NCBI RefSeq assembly: GCF_006352065.1
Contig: NZ_CP040915.1
Span: 1,302,001-1,366,000, forward strand
Origin: Georgenia yuyongxinii
GTDB taxonomy: Bacteria; Actinomycetota; Actinomycetes; Actinomycetales; Actinomycetaceae
Direction: 5' to 3'
Length of the DNA: 64,000 nt
Part shown: piece after piece, positions 1 to 64,000 of the stretch
Layout of the letters: each line of letters begins with the position of its first letter
Position numbering within the stretch: the first letter of the stretch is position 1
The notes under the pieces: generated by a model
Databases searched by the model: none
The model's input: only the letters and a program-made list of their open reading frames with translations
Told to the model about the DNA's origin: nothing
Made by a program: the position numbers and the translations under genes

Positions 1-1
1 C

Positions 2-1123
2 GCCGCGGCCTCGCTTCTGCTGGCCGCCTGCGGTGACTCGGGCGACCCGGCGGCACCGGGCGATGATGCGACGAGCGAAGCGGGCGGAGAGCTCACCCCG
101 GTCTCACTCCAGCTGCAATGGTTCATTCAAGGGCAGTTCGCCGGCTATCTCGCCGCTGACGCCCTCGGCTACTACGAGGACGCCGGGCTCGACGTCGAGA
201 TCGTCGAGGGCGGCGTGGACATCGTGCCGCAGGCCGTGCTGGCGGACGGGACGGTCGACTACGCGATCGCCTGGGTCCCCAAGGCGCTCGCCTCCCGGGA
301 GCAGGGGGCCGGGATCACCAACGTCGCGCAGATTTTCGAGCGGTCCGGCACCTTGCAGGTCGCCTGGGCGGACTCGGGCATCTCCGCCTCGGCGGACCTC
401 GCCGGCAAGAAGGTGGGCAACTGGGGCTTCGGCAACGAGTTCGAGCTCTTCGCGGGCATGACCGGTGCCGGCCTCGACCCCGCCACCGACGTCACCCTCG
501 TGCAGCAGCAGTTCGACATGAACGCGCTCCTCGCACGCGAGATCGACGCCGCCCAGGCGATGACGTACAACGAGTACGCGATGCTGCTCGAGGCGGAGAA
601 CCCCGACACCGGTGAGCTCTACACTGCCGACGACTTCACCGCCATCGACTGGAACGACGAGGGCGTCGCCATGCTCCAGGACGCGGTGTGGGCCAACACC
701 GAGCGGCTCGAGGGCGACGCCGACTACCAGGCCACCACGGTGGCATTCCTGACCGCGTCGTTGCGCGGGTGGATCCACTGCCGCGACAACGTCGAGGAGT
801 GCCGCGACATCACCGTGGCCGCCGGCTCCCAGCTGGGCAACAGCCACCAGGCGTGGATGGTCAACGAGATCAACAAGCTCATCTGGCCCTCGACGAACGG
901 CATCGGCACGATCGACAAGGCCATGTGGGACCAGACCGTTGAGATCGCCATGACGGCGCAGAACGACCAGGGCGCCACGGTGCTCACCCGTGAGCCCGAG
1001 GGCCTGGCCTACACCAACGACTACGTCGAGCAGGCCCTCGAGGCGCTCAAGGCCGACGGTGAGGACGTCATGGGCGAGGGCTACAAGCCGATCGAGGTCG
1101 AGCTCGCCGCAGGCGGGAACTAG
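2..1123 (+). CDS. ABC transporter substrate-binding lipoprotein, NMT1/THI5-like (5' truncated)
   Basis: The start lies before the window. The visible reading frame opens inside a lipoprotein signal peptide: a hydrophobic run ending in the lipobox LLAAC followed by GDSGD, so the mature protein should be lipid-anchored outside the membrane. The next segment (LQLQWFIQGQFAGYLAAD, then GYYEDAGLDVEIVEGG) is the N-terminal lobe typical of NMT1/THI5-like solute-binding proteins, which capture pyrimidine-type thiamine or riboflavin precursors and similar ligands for an ABC importer. About 373 residues are visible, close to full length. Permease and ATPase genes are not in the window and presumably lie upstream. 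The exact ligand cannot be read from sequence. A strong hairpin follows the stop, so this is probably the last gene of its operon. Confidence 0.85.
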   Translation, partial: AAASLLLAACGDSGDPAAPGDDATSEAGGELTPVSLQLQWFIQGQFAGYLAADALGYYEDAGLDVEIVEGGVDIVPQAVLADGTVDYAIAWVPKALASREQGAGITNVAQIFERSGTLQVAWADSGISASADLAGKKVGNWGFGNEFELFAGMTGAGLDPATDVTLVQQQFDMNALLAREIDAAQAMTYNEYAMLLEAENPDTGELYTADDFTAIDWNDEGVAMLQDAVWANTERLEGDADYQATTVAFLTASLRGWIHCRDNVEECRDITVAAGSQLGNSHQAWMVNEINKLIWPSTNGIGTIDKAMWDQTVEIAMTAQNDQGATVLTREPEGLAYTNDYVEQALEALKADGEDVMGEGYKPIEVELAAGGN

Positions 1124-1133
1124 AACCGATCGC

Positions 1134-1171
1134 CGCGGTCCGGGACCGGCACGTGCCGGTCCCGGACCGCG
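1134..1171 (+). terminator. Perfect 19-bp inverted repeat, probable terminator
   Basis: A perfect inverted repeat with 19-nt arms meeting around CACGTG lies 10 bp after the stop of the solute-binding lipoprotein gene. It is GC-rich with no T-tract, as is common for actinobacterial terminators. It may also serve the convergent gene on the other strand. Confidence 0.7.
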
Positions 1172-1236
1172 CGGCTCACGGCGCGCGGCTCAGGACGCGC
1201 GGCTCAGAACGGAGTGGACGCGGGGACAACCCGCGG

Positions 1237-1620
1237 TCAGGTCTGTGCGCGGGTGACCCACGCCGCGCGCCACTCGGGCGCCTCGAACGGTTCGGCCCAG
1301 TACGCCGTCTCGCGGGCGATCCTGCCCTCGCGCATCTCGAAGACGAACACGCTGTTGTAGGCCGGCCCGCCGTAGTCCAGCGTCGCCTCGAGCACGACGA
1401 GGTCGCCGGCACTGAGCACCCGCCTCGGCGTGACGGTGGGCAGGCCGGGGAACGCGCCGTACACGGCGCGCCGGTTGTCGCCCCCGATCACCTGCTCGCC
1501 GGACTGCGGCCAGTCCATCACGGCGTCCTCGTGGAACAGCTCGTCCATGACCTCGACCCGTTTGTCGTTGAGGCACTGGACCAGGCGCTCGACGACGGCA
1601 CGGTTCTCGTTCTCGCCCAT
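1237..1620 (-). CDS. SnoaL-like / NTF2-fold polyketide cyclase-family protein
   Basis: The product is about 127 residues when started at the ATG at 1620, which has a GGAAGG-type ribosome site about 8 nt upstream; an in-frame GTG at 1629 is the alternative. The pattern is that of the SnoaL/NTF2-like fold: an N-terminal helix pair (NRAVVERLVQCLNDKRVEVM), then LFHEDAVMDWPQSGEQV, a central VVLEATLDYGG strand and a final FVFEMREGRIARETAYWAEP strand. These small cone-shaped proteins include cyclases, isomerases and many uncharacterised members, so substrate and reaction cannot be assigned. It is convergent with the upstream lipoprotein gene and appears to be a single gene, with no obvious partner next to it. 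Confidence 0.75.
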   Translation of the reverse strand: MGENENRAVVERLVQCLNDKRVEVMDELFHEDAVMDWPQSGEQVIGGDNRRAVYGAFPGLPTVTPRRVLSAGDLVVLEATLDYGGPAYNSVFVFEMREGRIARETAYWAEPFEAPEWRAAWVTRAQT

Positions 1621-1668
1621 GGCGTCCACCTTCCGGCGGGGTCCGCACCCGTCCGGGTGCGGACGAGG

Positions 1669-3018
1669 TCAGCGTAGCCCCGGGACGCGGACGTCGACCC
1701 AGACGAGACGATGGTCGGAGCTGGGGGACGGGAACTGGCCGGTCAGCTCCGAGCCGGGCTCGTCCGCCATCGGCCAGAACACCCCGGCCCCACGCACCGG
1801 CAGGTTCCTCGAGGGCAGGACGTAGTCGACCCGCAGGTTCCCCGGCGCGGTGTCGTCGAAGTCGGCCGTGTCCCGGGCCGGGTCGCCGCGGTGGGCCACG
1901 TTCGCGCCGCGCTGGGTGGCAGCGGCCTCGACCGCCCCGCCGGAGGTCGGTCGCGGGTCCCGCACGCGACGGTGGTCCAGGAGCTGGTCGATCGCGCCCG
2001 GCACGGAGTCCCCGTCGAGCGGATCGGCGTTGTAGTCACCGGTGACGACGAACCTTGCACCGGGCGTCAGGCCGCCGGTGCGGCCCGCGTCGTCGTAGAT
2101 GTAGTCGTCCGCCCGGCCGCCGGAGACGTAGTCGGCCCAGAACCGGATCTCGTCGTGGTTGCGCCGGCCGTTGCGGTCCTCCGGACCGTCGAAGCTGGGC
2201 GGGGTGGGGTGCGCGGCGAGGACGTGCACCGTGGTGTTCCCCACCTGCACGGGCACGTCCCAGTGCGACTTGCTGGACAGCGGCAGCACGTCGAGCTCCT
2301 CCGGTGCGTACCAGTCGGCCGCCGCGGGCGTGGCCGGGTCGTCCGGCAGCAGCGCGCCGGGCATGTCCCGCCACAGGAAGCTCTGGAAGGTGCGCACCCG
2401 GTCGGTGTCGATGGGGTAGCGGGAGAGCACGACCATGCCGTACTGGCCGGGGAACGTGCCGAAGCCGAGCGCGTCACTGGCGCCCTCGGGCGTGCCGGGC
2501 GAGCCGACCACGCCGTCGTTGTCCAGGTCGTGGCCGGAGGGCAACCCGGTGTTGAACGGCACGGTGGGCGGCGCAGCGTCTTCCGGGGCGGTGACGCCCA
2601 GGCCGGTGTCGCCTGACTCGGTGTCGTCGCGCGTCTCGGCCAGGCCTGTGTAGACGTAGGGATAGTCGACCGGTGCGGCGCCGCCGGCGACGAGACCCGC
2701 CTGGAGGTACTTCTCGCGGAAGTCCCGCACAGCCTGCCCGGTGGGATCGTCGTCGAACTCGTTGAGCAGCACGACGTCCGGGGCGGTGAGCCTGATGATC
2801 TCCGCGACGGCGCGAGCCTGCGCGTCCGCACCGGTCGCGAGGTCGGCGGCGAGCTGGCCCTCGGCGGCCCGGTTCAGGGAGGCGTTGAAGGTCGCTACCC
2901 GCAGGGTGGAACGGTCGTCCGGGCGGGCTGTGGGCTCGGCGGCGGCGGGCACGGCCAGGCCTGCGGCCACCACGGCCGCGACCCCGAGGGCGCCGAGCGC
3001 CCCAGCCTGCACGCGCAT
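1669..3018 (-). CDS. Secreted endonuclease/exonuclease/phosphatase-family hydrolase
   Basis: The product has 449 residues. An N-terminal signal peptide (MRVQAGALGALGVAAVVAAG, then AAAEPTARP) marks it as exported. The rest carries the EEP (DNase I-like) metal-dependent phosphoesterase signatures: FNASLNR near the start of the fold, VVLLNEFDDD with the metal-binding Glu, VTGDYNADPLDGDS with the catalytic Asp/Asn pair, and the terminal SSDHRLVWVDV with the catalytic Asp-His. Members cleave DNA, sphingomyelin or phosphoinositides; the secreted actinobacterial type is often annotated only by superfamily, and I cannot choose a substrate. It is monocistronic on the minus strand, with a run of GGTGAGC heptamers upstream separating it from proC. 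Confidence 0.88.
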   Translation of the reverse strand: MRVQAGALGALGVAAVVAAGLAVPAAAEPTARPDDRSTLRVATFNASLNRAAEGQLAADLATGADAQARAVAEIIRLTAPDVVLLNEFDDDPTGQAVRDFREKYLQAGLVAGGAAPVDYPYVYTGLAETRDDTESGDTGLGVTAPEDAAPPTVPFNTGLPSGHDLDNDGVVGSPGTPEGASDALGFGTFPGQYGMVVLSRYPIDTDRVRTFQSFLWRDMPGALLPDDPATPAAADWYAPEELDVLPLSSKSHWDVPVQVGNTTVHVLAAHPTPPSFDGPEDRNGRRNHDEIRFWADYVSGGRADDYIYDDAGRTGGLTPGARFVVTGDYNADPLDGDSVPGAIDQLLDHRRVRDPRPTSGGAVEAAATQRGANVAHRGDPARDTADFDDTAPGNLRVDYVLPSRNLPVRGAGVFWPMADEPGSELTGQFPSPSSDHRLVWVDVRVPGLR

Positions 3019-3069
3019 ATGGCCAAGGTAACAACTGCACCAGCGTTCCGAAAGGAAACGGTCGCGGCC

Positions 3070-3104
3070 GGTGAGCGGTGAGCGGTGAGCGGTGAGCGGT
3101 CAGC
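3070..3104. repeat. Short heptamer tandem repeat
   Basis: The heptamer GGTGAGC is repeated about four to five times in tandem, the last copy with one change, immediately downstream of the proC stop and upstream of the secreted hydrolase gene. No function is evident; it is a likely slippage-prone site. Confidence 0.8.
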
Positions 3105-3106
3105 CG

Positions 3107-3928
3107 TCAGGCGCCCAGCTCGCGGTCCCGGTCCACGGTGGCCTGCACCCCGCGCACGACGGCGGGGGAGAACCCCGCGTCCTCCATCGCAACGAGGCCT
3201 GCCACCGTGGTCCCGCCGGGGGAGGTGACGGTGTCCACCAGGTCCGCGGGGGTGGCGCCGTCGGCGGCGCGCTCGAGCACCATGCGGGCGCTGCCGAGCA
3301 CCGCCTGCGCGGCGATCCGCACCGCCTGAGCCTTGGCGAGCCCGTTCTTGACGCCACCGCGCGCGAGGGCGTCGATGAACGTGAACACGAAGGCCGGCGA
3401 GGCGCCGGCGATGGCCGAGTAGGCGGCGAAGTCCCGCTCCGGGAGCACGATCGCCCGGCCCACGTTCTCGAAGAGGCCGACGACGGCGTCGACCTGGTTC
3501 TCGCTGGCCTCGGCGTTGCCGCACACCGCGGCCATGCCCGCGCCGATCTGGGCGTTGACGTTCGGCATCACCCGCACCACCGCCTGGCCCTCCGGCAGGA
3601 GCTCGGCGAGGCGGTCCAGTGTGGTGCCGGCCGCGAGCGAGACGACCAGCGAGCCCTGCTCGGCCAGCAGGTCCTGCAGCGGGGCGAGCACGTCGGCGAT
3701 CATGTGCGGCTTCACCGCCAGCACGACGACGCCACCGGCGCCGACCTGCTCGACCAGCTCGTCGTTGGTGTCCACCACGTCCACACCGGTCTCGCGGGCG
3801 AGTGCCTGCGCGGAGTGCCCGTGGGCGCTGGTCACCACCACGTCCTCGGGGGCCAGCGACCCGGAGGCGACGATGCCGCGCACGATCGCGCCGGCCATGT
3901 TGCCGGCACCGATGAATCCGACCCTCAT
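3107..3928 (-). CDS. proC: Pyrroline-5-carboxylate reductase
   Basis: ProC performs the last step of proline synthesis, reducing 1-pyrroline-5-carboxylate to L-proline with NAD(P)H in the cytoplasm. The product is 273 residues, the usual length. It starts MRVGFIGAGNMAGAIVRGIV, which contains the GxGxxG dinucleotide-binding loop. The middle has VVVLAVKPHMIADVL, and the C-terminal signature region runs through VTSPGGTTVAGLVAMEDAG. The start at 3928 was chosen because the Rossmann strand begins right after it. The open frame continues upstream only because the adjacent 30-bp tandem repeat lacks stops; its LPLPRGALRQ decapeptides are not real protein. Other proline genes are not nearby. Confidence 0.95.
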   Translation of the reverse strand: MRVGFIGAGNMAGAIVRGIVASGSLAPEDVVVTSAHGHSAQALARETGVDVVDTNDELVEQVGAGGVVVLAVKPHMIADVLAPLQDLLAEQGSLVVSLAAGTTLDRLAELLPEGQAVVRVMPNVNAQIGAGMAAVCGNAEASENQVDAVVGLFENVGRAIVLPERDFAAYSAIAGASPAFVFTFIDALARGGVKNGLAKAQAVRIAAQAVLGSARMVLERAADGATPADLVDTVTSPGGTTVAGLVAMEDAGFSPAVVRGVQATVDRDRELGA

Positions 3929-4000
3929 GCTGCTCCCTCGTCCGTTGGGGCCAGTATGGCCCGCGGCACGCGGGATCCACGGCATGCCGCCGCGTGGAAG

Positions 4001-4135
4001 CGGCAGCTGCCTCAGCCCGCCGCGGGGGAGCGGCAGCTGCCTCAGCGCGCCGCGGGGGAGCGGCAGCTGCCTCAGCGCGCCGCGGGGGAGCGGCAGCTGC
4101 CTCAGCGCGCCGCGGGGAAGCGGCAGGTGCTCAGC
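4001..4135. repeat. 30-bp tandem array, four full units plus a partial copy
   Basis: Units of 30 bp (4001-4030, 4031-4060, 4061-4090, 4091-4120) are nearly identical, with a degraded fifth copy running into the 3' end of the PepSY lipoprotein gene. Each unit contains the 10-bp palindrome GGCAGCTGCC followed by CTCAGCGCGCCGCGGG. There are no unique spacers, so it is not a CRISPR array. It sits in the proC upstream region on the minus strand and may influence that transcript. Confidence 0.9.
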
Positions 4136-4721
4136 GCACCGTGCCGTCGGCCGCGTCCACGCGGACCTCACGCTCGCCGTCGCCGGCGCGGACCTTCACC
4201 TTCCACACGACCCCGTTGTCCTCGGTCTCGAGCTCGACATCGTCCACCACGCCGCCGGACTGGGCCACGGCGGCATCGATGGCGTCGGCGAGCGTCACGG
4301 TGGCGGTGCCGAGGGCGGCACGGTCGTCGTCGTCGAGGTCGTCGTCCGGCTGCTGCCGGAGCACCTGCGTGCCGTCCGAGCCCACGGCGACGTCCTCGGC
4401 GCCGCCGGCGCCCACGACGGTGATCTCGTAGTCCCCGTCGTCGTCGTCCCGGTCGAGGTCGGCCGCCCGACCGCCGGGCACCGCGTTCTCGGCGGTCCGC
4501 ACGGCGGTGAGGGCCGCGTCACCGGTCGCGGCGGCGTCGGCGTCGGCGCCGTCGTCGGCCGTGGGGCTGGGCGACGGCGTGCCGGGGCTGGCGCTCGGGG
4601 TGTCGGCCTCGCCGGCGGGCGACTGCTCGATCCCGGGCAGCGGCACCTCCTCCCGGGTGGAGCCGCAGCCGGCGAGCAGCAGCACGGTCGCGGCGGCGGC
4701 AGCAGCGCGTCGTCGGTCCAT
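4131..4721 (-). CDS. PepSY-domain lipoprotein
   Basis: The product has about 196 residues from the ATG at 4721 (MDRRRAAAAAATVLLLAGCG). The lipobox LLAGC predicts a lipid-anchored surface protein. A Pro/Ser/Thr/Asp-rich linker follows (SPGTPSPSPTADDGAD), then two related alpha-beta modules: ALTAVRTAENAVPGGRAADL with DGDYEITVVG, and TLADAIDAAVAQSGGVVDDV with GVVWKVKVRAGDGEREVRVD. That helix-strand-strand pattern is the PepSY fold, found in peptidase propeptides and in regulatory or metal-related lipoproteins. Its partner is unknown. It is divergent from ileS and shares the upstream region with the T-box promoter. The last codons overlap the degraded end of the 30-bp repeat array, so the C-terminus may have been reshaped by repeat expansion. 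Confidence 0.8.
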   Translation of the reverse strand: MDRRRAAAAAATVLLLAGCGSTREEVPLPGIEQSPAGEADTPSASPGTPSPSPTADDGADADAAATGDAALTAVRTAENAVPGGRAADLDRDDDDGDYEITVVGAGGAEDVAVGSDGTQVLRQQPDDDLDDDDRAALGTATVTLADAIDAAVAQSGGVVDDVELETEDNGVVWKVKVRAGDGEREVRVDAADGTVR

Positions 4722-4800
4722 GCGGACCATCCTGCGGGCCGTGCGCGGTGATCGCATGCGGGTCGGCTCGGGGGCCGCAGGACGATCCGGTAGTGAGCGG

Positions 4801-4806
4801 TAGACT
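4801..4806 (+). promoter_or_regulatory. -10 element of the ileS promoter (TAGACT)
   Basis: TAGACT matches the actinobacterial TANNNT -10 hexamer and lies about 7 nt before the predicted 5' end of the T-box leader. No convincing -35 box is visible. Confidence 0.5.
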
Positions 4807-4809
4807 CCG

Positions 4810-5057
4810 CGGTACAGGCGTCGACCCGGCCATCACCGGCGAGCCTCCGGAAGAACAGGACCCGCACCCCGCTCCGCGCGGGTCCCCAGTAGAACCGGAC
4901 GGGCGGGCCCGTCACAGCCTTTCTCGAGCGGTCACGACCGGCTGGCGCCGGGCGGGGCAAGCGGGGTGGTACCGCGGTACCGTGCCGCGCGGGCAGGTCC
5001 CGCGGGTACGGCGTCGTCCTCGCAGCCAGCAGCACCGATGAACCGACCGAGGAGCAC
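4810..5057 (+). ncRNA. Ile-specific T-box riboswitch in the ileS leader (translational type)
   Basis: The leader carries the universally conserved T-box sequence TGGTACCGCG at 4967-4976. Its TGGT can pair with the ACCA 3' end of uncharged tRNA-Ile. The short Stem I contains ACCCGGCCATCACCGGCGAG with an ATC isoleucine codon at 4832-4834 in the specifier loop position, followed by the typical CCTCCGGAAGAAC. Downstream, TCCTCG at 5017-5022 can pair with CGAGGA at 5048-5053, which overlaps the ileS ribosome site. There is no terminator T-tract. This is the arrangement of the translational ileS T-boxes described in actinobacteria: uncharged tRNA-Ile should free the ribosome site and raise IleRS synthesis. 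The pairing is read by eye, not folded. Confidence 0.88.
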
Positions 5058-5059
5058 CA

Positions 5060-8000
5060 TTGGCCGACCAGCCGCAGCGTTACCCCCTCCACCGCCCGGG
5101 CAGCGAGGTCGTGGCCTCGCCGAGCTTCCCCGCGCTCGAGCAGGAGGTGCTGGAGTACTGGAAGCGTGACGACACCTTCCAGGCCTCGATCGACAACCGG
5201 GACGCCGGGACCGACGGCGAGGGCGAGTTCGTCTTCTACGACGGCCCGCCGTTCGCGAACGGCCTGCCCCACTACGGCCACCTGCTCACCGGGTACGTCA
5301 AGGACGTCGTCGGCCGCTTCCAGACCCAGATCGGGCACCGCGTCGAACGGCGCTTCGGCTGGGACACCCACGGCCTGCCCGCCGAGCTCGAGGCGGAGCG
5401 GATCCTGGGCATCAAGGACAAGTCCGAGATCGAGGCCATGGGCATCGAGGCCTTCAACAAGGCCTGCCGTGACTCGGTGCTGAAGTACACCAACGAGTGG
5501 CAGGACTACGTCACCCGCCAGGCCCGCTGGGTCGACTTCGACAACGACTACAAGACCCTCGACACCACCTTCATGGAGTCGGTGATCTGGGCCTTCAAGC
5601 AGCTCTACGACAAGGGCCTGGCCTACGAGGGCTACCGGGTGCTGCCGTACTGCTGGCACGACCAGACCCCGCTGTCCAACCACGAGCTGCGCATGGACGA
5701 CGACGTCTACCAGATGCGTCAGGACCCCTCGGTCACGGTCGGCGTGCGCCTGGAGACCGGCGAGCTGGCCCTGATCTGGACCACCACGCCGTGGACCCTG
5801 CCGTCCAACCTGGCGGTCGCCGCCGGGCCCGAGATCGACTACGTCACCGTCGCGCCGGCCGAGGGCCCGCTGGCGGGGGAGCGGGTCATCCTCGCCAAGT
5901 CGCGGCTGCACGCCTACGCCCGCGAGCTGGGCGAGGAGCCCGACGTGGTGGCCACCTACCCCGGCACCGAGCTGGTGGGGCGGCGCTACGCCCCGATCTT
6001 CGACTACTTCGTCGGCCGCCCCGACGACGAGGCGCCCGGCCCGAACGCCTGGCAGGTGGTCGCCGCCGAGTACGTCACCACCGAGGACGGCACCGGCCTG
6101 GTCCACCAGGCGCCCGCGTTCGGTGAGGACGACATGGCCGTGTGCCAGGCCAACGGCATCGGCACTGTCGTCCCGGTGGACGACGGCGGCCGGTTCACCA
6201 CCGAGGTGCCCGACTACGCCGGCTCCCAGGTGTTCGAGGCGAACAAGGCCATCATCGCCGACCTCAAGCACGGCACCGGGCCCCTGGCCCGCCGGCCGCA
6301 GGCCGAGCGCGCCGTGCTGGTGCGCCAGGAGACCTACGACCACTCCTACCCGCACTGCTGGCGCTGCCGCACACCCCTGATCTACAAGGCTGTGACGAGC
6401 TGGTTCGTGCGCGTCAGCGAGTTCCGCGACCGGATGGTCGAGCTGAACCAGGACATCACCTGGGTGCCCGAGCACATCAAGGAGGGCCAGTTCGGCCACT
6501 GGCTCGCCGGCGCCCGCGACTGGTCCATCTCCCGCAACCGGTACTGGGGCACCCCGATCCCGGTGTGGGTCTCGGACGACCCCGCCCACCCGCGCATCGA
6601 CGTCTACGGCTCCCTCGCCGAGCTGGAGGCCGACTTCGGCCGCCTGCCGCTGGACCGCGACGGCGAGCCGAACCTGCACCGGCCCTTCATCGACGAGCTG
6701 ACCCGCCCGAACCCGGACGACCCCACGGGCCAGTCCACCATGCGCCGGATCCCCGACGTGCTGGACGTGTGGTTCGACTCCGGCTCCATGCCCTACGCGC
6801 AGGTGCACTACCCGTTCGAGAACCGGGACTGGTTCGAGCACCACAACCCCGGCGACTTCATCGTGGAGTACATCGGGCAGACCCGCGGCTGGTTCTACAC
6901 CCTGCACGTGCTGGCCACCGCGCTGTTCGACCGGCCCGCGTTCCGGACCTCGGTCTCCCACGGCATCGTGCTCGGCTCCGACGGGCGCAAGATGAGCAAG
7001 TCCTTGCGCAACTACCCCGACGTCACCGAGGTCCTGGACCGGGACGGCTCGGACGCCATGCGCTGGTTCCTCATGAGCTCGCCCATCCTGCGCGGCGGCA
7101 ACCTCGTCGTCACCGAGGAGGGCATCCGCGAGAACGTCCGGCAGATTCTGCTGCCGCTGTGGAACACCTGGTACTTCTTCGCCCTTTACGCCGGCACGGT
7201 CGACGGCGGTCGCGGCTACCTCGCCCGGCCGGTCGCCCTCGACGACGCCGCGGAGGTGGCCGGCCTGCACGTCATGGACCGCTACCTCCTGGCCCGTACC
7301 CGCGACCTCGCCGCCCAGGTCAAGGACCAGCTCGAGCGCTACGACGTGCCCGGTGCCACGCAGTCCGTCCGTGAGCACCTGGACCTGCTGACCAACTGGT
7401 ACGTGCGCACCTCCCGGGACCGGTTCTGGGCCGAGGACGCCGGCGCGTTCAACACCCTCTACACCGCCCTGGAGGTCCTCACCCGTGTCATGGCCCCGCT
7501 CGCCCCGCTGGTCAGCGAGGAGATCTGGCGCGGCCTGACCGGCGGGCGCAGCGTCCACCTGACCGACTGGCCCGCGCTGCCCGCCACCGTGGCCGACCCC
7601 GAGCTGGTCGGCGCGATGGACCAGGTCCGCGACGCCGTCTCGGCGACCCTGGGCCTGCGCAAGGCCAACGCGCGCCGCGTGCGCCAGCCGCTGCGCACCC
7701 TCACGGTGGTGGTCGACGCACCGGGCGCGCTGACCCCGTTCACCGGCCTCATCGCCACCGAGGTCAACGTCAAGGACGTCGACGTACGGGCCCTGGGCGA
7801 CGGCGCCGCCGAGCAGTTCGGCGTGGTCACCAAGCTCACGGTCAACGCCCGCGCAGCCGGGCCGCGGCTCGGCAAGGACGTCCAGCGGGCCATCAGGGCC
7901 GCCCGGGACGGCTTCTGGGAGCAGCGGGAGGGCGGTGACGGCGCGCCGACGGTTGTCGTGGACGGCATCGAGCTGAAGGCCGAGGAGTTCACGCTCACCA

Positions 8001-8329
8001 CCGAGGTCGCCGGCGGCGAGGACGGCTCCGCCGTGGCCGGCATGCTGCCCGGCGGCGGCTTCGTGGTCCTGGACATCGCCGTCGACGACGAGCTCGCCGC
8101 CGAGGGCTACGCCCGCGACGTCGTGCGCCTGGTCCAGGACGAGCGCAAGGCGACCGACCTGTACGTCGCCGACCGCATCCACCTCGACCTGGTCGTCCCG
8201 GCCGACAAGCTCGAGTGGGTCCAGACCCACCGCGACCTCGTGGCCCGGGAGACCCTCGCGCTCGAGGTGCGCGTGGTCGCCGGCGACGTCGAGACACCGC
8301 AGATCCGCGTGGAGAAGGTGGACGCCTGA
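5060..8329 (+). CDS. ileS: Isoleucyl-tRNA synthetase
   Basis: IleRS attaches isoleucine to tRNA-Ile and edits misactivated valine. The product has 1089 residues, the length of the long eukaryote-like (type 2) IleRS common in actinobacteria. The class I HIGH motif is HYGH at 71-74 within [16 protein letters not shown], and KMSKS is at 644-648. The CP1 editing region lies between them, with [16 protein letters not shown] and [10 protein letters not shown]. The TTG start at 5060 is set by GAGGAG at 5049-5054 and by the T-box sequestrator. The stop overlaps the folC start by one base (TGATG), so the two genes are probably co-translated. It is regulated by the upstream T-box. Confidence 0.98.
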
Positions 8330-10008
8330 TGGACCAGCGAACTCCGGGCGACGTCCCCGAGGAGACCGGCGCCGCCGGTCCGGGCCCCGCCGGCGCTGCC
8401 CGCCGGGACCCCGCCGAGGCCGAGCGCGAGGCGCAGGAGCGCATCGCGGCGTTCATGGCGGCCGCCGACGCCCCGGACGACGGCGTCGACCCAGTCTCGG
8501 ACACGACCACGGAGGAGGACGAGCACGCGGCCGGCCTGCGGGCCCTCCTCGGCTCCGCCCTGTTCACCGGGCCCGACCCGGACGTGGCGGAGGAGGTGCT
8601 GCACGAGGAGGAGGCGGAGCCCTCCGACGCGCAGAAGCACGCCGTCGCCGTCGCCCACGCCCAGGCGGAGGAGCAGGTCCGGGGCATCTACCTCGACATC
8701 CTCGCCCGGGCGCCCGAGCACGACGTCCAGCCCAGCCTCCAGCGGGTCGCGGACGTGCTGGAGCTGCTGGGCGACCCGCACCGGGCCTATCCGGTCATCC
8801 ACCTGACCGGCACCAACGGCAAGACGTCGACCGCGCGCATGATCGAGCGGCTGCTGCGCGAGAAGGGCCTGCGCACGGGCCGGTTCACCTCCCCGCACCT
8901 GCACTCGGTGCGCGAGCGCATCGCCCTGGACGGTGCGCCGATCAGCCCCGAGGCCTTCGTGGCCACCTGGGAGGACGTCAAGCCCTACATCGAGATGGTC
9001 GACGCCCGGTCCCAGGCCGACGGCGGTCCGCGGCTGAGCTTCTTCGAGGTCTTCACCGTCATGGCCTACGCCGCGTTCGCCGACGCCCCGGTGGACGTCG
9101 CCGTCGTCGAGGTCGGCATGGGCGGGCGCTGGGACGCGACCAACGTGGCGGACGGGACCGTGGAGGTCCTCACCCGCATCGACCGCGACCACGAGCGGTG
9201 GCTCGGCCACACCCTGGAGGAGATCGCCGGGGAGAAGGTCGGCATCATCACCGACCGGTCCACGGTGCTCTCCGCCGCACAGCAGGAGGAGGTCGAGAGC
9301 GTCATCATGTCCGCTGCCGCCCAGCACGGGGCCCGGCTGCTGCGCGACGGGCAGGACCTCGCCGTCGTCGACCGCCAGCTCGGCGTGGGCGGGCAGCTGC
9401 TCACCCTGAGCACGCCCGCCGGCGTCTACCAGGACGTCTTCCTCCCGCTGCACGGCGAGCACCAGGCGCACAACGCGCTGCTCGCGCTCGCGGCGGTGGA
9501 GACCTTCTTCGGCGGCGCCGCCCTCGACGGCGGGGTCGTCGAGCAGGGCTTCGCCGGGGTCGACTCACCCGGTCGGCTCGAGCTCGTGCGGCGCAGCCCC
9601 ACGGTGCTGGTCGACGCCGCCCACAACCCGGCCGGCATCGACGCGCTCCGCGCCGCCATCGAGGAGGCATTCCCCTTCTCCCACCTCGTCGGCGTCGTGG
9701 GGGTCATGGCCGACAAGGACGCCGAGGGCATCCTCGCCGGCCTAGAGCCGCTGCTCGCCGAGATCGTCGTCACCCGGGCGACCACGGACCGTGCGATGGA
9801 CGTCGAGGAGCTCGCGGAGATCGCCGCCGACGTGTTCGGCGAGGAGCGGGTCCACGTGGCCGAACGCCTCGACGACGCGATCGACAAGGCCGCCACGCTG
9901 GCCGAGGCGGACCCCGAGGAGGTCGTGACGAGCACCGGGATCCTCGTGGCCGGCTCCGTGATCCTGGCTGCGGAGGCCCGGGCGCTGATGGGCAGGAAGA
10001 CCGCCTGA
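8329..10008 (+). CDS. folC: Bifunctional dihydrofolate / folylpolyglutamate synthase
   Basis: FolC adds glutamate to dihydropteroate and to reduced folates, which retains them in the cell and completes dihydrofolate synthesis. The product is 559 residues with the Mur-ligase-type P-loop LTGTNGKTSTARM near residue 160, then FTSPHLHSVRERI and VEVGMGGRWDATN, and a C-terminal Mur-ligase domain with VDAAHNPAGIDAL. The first 120 or so residues are an acidic, low-complexity extension (DDGVDPVSDTTTEEDEHAAG) not needed for the catalytic fold; similar N-terminal extensions occur in actinobacterial FolC. The ATG overlaps the ileS stop. In most actinobacteria DUF4233 and ndk follow directly; here dhaKLM intervenes. 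Confidence 0.95.
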   Translation: MDQRTPGDVPEETGAAGPGPAGAARRDPAEAEREAQERIAAFMAAADAPDDGVDPVSDTTTEEDEHAAGLRALLGSALFTGPDPDVAEEVLHEEEAEPSDAQKHAVAVAHAQAEEQVRGIYLDILARAPEHDVQPSLQRVADVLELLGDPHRAYPVIHLTGTNGKTSTARMIERLLREKGLRTGRFTSPHLHSVRERIALDGAPISPEAFVATWEDVKPYIEMVDARSQADGGPRLSFFEVFTVMAYAAFADAPVDVAVVEVGMGGRWDATNVADGTVEVLTRIDRDHERWLGHTLEEIAGEKVGIITDRSTVLSAAQQEEVESVIMSAAAQHGARLLRDGQDLAVVDRQLGVGGQLLTLSTPAGVYQDVFLPLHGEHQAHNALLALAAVETFFGGAALDGGVVEQGFAGVDSPGRLELVRRSPTVLVDAAHNPAGIDALRAAIEEAFPFSHLVGVVGVMADKDAEGILAGLEPLLAEIVVTRATTDRAMDVEELAEIAADVFGEERVHVAERLDDAIDKAATLAEADPEEVVTSTGILVAGSVILAAEARALMGRKTA

Positions 10009-10038
10009 GGTCGCCCGCCACCTCCTTCTCCTCCTTCC

Positions 10039-10194
10039 CGTGAGATGTCAGGTTCTCGGCGAGATGTCATGGCGCCCTAGCCGGTCCGTGAAATCTCACC
10101 GAGAACTTGACGTCTCGGTGAGGAGTTGACGTCTCACCGCGAACTTGACGTCTCGGTGAGGAGTTGACGTCTCACCGCGAACTTGACATCTCGG
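10039..10194. repeat. Hairpin-forming GAGATGTCA/TGACGTCTC repeat cluster
   Basis: The folC-dhaK spacer (about 310 bp without a gene) is dominated by variants of TGAGATGTCA and the inverse TGACGTCTCA. Copies on the left (10041 onward) face one way and those on the right (10107-10194) face the other. A 38-bp unit starting GAACTTGACGTCTCGG is repeated twice plus a partial copy. CTCACCGAGA (10095-10104) pairs perfectly with TCTCGGTGAG (10113-10122), so the cluster can form hairpins and may terminate folC transcription. Related copies occur at 26911-26942 and 27261-27314. Confidence 0.85.
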
Positions 10195-10320
10195 CCGCGT
10201 TGAAACGAGGCGGCGGTCGGTGATCGGGCGAAACCTGGCCGATCCGGGCGGGAAGGCGCAAGGATGAGCCCGTGGTCCGTGTGCGTCCTGGACCCTCCCG
10301 GCTACCGAAGGAGCACGTCG

Positions 10321-11322
<1,002 letters not shown>

Positions 11323-11327
11323 ACCAC

Positions 11328-11360
11328 CCGGCCGCGGCGGGACGGTCCCGCCGCGGCCGG
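11328..11360 (+). terminator. Strong hairpin between dhaK and dhaL (possible partial terminator)
   Basis: Arms at 11328-11343 and 11345-11360 are perfectly complementary over 16 bp, five bases after the dhaK stop, with no T-tract. Because dhaL and dhaM follow on the same strand, it more likely attenuates or protects the mRNA 3' end than ends the operon. Confidence 0.55.
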
Positions 11361-11364
11361 CGAG

Positions 11365-11458
11365 CCCGCACCACGGGCGCCGAGAACCGGCACGCCCAGC
11401 CCGCACCACGGGCGTGGAGAAGCCGGCACACCCCGCCCGCTCCACGGGCGCCGAGAAG
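11365..11458. repeat. Tandem ~35-bp repeat in the dhaK-dhaL spacer
   Basis: About two and a half imperfect copies of a unit beginning CCCGCACCACGGGCGCCGAG fill the space between the hairpin and the dhaL ribosome site. The last copy ends in the GAGAAGGA that serves dhaL. Confidence 0.75.
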
Positions 11459-11466
11459 GAGGACGC

Positions 11467-12102
11467 ATGACCGCCACCCTGGGGACCGAGTGGGCGCTGG
11501 ACTGGGTGGCCCGCGCGGCCACAGCAGTCTCCGAGCACCGGATCGACCTCATCGAGCTGGACCGGGCGATCGGCGACGGCGACCACGGCGAGAACATGGA
11601 CCGCGGTTTCACCGCCGTGACGGCCAAGCTCGCGGCGACCCGGCCGGAGTCGGCGGGGGAGGTGCTCAAGACGGTCGCGACCACCCTGATGTCCACGGTG
11701 GGCGGGGCCGCCGGGCCGCTCTACGGCACCGCGTTCCTCCGCGGTGCCAAGGCGGCCGACGGCGAGCTCGACGCCGCCGGGGTGGCCGCCGTGCTGGAGG
11801 CCGCCCTGGAGGGCATCAAGGCCCGCGGCAAGGCCGAGACGGGGGAGAAGACCATGGTGGACGCCTGGACCCCGGCCGCGGAGGCCGCGCGCGCCGCGGC
11901 GGACGCCGGGCGCAGCCCCGTCGAGGCCCTACGCGCCGCCGCGGATGCCGCGGCGGCGGGCGCGGACGCCACCGTGCCGATGGTCGCCACGAAAGGCCGC
12001 GCGAGCTACCTCGGCGAGCGCTCCGCCGGTCACCGTGACCCCGGCGCGGAGTCGTCCTCGCTGCTCCTCGCCGCAGCGGCAGAGGCGGCCGAGGCGCGGT
12101 GA
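11467..12102 (+). CDS. dhaL: PTS-dependent dihydroxyacetone kinase, ADP-binding subunit
   Basis: DhaL carries a tightly bound ADP/ATP that transfers phosphate to dihydroxyacetone held by DhaK and is recharged by DhaM. The product is 211 residues, the usual length. The Mg-binding acidic cluster is LDRAIGDGDHGENMDRG (about residues 31-47, with Asp32, Asp37 and Asp39). The nucleotide-cap region follows (LMSTVGGAAGPLYGTAFLRG), with GEKTMVDAWTPAAEAAR later. The ATG has GAGAAGGA upstream. The stop overlaps the GTG of dhaM by four bases (GTGA), giving translational coupling of the two subunits. Confidence 0.95.
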   Translation: MTATLGTEWALDWVARAATAVSEHRIDLIELDRAIGDGDHGENMDRGFTAVTAKLAATRPESAGEVLKTVATTLMSTVGGAAGPLYGTAFLRGAKAADGELDAAGVAAVLEAALEGIKARGKAETGEKTMVDAWTPAAEAARAAADAGRSPVEALRAAADAAAAGADATVPMVATKGRASYLGERSAGHRDPGAESSSLLLAAAAEAAEAR

Positions 12103-12848
12103 CGGCGAAGGCCGGCCTCGTCGTCGTCTCCCACTCGGTCCGGCTCGCCGAGGGGGTGGTCGAGGTGGCCGCGCAGATGGCGCCCGACGTCCCGATGCGA
12201 GCGGCGGGCGGGACCGAGGACGGCCGTGTCGGCACCAGCTTCGACAAGGTCGAGGCTGCGGTCTCCGCGCTGCTGGGGGAGGTGGAGCAGGTGGTCCTGC
12301 TCACCGACCTCGGCTCGGCCACGATGACGGCCGAGTCGGTGCTGGACGTGCTCGACGCTGACGTCGCCGACCGTGTGGTCCTCGCGGACGGTCCGCTCGT
12401 CGAAGGGGCGGTGGCCGGCGCGGTCGCCGCCCAGTCCGGGGCAGACGCCGCCGCGGTGGCCCGCGCCGTCGCCGAGGCGGCCAGCAGCTTCGCGGGTGCG
12501 GCTGGTGGCCCTGGTGACGCCGGGGCGACGGGGCAGCCCGGGACGGCACCGGCGCAGCAGCGGGCCGCAGGGAACGGCGCCGGCGACGGCGAGGCCCTCA
12601 CCGCCACGCTTACCCTGCGCAACAAGGTCGGTCTGCACGCCCGGCCGGCGGCGCTGCTCGCCCGGCTCGTGGCGGGGTTCGACGCCGAGGTGACCGTCAA
12701 CGACGTCGAGGCGGCCAGCGTGCTCGCCCTGATGGGACTCGGCCTGGAGCAGGGCGACGAGATGCACGTGCGGGCCCGCGGCGCGCAGGCTTCGGACGCC
12801 CTCGAGGCCGTCACCGTGGCGGTCGCGGACGGCTTCGGGGAGGAGTAG
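12099..12848 (+). CDS. dhaM: Dihydroxyacetone kinase phosphotransfer subunit (EIIA-Man/HPr fusion)
   Basis: DhaM receives phosphate from the PEP phosphotransferase system and rephosphorylates DhaL-bound ADP. The 249 residues hold two domains. A mannose-type EIIA domain at about 1-130 has its active His12 in VVVSHSVRLAEGV. An HPr domain at about 165-249 has its active His180 in NKVGLHARPAALLARL. A Gly/Ala-rich linker of about 35 residues joins them. There is no EI-like domain as in E. coli DhaM, so a separate enzyme I encoded elsewhere must supply phosphate. This shows the kinase is PEP-dependent and not the ATP-dependent single-chain type. Confidence 0.94.
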   Translation: MTAKAGLVVVSHSVRLAEGVVEVAAQMAPDVPMRAAGGTEDGRVGTSFDKVEAAVSALLGEVEQVVLLTDLGSATMTAESVLDVLDADVADRVVLADGPLVEGAVAGAVAAQSGADAAAVARAVAEAASSFAGAAGGPGDAGATGQPGTAPAQQRAAGNGAGDGEALTATLTLRNKVGLHARPAALLARLVAGFDAEVTVNDVEAASVLALMGLGLEQGDEMHVRARGAQASDALEAVTVAVADGFGEE

Positions 12849-12859
12849 CCGCGCCTGGG

Positions 12860-12865
12860 TAACCT
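12860..12865 (+). promoter_or_regulatory. -10 box TAACCT for a leaderless DUF4233 transcript
   Basis: TAACCT ends 6 nt before the GTG at 12872, the spacing of actinobacterial leaderless promoters. It would let DUF4233 be expressed independently of dhaKLM. Confidence 0.5.
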
Positions 12866-12871
12866 GAGGTG

Positions 12872-13303
12872 GTGACCGACCAGCCCTCCGCCACCCCGAC
12901 GCCCCACGCGCCGGCGGCGCCGCCACGCCCCCCCGGGTCCGCCCGGCGCATGTTCGCGATGACCGTCCTCGTCAGCGAGGTCTTCATCGTGCTGTTCGCC
13001 TCGCTGGTCGCCCACGGACTGCGGCTGGCCGACCTCGGCCTGATCTGGGGTGTGGGCGGTGCCGCGATGCTCGCCTGCGCGGTGTGCGCCGGTCTGCTGC
13101 GCCACCGCGCGGGCTACGTGCTCGGTTCCGTGGTGCAGGTGCTGCTGCTCGCGGCGGGATTCCTGCTGCCGATGATGTTCGTCATCGGGGTGATCTTCGG
13201 TGTGCTGTGGGTGGCGTCCGTCCAGCTCGGCGGGCGCATCGACGTCGAGCGCAAGCAGCGATACGCCGCCGAGGTGGAGCACTTCCGCTCGCAGTCGGCC
13301 TGA
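12872..13303 (+). CDS. DUF4233 membrane protein
   Basis: The product is about 143 residues from the GTG at 12872 (an adjacent in-frame GTG lies at 12869). After a Pro/Ala-rich cytoplasmic segment there are four predicted membrane helices: FAMTVLVSEVFIVLFASLVA, LADLGLIWGVGGAAMLACAV, AGYVLGSVVQVLLLAAGFL and MMFVIGVIFGVLWVASV. A short charged C-terminal tail follows (RIDVERKQRYAAEVEHF). This matches DUF4233, a family of unknown function usually encoded directly between folC and ndk in actinobacteria. Here dhaKLM separates it from folC, and map/DUF998 separates it from ndk. Confidence 0.85.
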   Translation: MTDQPSATPTPHAPAAPPRPPGSARRMFAMTVLVSEVFIVLFASLVAHGLRLADLGLIWGVGGAAMLACAVCAGLLRHRAGYVLGSVVQVLLLAAGFLLPMMFVIGVIFGVLWVASVQLGGRIDVERKQRYAAEVEHFRSQSA

Positions 13304-13312
13304 GCCAGGAGC

Positions 13313-14014
13313 TCACCTGGGCCGAAGTTCCGACTGCGGCGCGTGGTCCACGACCACCCCGCGCAGCCTGGCGGAGACCAGCGCGACCCACACCATCAGC
13401 ACGAGCGACACGAGCACCAGCCGGACGCTGGTCGCGCCCCACGGCCACCACGCCAGGACGGCGCCGACCACAGCGGTGCCCGAGCAGTAGCCGGCCCAGC
13501 CGCGCCGGCCGGACCGCGCGAACCGACGGGCGAGAAGCACGCACGCGACGAGCGCGGCGTTGATCGCCAGGGCGGTCCCGACGTCGTGCAGCACACCCTC
13601 CGTGCCGTGCAGCACGCCGTGCGCGCTGTGCAGCACGCGCTCTGCGCCGCCTGGCCGCGCTCCCGCGTCGTGCACGAGACCGGGCGGGAAGTCGCCGTAC
13701 GCGTCGACCCGGAACATCCCCGCCAGGATCAGGCCGACGCCCGCGGCACCCATCGCCTGGGCAGGTCCGGCCCCGCCCCACCGGTCCGGCGCCAGGTGGA
13801 GCCCGACGGCGAGTCCCTCCACGAGCAGGCCTGTCACCACGAAGGTGCTGATCTGGACCCAGCCGAGGTCCCCGTGACTGAGCAGGCTCAGGCCGTGCCG
13901 ACGCACGTCGAAGCCGTCGCGGAGCAGCATCTGGGCCCCGACGGACCCCAGGAAGAGCGGGCCGGCGACGACGCCGCCCGCCAGGAGCCGGCGGGCAGCC
14001 GCCCTCGCACCCAT
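13313..14014 (-). CDS. DUF998-like multi-pass membrane protein
   Basis: The product is 233 residues from the ATG at 14014, just 14 bases after the map stop, so the two are probably one transcript. Five or six membrane helices are predicted (LLAGGVVAGPLFLGSVGAQ, WVQISTFVVTGLLVEGLAVG, GVGLILAGMFRVD, LAINAALVACVLLARRF, RLVLVSLVLMVWVALV). The sequence GMFRVDAYGDFPPG resembles the FRVDPMLGFP-type signature of DUF998 proteins, whose function is unknown. Between two helices is a short internal repeat, HSAHGVLHGTEGVLHDV, from a tandem duplication at DNA level around 13590-13640. It is convergent with DUF4233. Confidence 0.75.
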   Translation of the reverse strand: MGARAAARRLLAGGVVAGPLFLGSVGAQMLLRDGFDVRRHGLSLLSHGDLGWVQISTFVVTGLLVEGLAVGLHLAPDRWGGAGPAQAMGAAGVGLILAGMFRVDAYGDFPPGLVHDAGARPGGAERVLHSAHGVLHGTEGVLHDVGTALAINAALVACVLLARRFARSGRRGWAGYCSGTAVVGAVLAWWPWGATSVRLVLVSLVLMVWVALVSARLRGVVVDHAPQSELRPR

Positions 14015-14028
14015 TGGAGCCGCCCGGC

Positions 14029-14793
14029 CTACCGCCCGGTCAGGACGACCGGGCCGCACTCGGTCACCGCGACCGTGTGCTCGCTGTGCGCCCCCCGCGA
14101 TCCGTCCGCGCTGCGCAGCGTCCACCCGTCCGCGTCGGTGTAGATCTCGTCGGTGCCGGCCAGGAACCACGGCTCGATCGCGATGACCAAGCCCGGCTGC
14201 AGCGGGTAGCCACGGCCCGCGCGACCGTCGTTGGGCACGTGGGGCTCACCGTGCATGGTGCGTCCGACGCCGTGCCCGCCGAACTGGGTGTTGACGAGGT
14301 AGCCGTGCTCGCGTGCCACGGCACCGATCGTCGCCGAGATGTCCCCGACCTTGTTGCCGACCACGGCGACCTCGATCGCCCGGGCCAGCGCCTCCTCGGT
14401 GGCGGCGATGAGCTGCAGGTCCTGCTCGCGCGGCGTCCCCACCACCAGGCTCAGCGCCGAGTCCGCCACCCATCCGTCGACGCTCGCGGCGAAGTCCACC
14501 GACAGCAGGTCGCCGTCACGCAGGCGGTAGTCGGAGGGGAGCCCGTGCAGCACGGCGTCGTTGATCGATGTGCACAGCACGTGACCGAAGGGGCTCCCGC
14601 CGAACGAGGGGTGGTAGTCGACGTAGCAGGATTCCGCACCCACCTCGCGGATCATCTGGTGCGCGAGGGTCTCCAGGTCGAGGAGATTGACGCCGACGTC
14701 GGCCGCTTCGCCCAGGGCGCGCAGGACGTCGGCAACGAACGCTCCGGCCGGGCGCATCGCGTCGATCTCGGTCGGCGCCTTCAGATCGATCAC
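14029..14793 (-). CDS. map: Methionine aminopeptidase, type I
   Basis: MetAP removes the initiator methionine from nascent proteins. The product is 254 residues. The complete dinuclear metal site is visible: Asp100 (LLSVDFAASVDG), Asp111 (VADSALSL), His174 (FGGHGVGRTMHGEPHV), Glu207 (AIEPWF) and Glu238 (HSEHTVAV), with the substrate-side His83 in VLHGLPSDYR. There is no N-terminal zinc-finger or SH3-binding extension, so it is a short cytosolic type I enzyme. It is probably the first gene of a two-gene unit with the DUF998 protein. It sits on the opposite strand between DUF4233 and ndk, an unusual place for map. Confidence 0.96.
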   Translation of the reverse strand: MIDLKAPTEIDAMRPAGAFVADVLRALGEAADVGVNLLDLETLAHQMIREVGAESCYVDYHPSFGGSPFGHVLCTSINDAVLHGLPSDYRLRDGDLLSVDFAASVDGWVADSALSLVVGTPREQDLQLIAATEEALARAIEVAVVGNKVGDISATIGAVAREHGYLVNTQFGGHGVGRTMHGEPHVPNDGRAGRGYPLQPGLVIAIEPWFLAGTDEIYTDADGWTLRSADGSRGAHSEHTVAVTECGPVVLTGR

Positions 14794-14929
14794 CGCCTCA
14801 GGTTAGAGGTCGAACCCGGCCCGGCACCTTCGCGGCGGTGCGGCGGTGCGGCGGTACGGCGTTAAGGCGGTGAGGTCGGCGGTGGGAGTGCCGCGCTCCG
14901 CCGACCGTGGGCGGCCGGCGGTGGGCCGG

Positions 14930-14935
14930 TAGGGT
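14930..14935 (+). promoter_or_regulatory. -10 box TAGGGT for a leaderless ndk transcript
   Basis: TAGGGT ends 8 nt before the ndk GTG at 14944, and no ribosome-binding sequence is present between them. Upstream, 14832-14860 is a low-complexity GCGGCGGT run. Confidence 0.5.
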
Positions 14936-14943
14936 GCCTGGAC

Positions 14944-15381
14944 GTGACCACATCTGACATCGCCACCGAGCGCACCCTCGTCATCGTCAAGCCCGACGGC
15001 GTCGCCCGTCACCTCATCGGTGAGGTGCTGCGCCGCGTCGAGGCGAAGGGGTACCGCACCGTCGCGCTCGAGCTGCGCACCGCGGACGCGGACCTGCTGG
15101 CCCAGCACTACGCCGAGCACGAAGGCAAGCCGTTCTTCGCGCCGCTCATTGAGTTCATGATGTCCGGCCCAGTCGTCGCCGCCATCGTGGAAGGGCACGG
15201 CGTCATCGAGGGCTTCCGTTCCCTCGCTGGCACGACGAACCCCACGTCCGCGGCCCCGGGCACCATCCGCGGCGACCTCGGGCGCGAGTGGGGCACCGCC
15301 GTCGTGCAGAACCTCGTCCACGGCTCGGACTCGCCGGAGTCGGCCGCCCGTGAGATCGGGCTGTGGTTCCCGGGGCTCTGA
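14944..15381 (+). CDS. ndk: Nucleoside-diphosphate kinase
   Basis: Ndk exchanges the terminal phosphate between nucleoside tri- and diphosphates and balances NTP pools. The product is 145 residues. The phospho-accepting His126 is in the family signature [33 protein letters not shown] lies near the N-terminus, and [20 protein letters not shown] forms the nucleotide-binding part. The GTG start has no Shine-Dalgarno sequence and a TAGGGT box 8 nt upstream, so a leaderless mRNA is likely. The usual neighbours folC and DUF4233 lie 5 and 2 kb upstream. Confidence 0.97.
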
Positions 15382-15387
15382 GCCTGC

Positions 15388-16086
15388 TCACGACCGTTCC
15401 CCGACGCCCGGGTCCGGCCACAGCGGCCGGGCTCGGGCGGCGGCGTCGCGGATGACGTCGGCGTCCAGGTCCCCAACGGTCGTCTCGATGTCGCGTGCCG
15501 GCCAGCGGCACACGACCCGCAGTGGCCCCGGCGGAGGCAACGGCCACAGCCAGTAGTCCCGCTCGGCCCGGTCGGCGTGGCTCACCCCGCTGCGGCGCGC
15601 GAGGACCGGATGGTCCGGCGCCCAGTCGACGCTCCCGCGGCCGTGCTCGATCAGCTGGCGGTACGGGTCCGGGCCCGCGCTGGTGACGCGGCGCCCGTCC
15701 GCCAGCTCCATCTCCCACACCAGCCGCGCCGCGCGCCACTCGGCCGCGGCGGCGGGGCCGGTCGGGCCGTCCACGTCGACGCCGGTTTCGGGCCCGTCCA
15801 TGTCGAGGAGCGTGTCCGGGCTGTCCGGGCTGCCCGGGCGGTCCGGGCTGTTGCGGGCGCCGCGCGGCGCGTCACGGTGCAAGCGCACACCGACGGCGAG
15901 CCCCACTCCGGTCGGGTAAGCCCGCATCTCGGTCAGCACCACGACGGCCTGTGCGGACCGTCCCAGCACCAGCTCCACCGGCACGACGCCCGGCATGAGG
16001 TCACCTGGAGGCCATGCCCAGACCGGACGGGGTGCCCGTCCCGCTCGGGGTTCGACGGGCCCGGGCGACTCGGCGGTGGTCGGCAT
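15388..16086 (-). CDS. Conserved hypothetical actinobacterial protein
   Basis: I do not recognise a named family. The product is about 232 residues from the ATG at 16086. It has no signal peptide or membrane helix. Its most distinctive part is the C-terminal half, with DYWLWPLPPPGPLRVVCRWP followed by ARDIETTVGDLDADVIRDAA and ARARPLWPD. The WPLPPPGPL-type tail is a pattern I associate with uncharacterised actinobacterial proteins. The N-terminal half has a beta-rich VPVELVLGRSAQAVVVLTEM and a Ser/Pro/Asp-rich insert (RPGSPDSPDTLLDMDGPETG) of low complexity. It is convergent with ndk and divergent from smc. Confidence 0.6.
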   Translation of the reverse strand: MPTTAESPGPVEPRAGRAPRPVWAWPPGDLMPGVVPVELVLGRSAQAVVVLTEMRAYPTGVGLAVGVRLHRDAPRGARNSPDRPGSPDSPDTLLDMDGPETGVDVDGPTGPAAAAEWRAARLVWEMELADGRRVTSAGPDPYRQLIEHGRGSVDWAPDHPVLARRSGVSHADRAERDYWLWPLPPPGPLRVVCRWPARDIETTVGDLDADVIRDAAARARPLWPDPGVGERS

Positions 16087-16294
16087 GTACGGCCTCTTTC
16101 CGGACGACGTGCCACGAGCCTGGTACTGGGCCGGCCGGGTCCGTCCGATCTTCCCGGGTGGGGTCGTGCGACCACCGTGGATTTGCGGCACCAGGTTTCG
16201 TCCGACTCCGGGTGGCCAGCGCGCCAGACTGGTATGTCGGCATTCCGGCGCGCGGCCTGTGGACGACCTGACGTTCACCGTCCTCGCGGGGCCA

Positions 16295-16300
16295 TATGCT
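16295..16300 (+). promoter_or_regulatory. -10 box TATGCT for a leaderless smc transcript
   Basis: TATGCT ends 7 nt before the GTG at 16308. This supports the GTG over the ATG at 16296, which lies inside the -10 element itself. Confidence 0.55.
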
Positions 16301-16307
16301 GCCGTTC

Positions 16308-19300
16308 GTGCATCTAAAGACGCTGACGCTGCGAGGGTTCAAGTCCTTCGCGTCTGCGACGACGCTGCACCTCGAGCCGGGCATCACCTGCGTGGTGGGC
16401 CCCAACGGCTCCGGCAAGTCCAACGTGGTCGACGCCCTCGCCTGGGTGATGGGGGAGCAGGGCGCCAAGACCCTGCGCGGCGGGTCCATGGCGGACGTCA
16501 TCTTCGCCGGCACGTCCTCCCGCGCCCCGCTGGGCCGTGCCGAGGTCTCCCTCACCATCGACAACACCGACGGCCTGCTGCCCATCGAGTACACCGAGGT
16601 CACCATCTCCCGGACCCTGTTCCGCTCCGGCGGGTCCGAGTACGCCATCAACGGCACCCCGTGCCGGCTGCTGGACATCCAGGAGCTGCTCTCCGACACC
16701 GGCATGGGCAAGGAGATGCACGTCATCGTCGGCCAGGGCCGGCTCGACTCCGTCCTGCAGGCCAGCGCGGAGGAACGGCGCGGCTTCATCGAGGAGGCCG
16801 CCGGCGTCCTCAAGCACCGCCGCCGCAAGGAGAAGGCGCTGCGCAAGCTGGAGGCGATGCAGGCCAACCTCGCCCGGGTGAACGACCTGTCCGCCGAGAT
16901 CCGCCGTCAGCTCGGGCCACTGGCCCGGCAGGCCGACGTCGCCCGCCGCGCCCAGGTGGTCCAGGCCGACCTGCGCGACGCCCGCGCCCGCCTCCTCGCC
17001 GACGACCTCGTCCAGCTCACCGCCGCCCTCGCCCAGGACGTGGCCGACGAGACGGCGGTGCGTGAGCGCAAGGCGCACGTCGAGGCGGCCCAGGCCGACG
17101 CCCGGGCCCGGCTCGCCGTGCTCGAGCAGGCCGCGGCCGCCGCCGCGCCCCGCCTCGGGCAGGTCACCGACGTGTGGTACCAGCTCTCCGGGCTGCGTGA
17201 ACGGCTGCGCTCGCTGGGGAACGTCGCCTCGGAGCGCTGCCGGCTCCTCGGTGCCCCCTCCACCGCCGAGCCGGCCCCGGGCCGTGACCCCGCCGAGCTC
17301 GACGCGCGGGCCGCCGCAGCCCGCGAGGAGGAAGAGGCCCTGCAGGCCCGGCTCGAGGAGGCGCGCGCCGCGCTCGAGGCCCGCACCGCCGAGCGGACCA
17401 CCGCCGAGGAGGCGGAGCGGGAAGCCGAGCGGGCGCTGGCCGCCGTGCACCGCGGTGTGGCGGACCGCCGCGAGGGGCTGGCCCGGCTCACCGGCCAGGT
17501 CAGCGCCCGCCGCTCCCGGCTCGAGGCCGGCGAGGCCGAGCTCGGCCGCCTGCGCGCCACGCTCACCGCCGCCCAGGAGCGCGCGGCCACCGCCCACGCG
17601 GAGTTCACCGCGCTCGAGCAGCAGGTGGCCGGCGTCGAGGAGGGCGAGGAAGGGCTGGACGAGGCCCACGAGGCCGCCACCGCCGAGCTGGAGGACGCCG
17701 AGCAGGCGGTGACCGCCCTCGTCGAGGCGGAGCGCGCCGCCGAGGCCGAACGGGCCACCGCGGCCGCCCGCCGCGACACCTTCGCCCTGTCGTTGCGCCG
17801 CAAGGACGGCACCGGGGCCCTGCTGGACTCGGGCCTGCCCGGCCTGCTCGGCCCGGTGCCCGAGCACGTCAGCGTGACACCCGGGTGGGAGAACGCGCTC
17901 GCGGCCGCACTCGGACCGCTCGCCGAGGCAGCGGTCGCCGAGTCAGTGGACGTCGCTGTCGACGCCGTCCGCCAGGCACGTGACCGGGACGGGGGGCAGG
18001 TGCGCCTGGTCCTCGCCGGCGCCCCCACGCCCGCGGACGACGGCGCCCCCACGCCCGCGGACGACGGCGAAGCCCCGCCCGCCGGCGCGACGTGGGCCGC
18101 CGAGCTCGTCACCGTCCCCGACCCCGCAGTGCGGGCGACGCTGATGCGGCTGCTGGCCGGCGTCGTCGTCGTCGAGGACCTCGCCGACGCCCGTCGGGTG
18201 CTCACCGACGCCCCCACCCTCACCGCCGTGACCCGGGCCGGGGACGTCCTCTCGGCGACCGCGGCGCACGGCGGGGCACCCGGGGCACCGAGCGTCCTCG
18301 AGCTGCACGCGGCCCATGAGGAGGCCGTCGCCGCGGTCGACGACGCCGCCGCCCGAGTCGAGCGCGCCCGCTTCGCGCTCGGGCCTGCCCGCGAACGGGT
18401 GGACGCCGCCCGAACCGGTGCCCGGGCCACCCTGGAGGACCTGCACGCCTCCGACGCGCGGCTCACCGCCGTCGCCGAACGGCTCGGCCGACTGGGCTCC
18501 ACCCTGCGCGGCGCCGAGGCCGAGGCCGAGCGCACCCGGCCGGCCATCGCCCGCGTCGAGGGGGAGGTCACCGAGCACGCCGCCGAGCTCGCCGCGCTCG
18601 CCGAGCGGCTCGAGATCGCCCAGCGTGAGCCCGAGCAGGCCGAGGACGACCTCACCGGTGCCACCGCGGCCCGCGACGCGGCCACCGAGATCGCCCGCTC
18701 GGCCCGCACCGCCGAGACCGACGCCCGGCTGGCGCTGCGCACCCTCGAGGAGCAGGCCAAGGCGCTGTCCGGCCGGGCGGCCTCGCTGGCCGCCGCGGCC
18801 CGCGCCGAGCGCGAGGCGCGCCGCCGGGCCGCCGAGCGGGAGGCGCGCCGGGTGGCGCAGGCGCGGGTCGCCGCCGAGGTCCGGGAGGGGGCCGGCCGGG
18901 CGCTGGCCGCCATCGAGGGGTCCGTGGCCGCCGCGGCCGCGTCGCGCGAGGACGCCGAGCACGAACGCGCCGAGCGTGAGGAGACCCTCACCGCCGTCCG
19001 CACCGAGCTCGAGGAGATCGCCGCGGACCTCGCCACGCTCACGGACGCCGCGCACCGCGACGAGGTGGCCCGGGCCGAGCAGCGGCTGCGCATCTCCCAG
19101 CTGGAGGAACGCGCCGTCGCCGACCTCGGGCTCGATCCTCAGGTGCTCGTCGACGACTTCGGGCCGGACCGGCCCGTGCCGGCCACCGCTCCCGTGGCAG
19201 ACGGTGAGGAGCCGGCGGAGGCGCGTCCCTATGTCCGCGCGGAGCAGGAGAAGCGGCTGCGGGCCGCCGAGCGTGACCTGACCCGGCTGGGCAAGGTCAA

Positions 19301-19934
19301 TCCGCTCGCCCTGGAGGAGCACGCCGCCCTGGCCGAACGGCACAAGTTCCTCACCGACCAGCTCGCCGACCTCAAGAAGTCCCGCGCCGACCTCATGCAG
19401 ATCGTCAGGGAGGTCGACGACCGGGTCGAGCGGGTGTTCGCCGAGGCCTTCGCGGACACCGCGGCCCAGTTCGAGCAGGTCTTCCCCCGGTTGTTCCCCG
19501 GCGGCGAGGGACGCCTGGTGCTCACCGACCCCGACGACCTGCTCACCACCGGCATCGAGATCGAGGCCCGCCCGGCCGGCAAGAAGGTCAAGCGGCTCTC
19601 GCTGCTCTCCGGCGGGGAGCGGTCGCTGACCGCCGTCGCGCTGCTCGTGTCGATCTTCAAGGCCCGGCCCAGCCCGTTCTACGTCATGGACGAGGTCGAG
19701 GCCGCCCTCGACGACGTCAACCTCGGCCGGCTGCTGGAGATCTTCACCGAGCTGCGGGCGAGCTCTCAGCTCATCGTCATCACCCATCAGAAGCGCACGA
19801 TGGAGGTGGCCGACGCGCTGTACGGCGTGACGATGCGCGGCGACGGCGTCACGACGGTGATCTCCCAGCGTCTCGAGCGGGAGCCCGAGCCGGCCGGCGG
19901 TGAGCAACCTCACCGCCATGTGAGCGGATCGTGA
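16308..19934 (+). CDS. smc: Chromosome segregation ATPase SMC
   Basis: SMC is the ATPase of the condensin complex with ScpA and ScpB and organises and segregates chromosomes. The product is 1208 residues. The start was set at the GTG giving MHLKTLTLRGFKSFASATTL, the family's normal N-terminus. Walker A is GPNGSGKS at 31-38. Two long Ala/Arg/Glu-rich coiled coils flank a hinge at about 500-680. The C-terminal head carries LLSGGERSLTAVALL (about 1097) and Walker B FYVMDEVEAALDDVN (about 1124). The hinge region contains a short in-frame duplication, APTPADDG repeated twice (DNA 18027-18066). The scpAB genes are not in this window. smc next to ftsY is the usual arrangement. Confidence 0.97.
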   Translation: MHLKTLTLRGFKSFASATTLHLEPGITCVVGPNGSGKSNVVDALAWVMGEQGAKTLRGGSMADVIFAGTSSRAPLGRAEVSLTIDNTDGLLPIEYTEVTISRTLFRSGGSEYAINGTPCRLLDIQELLSDTGMGKEMHVIVGQGRLDSVLQASAEERRGFIEEAAGVLKHRRRKEKALRKLEAMQANLARVNDLSAEIRRQLGPLARQADVARRAQVVQADLRDARARLLADDLVQLTAALAQDVADETAVRERKAHVEAAQADARARLAVLEQAAAAAAPRLGQVTDVWYQLSGLRERLRSLGNVASERCRLLGAPSTAEPAPGRDPAELDARAAAAREEEEALQARLEEARAALEARTAERTTAEEAEREAERALAAVHRGVADRREGLARLTGQVSARRSRLEAGEAELGRLRATLTAAQERAATAHAEFTALEQQVAGVEEGEEGLDEAHEAATAELEDAEQAVTALVEAERAAEAERATAAARRDTFALSLRRKDGTGALLDSGLPGLLGPVPEHVSVTPGWENALAAALGPLAEAAVAESVDVAVDAVRQARDRDGGQVRLVLAGAPTPADDGAPTPADDGEAPPAGATWAAELVTVPDPAVRATLMRLLAGVVVVEDLADARRVLTDAPTLTAVTRAGDVLSATAAHGGAPGAPSVLELHAAHEEAVAAVDDAAARVERARFALGPARERVDAARTGARATLEDLHASDARLTAVAERLGRLGSTLRGAEAEAERTRPAIARVEGEVTEHAAELAALAERLEIAQREPEQAEDDLTGATAARDAATEIARSARTAETDARLALRTLEEQAKALSGRAASLAAAARAEREARRRAAEREARRVAQARVAAEVREGAGRALAAIEGSVAAAAASREDAEHERAEREETLTAVRTELEEIAADLATLTDAAHRDEVARAEQRLRISQLEERAVADLGLDPQVLVDDFGPDRPVPATAPVADGEEPAEARPYVRAEQEKRLRAAERDLTRLGKVNPLALEEHAALAERHKFLTDQLADLKKSRADLMQIVREVDDRVERVFAEAFADTAAQFEQVFPRLFPGGEGRLVLTDPDDLLTTGIEIEARPAGKKVKRLSLLSGGERSLTAVALLVSIFKARPSPFYVMDEVEAALDDVNLGRLLEIFTELRASSQLIVITHQKRTMEVADALYGVTMRGDGVTTVISQRLEREPEPAGGEQPHRHVSGS

Positions 19935-19967
19935 CCGGCCCCGTCTCGCACCCGGCCGCCGTCCGGC

Positions 19968-19973
19968 GATACT
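19968..19973 (+). promoter_or_regulatory. -10 box GATACT before the small membrane protein gene
   Basis: GATACT ends 6 nt before the ATG at 19980. A GGAGG lies between them but only 1 nt from the start codon, too close to act as a ribosome site, so leaderless initiation is more likely. Confidence 0.4.
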
Positions 19974-19979
19974 GGAGGC

Positions 19980-20291
19980 ATGACGGGGGCAATGCTTGCG
20001 ATGGTCGGGGCCGCGCTGTGCGCGGTCGTAGTTCTTCTGCTCGTGCTCGGCGAGCGCCGACCTGACGGTGGTTGGTACGCCTGGTTGCGCGACAGCGTGC
20101 AGGCCTGGCGGTCTGACGAGCTCGCCGCCGCCAAGCTGCAGCCGCAGGGGTCCGCGGTGCGCGACACACCGTTGGAGGACCTGTTCTCCCTGGGGGCCGC
20201 CCGGGACCAGCCGGCGTACGCCCGCCCCGAGGAGCTGCGCGACCGGCTCGACCAGGCGCGTCAGCAGGCCCGCTCGCTCGCCCGGCGCTGA
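19980..20291 (+). CDS. Small membrane-anchored hypothetical protein
   Basis: The product is 103 residues with one predicted N-terminal membrane helix (AMLAMVGAALCAVVVLLLVL). A cytoplasmic segment rich in charged and polar residues follows and ends in a predicted helix, RPEELRDRLDQARQQARSLA. I do not recognise a domain. It lies between smc and ftsY on the same strand. The stop codon lies in the first copy of an 11-bp tandem repeat (CCGGCGCTGAT), so the present C-terminus may be set by repeat expansion. Confidence 0.6.
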   Translation: MTGAMLAMVGAALCAVVVLLLVLGERRPDGGWYAWLRDSVQAWRSDELAAAKLQPQGSAVRDTPLEDLFSLGAARDQPAYARPEELRDRLDQARQQARSLARR

Positions 20292-20341
20292 TCCGGCGCC
20301 GACCCGGCGCTGATCCGGCGCTGACCCGGCGCTGAGCCGGC
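20282..20341. repeat. 11-bp tandem repeat, five copies plus a partial
   Basis: CCGGCGCTGAT and variants with changes at the last three positions repeat at 20282, 20293, 20304, 20315 and 20326, then a partial copy. The array begins inside the stop region of the small membrane protein gene and runs toward ftsY. Confidence 0.85.
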
Positions 20342-20392
20342 CGGCGGCGACGCCGTGTGCCCCGCCGGTCGTGCCCGCACCGGGGAGTGCGA

Positions 20393-20398
20393 CAGACT
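20393..20398 (+). promoter_or_regulatory. -10 box CAGACT for a leaderless ftsY transcript
   Basis: CAGACT ends 6 nt before the GTG at 20405 with no ribosome-binding sequence between them. It supports this GTG as the ftsY start. Confidence 0.45.
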
Positions 20399-20404
20399 AG
20401 GGCA

Positions 20405-21583
20405 GTGACCGACCAAGCCTGGATCCTCATTGCCGTTGCCGTCGTAGTGGTCGTGGTGGCCGTCGTCGGGGTCATCGCCCTGACCAGCGGCCGCCGGGCC
20501 TCGCGTGGCCCCAGCACCACCCTCCCGCCCGCCGAGGTCAGCCCCTACGAGGTGGACCAGGCGCCCGGCGCCGGGGCGAGCGCCCCGGAGGCACCTGCCT
20601 CGGAGACCGAGGCGCCCGCCGTCGCGACGCCCACGCTCGAGCGCCCCGCCCCGGCGGCCGGCCGCATGCAGCGCCTGCGCGCCCGGCTCGCCCGCTCCGG
20701 TGCCCTTGGCCAGACCCTTCTCTCGATCCTGTCCCGCGGTGAGCTCACGGAGAGCGACTGGGAGGAGATCGAGGAGACGCTGCTCCTGGCGGACGTCGGT
20801 GTCGGCCCGACCACCGAGCTGATGGACAAGCTGCGCACCGAGACGAAGGTGCTCGGCACCACCGACCCCGAGCACGTCCGCGACGTCCTGCGCCGCGAGC
20901 TCCTCCAGCTCGTCGACCCCACCATGGACCGCGAGCTGCACCTGGAGCCGGTGGTCGGCGACGACGGCGAGCCGCACCCCGTGACCATGCTCGTGGTCGG
21001 TGTCAACGGCACCGGCAAGACGACCACGGTCGGCAAGCTCGCCCGCGTCCTGGTCGCCGAGGGGCACCACGTCGTCCTCGGTGCCGCCGACACGTTCCGC
21101 GCCGCCGCGGCCGACCAGCTCAGCACCTGGGGCTCGCGCGTCGGCGTGCCGGTGGTGCGCTCGGACCGGGAGGGCGCGGACCCCGCCGCCGTCGCATTCG
21201 ACGCGGTCAAGGAGGGGCGCCGCACCGGTGCCGACGTGGTGCTTGTGGACACCGCCGGCCGCCTGCAGAACAAGGCCGGCCTGATGGACGAGCTCGGCAA
21301 GATCAAGCGGGTGATGTCCCGCGAGGCACCCGTGCGCGAGGTGCTGCTCGTCCTGGACGCCACGACGGGCCAGAACGGTATGCGCCAGGCGCAGGTGTTC
21401 GCCGAGGCCGTCGACGTCACGGGCATCGTGCTGACCAAGCTGGACGGCACCGCGAAGGGCGGGATCGTCGTCGCCGTCCAGCGCGAGCTGGGTGTGCCGG
21501 TGAAGTTCGTGGGCCTGGGGGAGGGGCCGGACGACCTGGCGCCGTTCGTCGCCGAGGAGTTCGTGGACGCGCTGCTGTCCTGA
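20405..21583 (+). CDS. ftsY: Signal recognition particle receptor FtsY
   Basis: FtsY is the membrane receptor for the SRP-ribosome complex and targets proteins to SecYEG. The product is 392 residues from the GTG at 20405. It starts with a membrane anchor (WILIAVAVVVVVVAVVGVIA), then a Pro/Glu/Ala-rich linker to about residue 90. The NG GTPase domain contains VVGVNGTGKTTTVGKLARVL (G1), ADTFRAAAADQL, VDTAGRLQNK (G3), TKLDGTAKGG (G4) and FVGLGEGPDDL. The membrane anchor plus short acidic linker is usual in actinobacteria. Its partner Ffh is encoded 3.7 kb downstream. A GC palindrome follows the stop. Confidence 0.97.
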   Translation: MTDQAWILIAVAVVVVVVAVVGVIALTSGRRASRGPSTTLPPAEVSPYEVDQAPGAGASAPEAPASETEAPAVATPTLERPAPAAGRMQRLRARLARSGALGQTLLSILSRGELTESDWEEIEETLLLADVGVGPTTELMDKLRTETKVLGTTDPEHVRDVLRRELLQLVDPTMDRELHLEPVVGDDGEPHPVTMLVVGVNGTGKTTTVGKLARVLVAEGHHVVLGAADTFRAAAADQLSTWGSRVGVPVVRSDREGADPAAVAFDAVKEGRRTGADVVLVDTAGRLQNKAGLMDELGKIKRVMSREAPVREVLLVLDATTGQNGMRQAQVFAEAVDVTGIVLTKLDGTAKGGIVVAVQRELGVPVKFVGLGEGPDDLAPFVAEEFVDALLS

Positions 21584-21585
21584 CC

Positions 21586-21605
21586 GGCGGGGCGGCCGCC
21601 CCGCC
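21586..21605 (+). terminator. GC-rich 20-bp palindrome after ftsY
   Basis: A perfect 20-bp palindrome (GGCGGGGCGGCCGCCCCGCC) starts 3 nt after the ftsY stop. It is a probable stem terminator without a T-tract that separates ftsY from the amtB operon. Confidence 0.5.
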
Positions 21606-21717
21606 CGGCTGCCACCAGTGGTTCGGGCGCGAAGGCTGACAGTTGGCTGCACGAAAGAGGCACCGAACGGCGTCCGGAAGGCCTCCGCAACACAAACTTC
21701 ACATCCACGGACCTCTC

Positions 21718-21755
21718 GTCACACGGGCGAAACACCCGGGTGCACCCGATGAAAC
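21718..21755 (+). promoter_or_regulatory. GlnR-like operator upstream of amtB
   Basis: GTCAC-N6-GAAAC at 21718-21733 matches the GTnAC-n6-GAAAC GlnR box of actinobacteria exactly. Six bases later comes GTGCA-N6-GAAAC at 21740-21755, with a perfect second GAAAC and a degenerate left half. The double box with 6-nt spacings is the layout known for GlnR targets such as amtB and glnA. It ends 55 bp before the amtB start, a distance suited to activation under nitrogen limitation. The regulator gene itself is not in the window. Confidence 0.75.
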
Positions 21756-21810
21756 GTGCCACGGGGAATCTGGAGCCCGGCCAGCCGATCGAGCTGGTGG
21801 AGGAGGAACC

Positions 21811-23456
<1,646 letters not shown>

Positions 23457-23479
23457 CTCACGGTCCGCAGGAGCACGGC

Positions 23480-25285
23480 ATGACGGGCCTGGCGCCGCCC
23501 CCCACGGTGGGGGAGCTGCGTCAGGCTCGTCTGGCCGTCCCGGGGCCGGACGGGCGTGAGCCGGGTGCCGGGGCCCGCTACCGCCGTCGGCTCGCCGACC
23601 TCACCGACGCCGCGCTGGCCGGCCTGTGGGCCGACGCCGCCCGCCGCAACGGGCTGGACCTCTCCCACGGCGCCGCCCTGACCGCCGTCGGCAGCCTCGG
23701 ACGCCGCGACGGCGGCCCGCTCTCCGACCTCGACCTGCTGCTCGTTCACGACGGCCACACCCTCGGTCGGGCCGACGTCGCCGCGCTCGCGGACGCGCTG
23801 TGGTACCCGCTCTGGGATGCCCACCTCGACCTCGACCACGCCGTGCGCAGCCTGGCGGAGTGCCGGTCCGTGGCCTCCCGGGACGTGCCGGCCGCGGTCG
23901 GGCTGCTGGACGTGCGCGCGGTCGCGGGCGACGCCGCGCTCGCCGAGGCCGCGTCGGCCGCCGTGCTGGCCGACTGGCGCCGCGCCGCCCGCCGGCGCCT
24001 GCCCGAGCTCCTGGACTCGGTGACCGAGCGGGCCGAGAGGGCCGGGGAGCTGGCCTACCTGATCGAGCCCGACCTCAAGGAGGCGCGCGGGGGCCTGCGC
24101 GACGCCGTCGTCGTCCATGCGCTCGCTGTGTCATGGCTGACCGACCGGCCGCACGGCGAGTTCGACACCGCCTGGGCCCACCTGCTCGACGTGCGCGACG
24201 CCCTCTCCCTCGTGACGGGGCGCCGCGCCGCCCGCCTCCTCCTGCCCGAGCAGGACGACGTCGCCCACCGGCTCGGCCTCGGCCACCCCGGCGCCACGGC
24301 CGCCGCGGTGGTCTCCGACGCGGCGGACGACCTGCTCGCCTCCCTTGCGCAGGCCGCCCGGGTGGTCTCCGCAGCCCTGGACGCCACCGTGCGCCGCGCC
24401 CGGCGCGCCACGCGGCCGTCGCGGTTCGTCCGCCCGCTGGTGGCCGGTGGGCGGGCACTGCCGCCGCGGCTGCCCTCGTTGGGCGAGGGCCTGGCCGAGC
24501 ACGACGGCGAGCTCGTCCTGGCGGGCGACGCGGACCCGGTGACGGACCCACTGCTGGCGCTGCGGGCCGCTGCTACCGCGGCCCGCACCGGGCTGCCGCT
24601 CTCCCCGGTCACCCTGGACAGCCTCGCGGCCACCGCCCCGGTGCCCGAGCCGTGGCCGGCCGAGGCCCGGGCGCTGCTGCTCGACCTGCTCGCCCGGGGG
24701 GAGGCGCAGGTGCCGGTGTGGGAGGCGCTCGACCTGGCCGGCGTGGTCACCCGCTGGTTCCCCGAGTGGGCGGCCGTGCGCAACCGGCCCCAGCGCAACG
24801 CGCTGCACCGGCACACCGTGGACCGGCACCTGGTGCAGACGGCGGCCCTGGTCCCCGCGACGGCGCCGCCAGCGGGGGGCACGGCCCGGGACGGGGATTC
24901 CCGCGAGGACCTCCTGCTCCTCGCCGCCTTCTTCCACGACATCGGCAAGGTGCCCGGCGGGCACGACCACAGCGCCACCGGCGCACGACTGGCCGGCCCG
25001 CTGCTGGACCGGCTCGGTCTGGCGCGCGGGGACCGCAACCTCGTGGTCCTGCTCGTGCGCGAGCACCTGCTGCTGCCGGCCGTGGCCACCACGCGGGACA
25101 TCGCCGACCCGCAGGTGCTGCGGGAGGTGGCCACCGCCGTCGGCTCCCGCGAGGCGCTGGGCCTGCTGCGCCGTCTGACGGAGGCGGACGCCCGCGCGGC
25201 CGGTCCGCAGGCATGGACGGCGTGGCGGGCGAGCCTCGTGGACACCCTGACCGCTCGGGTCGCGGCGCTGCTGGCATTACCCTGA
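23480..25285 (+). CDS. glnD: PII nucleotidylyltransferase GlnD, short form without ACT domains
   Basis: GlnD modifies and demodifies the PII T-loop tyrosine according to nitrogen status. The product is 601 residues. The nucleotidyltransferase signature [18 protein letters not shown] is at 71-88 with the metal Asps at 83 and 85. [16 protein letters not shown] marks the following helper domain, and an HD domain contains [15 protein letters not shown] and [19 protein letters not shown] (about 484-502). The chain ends at [15 protein letters not shown], about 100 residues after the HD motif, and ffh begins 42 bp later. The paired C-terminal ACT domains that sense glutamine in canonical GlnD are therefore absent, with no space for a frameshifted remnant. 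Confidence 0.93.
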
Positions 25286-25327
25286 TCCTCAGTCCCTGCA
25301 CCTGAACAGCTGAGCTGAGGTACCGCC

Positions 25328-26878
25328 TTGTTCGCCAACCTGTCCGACCGGCTCACCGCCTCCTTCAAGCAGCTTCGCGGCAAGGGGCGGCTATCCGAGG
25401 CCGACATCGACGCGACGGTCGCGGAGATCCGCCGCGCCCTGCTCGACGCCGACGTTGCGCTGCCCGTCGTGCGCACCTTTGCCGCCAACGTGCGCGAGCG
25501 GGCCAAGTCCGCCGAGGTGTCCCAGGCGCTGCGCCCGGCGCAGCAGGTCATCAAGATCGTCAACGCCGAGCTCGTCGAGATTCTCGGCGGCGAGGCGCGC
25601 GACCTGCGCTTCGCCAAGCACCCGCCGACGGTAATCATGCTCGCCGGTCTGCAGGGTGCCGGTAAGACCACCCTGGCGGCCAAGCTCGGCCGGTGGCTGC
25701 GCGAGCAGGGCCACACCCCGCTGCTGGTCGCCTCCGACCTCCAGCGCCCCAACGCCGTCACCCAGCTGCAGGTGGTCGGTGAGCAGGCCGGCGTGCCGGT
25801 GTGGGCGCCCGAGCCGGGTAACGGCGTGGGCGACCCGGTCGCCGTCGCCCGTTCCGGCGTCCAGCACGCCCGGGACAAGCAGTACTCCGTGGTGATCGTC
25901 GACACTGCCGGCCGTCTCGGCGTGGACGCCGACATGATGCAGCAGGCCGCCGACATCCGCGACGCCACGTCGCCGGACGAGATCCTCTTCGTCCTGGACG
26001 CCATGATCGGTCAGGACGCGGTCACCACGGCCAACGCCTTCGCCGAGGGCGTGGGCTTCACCGGTGTCGTCCTGACCAAGCTCGACGGCGACGCCCGCGG
26101 TGGCGCGGCGCTGTCCGTGCGCGGGGTGACCGGCAAGCCGGTGATGTTCGCGTCCACCGGCGAGAAGCTCACCGACTTCGAGCGCTTCCACGCCGACCGG
26201 ATGGCCTCGCGCATCCTGGACATGGGCGACATCCTCACGCTCATCGAGCAGGCCGAGAAGGCCTTCGACGCCGAAGAGGCCGAGGAGATGGCCGCGAAGC
26301 TCGCCGGCGACGGCGACTTCACCCTCCAGGACTTCCTCGGCCAGCTCAACCAGCTCAAGAAGATGGGCTCGATGAAGAAGATGCTCGGCATGCTGCCGGG
26401 CATGGGCCAGATGCGCGAGCAGCTGGAGAACTTCGACGAGCGCGAGGTCGACCGCGTCGAGGCGATCGTGCACTCGATGACCCCGGCCGAGCGCACCAAC
26501 CCCAAGATCCTCAACGGCTCCCGGCGCCAGCGCATCGCCAAGGGCTCGGGGACCACGGTCGCCGAGATCAACTCGCTCGTCGAGCGCTTCGACCAGGCCA
26601 AGACGATGATGCGGCAGATGGCCCGCGGCGGCGGCAAGGGCATGCCGGGCATGGGCATGATGCCGGGCGGCGGGAAGAAGGCCAAGGGCCGCATGCAGGC
26701 CCCGCCCAAGAAGGGCAAGAAGGGCAAGAGCGGCAACCCCGCCAAGCGTGCGCTGCAGGAGCAGCAGTCCGCGAACCGCACCGCGCAGGAGCCGGCCGGC
26801 TCGGCGTTCGGTCTCGGCCAGCCGCAGGCGAAGCAGGAGATGCCGGACCTCGAGGAGCTCCAGAAGTACCTCCGCTGA
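25328..26878 (+). CDS. ffh: Signal recognition particle protein Ffh (SRP54)
   Basis: Ffh binds 4.5S RNA and signal peptides emerging from ribosomes and delivers them to FtsY. The product is 516 residues from the TTG at 25328 (MFANLSDRLTASFKQLRGKG). The N domain is followed by the GTPase domain with MLAGLQGAGKTTLAAKLG, SDLQRPNAV, VDTAGRLGVD and TKLDGDARGG. The M domain has ILDMGDILTLIEQAEKAFD, the SRP-RNA-binding motif GSRRQRIAKGSGT, and a Met/Gly/Lys-rich tail (GGGKGMPGMGMMPGGGKKAK). The TTG start is common for this gene in actinobacteria. The following intergenic region holds the GAGATGTC repeat family. Confidence 0.97.
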   Translation: MFANLSDRLTASFKQLRGKGRLSEADIDATVAEIRRALLDADVALPVVRTFAANVRERAKSAEVSQALRPAQQVIKIVNAELVEILGGEARDLRFAKHPPTVIMLAGLQGAGKTTLAAKLGRWLREQGHTPLLVASDLQRPNAVTQLQVVGEQAGVPVWAPEPGNGVGDPVAVARSGVQHARDKQYSVVIVDTAGRLGVDADMMQQAADIRDATSPDEILFVLDAMIGQDAVTTANAFAEGVGFTGVVLTKLDGDARGGAALSVRGVTGKPVMFASTGEKLTDFERFHADRMASRILDMGDILTLIEQAEKAFDAEEAEEMAAKLAGDGDFTLQDFLGQLNQLKKMGSMKKMLGMLPGMGQMREQLENFDEREVDRVEAIVHSMTPAERTNPKILNGSRRQRIAKGSGTTVAEINSLVERFDQAKTMMRQMARGGGKGMPGMGMMPGGGKKAKGRMQAPPKKGKKGKSGNPAKRALQEQQSANRTAQEPAGSAFGLGQPQAKQEMPDLEELQKYLR

Positions 26879-26910
26879 CCCGCCGCCGCTCCCCCCAACC
26901 CACCCCTCCC

Positions 26911-26942
26911 CGTGAGATGTCAACTTCTCCGCGAGATGTCAT
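26911..26942. repeat. GAGATGTCA repeat, left-hand pair
   Basis: Two direct GAGATGTCA copies are separated by ACTTCTCCGC. The pair is a near-exact inverted counterpart of the copies at 27261-27314, so the two clusters bracket about 320 bp. Confidence 0.85.
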
Positions 26943-27260
26943 CCCAACGGGCGATGGTCATCCCAACCGGCGCCGGCCTGACGCGAGGAGCCTGATGTTT
27001 GCCTCCAGGCCCGAGCTGCTTGCCACGTCCACCCGAGCCCGACGAGCGGCGGACCGGTACCTGGAGGAGCGTGCCGGTCCGGCCCAGGACCGCGCCGACG
27101 GGGCTCGCCGACCGGCGGTCTCAGGCGAAGCCGTCGGGGATACCCGGCGCCGACCCGGCCCGCGCGTGGGCTCTGCAGCTCGCCGCGCGTGGCGGGTGAG
27201 CCGGGACGGCGGCCGAGCGGCACCGAACCTGCCCGGCCTGGATCCCGCCGCGCCTCGGCG
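26943..27260. other. Gene-free segment between inverted repeats
   Basis: About 320 bp lie between the two repeat clusters, in the ffh-amidohydrolase gap. Open frames exist on both strands, but none has a recognisable domain or a credible start, so I see no gene. It could be the body of a small non-coding mobile element or simply spacer. Confidence 0.5.
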
Positions 27261-27314
27261 GTTACGACATCTCGCGGAGGAGTTGACATGTCGCGGAGGA
27301 GTTGACATCTCGCG
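27261..27314. repeat. TGACATCTCGCG repeat, right-hand cluster
   Basis: Three copies of GACATCTCGCG-type sequence with GGAGGAGTT linkers, one changed to GACATGTC, face opposite to the copies at 26911-26942. They lie just upstream of the amidohydrolase promoter region. Confidence 0.85.
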
Positions 27315-27347
27315 GGGGTGACGGGCCGGCGTGAGAACGTAGGCCCC

Positions 27348-28442
27348 ATGACGGACGTGCTGCACCTGACCGGGACGGTCGTCGTCGACGACGCCACCGA
27401 GCTGATCGACGCCTGGGTGGTCGACGGCCGCCTCACCCTCACCGCGCCCGCCGGCGCCGACAACGCCCGCACCCTCACCGGTTGGGTGCTCCCGGGCCTG
27501 GTCGACGTCCACTGCCACGTCGGCCTCGGCCCGCACGGCGAGGTGGACCACGAGGAGGCGCTCGTCCAGGCGAAGGCCGACCGCGACGCCGGCACCCTCC
27601 TGATCCGCGATGCCGGCTCACCCATGGACAACCGGTGGGTCCAGGAGCGCGACGATCTGCCCCGGCTCATCCGCGCCGGCCACCACCTCGCCCGCCCCAA
27701 GCGCTACCTGCGCCACTACGGCCTCGAGCTCGACGACGTCGCCGACCTGCCGGAGGCGGTGGCGGAGCAGGCCCGCTTCGGGGACGGCTGGGTGAAGATC
27801 GTGGCCGACTGGATCGACCGCTCCGAGGGCGCCGACTCCGACCTCCGGCCCCTGTGGCCGGCCGACGTCCTGACGGACGCCATCGCCGCCGCGCACGAGA
27901 ACGGCGCCCGGGTCACCGCGCACACCTTTTCCCGCGAGGCCATAGACCCGCTGCTCGACGCCGGTGTCGACGGCATCGAGCACGGCACCGGGATGGACGC
28001 CGACCAGATCGCCGAGGTGGCCCGCCGCGGCATCCCCGTCACCCCCACGCTGCTCCAGGTGGGACATTTCGGCACCTTCGCCGAGCAGGCGGGGGAGCGG
28101 TACCCCCTCTTCGGCGAGCGCATGCGGCACATGCACACGCGGCGCTACGAGCAGGTCCTCGCCTTCCACGACGCCGGGGTGGCGCTGCTGATGGGTTCTG
28201 ACGCGGGCGGGACCATCGCGCATGGTTCGCTGCCCGGCGAGCTCAACGAGGTGGTGCGCGCCGGTGTCCCGACCCGCGACGTCGTCGCCGCGGCGAGCTG
28301 GCGGGCCCGGCGGATCCTCGGCGTGCCGGGCATCGAGGAAGGGGCGAGCGCCGACGTCGTCGTCTACGACGCCGACCCCCGGACGGACGTGACCGTCACT
28401 GCGCGGCCCACCGCCGTCGTCCTGCGTGGACAGCTGGTCTGA
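27348..28442 (+). CDS. Amidohydrolase-family protein
   Basis: The product is 364 residues of the metal-dependent amidohydrolase superfamily. An N-terminal beta-sandwich strand precedes GWVLPGLVDVHCHVGLGPHG, whose HxH pair is the first metal ligand. Further ligands are the Lys in DGWVKIVADW, His in RVTAHTFSREA, His in GVDGIEHGTGMD and Asp in LLMGSDAGGTIAHG. The C-terminal strand region ASADVVVYDADPRTDVTV completes the composite sandwich. This layout resembles imidazolonepropionase- or prolidase-like hydrolases, but the substrate is not readable. The start at 27348 lacks a ribosome site, and a weak GAACGT box lies 7 nt upstream, so it may be leaderless. It is convergent with the GPP34 gene. Confidence 0.85.
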   Translation: MTDVLHLTGTVVVDDATELIDAWVVDGRLTLTAPAGADNARTLTGWVLPGLVDVHCHVGLGPHGEVDHEEALVQAKADRDAGTLLIRDAGSPMDNRWVQERDDLPRLIRAGHHLARPKRYLRHYGLELDDVADLPEAVAEQARFGDGWVKIVADWIDRSEGADSDLRPLWPADVLTDAIAAAHENGARVTAHTFSREAIDPLLDAGVDGIEHGTGMDADQIAEVARRGIPVTPTLLQVGHFGTFAEQAGERYPLFGERMRHMHTRRYEQVLAFHDAGVALLMGSDAGGTIAHGSLPGELNEVVRAGVPTRDVVAAASWRARRILGVPGIEEGASADVVVYDADPRTDVTVTARPTAVVLRGQLV

Positions 28443-28448
28443 GAAGGC

Positions 28449-29129
28449 TCAGCTCGAGCCCGCGGTGGCCACGGTCGTGGCCGTGATGGCCGCCATCGTC
28501 GCGGCGTTGACTGCCTCCACCGCCTTGCGCACCGCCGTCCCGGCGAACTCGCCCTCGGCGATCTCCTTGGCGCGGCGGCGCAGCTGACGGCGGTCGGACC
28601 CGGGTCCGCCGACAAGCTTCGGGACCTGGTCGACGGCGTGCAACAGCGAGATCAGTGCGCCCTCCCGGGGCGCCGGCGTGCGCCCGAGGACCAGCACGTC
28701 GTGCAGTGCGCGGCGCAGCGACTCCTCGTGCGCGGAGTCGGCCGCCGGCCACGAGCGGGTGGGGAAGATGCCGAGCACTCGCCCTTCTTCGGCCCGCAGG
28801 ATGCCGCGGCCGACCAGGCGGTCGAGCAGCGTCGCGCGCAGGCCCCTGCCGAGCCCGCCGAGCACGTCCTGCGGCCTGCCCGGCCGGCGCGCGGCGAGGT
28901 GGCCGAGCGACTGGTCCAGCACCGGGTCACCGGTCGGTGTCGCGTCGCGGACCACGAGCCGCCCGGCCCGCACTTCCTCGCCCGGCCCGCTCACGTCCAC
29001 CCGGCCCTCGGTCGCCAGCTCCAGGACGACGGCGCCCGCGAGTGCCAGGGAGAGCTTGGTGCCGTCGGTGGTCGCCTTGCCGGTGTGGTCGTCGGTCAGC
29101 AGGAGCAGCAGGTCCTCGGCGAGCAGCAT
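28449..29129 (-). CDS. GPP34 (GOLPH3/Vps74-like) family protein
   Basis: The product is 226 residues. The start MLLAEDLLLLLTDDHTGKAT followed by LSLALAGAVVLELATEGRVD is the typical opening of the GPP34 family, the all-helical fold of eukaryotic GOLPH3/Vps74, which binds phosphatidylinositol-4-phosphate at Golgi membranes. Actinobacterial members are common, soluble and functionally uncharacterised. The C-terminal LVGGPGSDRRQLRRRAKEIA and AVNAATMAAITATTVATAG fit the family's final helices. It stands alone, convergent with the amidohydrolase and divergent from the YtrA-type regulator. Confidence 0.85.
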   Translation of the reverse strand: MLLAEDLLLLLTDDHTGKATTDGTKLSLALAGAVVLELATEGRVDVSGPGEEVRAGRLVVRDATPTGDPVLDQSLGHLAARRPGRPQDVLGGLGRGLRATLLDRLVGRGILRAEEGRVLGIFPTRSWPAADSAHEESLRRALHDVLVLGRTPAPREGALISLLHAVDQVPKLVGGPGSDRRQLRRRAKEIAEGEFAGTAVRKAVEAVNAATMAAITATTVATAGSS

Positions 29130-29244
29130 GACGCCACGCTACCCAGGATGCCGCCGGCCCCGGCCCCGATCGCATGGGGTGGCCCGTGGGGCCCGGCCCC
29201 GATCGCACCAGAGCCGTGGCGAATGACCTTGCCTCCAACGGAGG

Positions 29245-29274
29245 TTATATGGTTCATTAGTCGAGTAATGAACC
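29245..29274 (+). promoter_or_regulatory. Promoter with 9-bp palindromic operator for the YtrA-type regulator
   Basis: A TTATAT -10-like box (29245-29250) directly abuts a perfect inverted repeat: GGTTCATTA (29251-29259), spacer GTCGAG, TAATGAACC (29266-29274). Its AT content stands out from the surroundings. GntR/YtrA regulators bind such palindromes and repress their own operons. The operator lies about 20 bp before the regulator start and would cover the transcription start. Confidence 0.7.
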
Positions 29275-29294
29275 GCAGGACCAGGAGGGGCAGC

Positions 29295-29666
29295 ATGTTC
29301 GAGGGACGAGAGCCCATCTACGTGCAGATCGCCCAACGGATCCGTGCCGAGATCCTGGCCGGAACGCTCCCCGAGGAGGGGCAGGTCATGTCCACCACCC
29401 AGTACGCCACGACCTTTCGCATCAACCCGGCCACGGCGGCCAAGGCGTTCGCCGAGCTGGTCAACGAGGGCCTGCTCTACAAGCGACGCGGCGTGGGCAT
29501 GTTCGTCGCCACCGGCGCCCGTGAGCGCCTGCTGGGCCAGCACCGCCACACGTACTTCACCGACGTGCTCGACCCGGCGCTCGCCCAGGCCGACCTGCTC
29601 GGCATCGGCGTCGAGGAGCTGATCGAGCACATCACCCGCAACCACCCGAGGGGGACCGCGCGATGA
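29295..29666 (+). CDS. GntR-family transcriptional regulator, YtrA subfamily
   Basis: The product is 123 residues, the short length of the YtrA subfamily: a winged helix-turn-helix followed by only a small dimerisation segment. It starts MFEGREPIYVQIAQRIRAEI, continues GTLPEEGQVMSTTQYATTFR and INPATAAKAFAELVNEGLLY (recognition helix), then KRRGVGMFVATGARE (wing). YtrA-type repressors control adjacent ABC transporter operons, often in response to cell-wall-active compounds. The stop overlaps the next ATPase start by four bases (ATGA), and a perfect palindrome lies upstream, which supports autoregulation of the whole operon. Confidence 0.92.
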   Translation: MFEGREPIYVQIAQRIRAEILAGTLPEEGQVMSTTQYATTFRINPATAAKAFAELVNEGLLYKRRGVGMFVATGARERLLGQHRHTYFTDVLDPALAQADLLGIGVEELIEHITRNHPRGTAR

Positions 29667-30565
29667 GCGCACCACTGCACACCCGTACGGCCGGGTTCGA
29701 CGTCGCCGTCCGCGACCTGACCGTGCGCTACGGCCGTACCACCGCGCTCGAGGGCGTCACCTTCGATCTGTCCGCCGGCGGCATCTACGGCCTGCTGGGC
29801 CGCAACGGCTCGGGCAAGACCACGCTGCTGTCCGTGCTCGCCGCCATGCGGCGGGGCGCGTCGGGCCTGGTGCGCGTGGACGGGGAGGAGCCCTTCGAGA
29901 ACGCCCGCGTCATGGGCGGCACCGCCATCGTCCGCGAGGGCGGCGACGTGCTGACCACCGAAAAGGTGGCCGCCAACCTCACGTTCGTCGCCGGCATGCG
30001 CCCGGGGTTCGACACCGCCTGGGCCGAGGAGCTCCTCGACGCCTTCGCCCTCGACCGCCGCAAGACCGCGGACAGCCTCTCCCGCGGGCAGCGCTCCGCG
30101 CTCGGCGCGGTCATCGGGCTGGCCACGCGGGCGCCGCTGACCATCTTCGACGAGGTCTACCTGGGCATGGACGCACCATCGCGGCAGCGCTTCTACGACG
30201 AGCTCCTCGCCGACGTGATCGCCCACCCGCGCACGGTGATCCTCTCCAGCCACCTCATTGGGGAGATCGAGCATCTCCTCGAGCGCGTCGTGATCCTCGA
30301 CGCCGGCCGTGTGCTCCTGTGCGAGGGGACCGACGCCCTGCGCGCCAAGGGACTGACCATCACCGGCCCCGCCGCACGGGTGGACGCCGTCGTGGCGGGC
30401 CTGCAGGTGGTGGGCTCACGCGACCTGGGCCACACACGACAGGTCACCGTCTTCGACGACCTCGACGACGGCACGCTCGCCCGGGCCACCGAGGCCGGCC
30501 TCGAGCTCGGCGGCGTCCCGCTGCAGGACCTGTTCATCCACCTGACCGCGAAGGAGTCCCGATGA
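29663..30565 (+). CDS. ABC transporter ATP-binding protein (first module)
   Basis: The product is 300 residues with a complete nucleotide-binding domain: Walker A GRNGSGKTT (46-54), signature SLSRGQRSAL (the C-loop reads LSRGQ) and Walker B LTIFDEVYLGMD, with the switch His in VILSSHLIGEIEHLLERVVI. The last 80 residues form a small regulatory domain. It pairs with the membrane protein encoded next, which overlaps it by four bases (ATGA). The YtrA-operon setting suggests export or detoxification, perhaps envelope stress, but the substrate is unknown. Confidence 0.92.
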   Translation: MSAPLHTRTAGFDVAVRDLTVRYGRTTALEGVTFDLSAGGIYGLLGRNGSGKTTLLSVLAAMRRGASGLVRVDGEEPFENARVMGGTAIVREGGDVLTTEKVAANLTFVAGMRPGFDTAWAEELLDAFALDRRKTADSLSRGQRSALGAVIGLATRAPLTIFDEVYLGMDAPSRQRFYDELLADVIAHPRTVILSSHLIGEIEHLLERVVILDAGRVLLCEGTDALRAKGLTITGPAARVDAVVAGLQVVGSRDLGHTRQVTVFDDLDDGTLARATEAGLELGGVPLQDLFIHLTAKESR

Positions 30566-31299
30566 CCGCGCCCACTACCACCTCGCCGGCCCGCGCGCCC
30601 TGGCTGCGTGCCGCTCGCTGGTTGCTGCGCGCGCAGGTGACCATCGTCGCGTGGCTGTGGATCACCATGGCCGTGGTCGGCGCGGTCGTCATCACCCTCC
30701 TCAACCGCTTCGCCGCGGTCGAGCTCTCGATCTTCCAGTTCAGCCGTCACGGCGCCCTGTGGACCGGTTTCGCGCTGGCCATCATCCTCGTCACGGGCAC
30801 CCTGGCCGTCCACGTGGCCAACGGACTGACCCGCCGGGCCTTCTTCCGGGCCACCGTCGCCATGGCCGTCGTCGTTGGTGTCGCGTACGCCGTCCTCGCC
30901 GCGGTCGGGCTCCAGATCGAAGGGGCCGTGTACCAGGCGAACGGCTGGAGCCACAGCGCGGGTCTCGACGACGGCAGCTTCGATCCGGGTGCCGGGTTCG
31001 TGACGACATTTCCCGCGCTCGCCCTGTCCTTCGTGGCTGGTCAGCTCAGCGGGCTGCTGGTGGGGATGGGGTACTACCGGCTGGGCGGCTGGTGGGGCAC
31101 CCTCGCCCTGCCGCTGACCCTGGCGCCCATCTACCTCGTCGGCTCCCGCAGCCTCGACACCGGCCAGTTCCTGCTGCTCGGGCCGCTGAACCTGTCGGCC
31201 CTGGTGACGGCCGTCGTCTCTGTGTCGGTCCTGGCGCTCGCCGCCCTCGCGTACTACCTGCTCGTCCGTGACGTGCCGATCCGAAAGGTGAGCTCCTGA
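30562..31299 (+). CDS. ABC transporter membrane subunit (first module)
   Basis: The product is 245 residues with about six predicted membrane helices: VTIVAWLWITMAVVGAVVIT, LWTGFALAIILVTGTLAVHV, ATVAMAVVVGVAYAVLAAVG, FPALALSFVAGQLSGLLVGM, GTLALPLTLAPIYLV and LVTAVVSVSVLALAALAYYL. It lacks the standard ABC-2 permease motifs, as is usual for the poorly conserved membrane proteins of YtrA-controlled operons. The four-base overlap with the preceding ATPase gene makes it that protein's likely partner. The next ATPase gene starts one base after its stop. Confidence 0.8.
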   Translation: MTAPTTTSPARAPWLRAARWLLRAQVTIVAWLWITMAVVGAVVITLLNRFAAVELSIFQFSRHGALWTGFALAIILVTGTLAVHVANGLTRRAFFRATVAMAVVVGVAYAVLAAVGLQIEGAVYQANGWSHSAGLDDGSFDPGAGFVTTFPALALSFVAGQLSGLLVGMGYYRLGGWWGTLALPLTLAPIYLVGSRSLDTGQFLLLGPLNLSALVTAVVSVSVLALAALAYYLLVRDVPIRKVSS

Positions 31300-31300
31300 C

Positions 31301-32407
31301 ATGGTCCCCGTCGTGGAGGTTCGCAACCTGCGCAAGTCCTACGGCCATGTCGCCGTCGCCGATGTCTCCTTCGCCGTCGAGCGCGGTGAGATCTTCGGGA
31401 TCCTCGGCCCCAACGGGGCGGGCAAGTCCACGACCGTCGAGATGCTCGCCGGGCTCCGGCAGGCCGACGGCGGCACCGCCGTCGTCCTCGGCGTGGACAC
31501 CCAGCGCGACCCCGCCGCGGTGCGTCCCCACCTCGGTGTACAGCTCCAGGAGTCCGAGCTGCCCGCGCGCATGACCGTGGGGGAGGCGATGGCGCTCTAC
31601 GCCTCCTTCTACCCCGACCCCGCGGACGTCGACGAGCTGCTCGCCCTGCTCGGGCTCGCCGAACAACGGCGCACCGCGGCCGGGGACCTCTCCGGCGGGC
31701 AGCGGCAGCGCCTGTCGATCGCCCTGGCGCTGGTGGGCAACCCTCAGGTGGCCATCCTCGACGAGCTGACCACCGGGCTCGACCCGCAGGCCCGCCGGGA
31801 GACGTGGGCTCTCATCGAGCAGGTCCGCGACGTCGGCGTCACCATCGTCCTCGTCACCCACTTCATGGACGAGGCCGAGCGGCTGTGCGACCGCCTCGTC
31901 ATCATCGATGCCGGCCGCGTGGTCGCCGCCGGGACTCCCGCGGACCTCATCGCTGCCGGGGAGGACCGCCGCACCTTCCGCATGCGGCTGCCCGCCGGTG
32001 CCGACCCGGCGCTGGCCACCGGTCTGGAAGAGCTCGCCGAGGTCGACGCCGTCGTCCCGGCCCACGGCGGCCTCGAGGTCACCGGTGGACGGCGGGTGCT
32101 GCCCGCCGTCGTCCTCGCCCTCGCTGAGCGGGACGTCGTGTCGGACGAGATCCGCACCATCTCCCGCTCCCTCGAGGACGTCTTCGCGGACGTCACGGGG
32201 CCCGTCCCGCCGAAGGGAGCGCATCATGACCGTGCTCAGCCCCGTCTCGACCCGGCGCCGCGGCGGCGCGTCCGCCCGGGCCTGGCGCACCCTCACGCGC
32301 ACCGAGGGCCGCCTCTTCCTACGCGACCGCGGCTCGGTGTTCTTCGCCCTCGTCTTCCCGACCGTGCTGATGGTCGGGGTCGGCTTCGCCATCCCCGGCA
32401 TGCGTGA
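31301..32407 (+). CDS. ABC transporter ATP-binding protein (second module), probably frameshifted at the 3' end
   Basis: The nucleotide-binding domain is intact: Walker A GPNGAGKST (36-44), signature GDLSGGQRQRLSIALAL, Walker B QVAILDELTTGLDP and switch His VTHFMDEAERLCDR. Walker B has Leu where Pro is usual after the catalytic Glu. Family homology ends near SRSLEDVFADVTG (about residue 300). The frame then reads about 65 extra residues rich in Pro/Arg/His, out of frame over the start of the permease gene. A single missing G in the run at 32197-32200 would restore an end at 32229, overlapping the permease ATG as ATGA like other joints here. I infer a 1-nt deletion or sequencing error. Confidence 0.8.
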   Translation: MVPVVEVRNLRKSYGHVAVADVSFAVERGEIFGILGPNGAGKSTTVEMLAGLRQADGGTAVVLGVDTQRDPAAVRPHLGVQLQESELPARMTVGEAMALYASFYPDPADVDELLALLGLAEQRRTAAGDLSGGQRQRLSIALALVGNPQVAILDELTTGLDPQARRETWALIEQVRDVGVTIVLVTHFMDEAERLCDRLVIIDAGRVVAAGTPADLIAAGEDRRTFRMRLPAGADPALATGLEELAEVDAVVPAHGGLEVTGGRRVLPAVVLALAERDVVSDEIRTISRSLEDVFADVTGPVPPKGAHHDRAQPRLDPAPRRRVRPGLAHPHAHRGPPLPTRPRLGVLRPRLPDRADGRGRLRHPRHA

Positions 32408-32414
32408 CGTATGA
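32226..32414 (+). pseudogene. ABC-2 permease, N-terminal fragment (frame disrupted)
   Basis: This 62-residue frame starts MTVLSPVSTRRRGG and reaches the first membrane helix of an ABC-2 permease (TLTRTEGRLFLRDRGSVFFA, then LVFPTVLMVGVGFAIPGM). It stops at 32412-32414. The rest of the permease continues in a different frame from 32411. Together the parts give about 267 residues, the expected permease length, so a 1-nt deletion near 32409 is the simplest explanation. The broken ends overlap as ATGA, so termination-reinitiation could in principle still make both pieces. Confidence 0.75.
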
Positions 32415-33028
32415 CCGGCGTCCCCGAGGCGTGGGGCGGGCTGCGTCCCGTCGACGTGTACGTCCCGGTGGCACTCGCGGCGGCCATCGCCAGCCCCGCG
32501 CTGACGACCCTGCCCGTGGCGCTGGCGACGTACCGCCAGCAGGGTGTCTTCCGGCGGCTGTCGACCACGCCCATGCGTCCGCAGGCCGTCCTCACCGCGC
32601 ACGTGGTCATCAACGTCGCGGCCCTGGCGCTGGCGGCGGTGCTGGCGCTCGCGGTCGCGGGGATGGTGTTCGCCACGCCCGGCCCCGGCCAGGTGGCGAC
32701 GGCCGTGCTGGCGTTCGGGCTCGGCGCGGCCGCCATGTTCGGCGTCGGCCTGCTGGTCGCGGCGCGGGCGCGCAAGGGTGCCACGGCCGCCTCGATGGGC
32801 ATGCTGCTGTACTTCCCGATGCTGTTCCTGGCGGGTATGTGGACACCCGGGCCGGCCATGCCCGCCGCCGTCGCCGCCGTGGCCGCCTGGACACCGCTCG
32901 GGGCGGCCACCCAGGCCCTGACCGCCGCCTGGTTCACCGACTCCTTCCCCGCGCTGCAGCTGATCGTGCTGGCGGGGTGGGTGGTGGTGCTCTACCCGCT
33001 GGCGGCCCGGCTGTTCCGCTGGTCGTGA
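32411..33028 (+). CDS. ABC-2 type permease, C-terminal part (second module)
   Basis: The product is 205 residues with five predicted membrane helices. [20 protein letters not shown] is followed by the conserved cytoplasmic segment [20 protein letters not shown], typical of ABC-2 exporters of the drug/antibiotic type; then [39 protein letters not shown] and [20 protein letters not shown]. Its first membrane helix is encoded in another frame just upstream (32226-32414). As annotated it lacks the N-terminal cytoplasmic segment and the first transmembrane helix, so it is either non-functional, reunited by reinitiation, or a sequencing artefact. The partner ATPase is the gene at 31301. Confidence 0.8.
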
Positions 33029-33090
33029 GCGGGGGAGCGGGTGTGGCGCAGACGTGGCGGACGGCACGCTCACGCCCGGCTCGCCCGGGT

Positions 33091-33119
33091 TTCGGCGAGG
33101 CCCACGGATCTGGCAGAAT
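33091..33119 (+). promoter_or_regulatory. Putative rpsP promoter
   Basis: TTCGGC (33091-33096), a 17-bp spacer, and CAGAAT (33114-33119) within TGGCAGAATG. The same TGGCAGA-T form appears before rplS. It leaves a leader of about 120 nt before rpsP, in which I see no recognised riboswitch. Confidence 0.4.
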
Positions 33120-33248
33120 GACCCGCTGTACTCGGCCCGGCCGGCCCCTCTCACCGACCGACGCCGTGTCCTGCGACCAACCGAGACGCCGAAACCCACC
33201 GGGGTCCCGCGCGGTCCAACCCTTTACGAAACCAGGAGCGACCACCTA

Positions 33249-33713
33249 GTGGCAGTCAAGATCCGTCTCAAGCGCATGGGCAAGATCCGCGCGCCGTACT
33301 ACCGCGTCGTCGTCATGGACTCGCGCAAGAAGCGCGACGGCCGTGCGATCGAGGAGATCGGCAAGTACCACCCGACCGAGGAGCCTTCGCTCATCGACAT
33401 CGACTCCGAGCGCGCGCAGTACTGGCTCTCGGTGGGTGCACAGCCCTCCGAGCAGGTTGCCGTGCTGCTCAAGGTCACCGGCGACTGGCAGAAGTTCAAG
33501 GGCCTGCCGGGTGCCGAGGGCACGCTGCGCACCAAGGAGACCTCCACCGAGGTCCTCGCCGAGGCGAAGGCCGCTGCGGTGAAGGCCGCCGAGGACGAGG
33601 CCGAGAAGCGCAAGGCGCGCGCCGCCGAGGCCAAGGCGTCCGCCGAGGCCGAGGCCCCGCAGGCCGAGGCCGCGGAGTCGGCCGACGCCGAGGCCCCCGC
33701 CGAGGAAGCCTGA
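33249..33713 (+). CDS. rpsP: 30S ribosomal protein S16
   Basis: S16 binds 16S rRNA during 30S assembly. The product is 154 residues from the GTG at 33249 ([20 protein letters not shown]). The conserved part is about 85 residues ([20 protein letters not shown], then [13 protein letters not shown]). It is followed by a long Ala/Glu/Lys-rich tail ([20 protein letters not shown] onward) typical of many actinobacterial S16 proteins. CCAGGAG provides the ribosome site. It heads the conserved rpsP-KH-rimM-trmD-rplS cluster. Confidence 0.97.
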
Positions 33714-33718
33714 TCTCA

Positions 33719-33958
33719 GTGCTGGCTGACGCTCTCGAGCACCTCGTGCGCGGCATCGTCGACCACCCGGACGACGTGCGTGTCTCCAGCCGCTCCCTGC
33801 GCCGCGGGGAGCTGCTCGAGGTCCGCGTGCATCCCGAGGACCTCGGCCGGGTCATCGGGCGCTCGGGTCGCACCGCGCGCGCCCTGCGCACCGTCATCGG
33901 GGCGCTGTCCACCTCCGGCCCGGTCCGGGTCGACGTGGTGGACACCGACCGGCGCTGA
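33719..33958 (+). CDS. khpA: KH-domain RNA-binding protein (KhpA/YlqC family)
   Basis: The product is 79 residues from the GTG at 33719, five bases after the rpsP stop. It is a single KH domain: LADALEHLVRGIVDHPDDVR, then LLEVRVHPEDLGRVIGRSGR, whose GRSGR is the nucleic-acid-binding GxxG loop, and a final ALSTSGPVRVDVVDT strand. KhpA-type proteins bind RNA, often with KhpB, and affect cell division and ribosome-related processes. The position between rpsP and rimM is the standard one. Confidence 0.93.
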   Translation: MLADALEHLVRGIVDHPDDVRVSSRSLRRGELLEVRVHPEDLGRVIGRSGRTARALRTVIGALSTSGPVRVDVVDTDRR

Positions 33959-34134
33959 GCCCAGCACCACCCGCAGACCCGGTCCGCACCCGCGGGCCGG
34001 GTCTGCGTGCACCCGGGCCCGGGCACACGGGTCCACCTCACCCCGGCCCGCATGTGCGGGTCCACCCCACCTGGCCCCACGTGCGGGTCCACCACCGCCC
34101 CGGCAACGGGGCCACGACAACCCAAGGAGCCGGC

Positions 34135-34758
34135 GTGCTGCTGACCGTCGCCATCATCGGAGGGCCCCACGGGCTCAAGGGGGAGGTCCGCCTCGACCTG
34201 CGTACCGACGATCCCCAGCGGCGCCTGGCCGAGGGCAGCGTCCTGGAGACCGAGCCCGCCGACGCCGGACCGCTCACCGTGGTACGGGCGCGGCGGTCGG
34301 CTGAGGCGACCTACGTGATCTTCGACGAGGCCCGCGACCGCACCGCCGCGGAGTCGCTGCGCGGGGTACGCCTCGTCGTCGAGAGCGATGAGGACGAGGA
34401 CGACGACGACGAGGGCTGGTACCCGCACCAGCTCGTGGGCCTGCGTGCGGTGCACGTCGACGGCCGTGAGCTGGGCACCGTCGCCGACCTCGAGCACCTG
34501 CCCGCCCAGGACGTCCTCGTCATCACCGAGCCCGACGGCGCCGAGGCGCGCGTGCCGTTCGTCGCCGAGCTCGTCCCGGCGGTGGACCCCGACGCCGGCA
34601 CGGTCACCCTCGACCCGCCCCGCGGGCTCTTCGCTGCCGACCCGGCCGACGAGGACGAGCCGGTCGCGGACGACGCCGGCGAGGACGAGCCGGTCGCGGA
34701 CGCCGCCGAGGACGAGCCGGTCGCGGACGACGCCGAGGACGCCGGCGGCCGGCCCTGA
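34135..34758 (+). CDS. rimM: Ribosome maturation factor RimM
   Basis: RimM assists 16S rRNA processing near S19 and late 30S assembly. The product is 207 residues from the GTG at 34135, with CAAGGAG upstream. The RimM N-terminal domain starts [20 protein letters not shown], and the PRC-barrel domain contains [20 protein letters not shown] and [20 protein letters not shown] with DPPRGLF. The last 35 residues are an acidic repeat, DEDEPVAD three times, arising from tandem DNA duplication at about 34660-34745. The spacer before it (33960-34125) contains repeated CGGGTCCACC. trmD starts one base after the stop. Confidence 0.95.
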
Positions 34759-34759
34759 G

Positions 34760-36241
34760 ATGCGCATCGACGTCCTGACGATCTTCCCCGCCTATCTCGA
34801 CGCACTCGACCTCTCACTCGTGGGCAAGGCACGCCGGGACGGTCTGCTGGACCTGCGCGTCCACGACCTGCGGGCCTGGACGACCGACCGCCACCGCACC
34901 GTCGACGACACACCCTTCGGCGGCGGCGCCGGCATGGTCATGCGGCCAGACATCTGGGGCAAGGCGCTCGACGACGTCCTCGCCACCGGAAGCGTGCCTG
35001 CTCCTGCCACCGAGACTCCCGCCGTCGGACTCGACCACCCCGCCCCGGCCGCCGCCGTCACGCTCACCCCCGCCCCTCGTCAGGTGCTGCTCGTGCCCAC
35101 CCCGTCGGGCGAGCGGTTTACCCAGGCCATGGCGGAGGACCTCGCCCGCGCCGACCAGCTCGTCCTCGCCTGCGGCCGCTACGAGGGCATCGACGCGCGC
35201 GTCGCCGAGCACTATGGCGCGTCCTCCTCCGTCGAGGTGCGCGAGGTCTCGCTCGGCGACTACGTGCTCAACGGCGGAGAGGTGGCCGCACTCGTCATCG
35301 TCGAGGCCGTCGCCCGTCTCCTGCCCGGTGTCCTCGGCAACCCGGACTCGCTCGTGGAGGAGTCCCACGGTGCGGCCGGCCTGCTCGAGTACCCGGTCTA
35401 CACGAAGCCACCGGTCTGGGCCGGGCTCGAGGTCCCGGAGGTCCTGACCTCCGGACACCACGGAAAGGTCGCGCGCTGGCGGCGCGACCAGGCCCTGGTC
35501 GGGACCGCGCGGCGGCGCCCCGACATGGTGGCCGCCCTCGACCCCCACCAGCTCGACCGCGCCGACCGGGTCGTGCTCGCCGGTCAGGGCTGGTTCGTCC
35601 CTGCCGGGGGCCGCCCCGCCCGGGTGACGGTGCGCCACGGGCGCGCCGAGGACGCCGCGGCGCTCGCCGAGCTCGCAGCGTTCACCTTCCCGCTGGCCTG
35701 CCCGCCCCACATGGCGGTCCAGGACATCCAGGCCTTCATCAGCGAACACCTCACGTCCGCGCACTTCGACGCGTACCTCGCCGACGCCGCCCGCTACCAG
35801 GTGCTGACGGCGGAGTCCGCCGACGGCGTGCTGGTCGGGTACACGCTCACGGTCCTCCCGCTCAGCGCCGACGAGCCGCCGTACGCGGACGACGTGGCCG
35901 CGCTCGTGACGGCACGGCCCGCCGCCGAGCTCAGCAAGGTCTACGTCCTGCCCGACTACCAGGGCTCCGGCGTCGCCGGGGTGCTCTTGGAGGCCACCGC
36001 CGCGGACCTGGCCGTTCGGGTGGTCGACGGGGTGGCGCCCGCGGCGTTGTGGCTGGGCACGAACAAGGCGAACCGCCGGGCGCAGCGTAGCTACCAGCGG
36101 GCCGGGTTCACCGTGGTCGGCACCCGCCGCTTCCGGGTGGGGGACAGCCTCGAGGAGGACCTCGTCATGGTGCGCGACCTGCGCGCCGGCGAGGCGGCGG
36201 AGGTGGGGGAGACCACAGGGCCGACGTCCGGCACGCGTTAG
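34760..36241 (+). CDS. trmD: tRNA (guanine-37-N1)-methyltransferase TrmD fused to a GNAT acetyltransferase domain
   Basis: TrmD methylates G37 of tRNAs with S-adenosylmethionine and prevents frameshifting. Residues 1-270 are a complete Trm[36 protein letters not shown] (49-63), [13 protein letters not shown] (136-148) and the knot with [11 protein letters not shown] (164-174, including the catalytic Asp). The frame then continues with no stop into a GNAT domain at about 287-475, with the acetyl-CoA loop [14 protein letters not shown] (397-410, QGSGVA) and the GNAT-typical [14 protein letters not shown] (441-454). TrmD is normally 230-280 residues; this one is 493. A domain fusion is the direct reading; the acetylation target is unknown. 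Confidence 0.95.
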
Positions 36242-36267
36242 GCACGCCGTCGGCGGTGTGGCAGACT
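36238..36267 (+). promoter_or_regulatory. Putative rplS promoter
   Basis: TTAGGC (36238-36243), an 18-bp spacer, and CAGACT (36262-36267) within GTGGCAGACTAGG. It resembles the rpsP promoter. The 150-nt leader includes a small hairpin, GGCGGC/GCCGCC at 36359-36375, but no recognised L19 leader. Confidence 0.4.
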
Positions 36268-36419
36268 AGGACGGCCGCGCGCCGCGGCATCCTGCCCGTC
36301 CGACCTGCCTCAGGGGGTCTCCAGGGCTCGCGAGCGCCGAGCACCCACGACCGAACGCGGCGGCATCGAGCCGCCCTGACAGCGCGCGTGACCTGTGGCA
36401 CGAGCGGGAAGAGATCATC

Positions 36420-36776
36420 ATGCAGACTCTGGACATCGTCGACGTCGCCTCGCTGCGCGACGACATCCCCGCCTTCCGTGCGGGCGACACCGTCAAGGTC
36501 AACGTCAAGGTCGTCGAGGGCAACCGCTCCCGCATCCAGGTCTTCCAGGGCATCGTGATCGCCCGCTCCGGCTCCGGCGTCCGCGAGACCTTCAAGGTCC
36601 GCAAGGTCAGCTTCGGCGTGGGCGTCGAGCGCACGTTCCCCGTGCACTCCCCGTCGATCGACTCCGTCGAGGTCCTGACCCGCGGTGACGTGCGCCGCGC
36701 GAAGCTGTACTTCCTGCGCGAGCTGCGCGGCAAGAAGGCCAAGATCAAGGAGAAGCGCGACACCGTCGCCCGCTGA
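36420..36776 (+). CDS. rplS: 50S ribosomal protein L19
   Basis: L19 lies at the 30S-50S interface. The product is 118 residues, the normal length. It runs from [20 protein letters not shown] through [20 protein letters not shown] and [20 protein letters not shown] to the basic tail [19 protein letters not shown]. It has its own promoter-like sequence and a strong terminator hairpin 20 bp after the stop, so it is probably transcribed both alone and with trmD. Confidence 0.97.
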
Positions 36777-36796
36777 TCGACCTGCGCCTCCACCGT

Positions 36797-36826
36797 CTGC
36801 CCGGCACACTCAGGTGTGCCGGGCAG
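36797..36826 (+). terminator. Perfect 13-bp hairpin after rplS
   Basis: CTGCCCGGCACAC (36797-36809), loop TCAG, and GTGTGCCGGGCAG (36814-36826) form a perfect stem. There is no T-tract. It separates rplS from lepB. Confidence 0.75.
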
Positions 36827-36912
36827 CGGTGCCTGACGGCGCGGTTAAGGTCGTGCTTGGCCCGTACACGATGCTGGCCCGAGCCGGTATCGACGAACGA
36901 GGGAGACGAGGC

Positions 36913-37878
36913 GTGACCACCCACAGCGCCGGGACGCCCGACCCCGCCACGCCGCTCCCGGCGCACCGGCGGCGCCTTCGTGGCGACGCCGCCAGCACGG
37001 CCAACGCCACGCCCGAGGAGATCCTCCCGGCCACCCCGGAGACCCCCACGGCGCACGAGGACCCGCTCCCGCCGAGCTTCCCGCCGTCCGACGGCGTCCG
37101 TGCCATGCCCCCGCGGCCGGAGGTCGCCGGCGGTGCCGCGCCGACGGTGCGGGGTGCCGCCACGAAGGGGCACGGCGCGGCCCCGCACTCCAAGGTCACG
37201 AAGCCGGTCAAGGGCGGCTGGCTGCGCGAGAGCGTCACCGTGATGGTGTGCGCGCTCGTGCTCTCCATCCTCATCAAGACGTTCCTGGCCCAGGCGTTCT
37301 ACATCCCCTCGGGCTCCATGGAGAACACCCTCGCCGTGGGTGACCGGGTGATGGTCAACAAGCTCGCGCCGGGCCCCTTCGACCTCGACCGCGGCGACAT
37401 CGTCGTGTTCGTCGACCCCGGCGGCTGGCTCGGTGACCTGCCGCCGGACGCGCGCCCCGAGTGGCAGCAGACCATGACCGAGGTCCTCACGTTCGTGGGT
37501 CTGCTCCCGCAGGACGCCGGGCACCACCTGATCAAGCGGCTCATCGGCCTGCCGGGCGACACCGTCGCGTGCTGCAACGACGCCGGTCAGCTCACCGTCA
37601 ACGGCCAGGCGATCGAGGAGCCGTACCTCAAGCCCGGCACCGACCCCAGCGACGTGGAGTTTAAGACGACGGTCGACCCGGACAAGATCTGGGTGATGGG
37701 GGACAACCGGTCGAACTCCGAAGACTCCCGCGCCCACATGGGGCAGCCCGGCGGGGGGATGGTGCCGATCAAGAACGTCGTCGGGCGGGCCTTCGTGGTC
37801 CTGTGGCCGGCCGAGCGCATCAAGATCCTCAACAACCCCGAAACGACCTTCGCCAACGTGCCGGAGCCCGCTCTATGA
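36913..37878 (+). CDS. lepB: Signal peptidase I
   Basis: Signal peptidase I cleaves signal peptides of secreted proteins outside the membrane. The product is 321 residues from the GTG at 36913, which follows GAGGGAGACGAG. A Pro/Ala-rich cytoplasmic region of about 105 residues precedes one membrane helix (VTVMVCALVLSILIKTFLAQ). The catalytic Ser135 lies in FYIPSGSMENTL and the general-base Lys208 in LIKRLIGLPGDTV; box E is WVMGDNRSNSEDSRAH. The long N-terminal cytoplasmic extension is low in conservation. The stop overlaps the rnhB ATG (ATGA). Confidence 0.96.
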   Translation: MTTHSAGTPDPATPLPAHRRRLRGDAASTANATPEEILPATPETPTAHEDPLPPSFPPSDGVRAMPPRPEVAGGAAPTVRGAATKGHGAAPHSKVTKPVKGGWLRESVTVMVCALVLSILIKTFLAQAFYIPSGSMENTLAVGDRVMVNKLAPGPFDLDRGDIVVFVDPGGWLGDLPPDARPEWQQTMTEVLTFVGLLPQDAGHHLIKRLIGLPGDTVACCNDAGQLTVNGQAIEEPYLKPGTDPSDVEFKTTVDPDKIWVMGDNRSNSEDSRAHMGQPGGGMVPIKNVVGRAFVVLWPAERIKILNNPETTFANVPEPAL

Positions 37879-38948
37879 CGAGCCCAGCACGAATCCGCAC
37901 GACGGGGGAGGGCACCGCGACCGCCCGCACGACGGCGGAGCGCACCGCGACCGCCCGCAAGACCACCGCAAGGGGCCGGACCCGGCCCTCGCGGAGCCTC
38001 GAGAACTCGCTGCTGGGCGGGCTCGGCCCCGGCGCGCTGGTGGCCGGGATGGACGAGGTGGGGCGCGGTGCGCTGGCCGGGCCCGTCACGGTGGGCGTCG
38101 CCGTCGTCACGGAGCAGACCTCCCGCCGGATGCCGCCCGGGCTGGCCGACTCCAAGCTCCTCACGCCCCAGGCGCGCCAGGATCTCGTCTCGCCCGTACG
38201 TGGCTGGTGCACCGGCTGGGCCGTCGGGCACGCCAGCCCGGACGAGATCGACGAGCTCGGCATCATCGCGGCCCTGCGCCTGGCCGGGCGACGCGCGCTC
38301 GCCGACCTCGCCGCCGCCGGGCTGTCGCCGGGCGTGATCATTCTCGACGGCGTCCACGACTGGCTGAGCGAGCCGGCCCAAGGTGAGCTGTTTGCGCCGG
38401 AGCCGCCGCCGGTGCACATCCCCGGCACGGACCTCGAGCCGGTGGTCCCGCCGGTGCGCACGCAGGTGAAGGCCGACATGACCAGCGCCGTGGTCGCGGC
38501 CGCAAGCGTGCTGGCGAAGGTCGAGCGCGACGCGATCATGGTCAAGCTGGACCCGGAGCACCCCGAGTACGGCTGGGCCGCCAACAAGGGGTACAGCTCC
38601 GCAGAGCACATCGCCGCCCTGCGCGAGCACGGCGCCTGCGCGCTGCACCGCCGTTCGTGGCACCTGCCGGGCATCGGCGACGACGTCGGCACCGGCGACG
38701 ACGCGGACGTCGAGGTGACGGTGCACGCCTCGGGCGAGGTCGGCTTCGGGTCCGCGGAGGCGGGGCTCGACCCTGACGGCGGTGGGGTGGGTTCGGACGA
38801 CCATGACCCCCGCACACAGGACGCGGCCGACCTGTTCGGCGCGTACGACCACGACCCGTACGCCGGGTCTGTCGAGGAGGTCGTCACAGCTCTCGAGCCG
38901 GCCGGCGTGGTCGGCCGTCCCCGCGGGCAGGGGATGATGGTCCCGTGA
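37875..38948 (+). CDS. rnhB: Ribonuclease HII
   Basis: RNase HII removes ribonucleotides misincorporated into DNA. The catalytic acids are visible: Asp60 and Glu61 in AGMDEVGRGALAGP, Asp158 in GVIILDGVHDWL, and Asp201 in QVKADMTSAVVAAASVLAKV. The catalytic domain spans about 45-258. The product is 357 residues, longer than the usual 200-260. It carries a Thr/Ala/Arg-rich N-terminal segment with internal repeats (TATART, TATARK) and an acidic C-terminal tail of about 100 residues (GIGDDVGTGDDADVEVTVHA onward). A later start is possible; the four-base overlap with lepB favours this one. DUF2469 overlaps the end (GTGA). Confidence 0.93.
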   Translation: MTSPARIRTTGEGTATARTTAERTATARKTTARGRTRPSRSLENSLLGGLGPGALVAGMDEVGRGALAGPVTVGVAVVTEQTSRRMPPGLADSKLLTPQARQDLVSPVRGWCTGWAVGHASPDEIDELGIIAALRLAGRRALADLAAAGLSPGVIILDGVHDWLSEPAQGELFAPEPPPVHIPGTDLEPVVPPVRTQVKADMTSAVVAAASVLAKVERDAIMVKLDPEHPEYGWAANKGYSSAEHIAALREHGACALHRRSWHLPGIGDDVGTGDDADVEVTVHASGEVGFGSAEAGLDPDGGGVGSDDHDPRTQDAADLFGAYDHDPYAGSVEEVVTALEPAGVVGRPRGQGMMVP

Positions 38949-39247
38949 GCGCAGAGGACCTGGAGAACTACGAGACCGAGCTCGAGCTGGACCTGTATCG
39001 CGAGTATCGCGACGTCGTGGGCCTGTTCTCGTACGTCGTCGAGACCGAACGGCGGTTCTACCTCGCCAACAACGTCGACGTGCAGGTGCGCTCGACGGGT
39101 GGAGAGGTCTTCTTCGAGCTCACCCTCTCCGACGCCTGGGTCTGGGACGTCTACCGCTCGGCCCGGTTCGTGAAGTCGGTGCGGGTCGTGACGTTCAAGG
39201 ACGTCAACATCGAGGAGCTCGCGAAGCGCGAGCTCGAGCTGCCGTAG
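38945..39247 (+). CDS. DUF2469 protein
   Basis: The product is exactly 100 residues, from a GTG overlapping the rnhB stop by four bases. The sequence SAEDLENYETELELDLYREY and RDVVGLFSYVVETERRFYLA is the hallmark of DUF2469, a small, highly conserved actinobacterial family almost always encoded right after rnhB. No catalytic motif or membrane segment is present, and its role is unknown. It is convergent with the dihydrofolate reductase-like gene. Confidence 0.95.
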   Translation: MSAEDLENYETELELDLYREYRDVVGLFSYVVETERRFYLANNVDVQVRSTGGEVFFELTLSDAWVWDVYRSARFVKSVRVVTFKDVNIEELAKRELELP

Positions 39248-39272
39248 CGACGTCGTTCCCGCGGAGGCCGGC

Positions 39273-39830
39273 TCAAGCGTCTGGGCGGTAGGTCAGCAGC
39301 ACGTTGCCGTTGCCCAACTGACGCACGTCCGAGCGGCGAAGGCCCACGGGGTCCGCTGCGCCGGCGAAGACCGATCGGCCCGCGCCGAGCACGACCGGGT
39401 TGACAACGACGCGCAGCTCGTCGACCACACCGGTGGGGAGCAAGGTGCCGACGAGTGTGGAGCTGCCGAAGATGGCGATGTCCTTGCCGGGCAGGCGCTT
39501 GACTGCCGCGAGATGCCCCGCGACGTCGTCGGCCACGAAGGTCGTCGGCCCCCAGGGGTGGGCGGAGAGAGTGCGGGAGGCGACGATCTTGGGTAGGTCG
39601 TTCATGAAGCCGACGACCACGGGGTCCTCCCGGGAGGCCTCCTCGGTGGGCCAGTAGCTGGCCATCATCTCGAAGGTGCGGCGGCCCATGACGATCGTGT
39701 CGATGGCGTCCGCCTGTCCCCGGGAGTACCGCTCGAGCTCGTCGTCGGTGCGGAACCACTCGAGCCCGCCGTCTGGGTCGGCGTAGTAACCATCGAGACT
39801 CGTGAGCAGAAAGGCGTAGATCCGGCGCAT
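39273..39830 (-). CDS. Dihydrofolate reductase-fold (RibD C-terminal-like) protein
   Basis: The product is 185 residues from the ATG at 39830. It has the DHFR/RibD-C fold seen in many actinobacterial accessory reductases: MRRIYAFLLTSLDGYYADPD, DTIVMGRRTFEMMASYWPTE, ... KDIAIFGSSTLVGTLLPTGV (NADPH-binding) and VDELRVVVNPVVLGAGRSVF. Members of this superfamily reduce pteridines or pyrimidine intermediates, but these stand-alone proteins are mostly uncharacterised, so a folate role should not be assumed. It stands alone, divergent from yraN, inside an otherwise conserved core-gene run. Confidence 0.85.
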   Translation of the reverse strand: MRRIYAFLLTSLDGYYADPDGGLEWFRTDDELERYSRGQADAIDTIVMGRRTFEMMASYWPTEEASREDPVVVGFMNDLPKIVASRTLSAHPWGPTTFVADDVAGHLAAVKRLPGKDIAIFGSSTLVGTLLPTGVVDELRVVVNPVVLGAGRSVFAGAADPVGLRRSDVRQLGNGNVLLTYRPDA

Positions 39831-40016
39831 CGTCGTGCTCCCCTCAACGACGAGCACGCTACCCCCGCGGCCCCGCGGCCCCGTGCGACTGCGGACCCTC
39901 ACGGCGCACCTGCTCGCCGCCTTTCTCGGGTTGAGCTGTCCCGCCGTCCACAGGACCGATCCCGTGTCGTGCGACGGCTGCACCGTTCCGGCCACCCTGA
40001 GGGTGGAGGTGGTGCC

Positions 40017-40379
40017 ATGCGAGCCAAGGACGCCGTCGGGGCCTACGGGGAGCGGGTCGCGGCGCGGAAGCTGCGCGAGGTGGGCCTGGAGCTGCTCGAC
40101 CGCAACTGGCGCTGCCAGCTGGGCGAGATCGACCTGGTCGCCCTGGACCGGAGCACCGACGAGGTCGTGTTCGTCGAGGTCAAGACCCGGCGGGGCAGCG
40201 CTTTCGGGCACCCCGCCGAGGCCGTCGACCGGCTGAAGCTCGCGCGCCTGCGTCGGTTGGCCGGGCGCTGGCTCAGCGAGCACGAGGTTCGCGCGGGCGG
40301 GATGCGGATGGATGTGGTCGCCGTGCGTCCCCAGCCGAGCGGGCCCGCTCAGGTCGAGCATCTCGTGGGGGTGGGCTGA
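40017..40379 (+). CDS. YraN family (UPF0102) nuclease-like protein
   Basis: The product is 120 residues from the ATG at 40017, with GGAGGTGG upstream. It carries the restriction-endonuclease-like core: GAYGERVAARKLREVGLELL, then LGEIDLVALDR (Glu and Asp) and VFVEVKTRRGSAFG (the ExK motif), then AVDRLKLARLRRLAGRWL. YraN proteins are widespread and probably act in DNA repair or recombination, but their activity is not settled. The next gene, yifB, begins immediately after the stop; dprA and xerC follow, a group linked to DNA processing. Confidence 0.9.
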   Translation: MRAKDAVGAYGERVAARKLREVGLELLDRNWRCQLGEIDLVALDRSTDEVVFVEVKTRRGSAFGHPAEAVDRLKLARLRRLAGRWLSEHEVRAGGMRMDVVAVRPQPSGPAQVEHLVGVG

Positions 40380-41930
40380 GTGCGGCTCGGCCGGACCTGG
40401 ACGGTCGCGCTGGTGGGCCTGACCGGGCACCTGGTGGAGGTCGAGGCGCACCGCAGCCCGGGGCTGCCCGCGTTCACCGTCGTCGGGCTGCCGGACGCGT
40501 CTGTCAACGAGGCCCGCGAGCGGGTCCGGTCCGCGGTGACGGCCTCCGGGCTGGCGTGGCAGTCGGCGCGGCGCACCGTCAACCTCTCACCCGCCTCCCT
40601 GCCCAAGTCCGGCGCGGGGCTCGACCTCGCCCTCGCCGTTGCCGTGCTGGTCGCGGACGACCTGCCCGCCGCCGACGTCGCGGCGCGCACGGTGCACCTC
40701 GGCGAGCTCGCGCTCGACGGGCGGGTCCGGCCGGTGCGGGGCGTGCTGCCCGCGGTCGCGGCAGCGGTGGCGGCCGGTCGCAGCGACGTGGTGGTGCCTG
40801 CCGCGAACGCCACCGAGGCCGCGCTCGTGCCCGGCGCGCGCGTGCGGGGCGTGCTCCATCTCGCCGAGGTGGTCCGCCTGTACGGCGGCGTCGCGCACGT
40901 GCCCGACGTCGCCGCGATGACGACGACCCGGCCGGGCTCACCGGCCACCCCCCGCCCCGAGACGGGGGAGGACCTCGGCGAGGTGGTCGGCCAGGACGAG
41001 GCACGCTTCGCCGTCGAGGTCGCGGCGGCGGGCGGGCACCACCTGCTGCTCATGGGGGCGCCCGGCTCGGGAAAGACGATGCTCGCCGCCCGCATGCCCG
41101 GGCTGCTGCCCGACCTCGACGACGAGGACGCCGTCGAGGTGACGGCGGTCCACTCCGTCGCGGGAACGTTCGACCCCGTCGGCGGGCTGCTGCGCCGGCC
41201 CCCGTTCGAGGACCCGCACCACACCGCCACCCCTGCGGCAGTCATCGGCGGCGGCTCGGGCCTGCCGCGCCCCGGGGCGGCGAGCCGGGCGCACCGCGGG
41301 GTGCTGTTCCTCGACGAGGCGCCCGAGTTCTCTCCGCGGGTGCTCCAGACGCTGCGACAGCCCCTCGAGCACGGCGAGCTTGTGCTGCACCGGGCCGCGG
41401 GCACGGCCCGGTACCCCGCACGGTTCCAGCTCGTCCTTGCCGCCAACCCATGCCCGTGCGGGATGGCGGTGGGCAAGGGACTGCGGTGCACGTGCACGGC
41501 GGTCGAGCGGCGCCGTTACCTCGGGCGGCTGAGCGGGCCGCTCCTGGACCGGATCGACATGCAGGTCGACGTCGAACCGGTCACCCGCGCGATGCTCGCC
41601 CTGGCCGCCGCACCCGAGACCACGCAGGTGGTTGGCGGCAGGGTCGCGGCCGCCCGTGCCCGCCAGTCCACGCGGCTCGCCGGGACGCCTTGGCGCACGA
41701 ACGGTGAGGTCCCCGGGGCCTGGCTGCGCGGCGCGGACAGCCACCTGCCCGACGGCGTGCGCCGCACCCTTGAGCGTGCCCTGGACCGTGGCTCGCTGAG
41801 CATGCGTGGCGTGGACCGTGTGCTGCGCGTGGCGTGGACGCTCGCCGACCTCGAGGGGCGGACCCGGCCGAGCGAGGCGGATGTCGGCACCGCGATCGGC
41901 CTGCGCACCCGAGGTGGTACCGGTGCGTGA
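40380..41930 (+). CDS. YifB/ComM-family Mg-chelatase-like AAA+ ATPase
   Basis: The product is 516 residues from the GTG at 40380, directly after the yraN stop. An N-terminal Lon-like domain contains LTGHLVEVEAHRSPGLPAFT and NLSPASLPKSGAGLDLALAV. The AAA+ core has Walker A LLMGAPGSGKTMLA and Walker B GVLFLDEAPEFSPRVLQTL, then LVLAANPCPCGMAVGKGLRC, and a C-terminal lid (MSMRGVDRVLRVAWTLADLE in essence). ComM, the best-studied relative, is a helicase promoting branch migration in transformation. The stop overlaps dprA by eight bases, which supports a shared role in DNA uptake or recombination. Confidence 0.92.
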   Translation: MRLGRTWTVALVGLTGHLVEVEAHRSPGLPAFTVVGLPDASVNEARERVRSAVTASGLAWQSARRTVNLSPASLPKSGAGLDLALAVAVLVADDLPAADVAARTVHLGELALDGRVRPVRGVLPAVAAAVAAGRSDVVVPAANATEAALVPGARVRGVLHLAEVVRLYGGVAHVPDVAAMTTTRPGSPATPRPETGEDLGEVVGQDEARFAVEVAAAGGHHLLLMGAPGSGKTMLAARMPGLLPDLDDEDAVEVTAVHSVAGTFDPVGGLLRRPPFEDPHHTATPAAVIGGGSGLPRPGAASRAHRGVLFLDEAPEFSPRVLQTLRQPLEHGELVLHRAAGTARYPARFQLVLAANPCPCGMAVGKGLRCTCTAVERRRYLGRLSGPLLDRIDMQVDVEPVTRAMLALAAAPETTQVVGGRVAAARARQSTRLAGTPWRTNGEVPGAWLRGADSHLPDGVRRTLERALDRGSLSMRGVDRVLRVAWTLADLEGRTRPSEADVGTAIGLRTRGGTGA

Positions 41931-43143
41931 CCTGCCGTTCGACATCGACGACCCCCGGCTCGCCGCGGCCGCGTGGAGCCGGTTGCTCGAGCCCGGCGAC
42001 AAGGTGACCGCCGCGCTCGTCTCCCGGCTCGGCGCCGTGGAGGCGCTCCAGTGGCTGGTGAGCGTCGGCCGTCGCGGGGTCGACGCCGAGGCCGGGCCGT
42101 CGGCTCAGGCGGCCGCGCGGCTGGTGCCACGCCTGGAGCATCTGGACATTCGTCTTGAGCTCGACGTGCTCGCCGGGCTGGGCGGTCATCTGGTGCTCCC
42201 CGGCGACCAGGGGTGGCCCGCCCAGCTCGACGACCTGGGCGAGGAGCGCCCCTTCGCGCTGTGGGTGCGCGGGCGGCTGCCTGGCGAGGTACCGATGGCG
42301 CAGCCGGGATCGGCCCGCGCCGACACGCCCGCCGTCGCCGTCGTCGGGGCCCGGGCCGCCACGGCATACGGGCAACGGGTGGCCGCCGAGCTGGCGGTGG
42401 GCCTCACGGAGGCCGGGGTCGCCGTGGTCTCCGGCGGTGCCTACGGCATCGACGCCGCGGCGCACCGCGGCACGCTGACCTCGGGCGGGTACACCGTGGC
42501 GATCCTTGCCGGCGGTGTTGACCGCCTCTACCCCGCGGGCAACGCCGCCCTGCTGGAGGCGATCGCGGCCGACGGCGCCCTGCTCGCCGAGGTACCGCCG
42601 GGTTGCGCTCCCAGCCGCTCGCGGTTCCTCGCCCGCAACCGGCTCATCGCGGCCCTGGCCGGCGCCACCGTGGTGGTCGAGGCCGCATGGCGCTCGGGGG
42701 CGCTGAACACCGCGTCGCACGCCGCCGGCCTGTCCCGCCCGGTCGGCGCGGTCCCCGGACCGGTGACCTCCATGGCCTCGGCCGGTTGCCACCGGCTGAT
42801 GCGTGAGCAGGGCGCCGTCTGCGTCACGGACGCCGGCGAGGTGCTCGAGCTCGTCATGCCGCTCGGAGCGGTGGCACCGCAGTCGCCACCGGTCCAGCCC
42901 AGCCTGCTCGACGATCTTGACCCCGGCGCCGCCCGGGTGCTCGACGCGCTGCCGGCACGTGGCTCGGCCGTCGTGCCGAGCATCGCGCGGGCCGCGGGCC
43001 TGTCCCCGGCGGAGGTCCGCTCGGCCCTCGGGCACCTCGAGCTCGGCGGACAGGTGGAGCGCGACGGCGGCGCGTGGCGGCGTGCCCGCGTTGAGCGTGG
43101 TGAGCGCGGACGCGACCGCGGTACCAGGCGTGGTTCACCGTGA
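41923..43143 (+). CDS. dprA: DNA-processing protein DprA
   Basis: DprA loads RecA onto incoming single-stranded DNA in transformation. The product is 406 residues from the GTG at 41923, overlapping yifB by eight bases. The Rossmann-like core is clear: VAVVGARAATAYGQRVAAEL, VVSGGAYGIDAAAHRGTLTS, VAILAGGVDRLYPAGNAALL, GCAPSRSRFLARNRLIAALA and VVVEAAWRSGALNTASHAAG. A C-terminal winged helix (LSPAEVRSALGHLELGGQVE) follows. The N-terminal 100 residues form the usual helical domain. No other competence genes are in the window. Confidence 0.96.
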   Translation: MRDLPFDIDDPRLAAAAWSRLLEPGDKVTAALVSRLGAVEALQWLVSVGRRGVDAEAGPSAQAAARLVPRLEHLDIRLELDVLAGLGGHLVLPGDQGWPAQLDDLGEERPFALWVRGRLPGEVPMAQPGSARADTPAVAVVGARAATAYGQRVAAELAVGLTEAGVAVVSGGAYGIDAAAHRGTLTSGGYTVAILAGGVDRLYPAGNAALLEAIAADGALLAEVPPGCAPSRSRFLARNRLIAALAGATVVVEAAWRSGALNTASHAAGLSRPVGAVPGPVTSMASAGCHRLMREQGAVCVTDAGEVLELVMPLGAVAPQSPPVQPSLLDDLDPGAARVLDALPARGSAVVPSIARAAGLSPAEVRSALGHLELGGQVERDGGAWRRARVERGERGRDRGTRRGSP

Positions 43144-43188
43144 TCGGTCACGCCCGCGCCGTTACGCGCCCTTCATCCGCACCGGCCG

Positions 43189-43194
43189 TAACGT
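43189..43194 (+). promoter_or_regulatory. -10 box TAACGT for a leaderless xerC transcript
   Basis: TAACGT ends 6 nt before the xerC ATG at 43201, with only Gs and a T between, so initiation is probably leaderless. Confidence 0.5.
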
Positions 43195-43200
43195 GGGGGT

Positions 43201-44142
43201 ATGGGTCTGACGGACGCCGGCGAGCGGGAAGCCGCCCGGGAGGAGCTTGTCGAGGCCTTCGCCCGGTTCCTTGCCCTGCAACGCGGTCACAGCCCGCACA
43301 CGGTGCGCGCCTATCTCACCGACGTCGGTCAGCTGCTCGACCACCTCGCGCAGGGCGCGCCTGCTGGCGACGGCCCGTTGGCCGGACTGGACCTGGCTAC
43401 CTTGCGCGCGTGGCTGGCCGAGCAGCGTGGGCGCGGCATGTCGCGGGCCACCCTGGCGCGCCGCACCGCCGCGGTGCGCACCTTCTGCGGATGGGCGTTC
43501 CGCGCCGGCCATCTCGAGCAGGACGTCGGCGCCCGGCTGCGCAGCCCGCGCCCCGACCGGCACCTGCCCACCGTGCTCGCCGTCGACGACACCGCGCACC
43601 TCCTGACGGCCGCGGAGGAGCGCGCCGCGGACGACGACCCCGTGCACCTGCGCGACTGGGCAGCCCTGGAGATGCTCTATGCCACCGGGGTACGCATCAG
43701 TGAGCTCGTGGGCATCGACGTGCCCGACGTCGACGCCCGCGAGCGGACCGTGCGCGTCATCGGCAAGGGCGACAAGCAGCGCGTCGTGCCCTTCGGTGTA
43801 CCCGCCCTGCGGGCACTCACCGCGTGGCTTGACCGGGGCCGTCCGGCCCTCGCCGGGCCGACGTCGGCGCAGGCGTTGTTCCTCGGCGCGCGCGGGGGCC
43901 GGGTGGACCCGCGCACGCTGCGCGGTGCCCTCCACCGGCTGACCGCGGCAGCGGGCGTGCGGGACCTGGCCCCGCACGGCCTGCGCCATACCGCTGCCAC
44001 GCACCTGCTCGCCGGTGGATCGGACCTGCGCACCGTCCAGGAGGTCCTCGGCCACACCTCCCTCGCCACCACGCAGCGTTACACGCACATCACCCCCGAA
44101 CGGCTCCTCGCCGCGTACAGTCAGGCCCACCCGCGGGCCTGA
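43201..44142 (+). CDS. xerC: Tyrosine recombinase XerC
   Basis: XerC with XerD resolves chromosome dimers at dif during division. The product is 313 residues, the standard length. All catalytic residues are present: Arg165 (ATGVRISELVG), Lys189 (VIGKGDKQR), His259 and Arg262 (PHGLRHTAATHL), His285 (LGHTSLATTQ) and Tyr294 (QRYTHITPE). The N-terminal SAM-like core-binding domain starts ARFLALQRGHSPHTVRAYLT. The genomic place after dprA, with no integrase-type att sites or phage genes nearby, supports the housekeeping XerC and not a mobile integrase. It is convergent with the M23 peptidase gene, only 7 bp away. Confidence 0.94.
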   Translation: MGLTDAGEREAAREELVEAFARFLALQRGHSPHTVRAYLTDVGQLLDHLAQGAPAGDGPLAGLDLATLRAWLAEQRGRGMSRATLARRTAAVRTFCGWAFRAGHLEQDVGARLRSPRPDRHLPTVLAVDDTAHLLTAAEERAADDDPVHLRDWAALEMLYATGVRISELVGIDVPDVDARERTVRVIGKGDKQRVVPFGVPALRALTAWLDRGRPALAGPTSAQALFLGARGGRVDPRTLRGALHRLTAAAGVRDLAPHGLRHTAATHLLAGGSDLRTVQEVLGHTSLATTQRYTHITPERLLAAYSQAHPRA

Positions 44143-44149
44143 ACGTTGG

Positions 44150-44944
44150 TCATGGCAGTCCCACGTCGTCCGGTAGCAGGCGGACCACGACCTGGGCGCC
44201 GACCAGCCGAAGGGGATCGACGTAGACGTCCCGGCCGCGCCGTGCACCCCAGTGCAGGCAGCCGGGCTGCCACATGAAGCAGTGCCCGGCAGCCAGGTGC
44301 CCCAGCACGTCCCCGGCCTGTACCCGTTGTCCCGCCGCCACCACGGGTGTCACCGGCTCGTACGTGGTGCGGATCCCGTCGGCGTGGTCGACCGACACCA
44401 CCGGCCGGTCCACCACCGTGCCCGCGAACACCACCACACCGTCCGCCGCGGCCAGCACGGGCGCCCCGGTGCCATGGGCGAGGTCGACGCCGCGGTGCCC
44501 GGCGTCCCAGGGCCGGTCCGGCGGGTCGAAGGCGCGGACCACCTCGGCCGGATCACCGGTGGGCCACTGGTAGATCACCTCCGCGACCGTGGCCCCGTTC
44601 CGCGCGACGGACGGCGTCGCCCCGGCCGAGGCGTCAGCACCACCGCCGGTGATACCGGTGACGGCGCCGCCCACCATGCCTACGTCGGTGAACCTCACCG
44701 TCCGGAGTGGCACGGCCGGCCACGCCGGAGCCCGTTGGGGCACGGCGGGCACCGCCACGGTCCGTTCTGGCAGTGCCGACGAGGCCACGACGAGTGACAC
44801 GCTGGCGTCCGAAAGCATGCCCGGCGGCGACGTGGGCAAGGCGGCCGTCCCGGCGACGGTCGGGAGGGTGCCCACGGCCGCCAAGGACAGCGCCGCAGCC
44901 AGTCCGGCGAGCAGGGCGAGACGGGCGAGCGGAATCTGTGCCAT
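44150..44944 (-). CDS. Secreted M23 (LytM) family metallopeptidase
   Basis: The product is 264 residues from the ATG at 44944. A signal peptide (LARLALLAGLAAALSLAAVG) precedes a Val/Pro/Ala-rich linker and a C-terminal LytM domain from about 140. Zinc ligands are His150 and Asp154 in GHRGVDLAHGTGAPVLAAAD and His231 in GCLHWGARRGRDVYVDPL. The usual HxH pair reads Cys-Leu-His here (229-231), so the catalytic first His is replaced, a feature I associate with this actinobacterial subfamily and its nearby Cys222. It may cut peptidoglycan peptides or act as an activator without hydrolysis. It is divergent from rpsB. Confidence 0.85.
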   Translation of the reverse strand: MAQIPLARLALLAGLAAALSLAAVGTLPTVAGTAALPTSPPGMLSDASVSLVVASSALPERTVAVPAVPQRAPAWPAVPLRTVRFTDVGMVGGAVTGITGGGADASAGATPSVARNGATVAEVIYQWPTGDPAEVVRAFDPPDRPWDAGHRGVDLAHGTGAPVLAAADGVVVFAGTVVDRPVVSVDHADGIRTTYEPVTPVVAAGQRVQAGDVLGHLAAGHCFMWQPGCLHWGARRGRDVYVDPLRLVGAQVVVRLLPDDVGLP

Positions 44945-45185
44945 GCCCACACGGTGACCCTTGAAGGGACGGCGGCGAGCCAGCGGATTGCCGACCTGTG
45001 GAAACCGAGGCACGACGGCTACGGCTGGGCGCCACGCCTGCGCCTGGGCCTGGGCACCACGGCTGTGGCGGTACCTCCACAGGCATGGTCCCGGCTCGGC
45101 GCACGGCTGCGCTCGCGACGGCACCGGCGGCCGCGACGTGACCCTCCTCCCACCTGCCGATCTCTGGGCGAGCGAGCCGATCCGC

Positions 45186-45191
45186 TAGCAT
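45186..45191 (+). promoter_or_regulatory. Putative rpsB -10 box (TAGCAT)
   Basis: TAGCAT is followed by a structured leader of about 260 nt before rpsB. The -35 region is not convincing. The 44945-45180 segment between the M23 gene and this box holds no gene that I can support. Confidence 0.4.
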
Positions 45192-45197
45192 GTGTGA

Positions 45198-45460
45198 CGC
45201 AACCGGCCTCGGCCGGCTGACATCGCGTGCCCGCACACCGTCGGGTCGCCGGGCCTGCTGGTCCGGCACAAGTCGGCGGGACGCCCGAAGCAGCGGTCCC
45301 GTGACTCGTCACGGGTGCTTCGCGTCGCGGGCACCAGGGTCCCGGGCCAACCGGCCACGGGACGGACAACCGGAACACGGGTCACGTAGTGCGCCGACCG
45401 AACCTCGGCGCCTCGGGCCCCTCAGTGTGCGGGGCAACCCGCACCGGGAAAGGACGTGCC
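45198..45460 (+). promoter_or_regulatory. Hairpin-rich rpsB 5' leader (candidate ribosomal-protein leader)
   Basis: Four perfect stems are visible in order. CCGGCC/GGCCGG is at 45203-45216. A two-tier stem spans 45286-45322 (CGAAGCA pairs with TGCTTCG, then CCCGTGAC with GTCACGGG, with a 5-nt bulge). GCGCCGA/TCGGCGC is at 45391-45411. GTGCGGG/CCCGCAC is at 45427-45444, ending just before the GGGAAAGGA ribosome site. Such leaders often mediate autoregulation by the encoded ribosomal protein, here S2, but I know of no named family that matches; the role is inference. Confidence 0.5.
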
Positions 45461-46456
45461 ATGGCCGTCGTCACCATGCGCCAGCTCCTCGAGAGCGGCG
45501 TGCACTTCGGGCACCAGACCCGCCGTTGGAACCCGAAGATGAAGCGGTTCATCTTCACCGAGCGCAACGGCATCTACATCATCGACCTGCAGAAGTCCCT
45601 CACGGACATCGACCGGGCCTACGAGTTCGTCAAGGAGACCGTCGCCCACGGCGGCAACATCCTCTTCGTCGGCACCAAGAAGCAGGCACAGGAGTCCATC
45701 GCCGAGCAGGCGCAGCGCGTGGGCATGCCCTACGTGAACGAGCGCTGGCTGGGTGGCATGCTCACCAACTTCGGCACCGTGCACAAGCGCCTGCAGCGCC
45801 TCAAGGAGCTCGAGCAGGTCGACTTCGACGACGTCGCCGGCAGCGCCTTCACCAAGAAGGAGCTCCTCATGCAGCGCCGCGAGCGGGACAAGCTCGCGCG
45901 CACCCTCGGCGGTATCCGCGACATGGCGAAGGTCCCCTCCGCCGTGTGGATCGTCGACACCAAGAAGGAGCACCTCGCCGTCGCCGAGGCCCGCAAGCTC
46001 AACATCCCCGTCGTCGCCATCCTCGACACCAACTGCGACCCCGACGAGGTCGACTACCCGATCCCGGGCAACGACGACGCCATCCGCGCCGTCTCCCTGC
46101 TGACCCGCGTGATCGCCGACGGTGCGGCTGAGGGCCTCGTCGCCCGCCACGGTGGCGGCGCCGGTGCGACCCCGGCCGAGGAGCCCCTGGCCGAGTGGGA
46201 GCGCGAGCTCCTCGAGGCGCACGAGGCCGACCAGCCCACCAAGACCGGCCCAGTTGCCGGCGAGGCCCCGGCCGAGGACGTCGCCGCCGCGCAGCAGACC
46301 GCCGGTGCCACGCACGACGCCGAGCAGGTGGCCGACGCGGCCGAGTCCACCGAGGAGGCCCCCGGCGTCGACGTCGCGGCCCCCGAGGTCACTCAGGTGG
46401 CCGACAGCTCGGTCGCCGCGGAGGACGCCAAGTCCGCCGAGTCCGAGCAGGCCTGA
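45461..46456 (+). CDS. rpsB: 30S ribosomal protein S2
   Basis: S2 joins the 30S subunit late and sits near the mRNA exit. The product is 331 residues from the ATG at 45461 ([20 protein letters not shown]). Conserved blocks include [60 protein letters not shown] and [20 protein letters not shown]. The last 80 or so residues are an Ala/Glu/Asp-rich tail ([20 protein letters not shown] onward) of the kind seen in many actinobacterial S2 proteins. A GGGAAAGGA ribosome site lies at 45446-45454. tsf follows 30 bp later, the usual rpsB-tsf operon. Confidence 0.97.
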
Positions 46457-46486
46457 GAACCCCCGAAAGTCTGGAGAGAAGCATCC

Positions 46487-47326
46487 ATGGCGAACTACAC
46501 CGCCGCTGACATCAAGGCCCTGCGCGAGAAGACCGGCGCGGGCATGCTCGACGTGAAGAAGGCCCTGGACGAGGCCGACGGTGACCAGGCCAAGGCGCTG
46601 GAGATCATCCGCGTCAAGGGTCTGAAGGGCGTGGCCAAGCGTGAGGGCCGCACCGTCGCCGAGGGCTTGGTCGCCGCACAGGTGACCGCTGACGGCACCG
46701 GCGAGACCGGTGTGATGGTCGAGGTCAACTGCGAGACGGACTTCGTCGCGAAGAACCAGACCTTCATCGACTTCGCGAACAGCGTCCTCGCCGCCGCCGT
46801 GGCGTCCGAGGCCGCCGACGTCGACTCGCTCCTCGCCGCCCAGCTGGACGGCGAGACGGTCCAGGCCAAGGTCGAGGGCATCGCCGCGACGATCGGTGAG
46901 AAGATCGCCGTCCGTCGTGTCGCCCGCGTGACCGCCGACAAGGTCGCCCTGTACCTGCACCGCACGGCCAAGGACCTGCCGCCGTCGGTGGGTGTGCTCG
47001 TGGCCACCGACGCCGCCGGTGGCGAGGTCGCGCACGACCTGGCCATGCACATCGCCGCGTTCTCCCCGCAGTTCCTCACCCGTGAGGACGTCCCGGCCGA
47101 CGTCGTCGAGAGCGAGCGCCGGATCGCCGAGGAGACCTCGCGCAACGAGGGCAAGCCGGAAGCCGCGCTGCCCAAGATCGTCGAGGGCCGCATGAACGGC
47201 TTCTTCAAGGAGAACGTCCTGCTCGACCAGGCGTTCGCCAAGGACAACAAGAAGTCCGTCGGCAAGATCGTGGAGGAGGCCGGCGGCAACGTCCAGGGCT
47301 TCGTCCGCTTCCGCGTCGGCAACTGA
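46487..47326 (+). CDS. tsf: Elongation factor Ts
   Basis: EF-Ts recycles EF-Tu by exchanging GDP for GTP. The product is 279 residues. The N-terminal UBA-like domain reads MANYTAADIKALREKTGAGM and LDVKKALDEADGDQAKALEI. The core contains the EF-Tu contact MVEVNCETDFVAKNQTFIDF and later LAMHIAAFSPQFLTREDVPA, and VLLDQAFAKDNKKSVGKIVE near the end. It is cotranscribed with rpsB. A very stable hairpin 14 bp after the stop ends the unit. Confidence 0.98.
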   Translation: MANYTAADIKALREKTGAGMLDVKKALDEADGDQAKALEIIRVKGLKGVAKREGRTVAEGLVAAQVTADGTGETGVMVEVNCETDFVAKNQTFIDFANSVLAAAVASEAADVDSLLAAQLDGETVQAKVEGIAATIGEKIAVRRVARVTADKVALYLHRTAKDLPPSVGVLVATDAAGGEVAHDLAMHIAAFSPQFLTREDVPADVVESERRIAEETSRNEGKPEAALPKIVEGRMNGFFKENVLLDQAFAKDNKKSVGKIVEEAGGNVQGFVRFRVGN

Positions 47327-47340
47327 CGTATCCGCTCTGA

Positions 47341-47377
47341 CCGGTGGCCCCGGCCCTCCTCGGGCCGGGGCCACCGG
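47341..47377 (+). terminator. Perfect 16-bp hairpin terminator after tsf
   Basis: Arms at 47341-47356 and 47362-47377 pair perfectly around a TCCTC loop. It lies 14 bp after the tsf stop and has no T-tract. Its right arm is partly copied in the following tandem repeat. Confidence 0.8.
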
Positions 47378-47452
47378 CGCACCCAGGGGCCACCGGCGCA
47401 CCCAGGGGCCACCGGCGCACCCAGGGGCCACCGGCGCACCCAGGGCACGGGC
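47378..47452. repeat. 19-bp tandem repeat derived from the tsf terminator arm
   Basis: The unit CGCACCCAGGGGCCACCGG is repeated three times and partly a fourth. GGGGCCACCGG is the end of the right arm of the preceding hairpin, so each copy could in principle pair with the left arm at 47341. Confidence 0.9.
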
Positions 47453-47524
47453 GCACCAGCTCCCACCTCGCACCGTCGCCACGCCGGCACGCCCTGTCAT
47501 ACCGTCGCTCGCAGGAGGTCCACC

Positions 47525-48280
47525 ATGTCCCAGCCCACTGACGGCGCGCAGCCGCGCCGCGTCCTGCTGAAGCTCTCCGGCGAGGTCTTCGGCGGCGGCC
47601 AGGTCGGGCTCGACCCCGACGTCGTCTCCGACGCCGCCCGGCAGATCGCCGCGGCGGTGGCCGACGGCGTCCAGGTCGCCATCGTGGTCGGCGGCGGCAA
47701 CTTCTTCCGGGGCGCCGAGCTGTCCCAGCGGGGCATCGACCGCTCCCGGGCGGACTACATGGGCATGCTCGGCACCGTCATGAACGCCCTGGCCCTACAG
47801 GACTTCCTGGAGCAGGCTGGCGTTCGCACCCGGGTGCAGACGGCGATCGCCATGGGGCAGGTGGCCGAGCCGTACATCCCGCTGCGTGCCATCCGCCACC
47901 TGGAGAAGGGCCGCGTGGTTATCTTCGGGGCCGGCGCGGGCCTGCCGTTCTTCTCCACCGACACCGTCTCCGCCCAGCGTGCGCTCGAGACCCACTGTGC
48001 CGAGGTGCTCGTCGGCAAGAACGGTGTCGACGGCGTCTACACCGCCGACCCCCGGCTGGACCCGACCGCCGTCAAGCTCGACCACATCACCTATGCCGAA
48101 GCCATCCAGCAGGGCCTGCGGGTGGTGGACGCAGCCGCGCTGAGCCTCTGCATGGACAACGGCCTGACCATGCGGGTATTCGGCATGGGCGAGCCCGGCA
48201 ACGTCACCCGCGCCCTCCGGGGTGAGAAGATCGGAACGCTCGTGACCGCTACCCCACTGAACGAAGGAGTGACGCCGTGA
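47525..48280 (+). CDS. pyrH: UMP kinase
   Basis: PyrH phosphorylates UMP to UDP in pyrimidine nucleotide synthesis. The product is 251 residues of the amino-acid-kinase fold: [80 protein letters not shown] and [20 protein letters not shown]. The ATG follows a strong AGGAGG ribosome site. The stop overlaps the frr start by four bases (GTGA), so UMP kinase and ribosome recycling factor are coupled, the usual arrangement. Confidence 0.97.
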
Positions 48281-48834
48281 TCGACGACGCCCTGCTCGAG
48301 GCCGAGGAGAAGATGGAGAAGGCGGTGGAGCGGGCCCGCGAGGACCTCAGCCACATCCGCACCGGGCGCGCGAACGCCGGCATGTTCAACCCCATCTCGG
48401 TGGACTACTACGGCGCGCCCACCCCCCTCCAGCAGCTCGGCTCGCTGACCATCCCCGAGGCTCGTACCGTGCTCATCTCCCCGTACGACCGGTCCGCGAC
48501 GGCGGCGATCGTCAAGGCGCTGCGTGAGTCCGACCTGGGCGTCAACCCCACCGACGACGGCAACGTCATCCGCGTGGTGCTGCCCGCCCTGACCGAGGAG
48601 CGGCGCAAGGAGTACGTCAAGCTCGCCCGCACCAAGGGTGAGGACGCCCGCATCTCCATCCGCTCCATCCGCCGCAAGGCCAAGGAGGAGCTGGACCGCA
48701 TCAAGAAGGACGGCGAGGCCGGCGAGGACGAGGTCGACCGGGCCGAGAAGGAGCTGGAGTCCTTGACCAAGAAGCACGTCGAGGTCGTGGACCACGTGCT
48801 CGAGGCCAAGGAGAAAGAGCTGCTCGAGGTCTGA
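48277..48834 (+). CDS. frr: Ribosome recycling factor
   Basis: RRF, with EF-G, splits post-termination ribosomes. The product is 185 residues, the standard length, from a GTG overlapping pyrH. Conserved segments are [60 protein letters not shown], and the C-terminal helix with [20 protein letters not shown]. The three-helix bundle ends in [16 protein letters not shown]. cdsA starts four bases after the stop. Confidence 0.98.
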
Positions 48835-48838
48835 GCCG

Positions 48839-49786
48839 GTGAGCGAGGCCCCGCACCACCCCGACCCCCTCTCCGGCGCCCTGCGGCGCATGAGCGAGGC
48901 GCGCCGTCGTGCCCGCTCCGCCCTCGTGGCCGCGCCGCCGCCGCGACCCAAGGACCCGCTCCCGCCCACCGGCCGCGCCGGTCGGAACCTGCCGGCCGCG
49001 ATCGGGGTTGGGGTAGGTCTGCTGGTCGTGGTCGCCGGGAGCCTGTTCGTCCCCTACGCCTTCGTCGCCCTGGTGATCGTCGCCTGCGGCGCGGCCCTGT
49101 GGGAGCTCGCGCGCGCCGTCGGCCAGCGCGGGATCCGCATCCCGCTGCTGCCCCTGTGGGTCGGCACCGTCGGCATCCTCGTCTCCGCCGCGACCGCCGG
49201 GCCCGAGGCCATGCTGGTCGCCTTCACGCTCACCGGGGGCGGGGTCTTCGTCTGGCGGGTGCTCGACGGCGGGGGCCGGGCGGCCGTGCGGGACGCGGCC
49301 GCCGGGGTGTTCGCCGCCGCCTACGTGCCCTACCTCGCCGGTTTTGCGGTCCTGCTGCTGCAGCAGACCTACGGCGTCTGGCTGGTGGCGACGTTCATCG
49401 TCGTGACCGTCAGCAACGACATCGGCGGGTACGCCGCCGGGATCTTCTTCGGCAAGCACCCCATGGCCCCCTCGATCAGCCCGAAGAAGTCCTGGGAGGG
49501 CTTCGCCGGCTCCCTGATCCTGGCCGCGGCCCTTGGCGCCCTGCTCGTGGGCCTGCTGCCGGTCGGGGCCTGGTGGCACGGCGTCCTGCTCGGGGTGGCG
49601 GTCGTCGGTGCCGCGACCACCGGTGACCTCGCGGAGTCGCTGCTCAAGCGGGACCTGGGGCTGAAGGACATGGGCTCGCTGCTGCCCGGCCACGGGGGGA
49701 TCATGGACCGGTTGGACTCGCTCCTAATCTCCGCCCCGGTGTGCTATGTCATCCTCAGCGCGACCACCGGGCAGCTCGCCGTCTGA
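48839..49786 (+). CDS. cdsA: Phosphatidate cytidylyltransferase (CDP-diglyceride synthase)
   Basis: CdsA makes CDP-diacylglycerol, the precursor of phospholipids, in the membrane. The product is 315 residues from the GTG at 48839. A cytoplasmic Arg/Pro-rich segment precedes about eight membrane helices. The family signature near the C-terminus is complete: [20 protein letters not shown], then [14 protein letters not shown], with the Asp residues that bind metal and [17 protein letters not shown] is also diagnostic. Its place after frr is common across bacteria. Confidence 0.95.
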
Positions 49787-49802
49787 GAGGATGGTCGGCG
49801 TC

Positions 49803-51008
49803 ATGACGCAGCAGACCCCCGCCCCCGTCCAGGTCAAGCCCTCGCACCAGGTGGAGCCGGGCGGCCGGCCCACACTGACGTTCACCGCCAAGCGCCGCGG
49901 TAAGCCGCCGCGTCACCTGGCGGATCTCACCACGGCCGAACGCGTCGAGGTCGCCAAGGAGCTGGGCCTGCCCGGGTTCCGCGCCGACCAGCTCTCCCGC
50001 CACTACTTCAGCCACCTCACCCGCGACCCGGCGGACATGACCGACCTGCCCGCCGCCGCCCGCGACGAGCTCACCGCGACGCTCATGCCCGAGCTGGTCA
50101 CGAAGGTGCGCGACATGGTCGCCGACCAGGGCATGACCGTGAAGTCGCTGTGGCGGCTGTTCGACGGCGCGATGGTCGAGTCGGTGCTCATGCGCTACTC
50201 CCACCGCACCACCCTGTGCGTCTCCTCCCAGGCCGGCTGCGGGATGGCGTGCCCGTTCTGCGCCACCGGGCAGCAAGGGCTCACGCGCAACCTCTCCACG
50301 GCGGAGATCGTCGAGCAGGTGCGCCTGGCCGCGAAGGCCTCGCGCGACGGCGACCTCGCCGGCGGGCCCACCCACCTGCGCAACGTGGTCTTCATGGGCA
50401 TGGGGGAGCCGCTCGCGAACTACCGCACCGTGGTCAACGCCGTGCGCCGCATGGTCGACCCCGCGCCCGCGGGCCTGGGTCTGTCCGCCCGGAACATCAC
50501 CGTCTCCACGGTGGGCCTGGTGCCGGCCATCGACAAGCTCGCGAAGGAGGGCCTGCCGGTCACCCTCGCGGTGTCCCTGCACGCCCCCGACGACGAGCTG
50601 CGCGACGAGCTCATCCCCATCAACTCACGGTGGAAGGTGGGTGAGCTGCTCGACGCGGCCCGCCGGTACTTCGAGGCGACGGGCCGCCGGGTGAGCATCG
50701 AGTACGCCCTCATCAAGGACATGAACGACCACGCCTGGCGCGCTCAGCTCCTGGCCGACGAGCTGAACAAACGCGGGCGCGGCTGGGTGCACGTGAACCC
50801 GATCCCGCTCAACCCCACCCCCGGATCGATCTGGACGTGCTCCGACCGTGACGTCGAGCAGAAGTTCGTCGACACGCTGCGCCTGGCCGGAATCCCGACC
50901 ACGGTGCGCGACACTCGGGGCAGCGACATCGACGGTGCCTGCGGGCAGCTCGCCGCCGAGGTCCTGGTGGAGAAATCAGTTCCGGCGAAGGAGCAGACGC
51001 AGGGATGA
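49803..51008 (+). CDS. rlmN: 23S rRNA (adenine-2503-C2) / tRNA-A37 methyltransferase RlmN
   Basis: RlmN is a radical-SAM enzyme that methylates C2 of A2503 in 23S rRNA and A37 in some tRNAs. The product is 401 residues from the ATG at 49803. The iron-sulfur motif CxxxCxxC is in [20 protein letters not shown]. Other conserved parts are [40 protein letters not shown] and [20 protein letters not shown]. The methyl-carrying Cys near the C-terminus is in [13 protein letters not shown]. An in-frame ATG at 49791 is an alternative start. The divIVA-like gene overlaps by four bases. Confidence 0.96.
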
Positions 51009-51586
51009 GCACGATGTTCCCCCCGGCGGGCAAGGCCCGTACGGGCTACGACCGCCCGCAGGTGGAGGAGTTCTTCGCGCGGGCGCGAGCCGCGTACGAG
51101 AACGGCCCCGCGCCGACCGGTGCGCCCGGGACCGCAGGCGGGCAGGGCACCTTCGACGAGAAGGACGTGCGCGGCGCGGCGTTCGACCTCGTCCGGGACG
51201 GGTACACCACCGCCGCGGTCGATGCGGCCCTGGACCGGCTCGAGGCCGCCTTCGTGCAGCGCCGGCGCACCACGTACGTCGCCGCGCAGGGTGAGGCGGC
51301 GTGGATGGACCACATCGCCGAGCTCGCCACCACCCTCTACCCGCGGCTGCTGCGACCCGCCGGGCAGCGGTTCCGCGCCCCCGAGCGCGGCCGCGGCTAC
51401 GACCGCGCGGCCGTAGACACCCTGCTCGAGCGGCTCGTTGCCTACTTCGACGACGGCGGTGAGCTCACCGCGGCCGAGGTTCGCTCGACCACGTTCCCCG
51501 CCGCGCGGGCCTCCCAGGCCTACCACGAGGGCACCGTCGACGCCTTCCTCGACCGCACCGTCGAGGTGCTCGTGGCGGTCGAGTGA
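51005..51586 (+). CDS. DivIVA-domain-like protein
   Basis: The product is 193 residues, overlapping rlmN (ATGA) and dxr (GTGA). It consists of repeated short modules of the form F-x-R-G-Y-D-x-x-x-V-D: [40 protein letters not shown] with [26 protein letters not shown], and [20 protein letters not shown]. This G-Y-x-x-x-x-V-D pattern is the N-terminal DivIVA membrane-binding motif without the long coiled coil of Wag31/DivIVA. A role at the membrane or in division is inference; the gene is common between rlmN and dxr in actinobacteria. Confidence 0.8.
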
Positions 51587-53046
51587 GCGCGACCTCCGAC
51601 GAGGCCGCAGGCACCGGCACGGTGACCGCCGCCGCCACCTGCACCGACGTCGTCCTGCTCGGCTCCACCGGCTCCATCGGCACCCAGGCGCTGCAGGTCA
51701 TCGACGCCGCCGCCCCCGGCACGTACCGCGTGCGGGCACTCTCGGCCGGCGGTGGCCACCTCGAGCTGCTGGCCGAGCAGGCGATCACGCACGACGTCGA
51801 GGTCGTCGCCGTCGCAGACGCGAGCGCCGGCACCGTCCGGCGACTCCGCGAGCTGCTCGCAGACGAGGTCGCACGCGCTGGTGGCACCGGCCCGGGCCCC
51901 GAGGTCCTTGCCGGACCCGACGCCGCCACGCAGGTGGCCGGTCTGCTCGCAGTGCCGGGTCGTGCGGCGGCAGCACAGGGCGCGGCCGGGTCGGCTCGAC
52001 ACGGCGGCGCGCGACCGGCGAGCGCAAAGCCCACGCGCGCCGTCGTCCTCAACGGCATCACCGGCTCGGTGGGTCTGGCCCCCACCCTCGCCGCCCTGCG
52101 CTCCGGCGCCACGTTGGCGCTGGCGAACAAGGAGTCGTTGGTGGTGGGCGGGGCGTTGGTGCGAGCGGCGCAGCAGCTGCCCGGTCAGGTGGTCCCCGTC
52201 GACTCCGAGCACTCCGCCATCGCGCAGGCCCTGCGGGGCGGGCGGCACGAGAAGGGCATGACCAGCCCCGTCGTCACCGGTCGCAGCGAGGTGCGGCGGA
52301 TCATCCTCACCGCCTCCGGCGGTCCCTTCCGTGGCCGGTCACGCACCGACCTGGCCGGTGTGACACCTGCGCAGGCTCTCGCGCACCCCACCTGGTCGAT
52401 GGGCCCGGTGGTGACCATCAACTCCTCGACGCTGATCAACAAGGGCCTCGAGCTCATCGAGGCCCATCTGCTCTTCGACGTGCCGGCCGAGGACATCGTC
52501 GTCGTCGTCCACCCGCAGTCGGTGGTGCACTCCATGGTCGAGTTCCACGACGGCTCCACCCTCGCGCAGGCCTCGCCGCCGGACATGCGACTGCCGATCG
52601 CGCTCGGTCTCACGTGGCCCGAGCGCGCCGAGCAGGTGGCCACCCCGTGCCGGTGGGACGAGGCAACGGCGTGGACGTTCGAGCCGCTCGACGGCAAGGT
52701 CTTCCCGGCCGTCCGCCTGGCCCGCGAGGCGGCCGCGGCGTCCGCGACCCACCCCGCGGTGCTCAACGCCGCGAACGAGCAGTGCGTCGCCGCGTTCCTC
52801 GCGGGCCGCCTGCCCTACCTCGCGATCGTCGAGGTGGTCGAGAAGGTGCTGGCCGACCATGACGGCCTGGGCGCGCCCGACCTGGCGGACGTGCTGGGTA
52901 CGGAGGCGTGGGCGCGGCGGCGAGCCGACGAGCTCATCGCCCGCCGGGGCGACGGCGGTGGCGGGGAAATCAGCGTCGCTGGTGGTCGAGCGTCGAGCGG
53001 TGCCTCAGGTGGTCGGGCGTCGAGCGGTGCCGCGAGTCGCCGTTGA
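51583..53046 (+). CDS. dxr: 1-deoxy-D-xylulose-5-phosphate reductoisomerase
   Basis: Dxr converts DXP to MEP, the first committed step of the non-mevalonate isoprenoid pathway. The NADPH loop is [20 protein letters not shown]. Catalytic parts include [58 protein letters not shown] and [20 protein letters not shown]. The product is 487 residues, longer than the usual 380-400: there is an Ala/Gly-rich insert before [13 protein letters not shown], and a tail with the repeat GGRASSG copied in tandem (DNA 52980-53040). The trio dxr, site-2 protease, ispG is the normal actinobacterial order. Confidence 0.95.
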
Positions 53047-53220
53047 GGGCGTGGCGCCGTGCCACATGACGCGGCCCTCGGGACCATGACTGTTCCCAGG
53101 TTCGCGAGAGATGATGTGGCGAACGAACAACACTTCCTAGTGCCGTGAACCGACCTCGGGCTCTCGCTACGAGAACCAACCTCATGATCCACTTGCCCTG
53201 CTGACGACGGAGAGGGACCC

Positions 53221-54537
53221 ATGGACTTTGCCATCGGCGTGCTCATCCTCGCCCTGGGCCTGGTCGTCTCGATTGCGCTGCACGAGATCGGCCACCTCGT
53301 TCCTGCCAAGAAGTTCGGCGTCAAGGTGCCTCAGTACATGGTCGGCTTCGGACCGACATTGTGGTCGCGGACCATCCGCGGCACCGAGTACGGCGTCAAG
53401 GCCCTCCCGCTCGGGGGTTACGTGCGGCTGCTGGGCATGTACCCGCCCAGCCGAAACGTCGAAACCGCCCGCGCACGTCGTAACGGCCGACCGACCCTGG
53501 TGGAGGAGGCCCGGCAAGCGGCGCTGGAGGAGCTCGGTCCGGGGGAGCAGCACCGCGCGTTCTACCGGCTCACCGTGCCGCGCAAGCTCGTGGTGATGCT
53601 CGGTGGGCCAGTCATGAACCTCCTCATCGCCGGTGTGCTTCTGGCGGTGATCGTTGTCGGCATCGGTCTGCCGCAGTTCACGAGCACCCTCGGCGCGGTG
53701 CAGGAGTGCGTGCCGGCCAATGCGTCACAGACCGAGTGCACCGACGCCGACCCGTCGTCGCCGGGCGCCGCGGCCGGCCTGCGACCCGGCGACGACATTC
53801 TCAGGTGGGGCACCACCGAGGTCAACGCCTGGGACGACATCAGCGGCGCCATCGCCGACGGCGGTACCGGCGCCACCACCGTGGTCGTGGACCGCGACGG
53901 GGAGCGACTGACCCTCCAGGTCACCCCACAACTGGCCGAGCGGCCGATTGTGGACGAGGCGGGCGACGCCGTCGTCGACCCCAGTGGCGCACCACGGACC
54001 GAGCCGCGCCCCTTCGTCGGCATCGGACCCTCGTTCGACCTCGTGCGTCAACCGGTCACCACCGTGCCCGGACTCGTGTGGGACACGTTCACCGGCACGG
54101 TCAAGGTGGTGGCCACCCTCCCGCAGCGGCTGGTCGACGTCGGCCAGGCCGCGTTCGGGGCCGAGGAGCGTCAGCCCGGTGTGGTCGGCCTCGTGGGTGT
54201 GGGAAGGTTCGCAGGCGAGATCGCCTCCGTCGACGGCGAGGGCTACGGGCTCGTTGAGCGCAGTGCCGACATGCTGTCCCTGCTCGTCTCTCTCAACATG
54301 GCTCTGTTCGTGTTCAACCTCATCCCGCTGCTTCCGCTGGACGGCGGCCACATCGCGGGCGCGCTCTGGGAGGGGCTACGCCGCCGCGTCGCTCGCGTCC
54401 GCGAACTGCCCGACCCCGGCCCCGTTGATACCGCGAAGATGTTGCCGCTGACCTATGCCGTGGTGGCCGTCATGCTCGGCATGAGCGCGCTGCTGGCGTA
54501 CGCGGACATCGTCAACCCCTTGAGCCTCACGGGCTGA
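53221..54537 (+). CDS. Site-2 protease, M50 family (Rip1/RseP-like)
   Basis: The product is 438 residues. It is an intramembrane zinc protease that releases membrane-tethered regulators such as anti-sigma factors. The zinc motif HEIGH is at 21-25 in VVSIALHEIGHLVPAKKFGV. A PDZ domain lies in the middle (GAAAGLRPGDDILRWGTTEV, GATTVVVDRDGERLTLQVTP). The second catalytic region LFVFNLIPLLPLDGGHIAGA includes the Asp ligand in LDGGH. About four membrane helices are predicted. It is homologous to Rip1 of Mycobacterium, but its targets here are unknown. It lies between dxr and ispG, as in other actinobacteria. Confidence 0.94.
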   Translation: MDFAIGVLILALGLVVSIALHEIGHLVPAKKFGVKVPQYMVGFGPTLWSRTIRGTEYGVKALPLGGYVRLLGMYPPSRNVETARARRNGRPTLVEEARQAALEELGPGEQHRAFYRLTVPRKLVVMLGGPVMNLLIAGVLLAVIVVGIGLPQFTSTLGAVQECVPANASQTECTDADPSSPGAAAGLRPGDDILRWGTTEVNAWDDISGAIADGGTGATTVVVDRDGERLTLQVTPQLAERPIVDEAGDAVVDPSGAPRTEPRPFVGIGPSFDLVRQPVTTVPGLVWDTFTGTVKVVATLPQRLVDVGQAAFGAEERQPGVVGLVGVGRFAGEIASVDGEGYGLVERSADMLSLLVSLNMALFVFNLIPLLPLDGGHIAGALWEGLRRRVARVRELPDPGPVDTAKMLPLTYAVVAVMLGMSALLAYADIVNPLSLTG

Positions 54538-54762
54538 GAGGTCCGCTCCGGCCCAGGACCTTGGTGCGTCTTCTTGCGCCTCTGCGGCTGGTCGTTCGCC
54601 GCTGTCACCAGCCGACCCAGCTACGACCGTGTGGCGAGTGGTCGGGGCGGGGCACGTACTGCTCGCCGCGCGTCGTCGCACGTGGCGCCCGGTGTGGTGC
54701 TCCGGACCGATGGACCCTGTCACAGTCCGCACCCGGCGCTGCAGGCGGCGGAAGGCTGATGC

Positions 54763-54768
54763 GATACT
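54763..54768 (+). promoter_or_regulatory. -10 box GATACT for a leaderless ispG transcript
   Basis: GATACT ends 6 nt before the ispG GTG at 54775 with no ribosome site between. The preceding 54538-54760 spacer holds no gene that I can support. Confidence 0.5.
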
Positions 54769-54774
54769 GACTCG

Positions 54775-55950
54775 GTGACTGCACCGATCTCCCTGGGTAT
54801 GCCGAAGGTCAAGGAAACCCCGCCCGTGCTGGCCCCGCGCCGTAAGACGCGGAAGATCCGCGTGGGGTCGGTCGAGGTGGGCGGCGACGCCCCCGTCTCC
54901 GTGCAGTCGATGACCACCACGAAGACCCACGACATCAACGCCACGCTGCAGCAGATCGCCGAGCTCACCGCCTCAGGCTGCGACATCGTGCGGGTCGCCT
55001 GCCCCACGGACAAGGACGCCGAGGCGCTGCCCATCATCGCCATGAAGTCGAAGATCCCGGTGATCGCGGACATCCACTTCCAGCCCAAGTACGTCTTCGC
55101 CGCGATCGAGGCGGGCTGTGGCGCCGTGCGCGTCAACCCCGGCAACATTCGCAAGTTCGACGACCAGGTCAAGGAGATCGCCAGGGCGGCCAAGGATGCC
55201 GGCGTCTCTCTCCGTATCGGCGTCAACGCCGGTTCGCTCGACAAGCGCCTGCTGGAGAAGTACGGGCGCGCGACCCCCGAGGCCCTCGTGGAGTCGGCCG
55301 TCTGGGAGGCCTCGCTCTTCGAGGAGCACGACTTCCACGACTTCAAGATCTCCGTCAAGCACAACGACCCCGTGGTCATGGTGCGCGCCTACCAGATGCT
55401 CTCCGAGCGGGGCGACTGGCCGCTGCACCTGGGCGTCACCGAGGCGGGCCCGGCGTTCCAGGGCACGATCAAGTCCGCCACCGCCTTCGGTGCGCTCCTC
55501 TCCCAGGGCATCGGCGACACGATCCGCGTCTCCCTCTCCGCCCCGCCGGTCGAGGAGGTCAAGGTCGGCAACCAGATCCTCGAGTCGCTGAACCTGCGCC
55601 CGCGCAAGCTCGAGATCGTCTCCTGCCCCTCCTGCGGGCGTGCCCAGGTCGACGTCTACGCCCTGGCCGACTCGGTCACCGCAGGCCTGGAAGGCATGAC
55701 CGTGCCGCTGCGGGTGGCCGTCATGGGGTGCGTCGTCAACGGCCCGGGCGAGGCCCGCGAGGCCGACCTTGGCGTGGCCTCCGGCAACGGCAAGGGCCAG
55801 ATCTTCGTCAAGGGCGAGGTCATCAAGACCGTGCCCGAGGATCAGATCGTCGAGACCCTCATCGCCGAGGCCGAGCGGATCGCCGCCGAGATGGGCGAGG
55901 GGACGGGGGAGCCCGCCTCCCCGGGGTCGCCGGTCGTCACCGTCAGCTGA
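54775..55950 (+). CDS. ispG: 4-hydroxy-3-methylbut-2-enyl-diphosphate synthase
   Basis: IspG (GcpE) reduces MEcPP to HMBPP, the penultimate step of the MEP pathway, using a 4Fe-4S cluster. The product is 391 residues. The TIM-barrel part contains [40 protein letters not shown] and [20 protein letters not shown]. Cluster cysteines are in [15 protein letters not shown] (two) and [19 protein letters not shown] (one). The GTG start is preceded by GATACT and is probably leaderless. It works with Dxr, encoded 1.7 kb upstream. Confidence 0.97.
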
Positions 55951-55963
55951 AGGACCGCCCGCC

Positions 55964-56830
55964 GTGCCGTTGTGGCGCCGGACAGTTCCGGCCGTGCGCT
56001 CGCTCGGAGGTGACGAGCGCGAGGCTGCCCTGCAGGTCTGTCTGCGCGACCCCGTCGGCTCCGTGCTCGCCGCCGTGCAGGTCGAGCGGCTCGGTAGCCC
56101 CGGGCCGCCCGGCACCGAGGTGCTCGGGATCTACGACGGCGTCCCCGCGCAAGAGCCCGTCGCGCTCTGCTGGGCCGGCGCCAACCTGGTGCCCGTCCAG
56201 GTCTTCGGCGACGCGCTGGACGAGCTCGTCGAGCACGTGCGACGACGCGGCCGCCGCTGTTCCTCGATCGTCGGCCCGGCCGACCAGGTGCTGCCGCTGT
56301 GGGAGCGGCTCGCACCCGTGTGGTCCATCCCGCGAGAAGTGCGGGCGGATCAGCCCTCGATGGTCATCGACCACGATCCGGCCGTGCGACCAGACCCTTA
56401 CGTGAGGCTGGCGCAGCCCGAGGAGGTCGCTCTCGTGCTGCCCGCGTCGGTGGCCATGTTCACCGAGGAGGTGGGATACGACCCCACCCTCATGGGCGTC
56501 TCCTACGCGGCGCGCGTCGCCGAGCTGGTCGCCACCCACAAGACCTACGTGCGCATCGACGACGGCGACGGCGGACCGCGTGTGGTCTTCAAGGCCGACG
56601 TGGGGGCACTCGCCGTCGGCGTCGCTCAGATCCAGGGGGTGTGGGTGCACCCGGAGCTGCGCGGCCGCGGCCTGGCGACCGCCGGGATGGCCGCGGTGGT
56701 CGCCGACGTTCGTGCCCGCTTGGCGCCGGTGGTCTCCCTCTACGTCAACAGCTACAACACGCCGGCCCTGGCGACGTACCGCCGGGTGGGGTTCCGCGAG
56801 GTCGGGGCATACGCGACTGTGCTGTTCTGA
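55964..56830 (+). CDS. GNAT-family acetyltransferase with DUF4081-type N-terminal domain
   Basis: The product is 288 residues from the GTG at 55964, which follows GAAGGA 13 bp after ispG. The N-terminal half (DPVGSVLAAVQVERLG, LCWAGANLVPVQVFGDALDE, RCSSIVGPADQVLPLWERLA) matches the DUF4081 domain found before GNAT domains in actinobacteria. The C-terminal half is a GNAT fold with VWVHPELRGRGLATAGMAAV as the acetyl-CoA loop and VSLYVNSYNTPALATYRRVG near the end. The family usually follows ispG. The substrate is unknown. Confidence 0.88.
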   Translation: MPLWRRTVPAVRSLGGDEREAALQVCLRDPVGSVLAAVQVERLGSPGPPGTEVLGIYDGVPAQEPVALCWAGANLVPVQVFGDALDELVEHVRRRGRRCSSIVGPADQVLPLWERLAPVWSIPREVRADQPSMVIDHDPAVRPDPYVRLAQPEEVALVLPASVAMFTEEVGYDPTLMGVSYAARVAELVATHKTYVRIDDGDGGPRVVFKADVGALAVGVAQIQGVWVHPELRGRGLATAGMAAVVADVRARLAPVVSLYVNSYNTPALATYRRVGFREVGAYATVLF

Positions 56831-56874
56831 CTGTCGGCACGTCCCCCGACCGTGGCGCTGCCACTCGCCGTACT

Positions 56875-56990
56875 GCGCCGAGGCCTGCCTGTTGCGCCGA
56901 GGCCTGCCTGTTGCGCTGAGGCCTGCCTGTTGCGCCGAGACCTGCCCGCGGAACTGCAGGTGTCGGTCGGAAAGCGCAGGTCTCGGCGCG
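56875..56990. repeat. 19-bp tandem repeat with a perfect inverted copy
   Basis: Four copies of a 19-bp unit (GCGCCGAGGCCTGCCTGTT and variants) run from 56875 to 56950. The last one contains CGCCGAGACCTGC (56933-56945), which pairs exactly with GCAGGTCTCGGCG at 56976-56988. It lies between two convergent genes and could end both transcripts. Confidence 0.85.
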
Positions 56991-57039
56991 GCGACCCGCC
57001 ATTGCGTCGTCCTCCGCGTCCTCCGCTGCAGCACCGCAG

Positions 57040-57927
57040 TCACTTCAGCAGCTTCGACATCCGCCGGTCTGCCAGCGGCTTCCCGCCGGTCTGGCAGGTG
57101 GGGCAGTACTGCAGCGCCGAGTCGGCGAACGAGACCTCCCGCACCGTGTCGCCGCACACCGGGCAGGGCAGTCCGGTCCGCCCGTGCACCCGCATGCCGC
57201 GCCGCTTGGCGTCCTTCAGCTCCGCCGCCGGCCGACCCGCGGCCTCGGCGACGGCGGCGGTGAGCACCTCGCCGATCGCGGCGTGCAGGCGGGCGGAGGC
57301 GTCGTCGTCGAACGTCTTGGTGAGCGCGAACGGGCTCATCCTCGCGGCGTGGAGGATCTCGTCGGAGTAGGCGTTCCCGATCCCGGCGATGACCGACTGG
57401 TCGCGCAGCAGCCCCTTGATCTGCTGGTTGCGGGCCGCCAGCAGCCCGCGCAGCCCCTCGAGCGTGAGGTCGGCCGGTTCCACGCCAAGGGTGGCCACCT
57501 GCGGCACGTCCTGAGGGTCGGCGACCACGTGCACCGCCAGCCGTTTACGGGTGCCCGCCTCGGTGAGGTCGAAGCCGGCGCCGTCGTCGAGCCGCACGCG
57601 CAGCGCGATGGGGGAGCGGCCGGGCTTGACCGTCGTCTTGGGCACCTCGTCGTACCAGCGCAGCCAGCCCGCCTTGGCGAGGTGGAAGACCAGGTGCAGC
57701 TCGCCGTCGTCCGCCTCCGGGGCCGCGGCGCCCGCGACGGTGGCGATGTCGAGCCACTTGCCGTGCCGGGTGACGTCCCGGACCACGCGTCTCACGAGCG
57801 CCGTGGGCGCAGGGGAGAAGGTCTTCAGGGCGCTGATCGCCCCGACCTCGACGGCCGCCACGGCCCGGCCGGCCGTGTGCTCGCGCAGGAACTGGACGAG
57901 CCCCTCGACCTCCGGCATCTCCGGCAT
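57040..57927 (-). CDS. Fpg/Nei family DNA glycosylase
   Basis: These bifunctional glycosylases remove oxidised bases and nick the strand. The product is 295 residues from the ATG at 57927, chosen because MPEMPEVEGLVQFLRE places the catalytic Pro2 and Glu3 right after the start. The helix-two-turn-helix is in QQIKGLLRDQSVIAGIGNAY with SDEILHAA. A C-terminal zinc finger has four Cys (LPCPVCGDT and YCPTCQTGG). It is somewhat different from MutM proper, so Fpg-like is the safe name. It is convergent with the GNAT gene and divergent from proS. Confidence 0.93.
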   Translation of the reverse strand: MPEMPEVEGLVQFLREHTAGRAVAAVEVGAISALKTFSPAPTALVRRVVRDVTRHGKWLDIATVAGAAAPEADDGELHLVFHLAKAGWLRWYDEVPKTTVKPGRSPIALRVRLDDGAGFDLTEAGTRKRLAVHVVADPQDVPQVATLGVEPADLTLEGLRGLLAARNQQIKGLLRDQSVIAGIGNAYSDEILHAARMSPFALTKTFDDDASARLHAAIGEVLTAAVAEAAGRPAAELKDAKRRGMRVHGRTGLPCPVCGDTVREVSFADSALQYCPTCQTGGKPLADRRMSKLLK

Positions 57928-58102
57928 GGTGCCCATCCTGGCGCACCGGCCGCGGCGACGCCGCAGTGTCGGACGACCCGGTCCTGCTCGAGGGCCTCGG
58001 GACGGGGCCACCACTGGCTGACAACTCAACGCGATGAAGAAGGTGGTCTTTGTGCCGCCTGCCGACGGCCGGACCGTGCCGAGCGCGTGGCCGCCCGCCC
58101 AC

Positions 58103-58108
58103 TAGGCT
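58103..58108 (+). promoter_or_regulatory. -10 box TAGGCT for a leaderless proS transcript
   Basis: TAGGCT ends 7 nt before the GTG at 58116. No ribosome-binding sequence precedes the start. Confidence 0.55.
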
Positions 58109-58115
58109 GGCCCGC

Positions 58116-59924
58116 GTGCTGATGAAGATGTCGTCCCTTTTTGTTCGGACCCTGCGCGAGGACCCCGCCGACGCCGAGGTGGCCAGCCACAAGCTGCTCG
58201 TGCGGGCCGGCTACATCCGCCGGGCCGCCCCCGGCATCTACTCCTGGCTGCCGCTGGGCCTGAAGGTCCTCGGCAAGGTCGAGCAGATCGTCCGCGAGGA
58301 GATGGACGCCATCGGCGCGCAGGAGGTGCACTTCCCGGCGCTGCTGCCCAAGGAGCCCTACGAAGCCACCGGCCGCTGGGTGGAGTACGGGCCGAACATC
58401 TTCCGCCTACAGGACCGCAAGAGCGCGGACTACCTCCTCGCACCCACCCACGAGGAGATGTTCACGCTCCTGGTCAAGGACCTGTACTCCTCGTACAAGG
58501 ACCTGCCGCTCGCGCTGTACCAGATCCAGACCAAGTACCGCGACGAGGCCCGGCCCCGCGCCGGCCTGATCCGCGGCCGCGAGTTCATCATGAAGGACGC
58601 CTACTCCTTCGACGTCGACGACGCCGGCCTGGATCGGTCCTACGACCTCCAGCGCCAGGCCTACCAGCGCATCTTCGCCAGGCTCGGCCTGGAGCACGTC
58701 ATCGTCAAGGCCATGAGCGGGGCGATGGGCGGCTCGCGCAGCGAGGAGTTCCTCCACCCCACCCCCATCGGCGAGGACACCTTCGTCCGCTCACCCGGCG
58801 GCTACACCGCCAACGTCGAGGCGGTCACCACCCCGGTGCCCGACCCGATCCCGTTCGACGGTCTGCCCGCCGCAGAGGTCCTCGACACCCCGGACTCGCA
58901 GACGATCGAGACCCTCGTCGACGCGGCCAACCGCCTCCACCCGCGCGAGGACCGGCCCTGGGAGGCCGCCGACACCCTCAAGAACGTCGTGCTCGCCCTG
59001 GTCCACCCCGACGGGCTGCGCGAGATCATTGCCGTCGGCCTGCCCGGTGACCGCGAGGTGGATCTCAAGCGCCTCCAGGCCGGCGTCGAGCCCGCCGAGG
59101 TCCAGCCCGCCACGGAGGACGACCTCAAGGGCCGCACCGAGCTGGTCAAGGGCTACATCGGCCCGGCCGTCCTCGGCCCGAACGGTGCCCCACGCACCCT
59201 CGACGACGCCGGGCGCGTCACCGCCGGGGCGATGCGCTACCTCCTCGACCCGCGCGTGGTCCCGGGCACCGCGTGGGTGACCGGCGCCGACGCCGACGGC
59301 AAGCACGTGTTCAACCTCGTCGCCGGCCGGGACTTCACCGCCGACGGCACCATCGAGGCCGCCGAGGTCCGGGCGGGCGACCCCGCGCCCGACGGCTCCG
59401 GCCCGCTCGAGCTGGCCCGGGGCATCGAGATCGGCCACATCTTCGCCCTCGGCCGCAAGTACGCCCAGGCCCTGGACCTGAAGGTGCTCGACGCCAACGG
59501 CAAGGCCGTGGTCGTGACGATGGGTTCCTACGGCATCGGCATCACCCGCGCCCTCGCCGCGCTCGCGGAGGCCAACAACGACGAACACGGCCTCGTCTGG
59601 CCCATGCAGGTGGCGCCCGCCCACGTCCACGTGCTCGCCACCGGCAAGGACCAGCAGGTCTTCGAGGTGGCCGAGCGGCTGTCCCGGGAGCTGGAGGCGG
59701 CGGGCGTGGAGGTCCTCTACGACGACCGCCCGAAGGTCTCGGCCGGTGTGAAGTTCGCCGACGCCGAGCTGCTGGGCGTCCCGCTCAGCGTGGTCGTCGG
59801 CCGGAGCCTGGCCGACGGCGTGGTGGAGGTGCGTACCCGGGCCACCGGCGAGCGGGAGGAGATCGCGCCGGAGCTCGCCGTCGCGCGTGCGCGGGAGCTG
59901 GTGGACGCGGCCCTGGCCGGCTAG
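58116..59924 (+). CDS. proS: Prolyl-tRNA synthetase, bacterial type
   Basis: ProRS charges tRNA-Pro. The product is 602 residues from the GTG at 58116; an in-frame ATG at 58122 is a close alternative. It is the bacterial-type enzyme with class II motif 2 ([20 protein letters not shown]), followed by [15 protein letters not shown], and motif 3 ([16 protein letters not shown]). An editing (INS) domain lies between them (about 225-405), which deacylates Ala-tRNA-Pro. The C-terminal anticodon-binding domain includes [27 protein letters not shown] box suggests leaderless expression, and no T-box is seen here, unlike ileS. Confidence 0.97.
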
Positions 59925-59943
59925 CCCCTCGCTGCGCCTCGGT

Positions 59944-60200
59944 CCGCCAGGATGCGGCGGACCGGCAGTGGACCATCGGGGCGTTCTTGCGCGGCCTGCT
60001 GCTCGTGGCGCTCGTCGACGCCCTCTTCATCGGCCTCGGCCTGTGGCTGCTCGGCGTACCGCTCGTGCTGCCGCTGGCGGTGCTCGTCCTCTTCGGCTGG
60101 CGGGTTGGTCATGGGCATCCTGGGCGCGTTCCTCGGCGTACCCGTGGCGGCGGTGATCGCCCGCATGGTGGACCACTTGCGAGGGCGGGCACCGGCGGCC
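59944..60200 (+). pseudogene. Remnant of an AI-2E/PerM-family transporter
   Basis: No intact gene spans this gap between proS and the DUF4439 gene, but two pieces look like an AI-2E family membrane protein. In one frame (to about 60100) AADRQWTIGAFLRGLLLVAL and VDALFIGLGLWLLGVPLVLP with LAVLVLFGW match the region before the central helices. In another frame GLVMGILGAFLGVPVAAVIA with RMVDHLRGR matches the final helix. The middle 100 or so residues are missing and the frame changes near 60100, so it reads as an internally deleted, frameshifted pseudogene. I see no start codon with a ribosome site. Confidence 0.65.
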
Positions 60201-60287
60201 GGGCCCGCTGCGATGCGCACACGGCCCGAGGTCGCGGAGGCCGCGGTGCCCGGGCCGGGGGCCGTGGTCGGCCGGGGGCCGGTGGGC

Positions 60288-61328
60288 TCAGCCGATCCCG
60301 GGCAGGGCCGGCAGCCGGCCACCCCAGGCACGGACCTGTTCCGCGGCGTCCTCCGCCGCGGCGACCAGCGCCTCGCGTTCGTGAGGGCCGACGAGGCCGA
60401 GGCTGAACGTCCAGTGCCGCACGAGTCGTTCCTCCGCGGCGACGGCGACCGCCTGCTCCGCCGTCAGCGCGGGGTCCGTGGTCGCCGCGCCGTCGCCCGG
60501 TACCCCACCGGCCGCGTCCCGGCCGACCTCGCCCACGGACAGGTCGTAGGCACCTTCGCGCGGGTCCGGCGCCCCGGCGGCAAGCGCCGTGTCCACGAGC
60601 TCCTGCAGGTAGGCCGCCCGCGCCGTCGCCCGCTCCCGGGCTCCGCCATCGCTGCGGGCCGCCACGGTCTCGAGGGCGAAGCGGGCGGAGTCGAGGACCA
60701 GCACGGTGGGCCCGTCGGCGCCCCGCGCCAGCAGCGCCTCGGGCGTCAGGGGTGCGGCGGAGGACGCCGGAGCCTCGGCCCCCGTCGCGGCCGCCAGGTC
60801 GGCGGCATCGGCCGAGCGGGAGAGCGAGATGGCTAGCATCGCCGCGGCGACCGCGTCGTCGTCCGCGGTCAGGGCCGCCTCACGGGCGCTGCCGGCGCCC
60901 GCGGTGAGCAGGGCGAGCACGTCCGAGGCGGTGGGCTCCGCCGTCGGGGCGGCGGTGGAGACCTCGGGGGTGGCGACGTCCTCCGGCGCCCCCTCCGGCC
61001 ACGCCACCCACACCCCGCCGAGGGCGTCGGTGTGCGCCTCGGCGTGGGCGCGCACCTCCTGCAGCAGGCCCGCGTCGGCGTCGTCGGCCGTGACCTGCAA
61101 CACGGTCTGCTCGATCGTCGCCGCCCTCACCGCCTCGTCCTGACGCGCCACCTCGGCGGCGTCGGGGCTGGCCGGCAGGGTCGGTGGGGTGTCCAGCCGG
61201 ACCGCCCCGCAGCCCGCCAGCAGGGCCGCTGCGGCGGCCGCCGCGAGCACGCGCCGACGGCGCCGCGCACCGCCCCGCACAGCAACCGGGACGTGGTCGG
61301 CAGGGGAGGTCAGGGCAGGGGTGCGCAT
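60288..61328 (-). CDS. DUF4439-type ferritin-like lipoprotein
   Basis: The product is about 346 residues from the ATG at 61328. An Arg-rich start is followed by RVLAAAAAAALLAGCGAVRL, a lipoprotein signal with lipobox LLAGC. The C-terminal half (ARERATARAAYLQELVDTAL, DPALTAEQAVAVAAEERLVR, HWTFSLGLVGPHEREALVAA) resembles the helical ferritin-like DUF4439 domain that actinobacteria commonly encode next to proS and rimP. The middle is Ala-rich and variable. It is convergent with the transporter remnant and divergent from rimP. Function unknown. Confidence 0.75.
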   Translation of the reverse strand: MRTPALTSPADHVPVAVRGGARRRRRVLAAAAAAALLAGCGAVRLDTPPTLPASPDAAEVARQDEAVRAATIEQTVLQVTADDADAGLLQEVRAHAEAHTDALGGVWVAWPEGAPEDVATPEVSTAAPTAEPTASDVLALLTAGAGSAREAALTADDDAVAAAMLAISLSRSADAADLAAATGAEAPASSAAPLTPEALLARGADGPTVLVLDSARFALETVAARSDGGARERATARAAYLQELVDTALAAGAPDPREGAYDLSVGEVGRDAAGGVPGDGAATTDPALTAEQAVAVAAEERLVRHWTFSLGLVGPHEREALVAAAEDAAEQVRAWGGRLPALPGIG

Positions 61329-61375
61329 CGTCGTGATCCTCCCACGCCGGGCGCGGCGGTCGGGCGCAGGGTGGG

Positions 61376-61381
61376 TAGTCT
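61376..61381 (+). promoter_or_regulatory. -10 box TAGTCT of the rimP-nusA-infB operon
   Basis: TAGTCT lies about 50 nt before the rimP start. It leaves a leader of about 44 nt that ends in an AAAAGGAGAGAG ribosome site. Confidence 0.5.
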
Positions 61382-61431
61382 GTGGGACCAGCACGACGCC
61401 GCGTGCGTTCGCACAAAAGGAGAGAGTCACG

Positions 61432-61917
61432 ATGAGCCCCGCCCGAGCCACCGACCTGCCAGGCCGCCTCCGGGCCGCCCTCGAGCCGGTCGTCGACGCC
61501 GCGGGGCTGTTCCTGGAGGATGCGTCGGCCGCCGCGGCCGGCCGCCGCAAGATCGTGCGCGTGGTCATCGACCTGCCCGACGGCCCCGGCGGGGTGGACT
61601 CCGACAAGCTCTCCGACGTCTCCCGCGAGATCTCCCGGGTCCTCGACGACGTCGACCTGCTCGAAGGCGCCTACACGCTCGAGGTCTCCACCCCCGGCGC
61701 CGACCGCCCGCTGACCGAGCCACGGCACTACCGCCGCGCCGTCGGCCGACTGGTCGCCGTGCACACCACCGGCGGTGGTCAGGTGACCGGGCGGCTGCAG
61801 GAGGCGGACGACGGCGGCATCACGCTCGACGTCGACGGGCGCCGGGAGACCCTCGGGTACCCCGCGATCGACCGCGCGCGGGTCGAGATCGAGCTCAACC
61901 GCCCCGAGACAGCCTGA
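61432..61917 (+). CDS. rimP: Ribosome maturation factor RimP
   Basis: RimP assists early 30S assembly. The product is 161 residues. The N-terminal domain has [20 protein letters not shown] and [20 protein letters not shown], with [20 protein letters not shown] and [20 protein letters not shown] (the signature). The C-terminal SH3-like domain includes [20 protein letters not shown]. It begins the conserved rimP-nusA-ylxR-infB operon; nusA follows 10 bp after the stop. Confidence 0.96.
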
Positions 61918-61927
61918 GGAGGACGCC

Positions 61928-63007
61928 ATGGACATCGACATGACCGCACTGCGGCTGATCGAGAGCGAACGCGGCATCAGCTTCGACGTGCTCGTCCGGG
62001 CGATCGAGGACGCCCTCCTGCTGGCCTACCACCGCAGCCCCGGCGCGATGGACAAGGCCCGGGTGGAGCTGGACCGGCGCAGCGGGCGGGTCACGGTGCT
62101 GGCGACCGAGGTGGACGAGGACGGGAACGACGCCGGCGAGTTCGACGACACCCCATCCGACTTCGGCCGCATCGCGACCGCGACGGCACGGTCCGTCATC
62201 GTCCAGCGCCTGCGCGACGCCGAGGACGAGCAGGTGATGGGCAACTACCGGGACAAGGCCGGTGAGCTCATCAGCGGCATCGTCCAGCAGGGCCGCGACC
62301 CTCGGGTCGTGCTCGTGGACATCGGCGACCTCGAGGCCGTGCTGCCCGCACACGAGCAGGTCCCCACCGAGAAGTACGTCCACGGAGACCGGCTGCGCGC
62401 CTACGTGCTCGACGTCACCCGCGGCCCGAAGGGCCCCTCCGTCACTCTCTCGCGCACCCACCCCAACCTCGTGCGCAAGCTGTTCGCGCTCGAGGTGCCC
62501 GAGGTCGCCGACGGCAGCGTGGAGATCATGGCCCTCGCCCGCGAGGCGGGGCACCGCACCAAGATCGCCGTCCGAGCGAACGTGCCGGGCCTCAACGCCA
62601 AGGGCGCCTGCATCGGCCCCATGGGCCAGCGGGTGCGTGCCGTGATGACCGAGCTGGCCGGCGAGAAGATCGACATCGTGGACTACTCCGACGACCCCGC
62701 CAGGTTTGTCGCCAGCGCGCTCTCGCCCTCACGGGTGAGCAGCGTCGAGGTGGTCGACGCCGACGCCCGCGCCGCCCGCGTCGTCGTGCCCGACTACCAG
62801 CTCTCCCTGGCCATCGGCAAGGAGGGGCAGAACGCCCGGCTCGCCGCCCGCCTGACGGGATGGCGCATCGACATCCACGCCGACACCGAGGCCGACGAGG
62901 CCGCCGCCGGGGCCGACAGCGAGGCCGACGCGGCCGCCGCGGAGATCCCGGGTGCCGCCGAGTCGACTTCGACACAGGATGAGCGGCCCTCCGGCGCGCA
63001 GGGGTAG
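61928..63007 (+). CDS. nusA: Transcription termination/antitermination protein NusA
   Basis: NusA binds RNA polymerase and nascent RNA and controls pausing, termination and antitermination. The product is 359 residues, the short actinobacterial form without C-terminal acidic repeats. The N-terminal RNAP-binding domain starts [20 protein letters not shown]. The S1 domain contains [22 protein letters not shown]1 and KH2 contain [20 protein letters not shown] and [20 protein letters not shown]. An acidic Ala-rich tail ends the protein. ylxR follows 34 bp later. Confidence 0.97.
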
Positions 63008-63041
63008 AGTGTCCCCTGGGCACGCGCCCGGAAATCCCCAC

Positions 63042-63407
63042 ATGAGTACAAGCAGCGAGACACCTACGCCCTTCACCGGGCCGGTGCGCACCTGCGTGGG
63101 GTGCCGGGAACGGGCCCCGAGGTCGGCCCTGGTCCGCCTCGTCCTCGACACCGCCACCCACGTGGCGACGGTGGACGTAGGGCGCAGCGCTCCAGGGCGG
63201 GGCGCCTGGCTCCACCCGAGCCGGGACTGCCTGGACCTCGCCCTCAGGCGCCGGGCAATCCCGCGGGCCCTGCGTGCAGCAGGCCCGGTGGACACCGGCC
63301 CGGCGGGTGAGTGGTTCGACCAGAACGCCCGTGCGGCGCAAGATGCGCCCACGGGGAACGAGTCATCGAAGAAGAAAGCGGGTTGGAAGCCGATGGGCAC
63401 CCGATGA
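63042..63407 (+). CDS. YlxR family (DUF448) RNA-binding protein
   Basis: The product is 121 residues from the ATG at 63042. The family core is [40 protein letters not shown] and [15 protein letters not shown]; the GRGAWLH signature is present. YlxR proteins are nucleic-acid-binding and are encoded between nusA and infB in most Gram-positive bacteria; reported roles include RNase P modulation, not shown for this group. The Lys-rich C-terminal end ([14 protein letters not shown]) is typical of actinobacterial members. Confidence 0.92.
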
Positions 63408-63479
63408 GTACCCAGCGATGAGCTGCCAGCGTTAAACAGCGGTCCTCCCTGTCCCGGGACGGACCGAGACAGGAGAGTT

Positions 63480-64000
63480 GTGGCAAAGGTCCGCGTCCAC
63501 GAGCTTGCGAAAGAGCTCGGCGTCGACAGCAAGACGGTGCTCGCGAAGCTTCGCGAGCAAGGGGAGTTCGTGAAGTCGGCGTCGTCGACGATCGAAGCCC
63601 CCGTCATCCGTCGGCTGCGCGAGGCATTCCCCGCCAAGGCGGCGGAAGAGCCCGCATCCAAGAGCGGCGCTCCCGCCGCCAAGCCCACGAGCAAGGCCGC
63701 CCCCACCCCGGGGCCCGCCAAGCCCGAGACCCCAGCACCGGCCGCCCCGGCCCCAGCCGCTCCGGCCCCGGCCCCGGCCGCTCCCGCGGTCGCGCCCGCG
63801 GCTCCGGCAGCAGAGGCCGCACCCGCGGCCCCGGCCGTCCCCGCGGCCCCCGCACCCCAGGCGCCAGCAGCCCAGGCGCCGGCACCGCAGAGCCCGGCCG
63901 CGCCGGACGCTGCTGCGCCCAGCCCGGCTGCGCCGACGCCGGCCGCCGCCCAGGCGGCCCCGGAACGCCCCGCGGCGCGCACCGACGCGCCGAAGCCGGG
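63480..64000 (+). CDS. infB: Translation initiation factor IF-2 (3' truncated by window end)
   Basis: IF-2 is the GTPase that brings initiator tRNA to the 30S subunit. The window shows only the first 173 residues from the GTG at 63480, with CAGGAG upstream. The IF2_N module is complete ([40 protein letters not shown]). Then comes the long Pro/Ala-rich linker, mostly PAAPAPA-type repeats, typical of actinobacterial IF-2. The GTPase domain lies beyond the window. No stop occurs before position 64000. Confidence 0.96.

Follow-up and report, generated by a model that had tools for sequence, protein, structure and literature searches.

Is the trmD gene of Georgenia yuyongxinii joined to an acetyltransferase gene in one reading frame, and if so, what might the second enzyme do there? 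TrmD, the tRNA m1G37 methyltransferase, is usually a single-domain protein, and here whole families of bacteria carry an acetyltransferase on the same chain. An earlier note on the window (the whole stretch of 64,000 nucleotides that was analysed) had claimed that TrmD runs with no stop into a GNAT domain.

The trmD-GNAT reading frame

Translation of the frame at 34760-36241(+) gave 493 residues without a stop and a computed mass of 52.3 kDa, and the gene is single-copy in the genome (4,171,640 bases, one contig). The translation, Pfam and NCBIfam agreed with the claim of one open frame and placed the domain borders at residues 1-257 and 288-476. The features of the region are:

33054..33713, + strand: rpsP (S16) frame (NF011093; S16 match from residue 66, near 33249)
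33719..33958, + strand: gene of a KH RNA-binding protein, same cluster (NF002761)
34054..34758, + strand: rimM, longest frame (TIGR02273)
34760..35530, + strand: TrmD domain (tRNA m1G37 methyltransferase), residues 1-257 (NF000648, PF01746, match to 7kff)
35531..35620, + strand: linker, residues 258-287 (junction sequence; model helices 254-258 and 267-275)
35621..36187, + strand: GNAT domain (type 1, PaiA-like), residues 288-476 (Pfam; loop QGSGVA)
36188..36241, + strand: C-terminal tail, residues 477-493, and TAG stop (translation; low model confidence)
36420..36776, + strand: rplS (L19), the next gene downstream of the fusion (TIGR01024)

Family models confirmed rpsP, rimM and rplS, which the earlier note had named, as neighbours of trmD, together with the KH gene and, after rplS, the genes of signal peptidase I and of RNase HII; the cluster is of a usual kind. 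The trmD ATG lies one base after the rimM stop, so translation of the two genes may be coupled. No Rfam family matched at its gathering score between 32900 and 37900. Two tandem repeats were seen around rimM. At its 3' end (34645-34741) a 27-30 base unit is repeated about 3.5 times and encodes an acidic tail of DEDEPVAD units; between the KH gene and the rimM body (34028-34104) a 27-29 base unit is repeated about 2.5 times.

The TrmD half scored 290.7 bits over residues 1-257 with the TrmD equivalog model NF000648 (cut-off 220) and 226.1 bits with TIGR00088 (cut-off 195), and PF01746 (tRNA_m1G_MT) matched the fused frame at E 1.4e-54. The closest solved TrmD was 7kff from Corynebacterium diphtheriae (2.1e-78). 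Both this structure and 6nvr, from Mycobacterium abscessus, match residues 1-257 over their whole length, and compared with solved TrmDs the window protein has a 236-residue C-terminal addition. A variable insert lies at about residues 78-107 of the domain. By its family, the TrmD half would be expected to methylate N1 of G37 in tRNA. Ala206 (35375-35377) aligns with the Asp of the SDGLLE loop of 7kff, in a loop of varying length; the Asp before GLLE is presumably the putative catalytic Asp169 (Escherichia coli numbering), and TrmDs with Ala206 would use another residue if the aligned Asp is the catalytic base. The loop of the window protein, GAAGLLEYP, is also present in an unfused TrmD of family f8 (L024).

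The GNAT half matched PF00583 (Acetyltransf_1) over residues 338-450 (E 1.1e-8; 35.7 bits, gathering score 20.7) and PF13508 (31.1 bits, gathering score 27), and QGSGVA, proposed earlier as its acetyl-CoA loop, fits the pattern [QR]xxGx[GA]. Structure prediction of a monomer folded this half at pLDDT 91-98. Its top structural match was PaiA, at about 21% identity; RimI and N-terminal acetyltransferases were also among the matches, ranked below PaiA. The window GNAT shares the catalytic positions of the PaiA subclass (Bacillus subtilis PaiA, 1tiq; Lactobacillus curiae LcGNAT, 8osp), with E390, Y395 and Y445 aligned to Glu92, Tyr97 and Tyr142 of LcGNAT, but differs from these enzymes in being fused to TrmD. 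We compared these positions in 61 fused loci, which are not all independent because L003 and L061 are identical, and in 48 stand-alone domains. Tyr395 and Tyr445 were kept in every domain (61/61 fused, 48/48 stand-alone), Glu390 in 50/61 and 45/48, and the second Gly of the acetyl-CoA loop in 58/61 fused loci. With the residues of an acetyltransferase in place, the GNAT half looks like a working enzyme.

PaiA-subclass enzymes are described as acting on polyamines or canavanine (PMC10416765), and by analogy the GNAT half may have an amine substrate. This substrate class is a guess, because similarity to PaiA is low both in identity and with the PaiA equivalog model NF053587 (31.8 bits; cut-off 250). 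Two candidate roles were rejected. Spermidine made by a PF01564 synthase was set aside as the substrate, since a search with PF01564 found no spermidine synthase in the genome. The fused GNAT is also not a replacement for RimI, the ribosomal protein S18 N-acetyltransferase, because RimI is present as its own gene (101.8 bits with the rimI model TIGR01575, cut-off 86.4, a model with which the fused domain scored 24 bits).

Spread and origin of the fusion

We then asked whether the fusion is peculiar to the window. In the first sample, TrmD was found in 59/59 genomes, the source of the window included, and most TrmDs of the window's own family (f1, which we take to be the Actinomycetaceae of GTDB) ran on into a GNAT. 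A single alignment led from within TrmD into the GNAT in 123 of 151 f1 genomes, with open frames of at least 415 residues except in G478 (291 residues; alignment from residue 172). About 31 of these 123 rows showed one stop within the aligned stretch; those among them that were fetched (e.g. L010, L014, L017, L018, L020, L026) were open through both domains. Of the other 28 genomes, one had no match and 27 had TrmD with an alignment that broke off sooner; these 27 comprised 14 fusions, ten decayed tails, two losses and one contig end. The 14 fusions were recognised on inspection (L025, L150, L152-L154, L157, L158, L160, L205-L210; the frame of L150 is still open where the fetched sequence ends) and bring the total in f1 to 137/151. 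In family f13 the two halves were adjacent in 23 of 24 genomes (one had no match, and in G323 contig ends split them), and the 19 of these 23 that were fetched were all in frame. Both genomes of family f12 had the fusion.

Loci with both domains encoded them in one frame in 38/38 cases (four of these loci duplicate others among the 38) and in 6/6 cases of a separate set. This recurrence and the conservation of the architecture across the family exclude a lost stop codon or a sequencing error, which the earlier note had named as a possible source of the fusion. The four best relatives with species names were Georgenia, 66-74% identical in the GNAT part. In a class-wide search with the window protein at E <=1e-60, which sees only the window's type of GNAT, 88 of 296 genomes matched and the alignment passed residue 333 only in the window's own; the remaining 208 gave none at this E-value. 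TrmD fusions with further GNAT types may escape these searches.

The window's type of GNAT (type 1) also exists without TrmD. A relative of the GNAT part (E <=1e-18) was present in 137/396 genomes of an order-wide sample, and in the loci fetched from outside f1, f12 and f13 it was a separate gene. Among 80 named loci there were six fusions (four Georgenia, two metagenome bins) and 74 loci with no TrmD in the stretch, the stand-alone form occurring in Cellulomonas, Arthrobacter, Kocuria, Aeromicrobium, Leifsonia and many mycobacteria. In mycobacteria (e.g. L120, L136, L097) zapE, a RibD-like reductase gene and msrB lie near the separate GNAT gene. Recurrent neighbours were found mainly in this group and gave no pointer to the substrate. 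From gene order, we take the mycobacterial gene to be Rv2669 of the tuberculosis bacterium. Rv2669 is listed in PMC10407107 with its substrate unknown, and PMC6923341 reports it as up-regulated in one mutant.

A tree of 103 GNAT domains needed three changes between the fused and the separate state. The fused L041 fell among separate forms, and L177, a separate gene on a long branch from an f7 genome, fell among the fused rows, which could mean that the gene was transferred, that a fusion was split or that the tree is wrong at this point. With L177, L022 and L178 left out, holding the 56 fused rows as one clade gave a likelihood above that of the free search (p-AU 0.607). In the TrmD tree, one clade for the 69 rows with a fused, decayed or lost GNAT, set apart from the 21 remaining rows, was likewise not rejected (p-AU 0.659); in the free tree, the fused group also took in unfused rows of f3, f8 and f9. 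The type-1 joining probably happened once, in the common ancestor of f1, f12 and f13, a history with which the trees are compatible and which they do not prove.

A second fusion, and decay of the first

TrmD is also joined to a GNAT elsewhere. Among 20 TrmD loci of other families that showed long open frames, 17 stopped at 236-293 residues, and the three long TrmDs (L211 in f57, L212 and L213 in f17) all continued into a GNAT. L191 and L198 (f17) and L200 (f57), three of the 21 rows counted as unfused in the TrmD tree, had no stop within the fetched sequence and are fusions of this second kind (type 2) as well. A query spanning the junction matched 28/396 genomes of the order (27 in f17 and one in f10, the latter known from the search match only), and the f57 version used as a query matched 29/394 genomes of the class (22 in f45, six in f17, one in f57). 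In f45, which belongs to another order, 83/149 genomes matched; in 79 of them the alignment crossed from the end of TrmD to the GNAT, and in four it covered the GNAT part only. All 43 type-2 loci examined (L211-L213, L231-L270; 39 distinct) were in one frame.

In the type-2 fusion, too, a GNAT follows TrmD in the same frame, but it is of a different, short subfamily. Against 109 type-1 domains its best matches reached at most 51 bits, compared with medians of 89-166 bits within a type; the type-1 motifs TFPLACP and LSK were absent from all 39 distinct type-2 domains, and the nearest solved chain was 1y9k. Eight f17 genomes (G052, G139, G194, G274, G333, G342, G358, G418) carry a separate type-1 GNAT gene and a type-2 GNAT on TrmD. 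The grouping of L087 and L107 with f17 in the GNAT tree suggests that f17 lies near Humibacillus. The two GNATs are distinct subfamilies, so TrmD acquired a GNAT on at least two occasions. In a TrmD tree of 81 rows, the rejection of one clade for all fused rows was weak, with a p-AU of 0.043 that lies barely below 0.05, and type 2 as one clade was not rejected (p-AU 0.4, with a likelihood 10.5 lower); type 2 may have arisen in one old event, in several, or have spread by transfer.

The type-1 domain has also been lost. In ten f1 genomes (genera g20, g23, g50 and g126) TrmD kept an in-frame tail with a weak domain match or none (L143-L149, L151, L155, L156; proteins of 375-491 residues), and in two of the 151 (L141, L142) the GNAT was gone and the protein ended like an ordinary TrmD. 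The fused GNAT is therefore dispensable in those lineages. The general-base Glu was replaced by Tyr in 10/61 fused loci, perhaps through a change of substrate or a loss of activity; a Tyr at this position was seen in a group of f1 genera (L017, L019-L022, L029, L152-L154, L180, L208). The g20, g23 and g50 rows lie in the TrmD tree near genera with this Tyr, and the intact g50 row, L208, has it too. From these few lineages, it looks as if catalysis was lost before the domain decayed. In 16 close, partly overlapping pairs, dN/dS was 0.03-0.32 for TrmD and 0.10-0.34 for the GNAT, and the GNAT value was the higher in 14 of them. The fused half has decayed repeatedly, an illustration of how an enzyme domain dies while tied to another gene.

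What the fused acetyltransferase may do

We favour, with moderate confidence, a two-enzyme protein in which a stand-alone GNAT gene would have been joined in frame behind trmD. Elsewhere, TrmD was joined independently to another GNAT subfamily, and because two subfamilies were joined independently, an acetyltransferase on TrmD may have been favoured more than once. The substrate of the GNAT would most likely be a small amine or an amino-acid-like compound, and the enzyme could gain from a fixed ratio to, perhaps co-location with, the translation machinery. Where it is no longer needed, the domain would decay while TrmD keeps it in frame. Repeated joining is less easily put down to chance and raises the odds of a functional link; actinobacterial genomes commonly hold GNATs, so two GNAT fusions are less telling than two fusions of a rare family. 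Gene position and the second fusion hint at a functional link between the GNAT and translation.

The earlier note had proposed that the fusion could acetylate tRNA, ribosomal proteins or TrmD, which would link the maturation of tRNA with the level of acetyl-CoA; the amino acid charged on the tRNA would be a further target of this kind. The position of the domain on an RNA enzyme amid ribosomal genes, the second GNAT subfamily on TrmD in f17, f45 and f57, and the presence of RimI and N-terminal acetyltransferases among the structural matches fit such a target. The fused domain falls well short of the rimI model, however, RimI has its own gene, none of the 74 named loci with a stand-alone relative has trmD alongside, and 12 of 151 relatives have let the GNAT decay or go, and we consider a target in the translation machinery rather unlikely.

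A broader partnership of GNATs with TrmD in actinobacteria, in which the acetyltransferase would modify an amino acid or an analogue of the canavanine kind, either free or on the tRNAs that TrmD handles, with different GNATs recruited in different families, strikes us as improbable. If true, it would add a quality-control or detoxification arm to m1G37 modification, and the stand-alone relatives elsewhere would share that role.

The GNAT could instead be a passenger of a chance fusion, kept through its tie to an essential gene and of minor catalytic importance. The ten decayed tails still in frame, the two clean losses, the higher dN/dS of the GNAT and the Tyr in place of the general base all agree with this. 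Yet the clean losses also mean that the tail can be shed, both catalytic tyrosines are kept in every fused locus, the dN/dS of the GNAT does not exceed 0.34 and a second, independent GNAT fusion exists, which together make a passenger quite improbable.

Least of all do we expect the GNAT to be made mainly as a separate protein from an internal start at the GTG near residue 289. The earlier note had stated that the junction holds no start codon with a ribosome site. The part about the ribosome site stood, since the G-run upstream has no AGGA, GGAG or GAGG core; the part about the start codon did not, as residues 289 and 291, where the GNAT domain naturally begins, are both coded GTG. GTG recurs at residue 289 in 23/61 and at residue 291 in 28/61 fused loci, but in high-GC genomes valine in such a strand is often coded GTG. 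A start codon with a ribosome-site core was found in the junction of 13/61 fused loci, and nine of the 61 have no ATG, GTG or TTG there. A separate GNAT product is unlikely in general, with Georgenia as a possible exception, and as the main product it is highly improbable.

The favoured two-enzyme protein makes a link between m1G37 and acetylation a testable idea, since two different GNATs are found on TrmD. Because the same GNAT is a separate gene in many actinobacteria, a substrate found once would name the gene widely.

Many TrmD structures have been solved with inhibitors. In a search to which most of the subscription literature was closed, we found no published description of a TrmD-GNAT fusion; a 2007 survey of SPOUT proteins names only the Tm1570 kind of TrmD fusion (PMC1829167), and the word "acetyltransferase" is absent from the main texts of PMC11187310 and PMC1829167. 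A TrmD with a second enzyme is already known in TrmD-Tm1570, and the GNAT partner seems new. TrmD-Tm1570 (PF01746-PF09936) was counted in 66 proteins in one tally, has a solved structure (8b1n), and is described as having a second domain of unclear role (PMC11187310). PF09936 was absent among the seven Pfam matches of the window's fused frame up to E 1. In both fusions the chain goes on from TrmD into another enzyme domain, one that also occurs alone; they differ in that this domain is a SPOUT methylase in TrmD-Tm1570 and a GNAT in the window protein.
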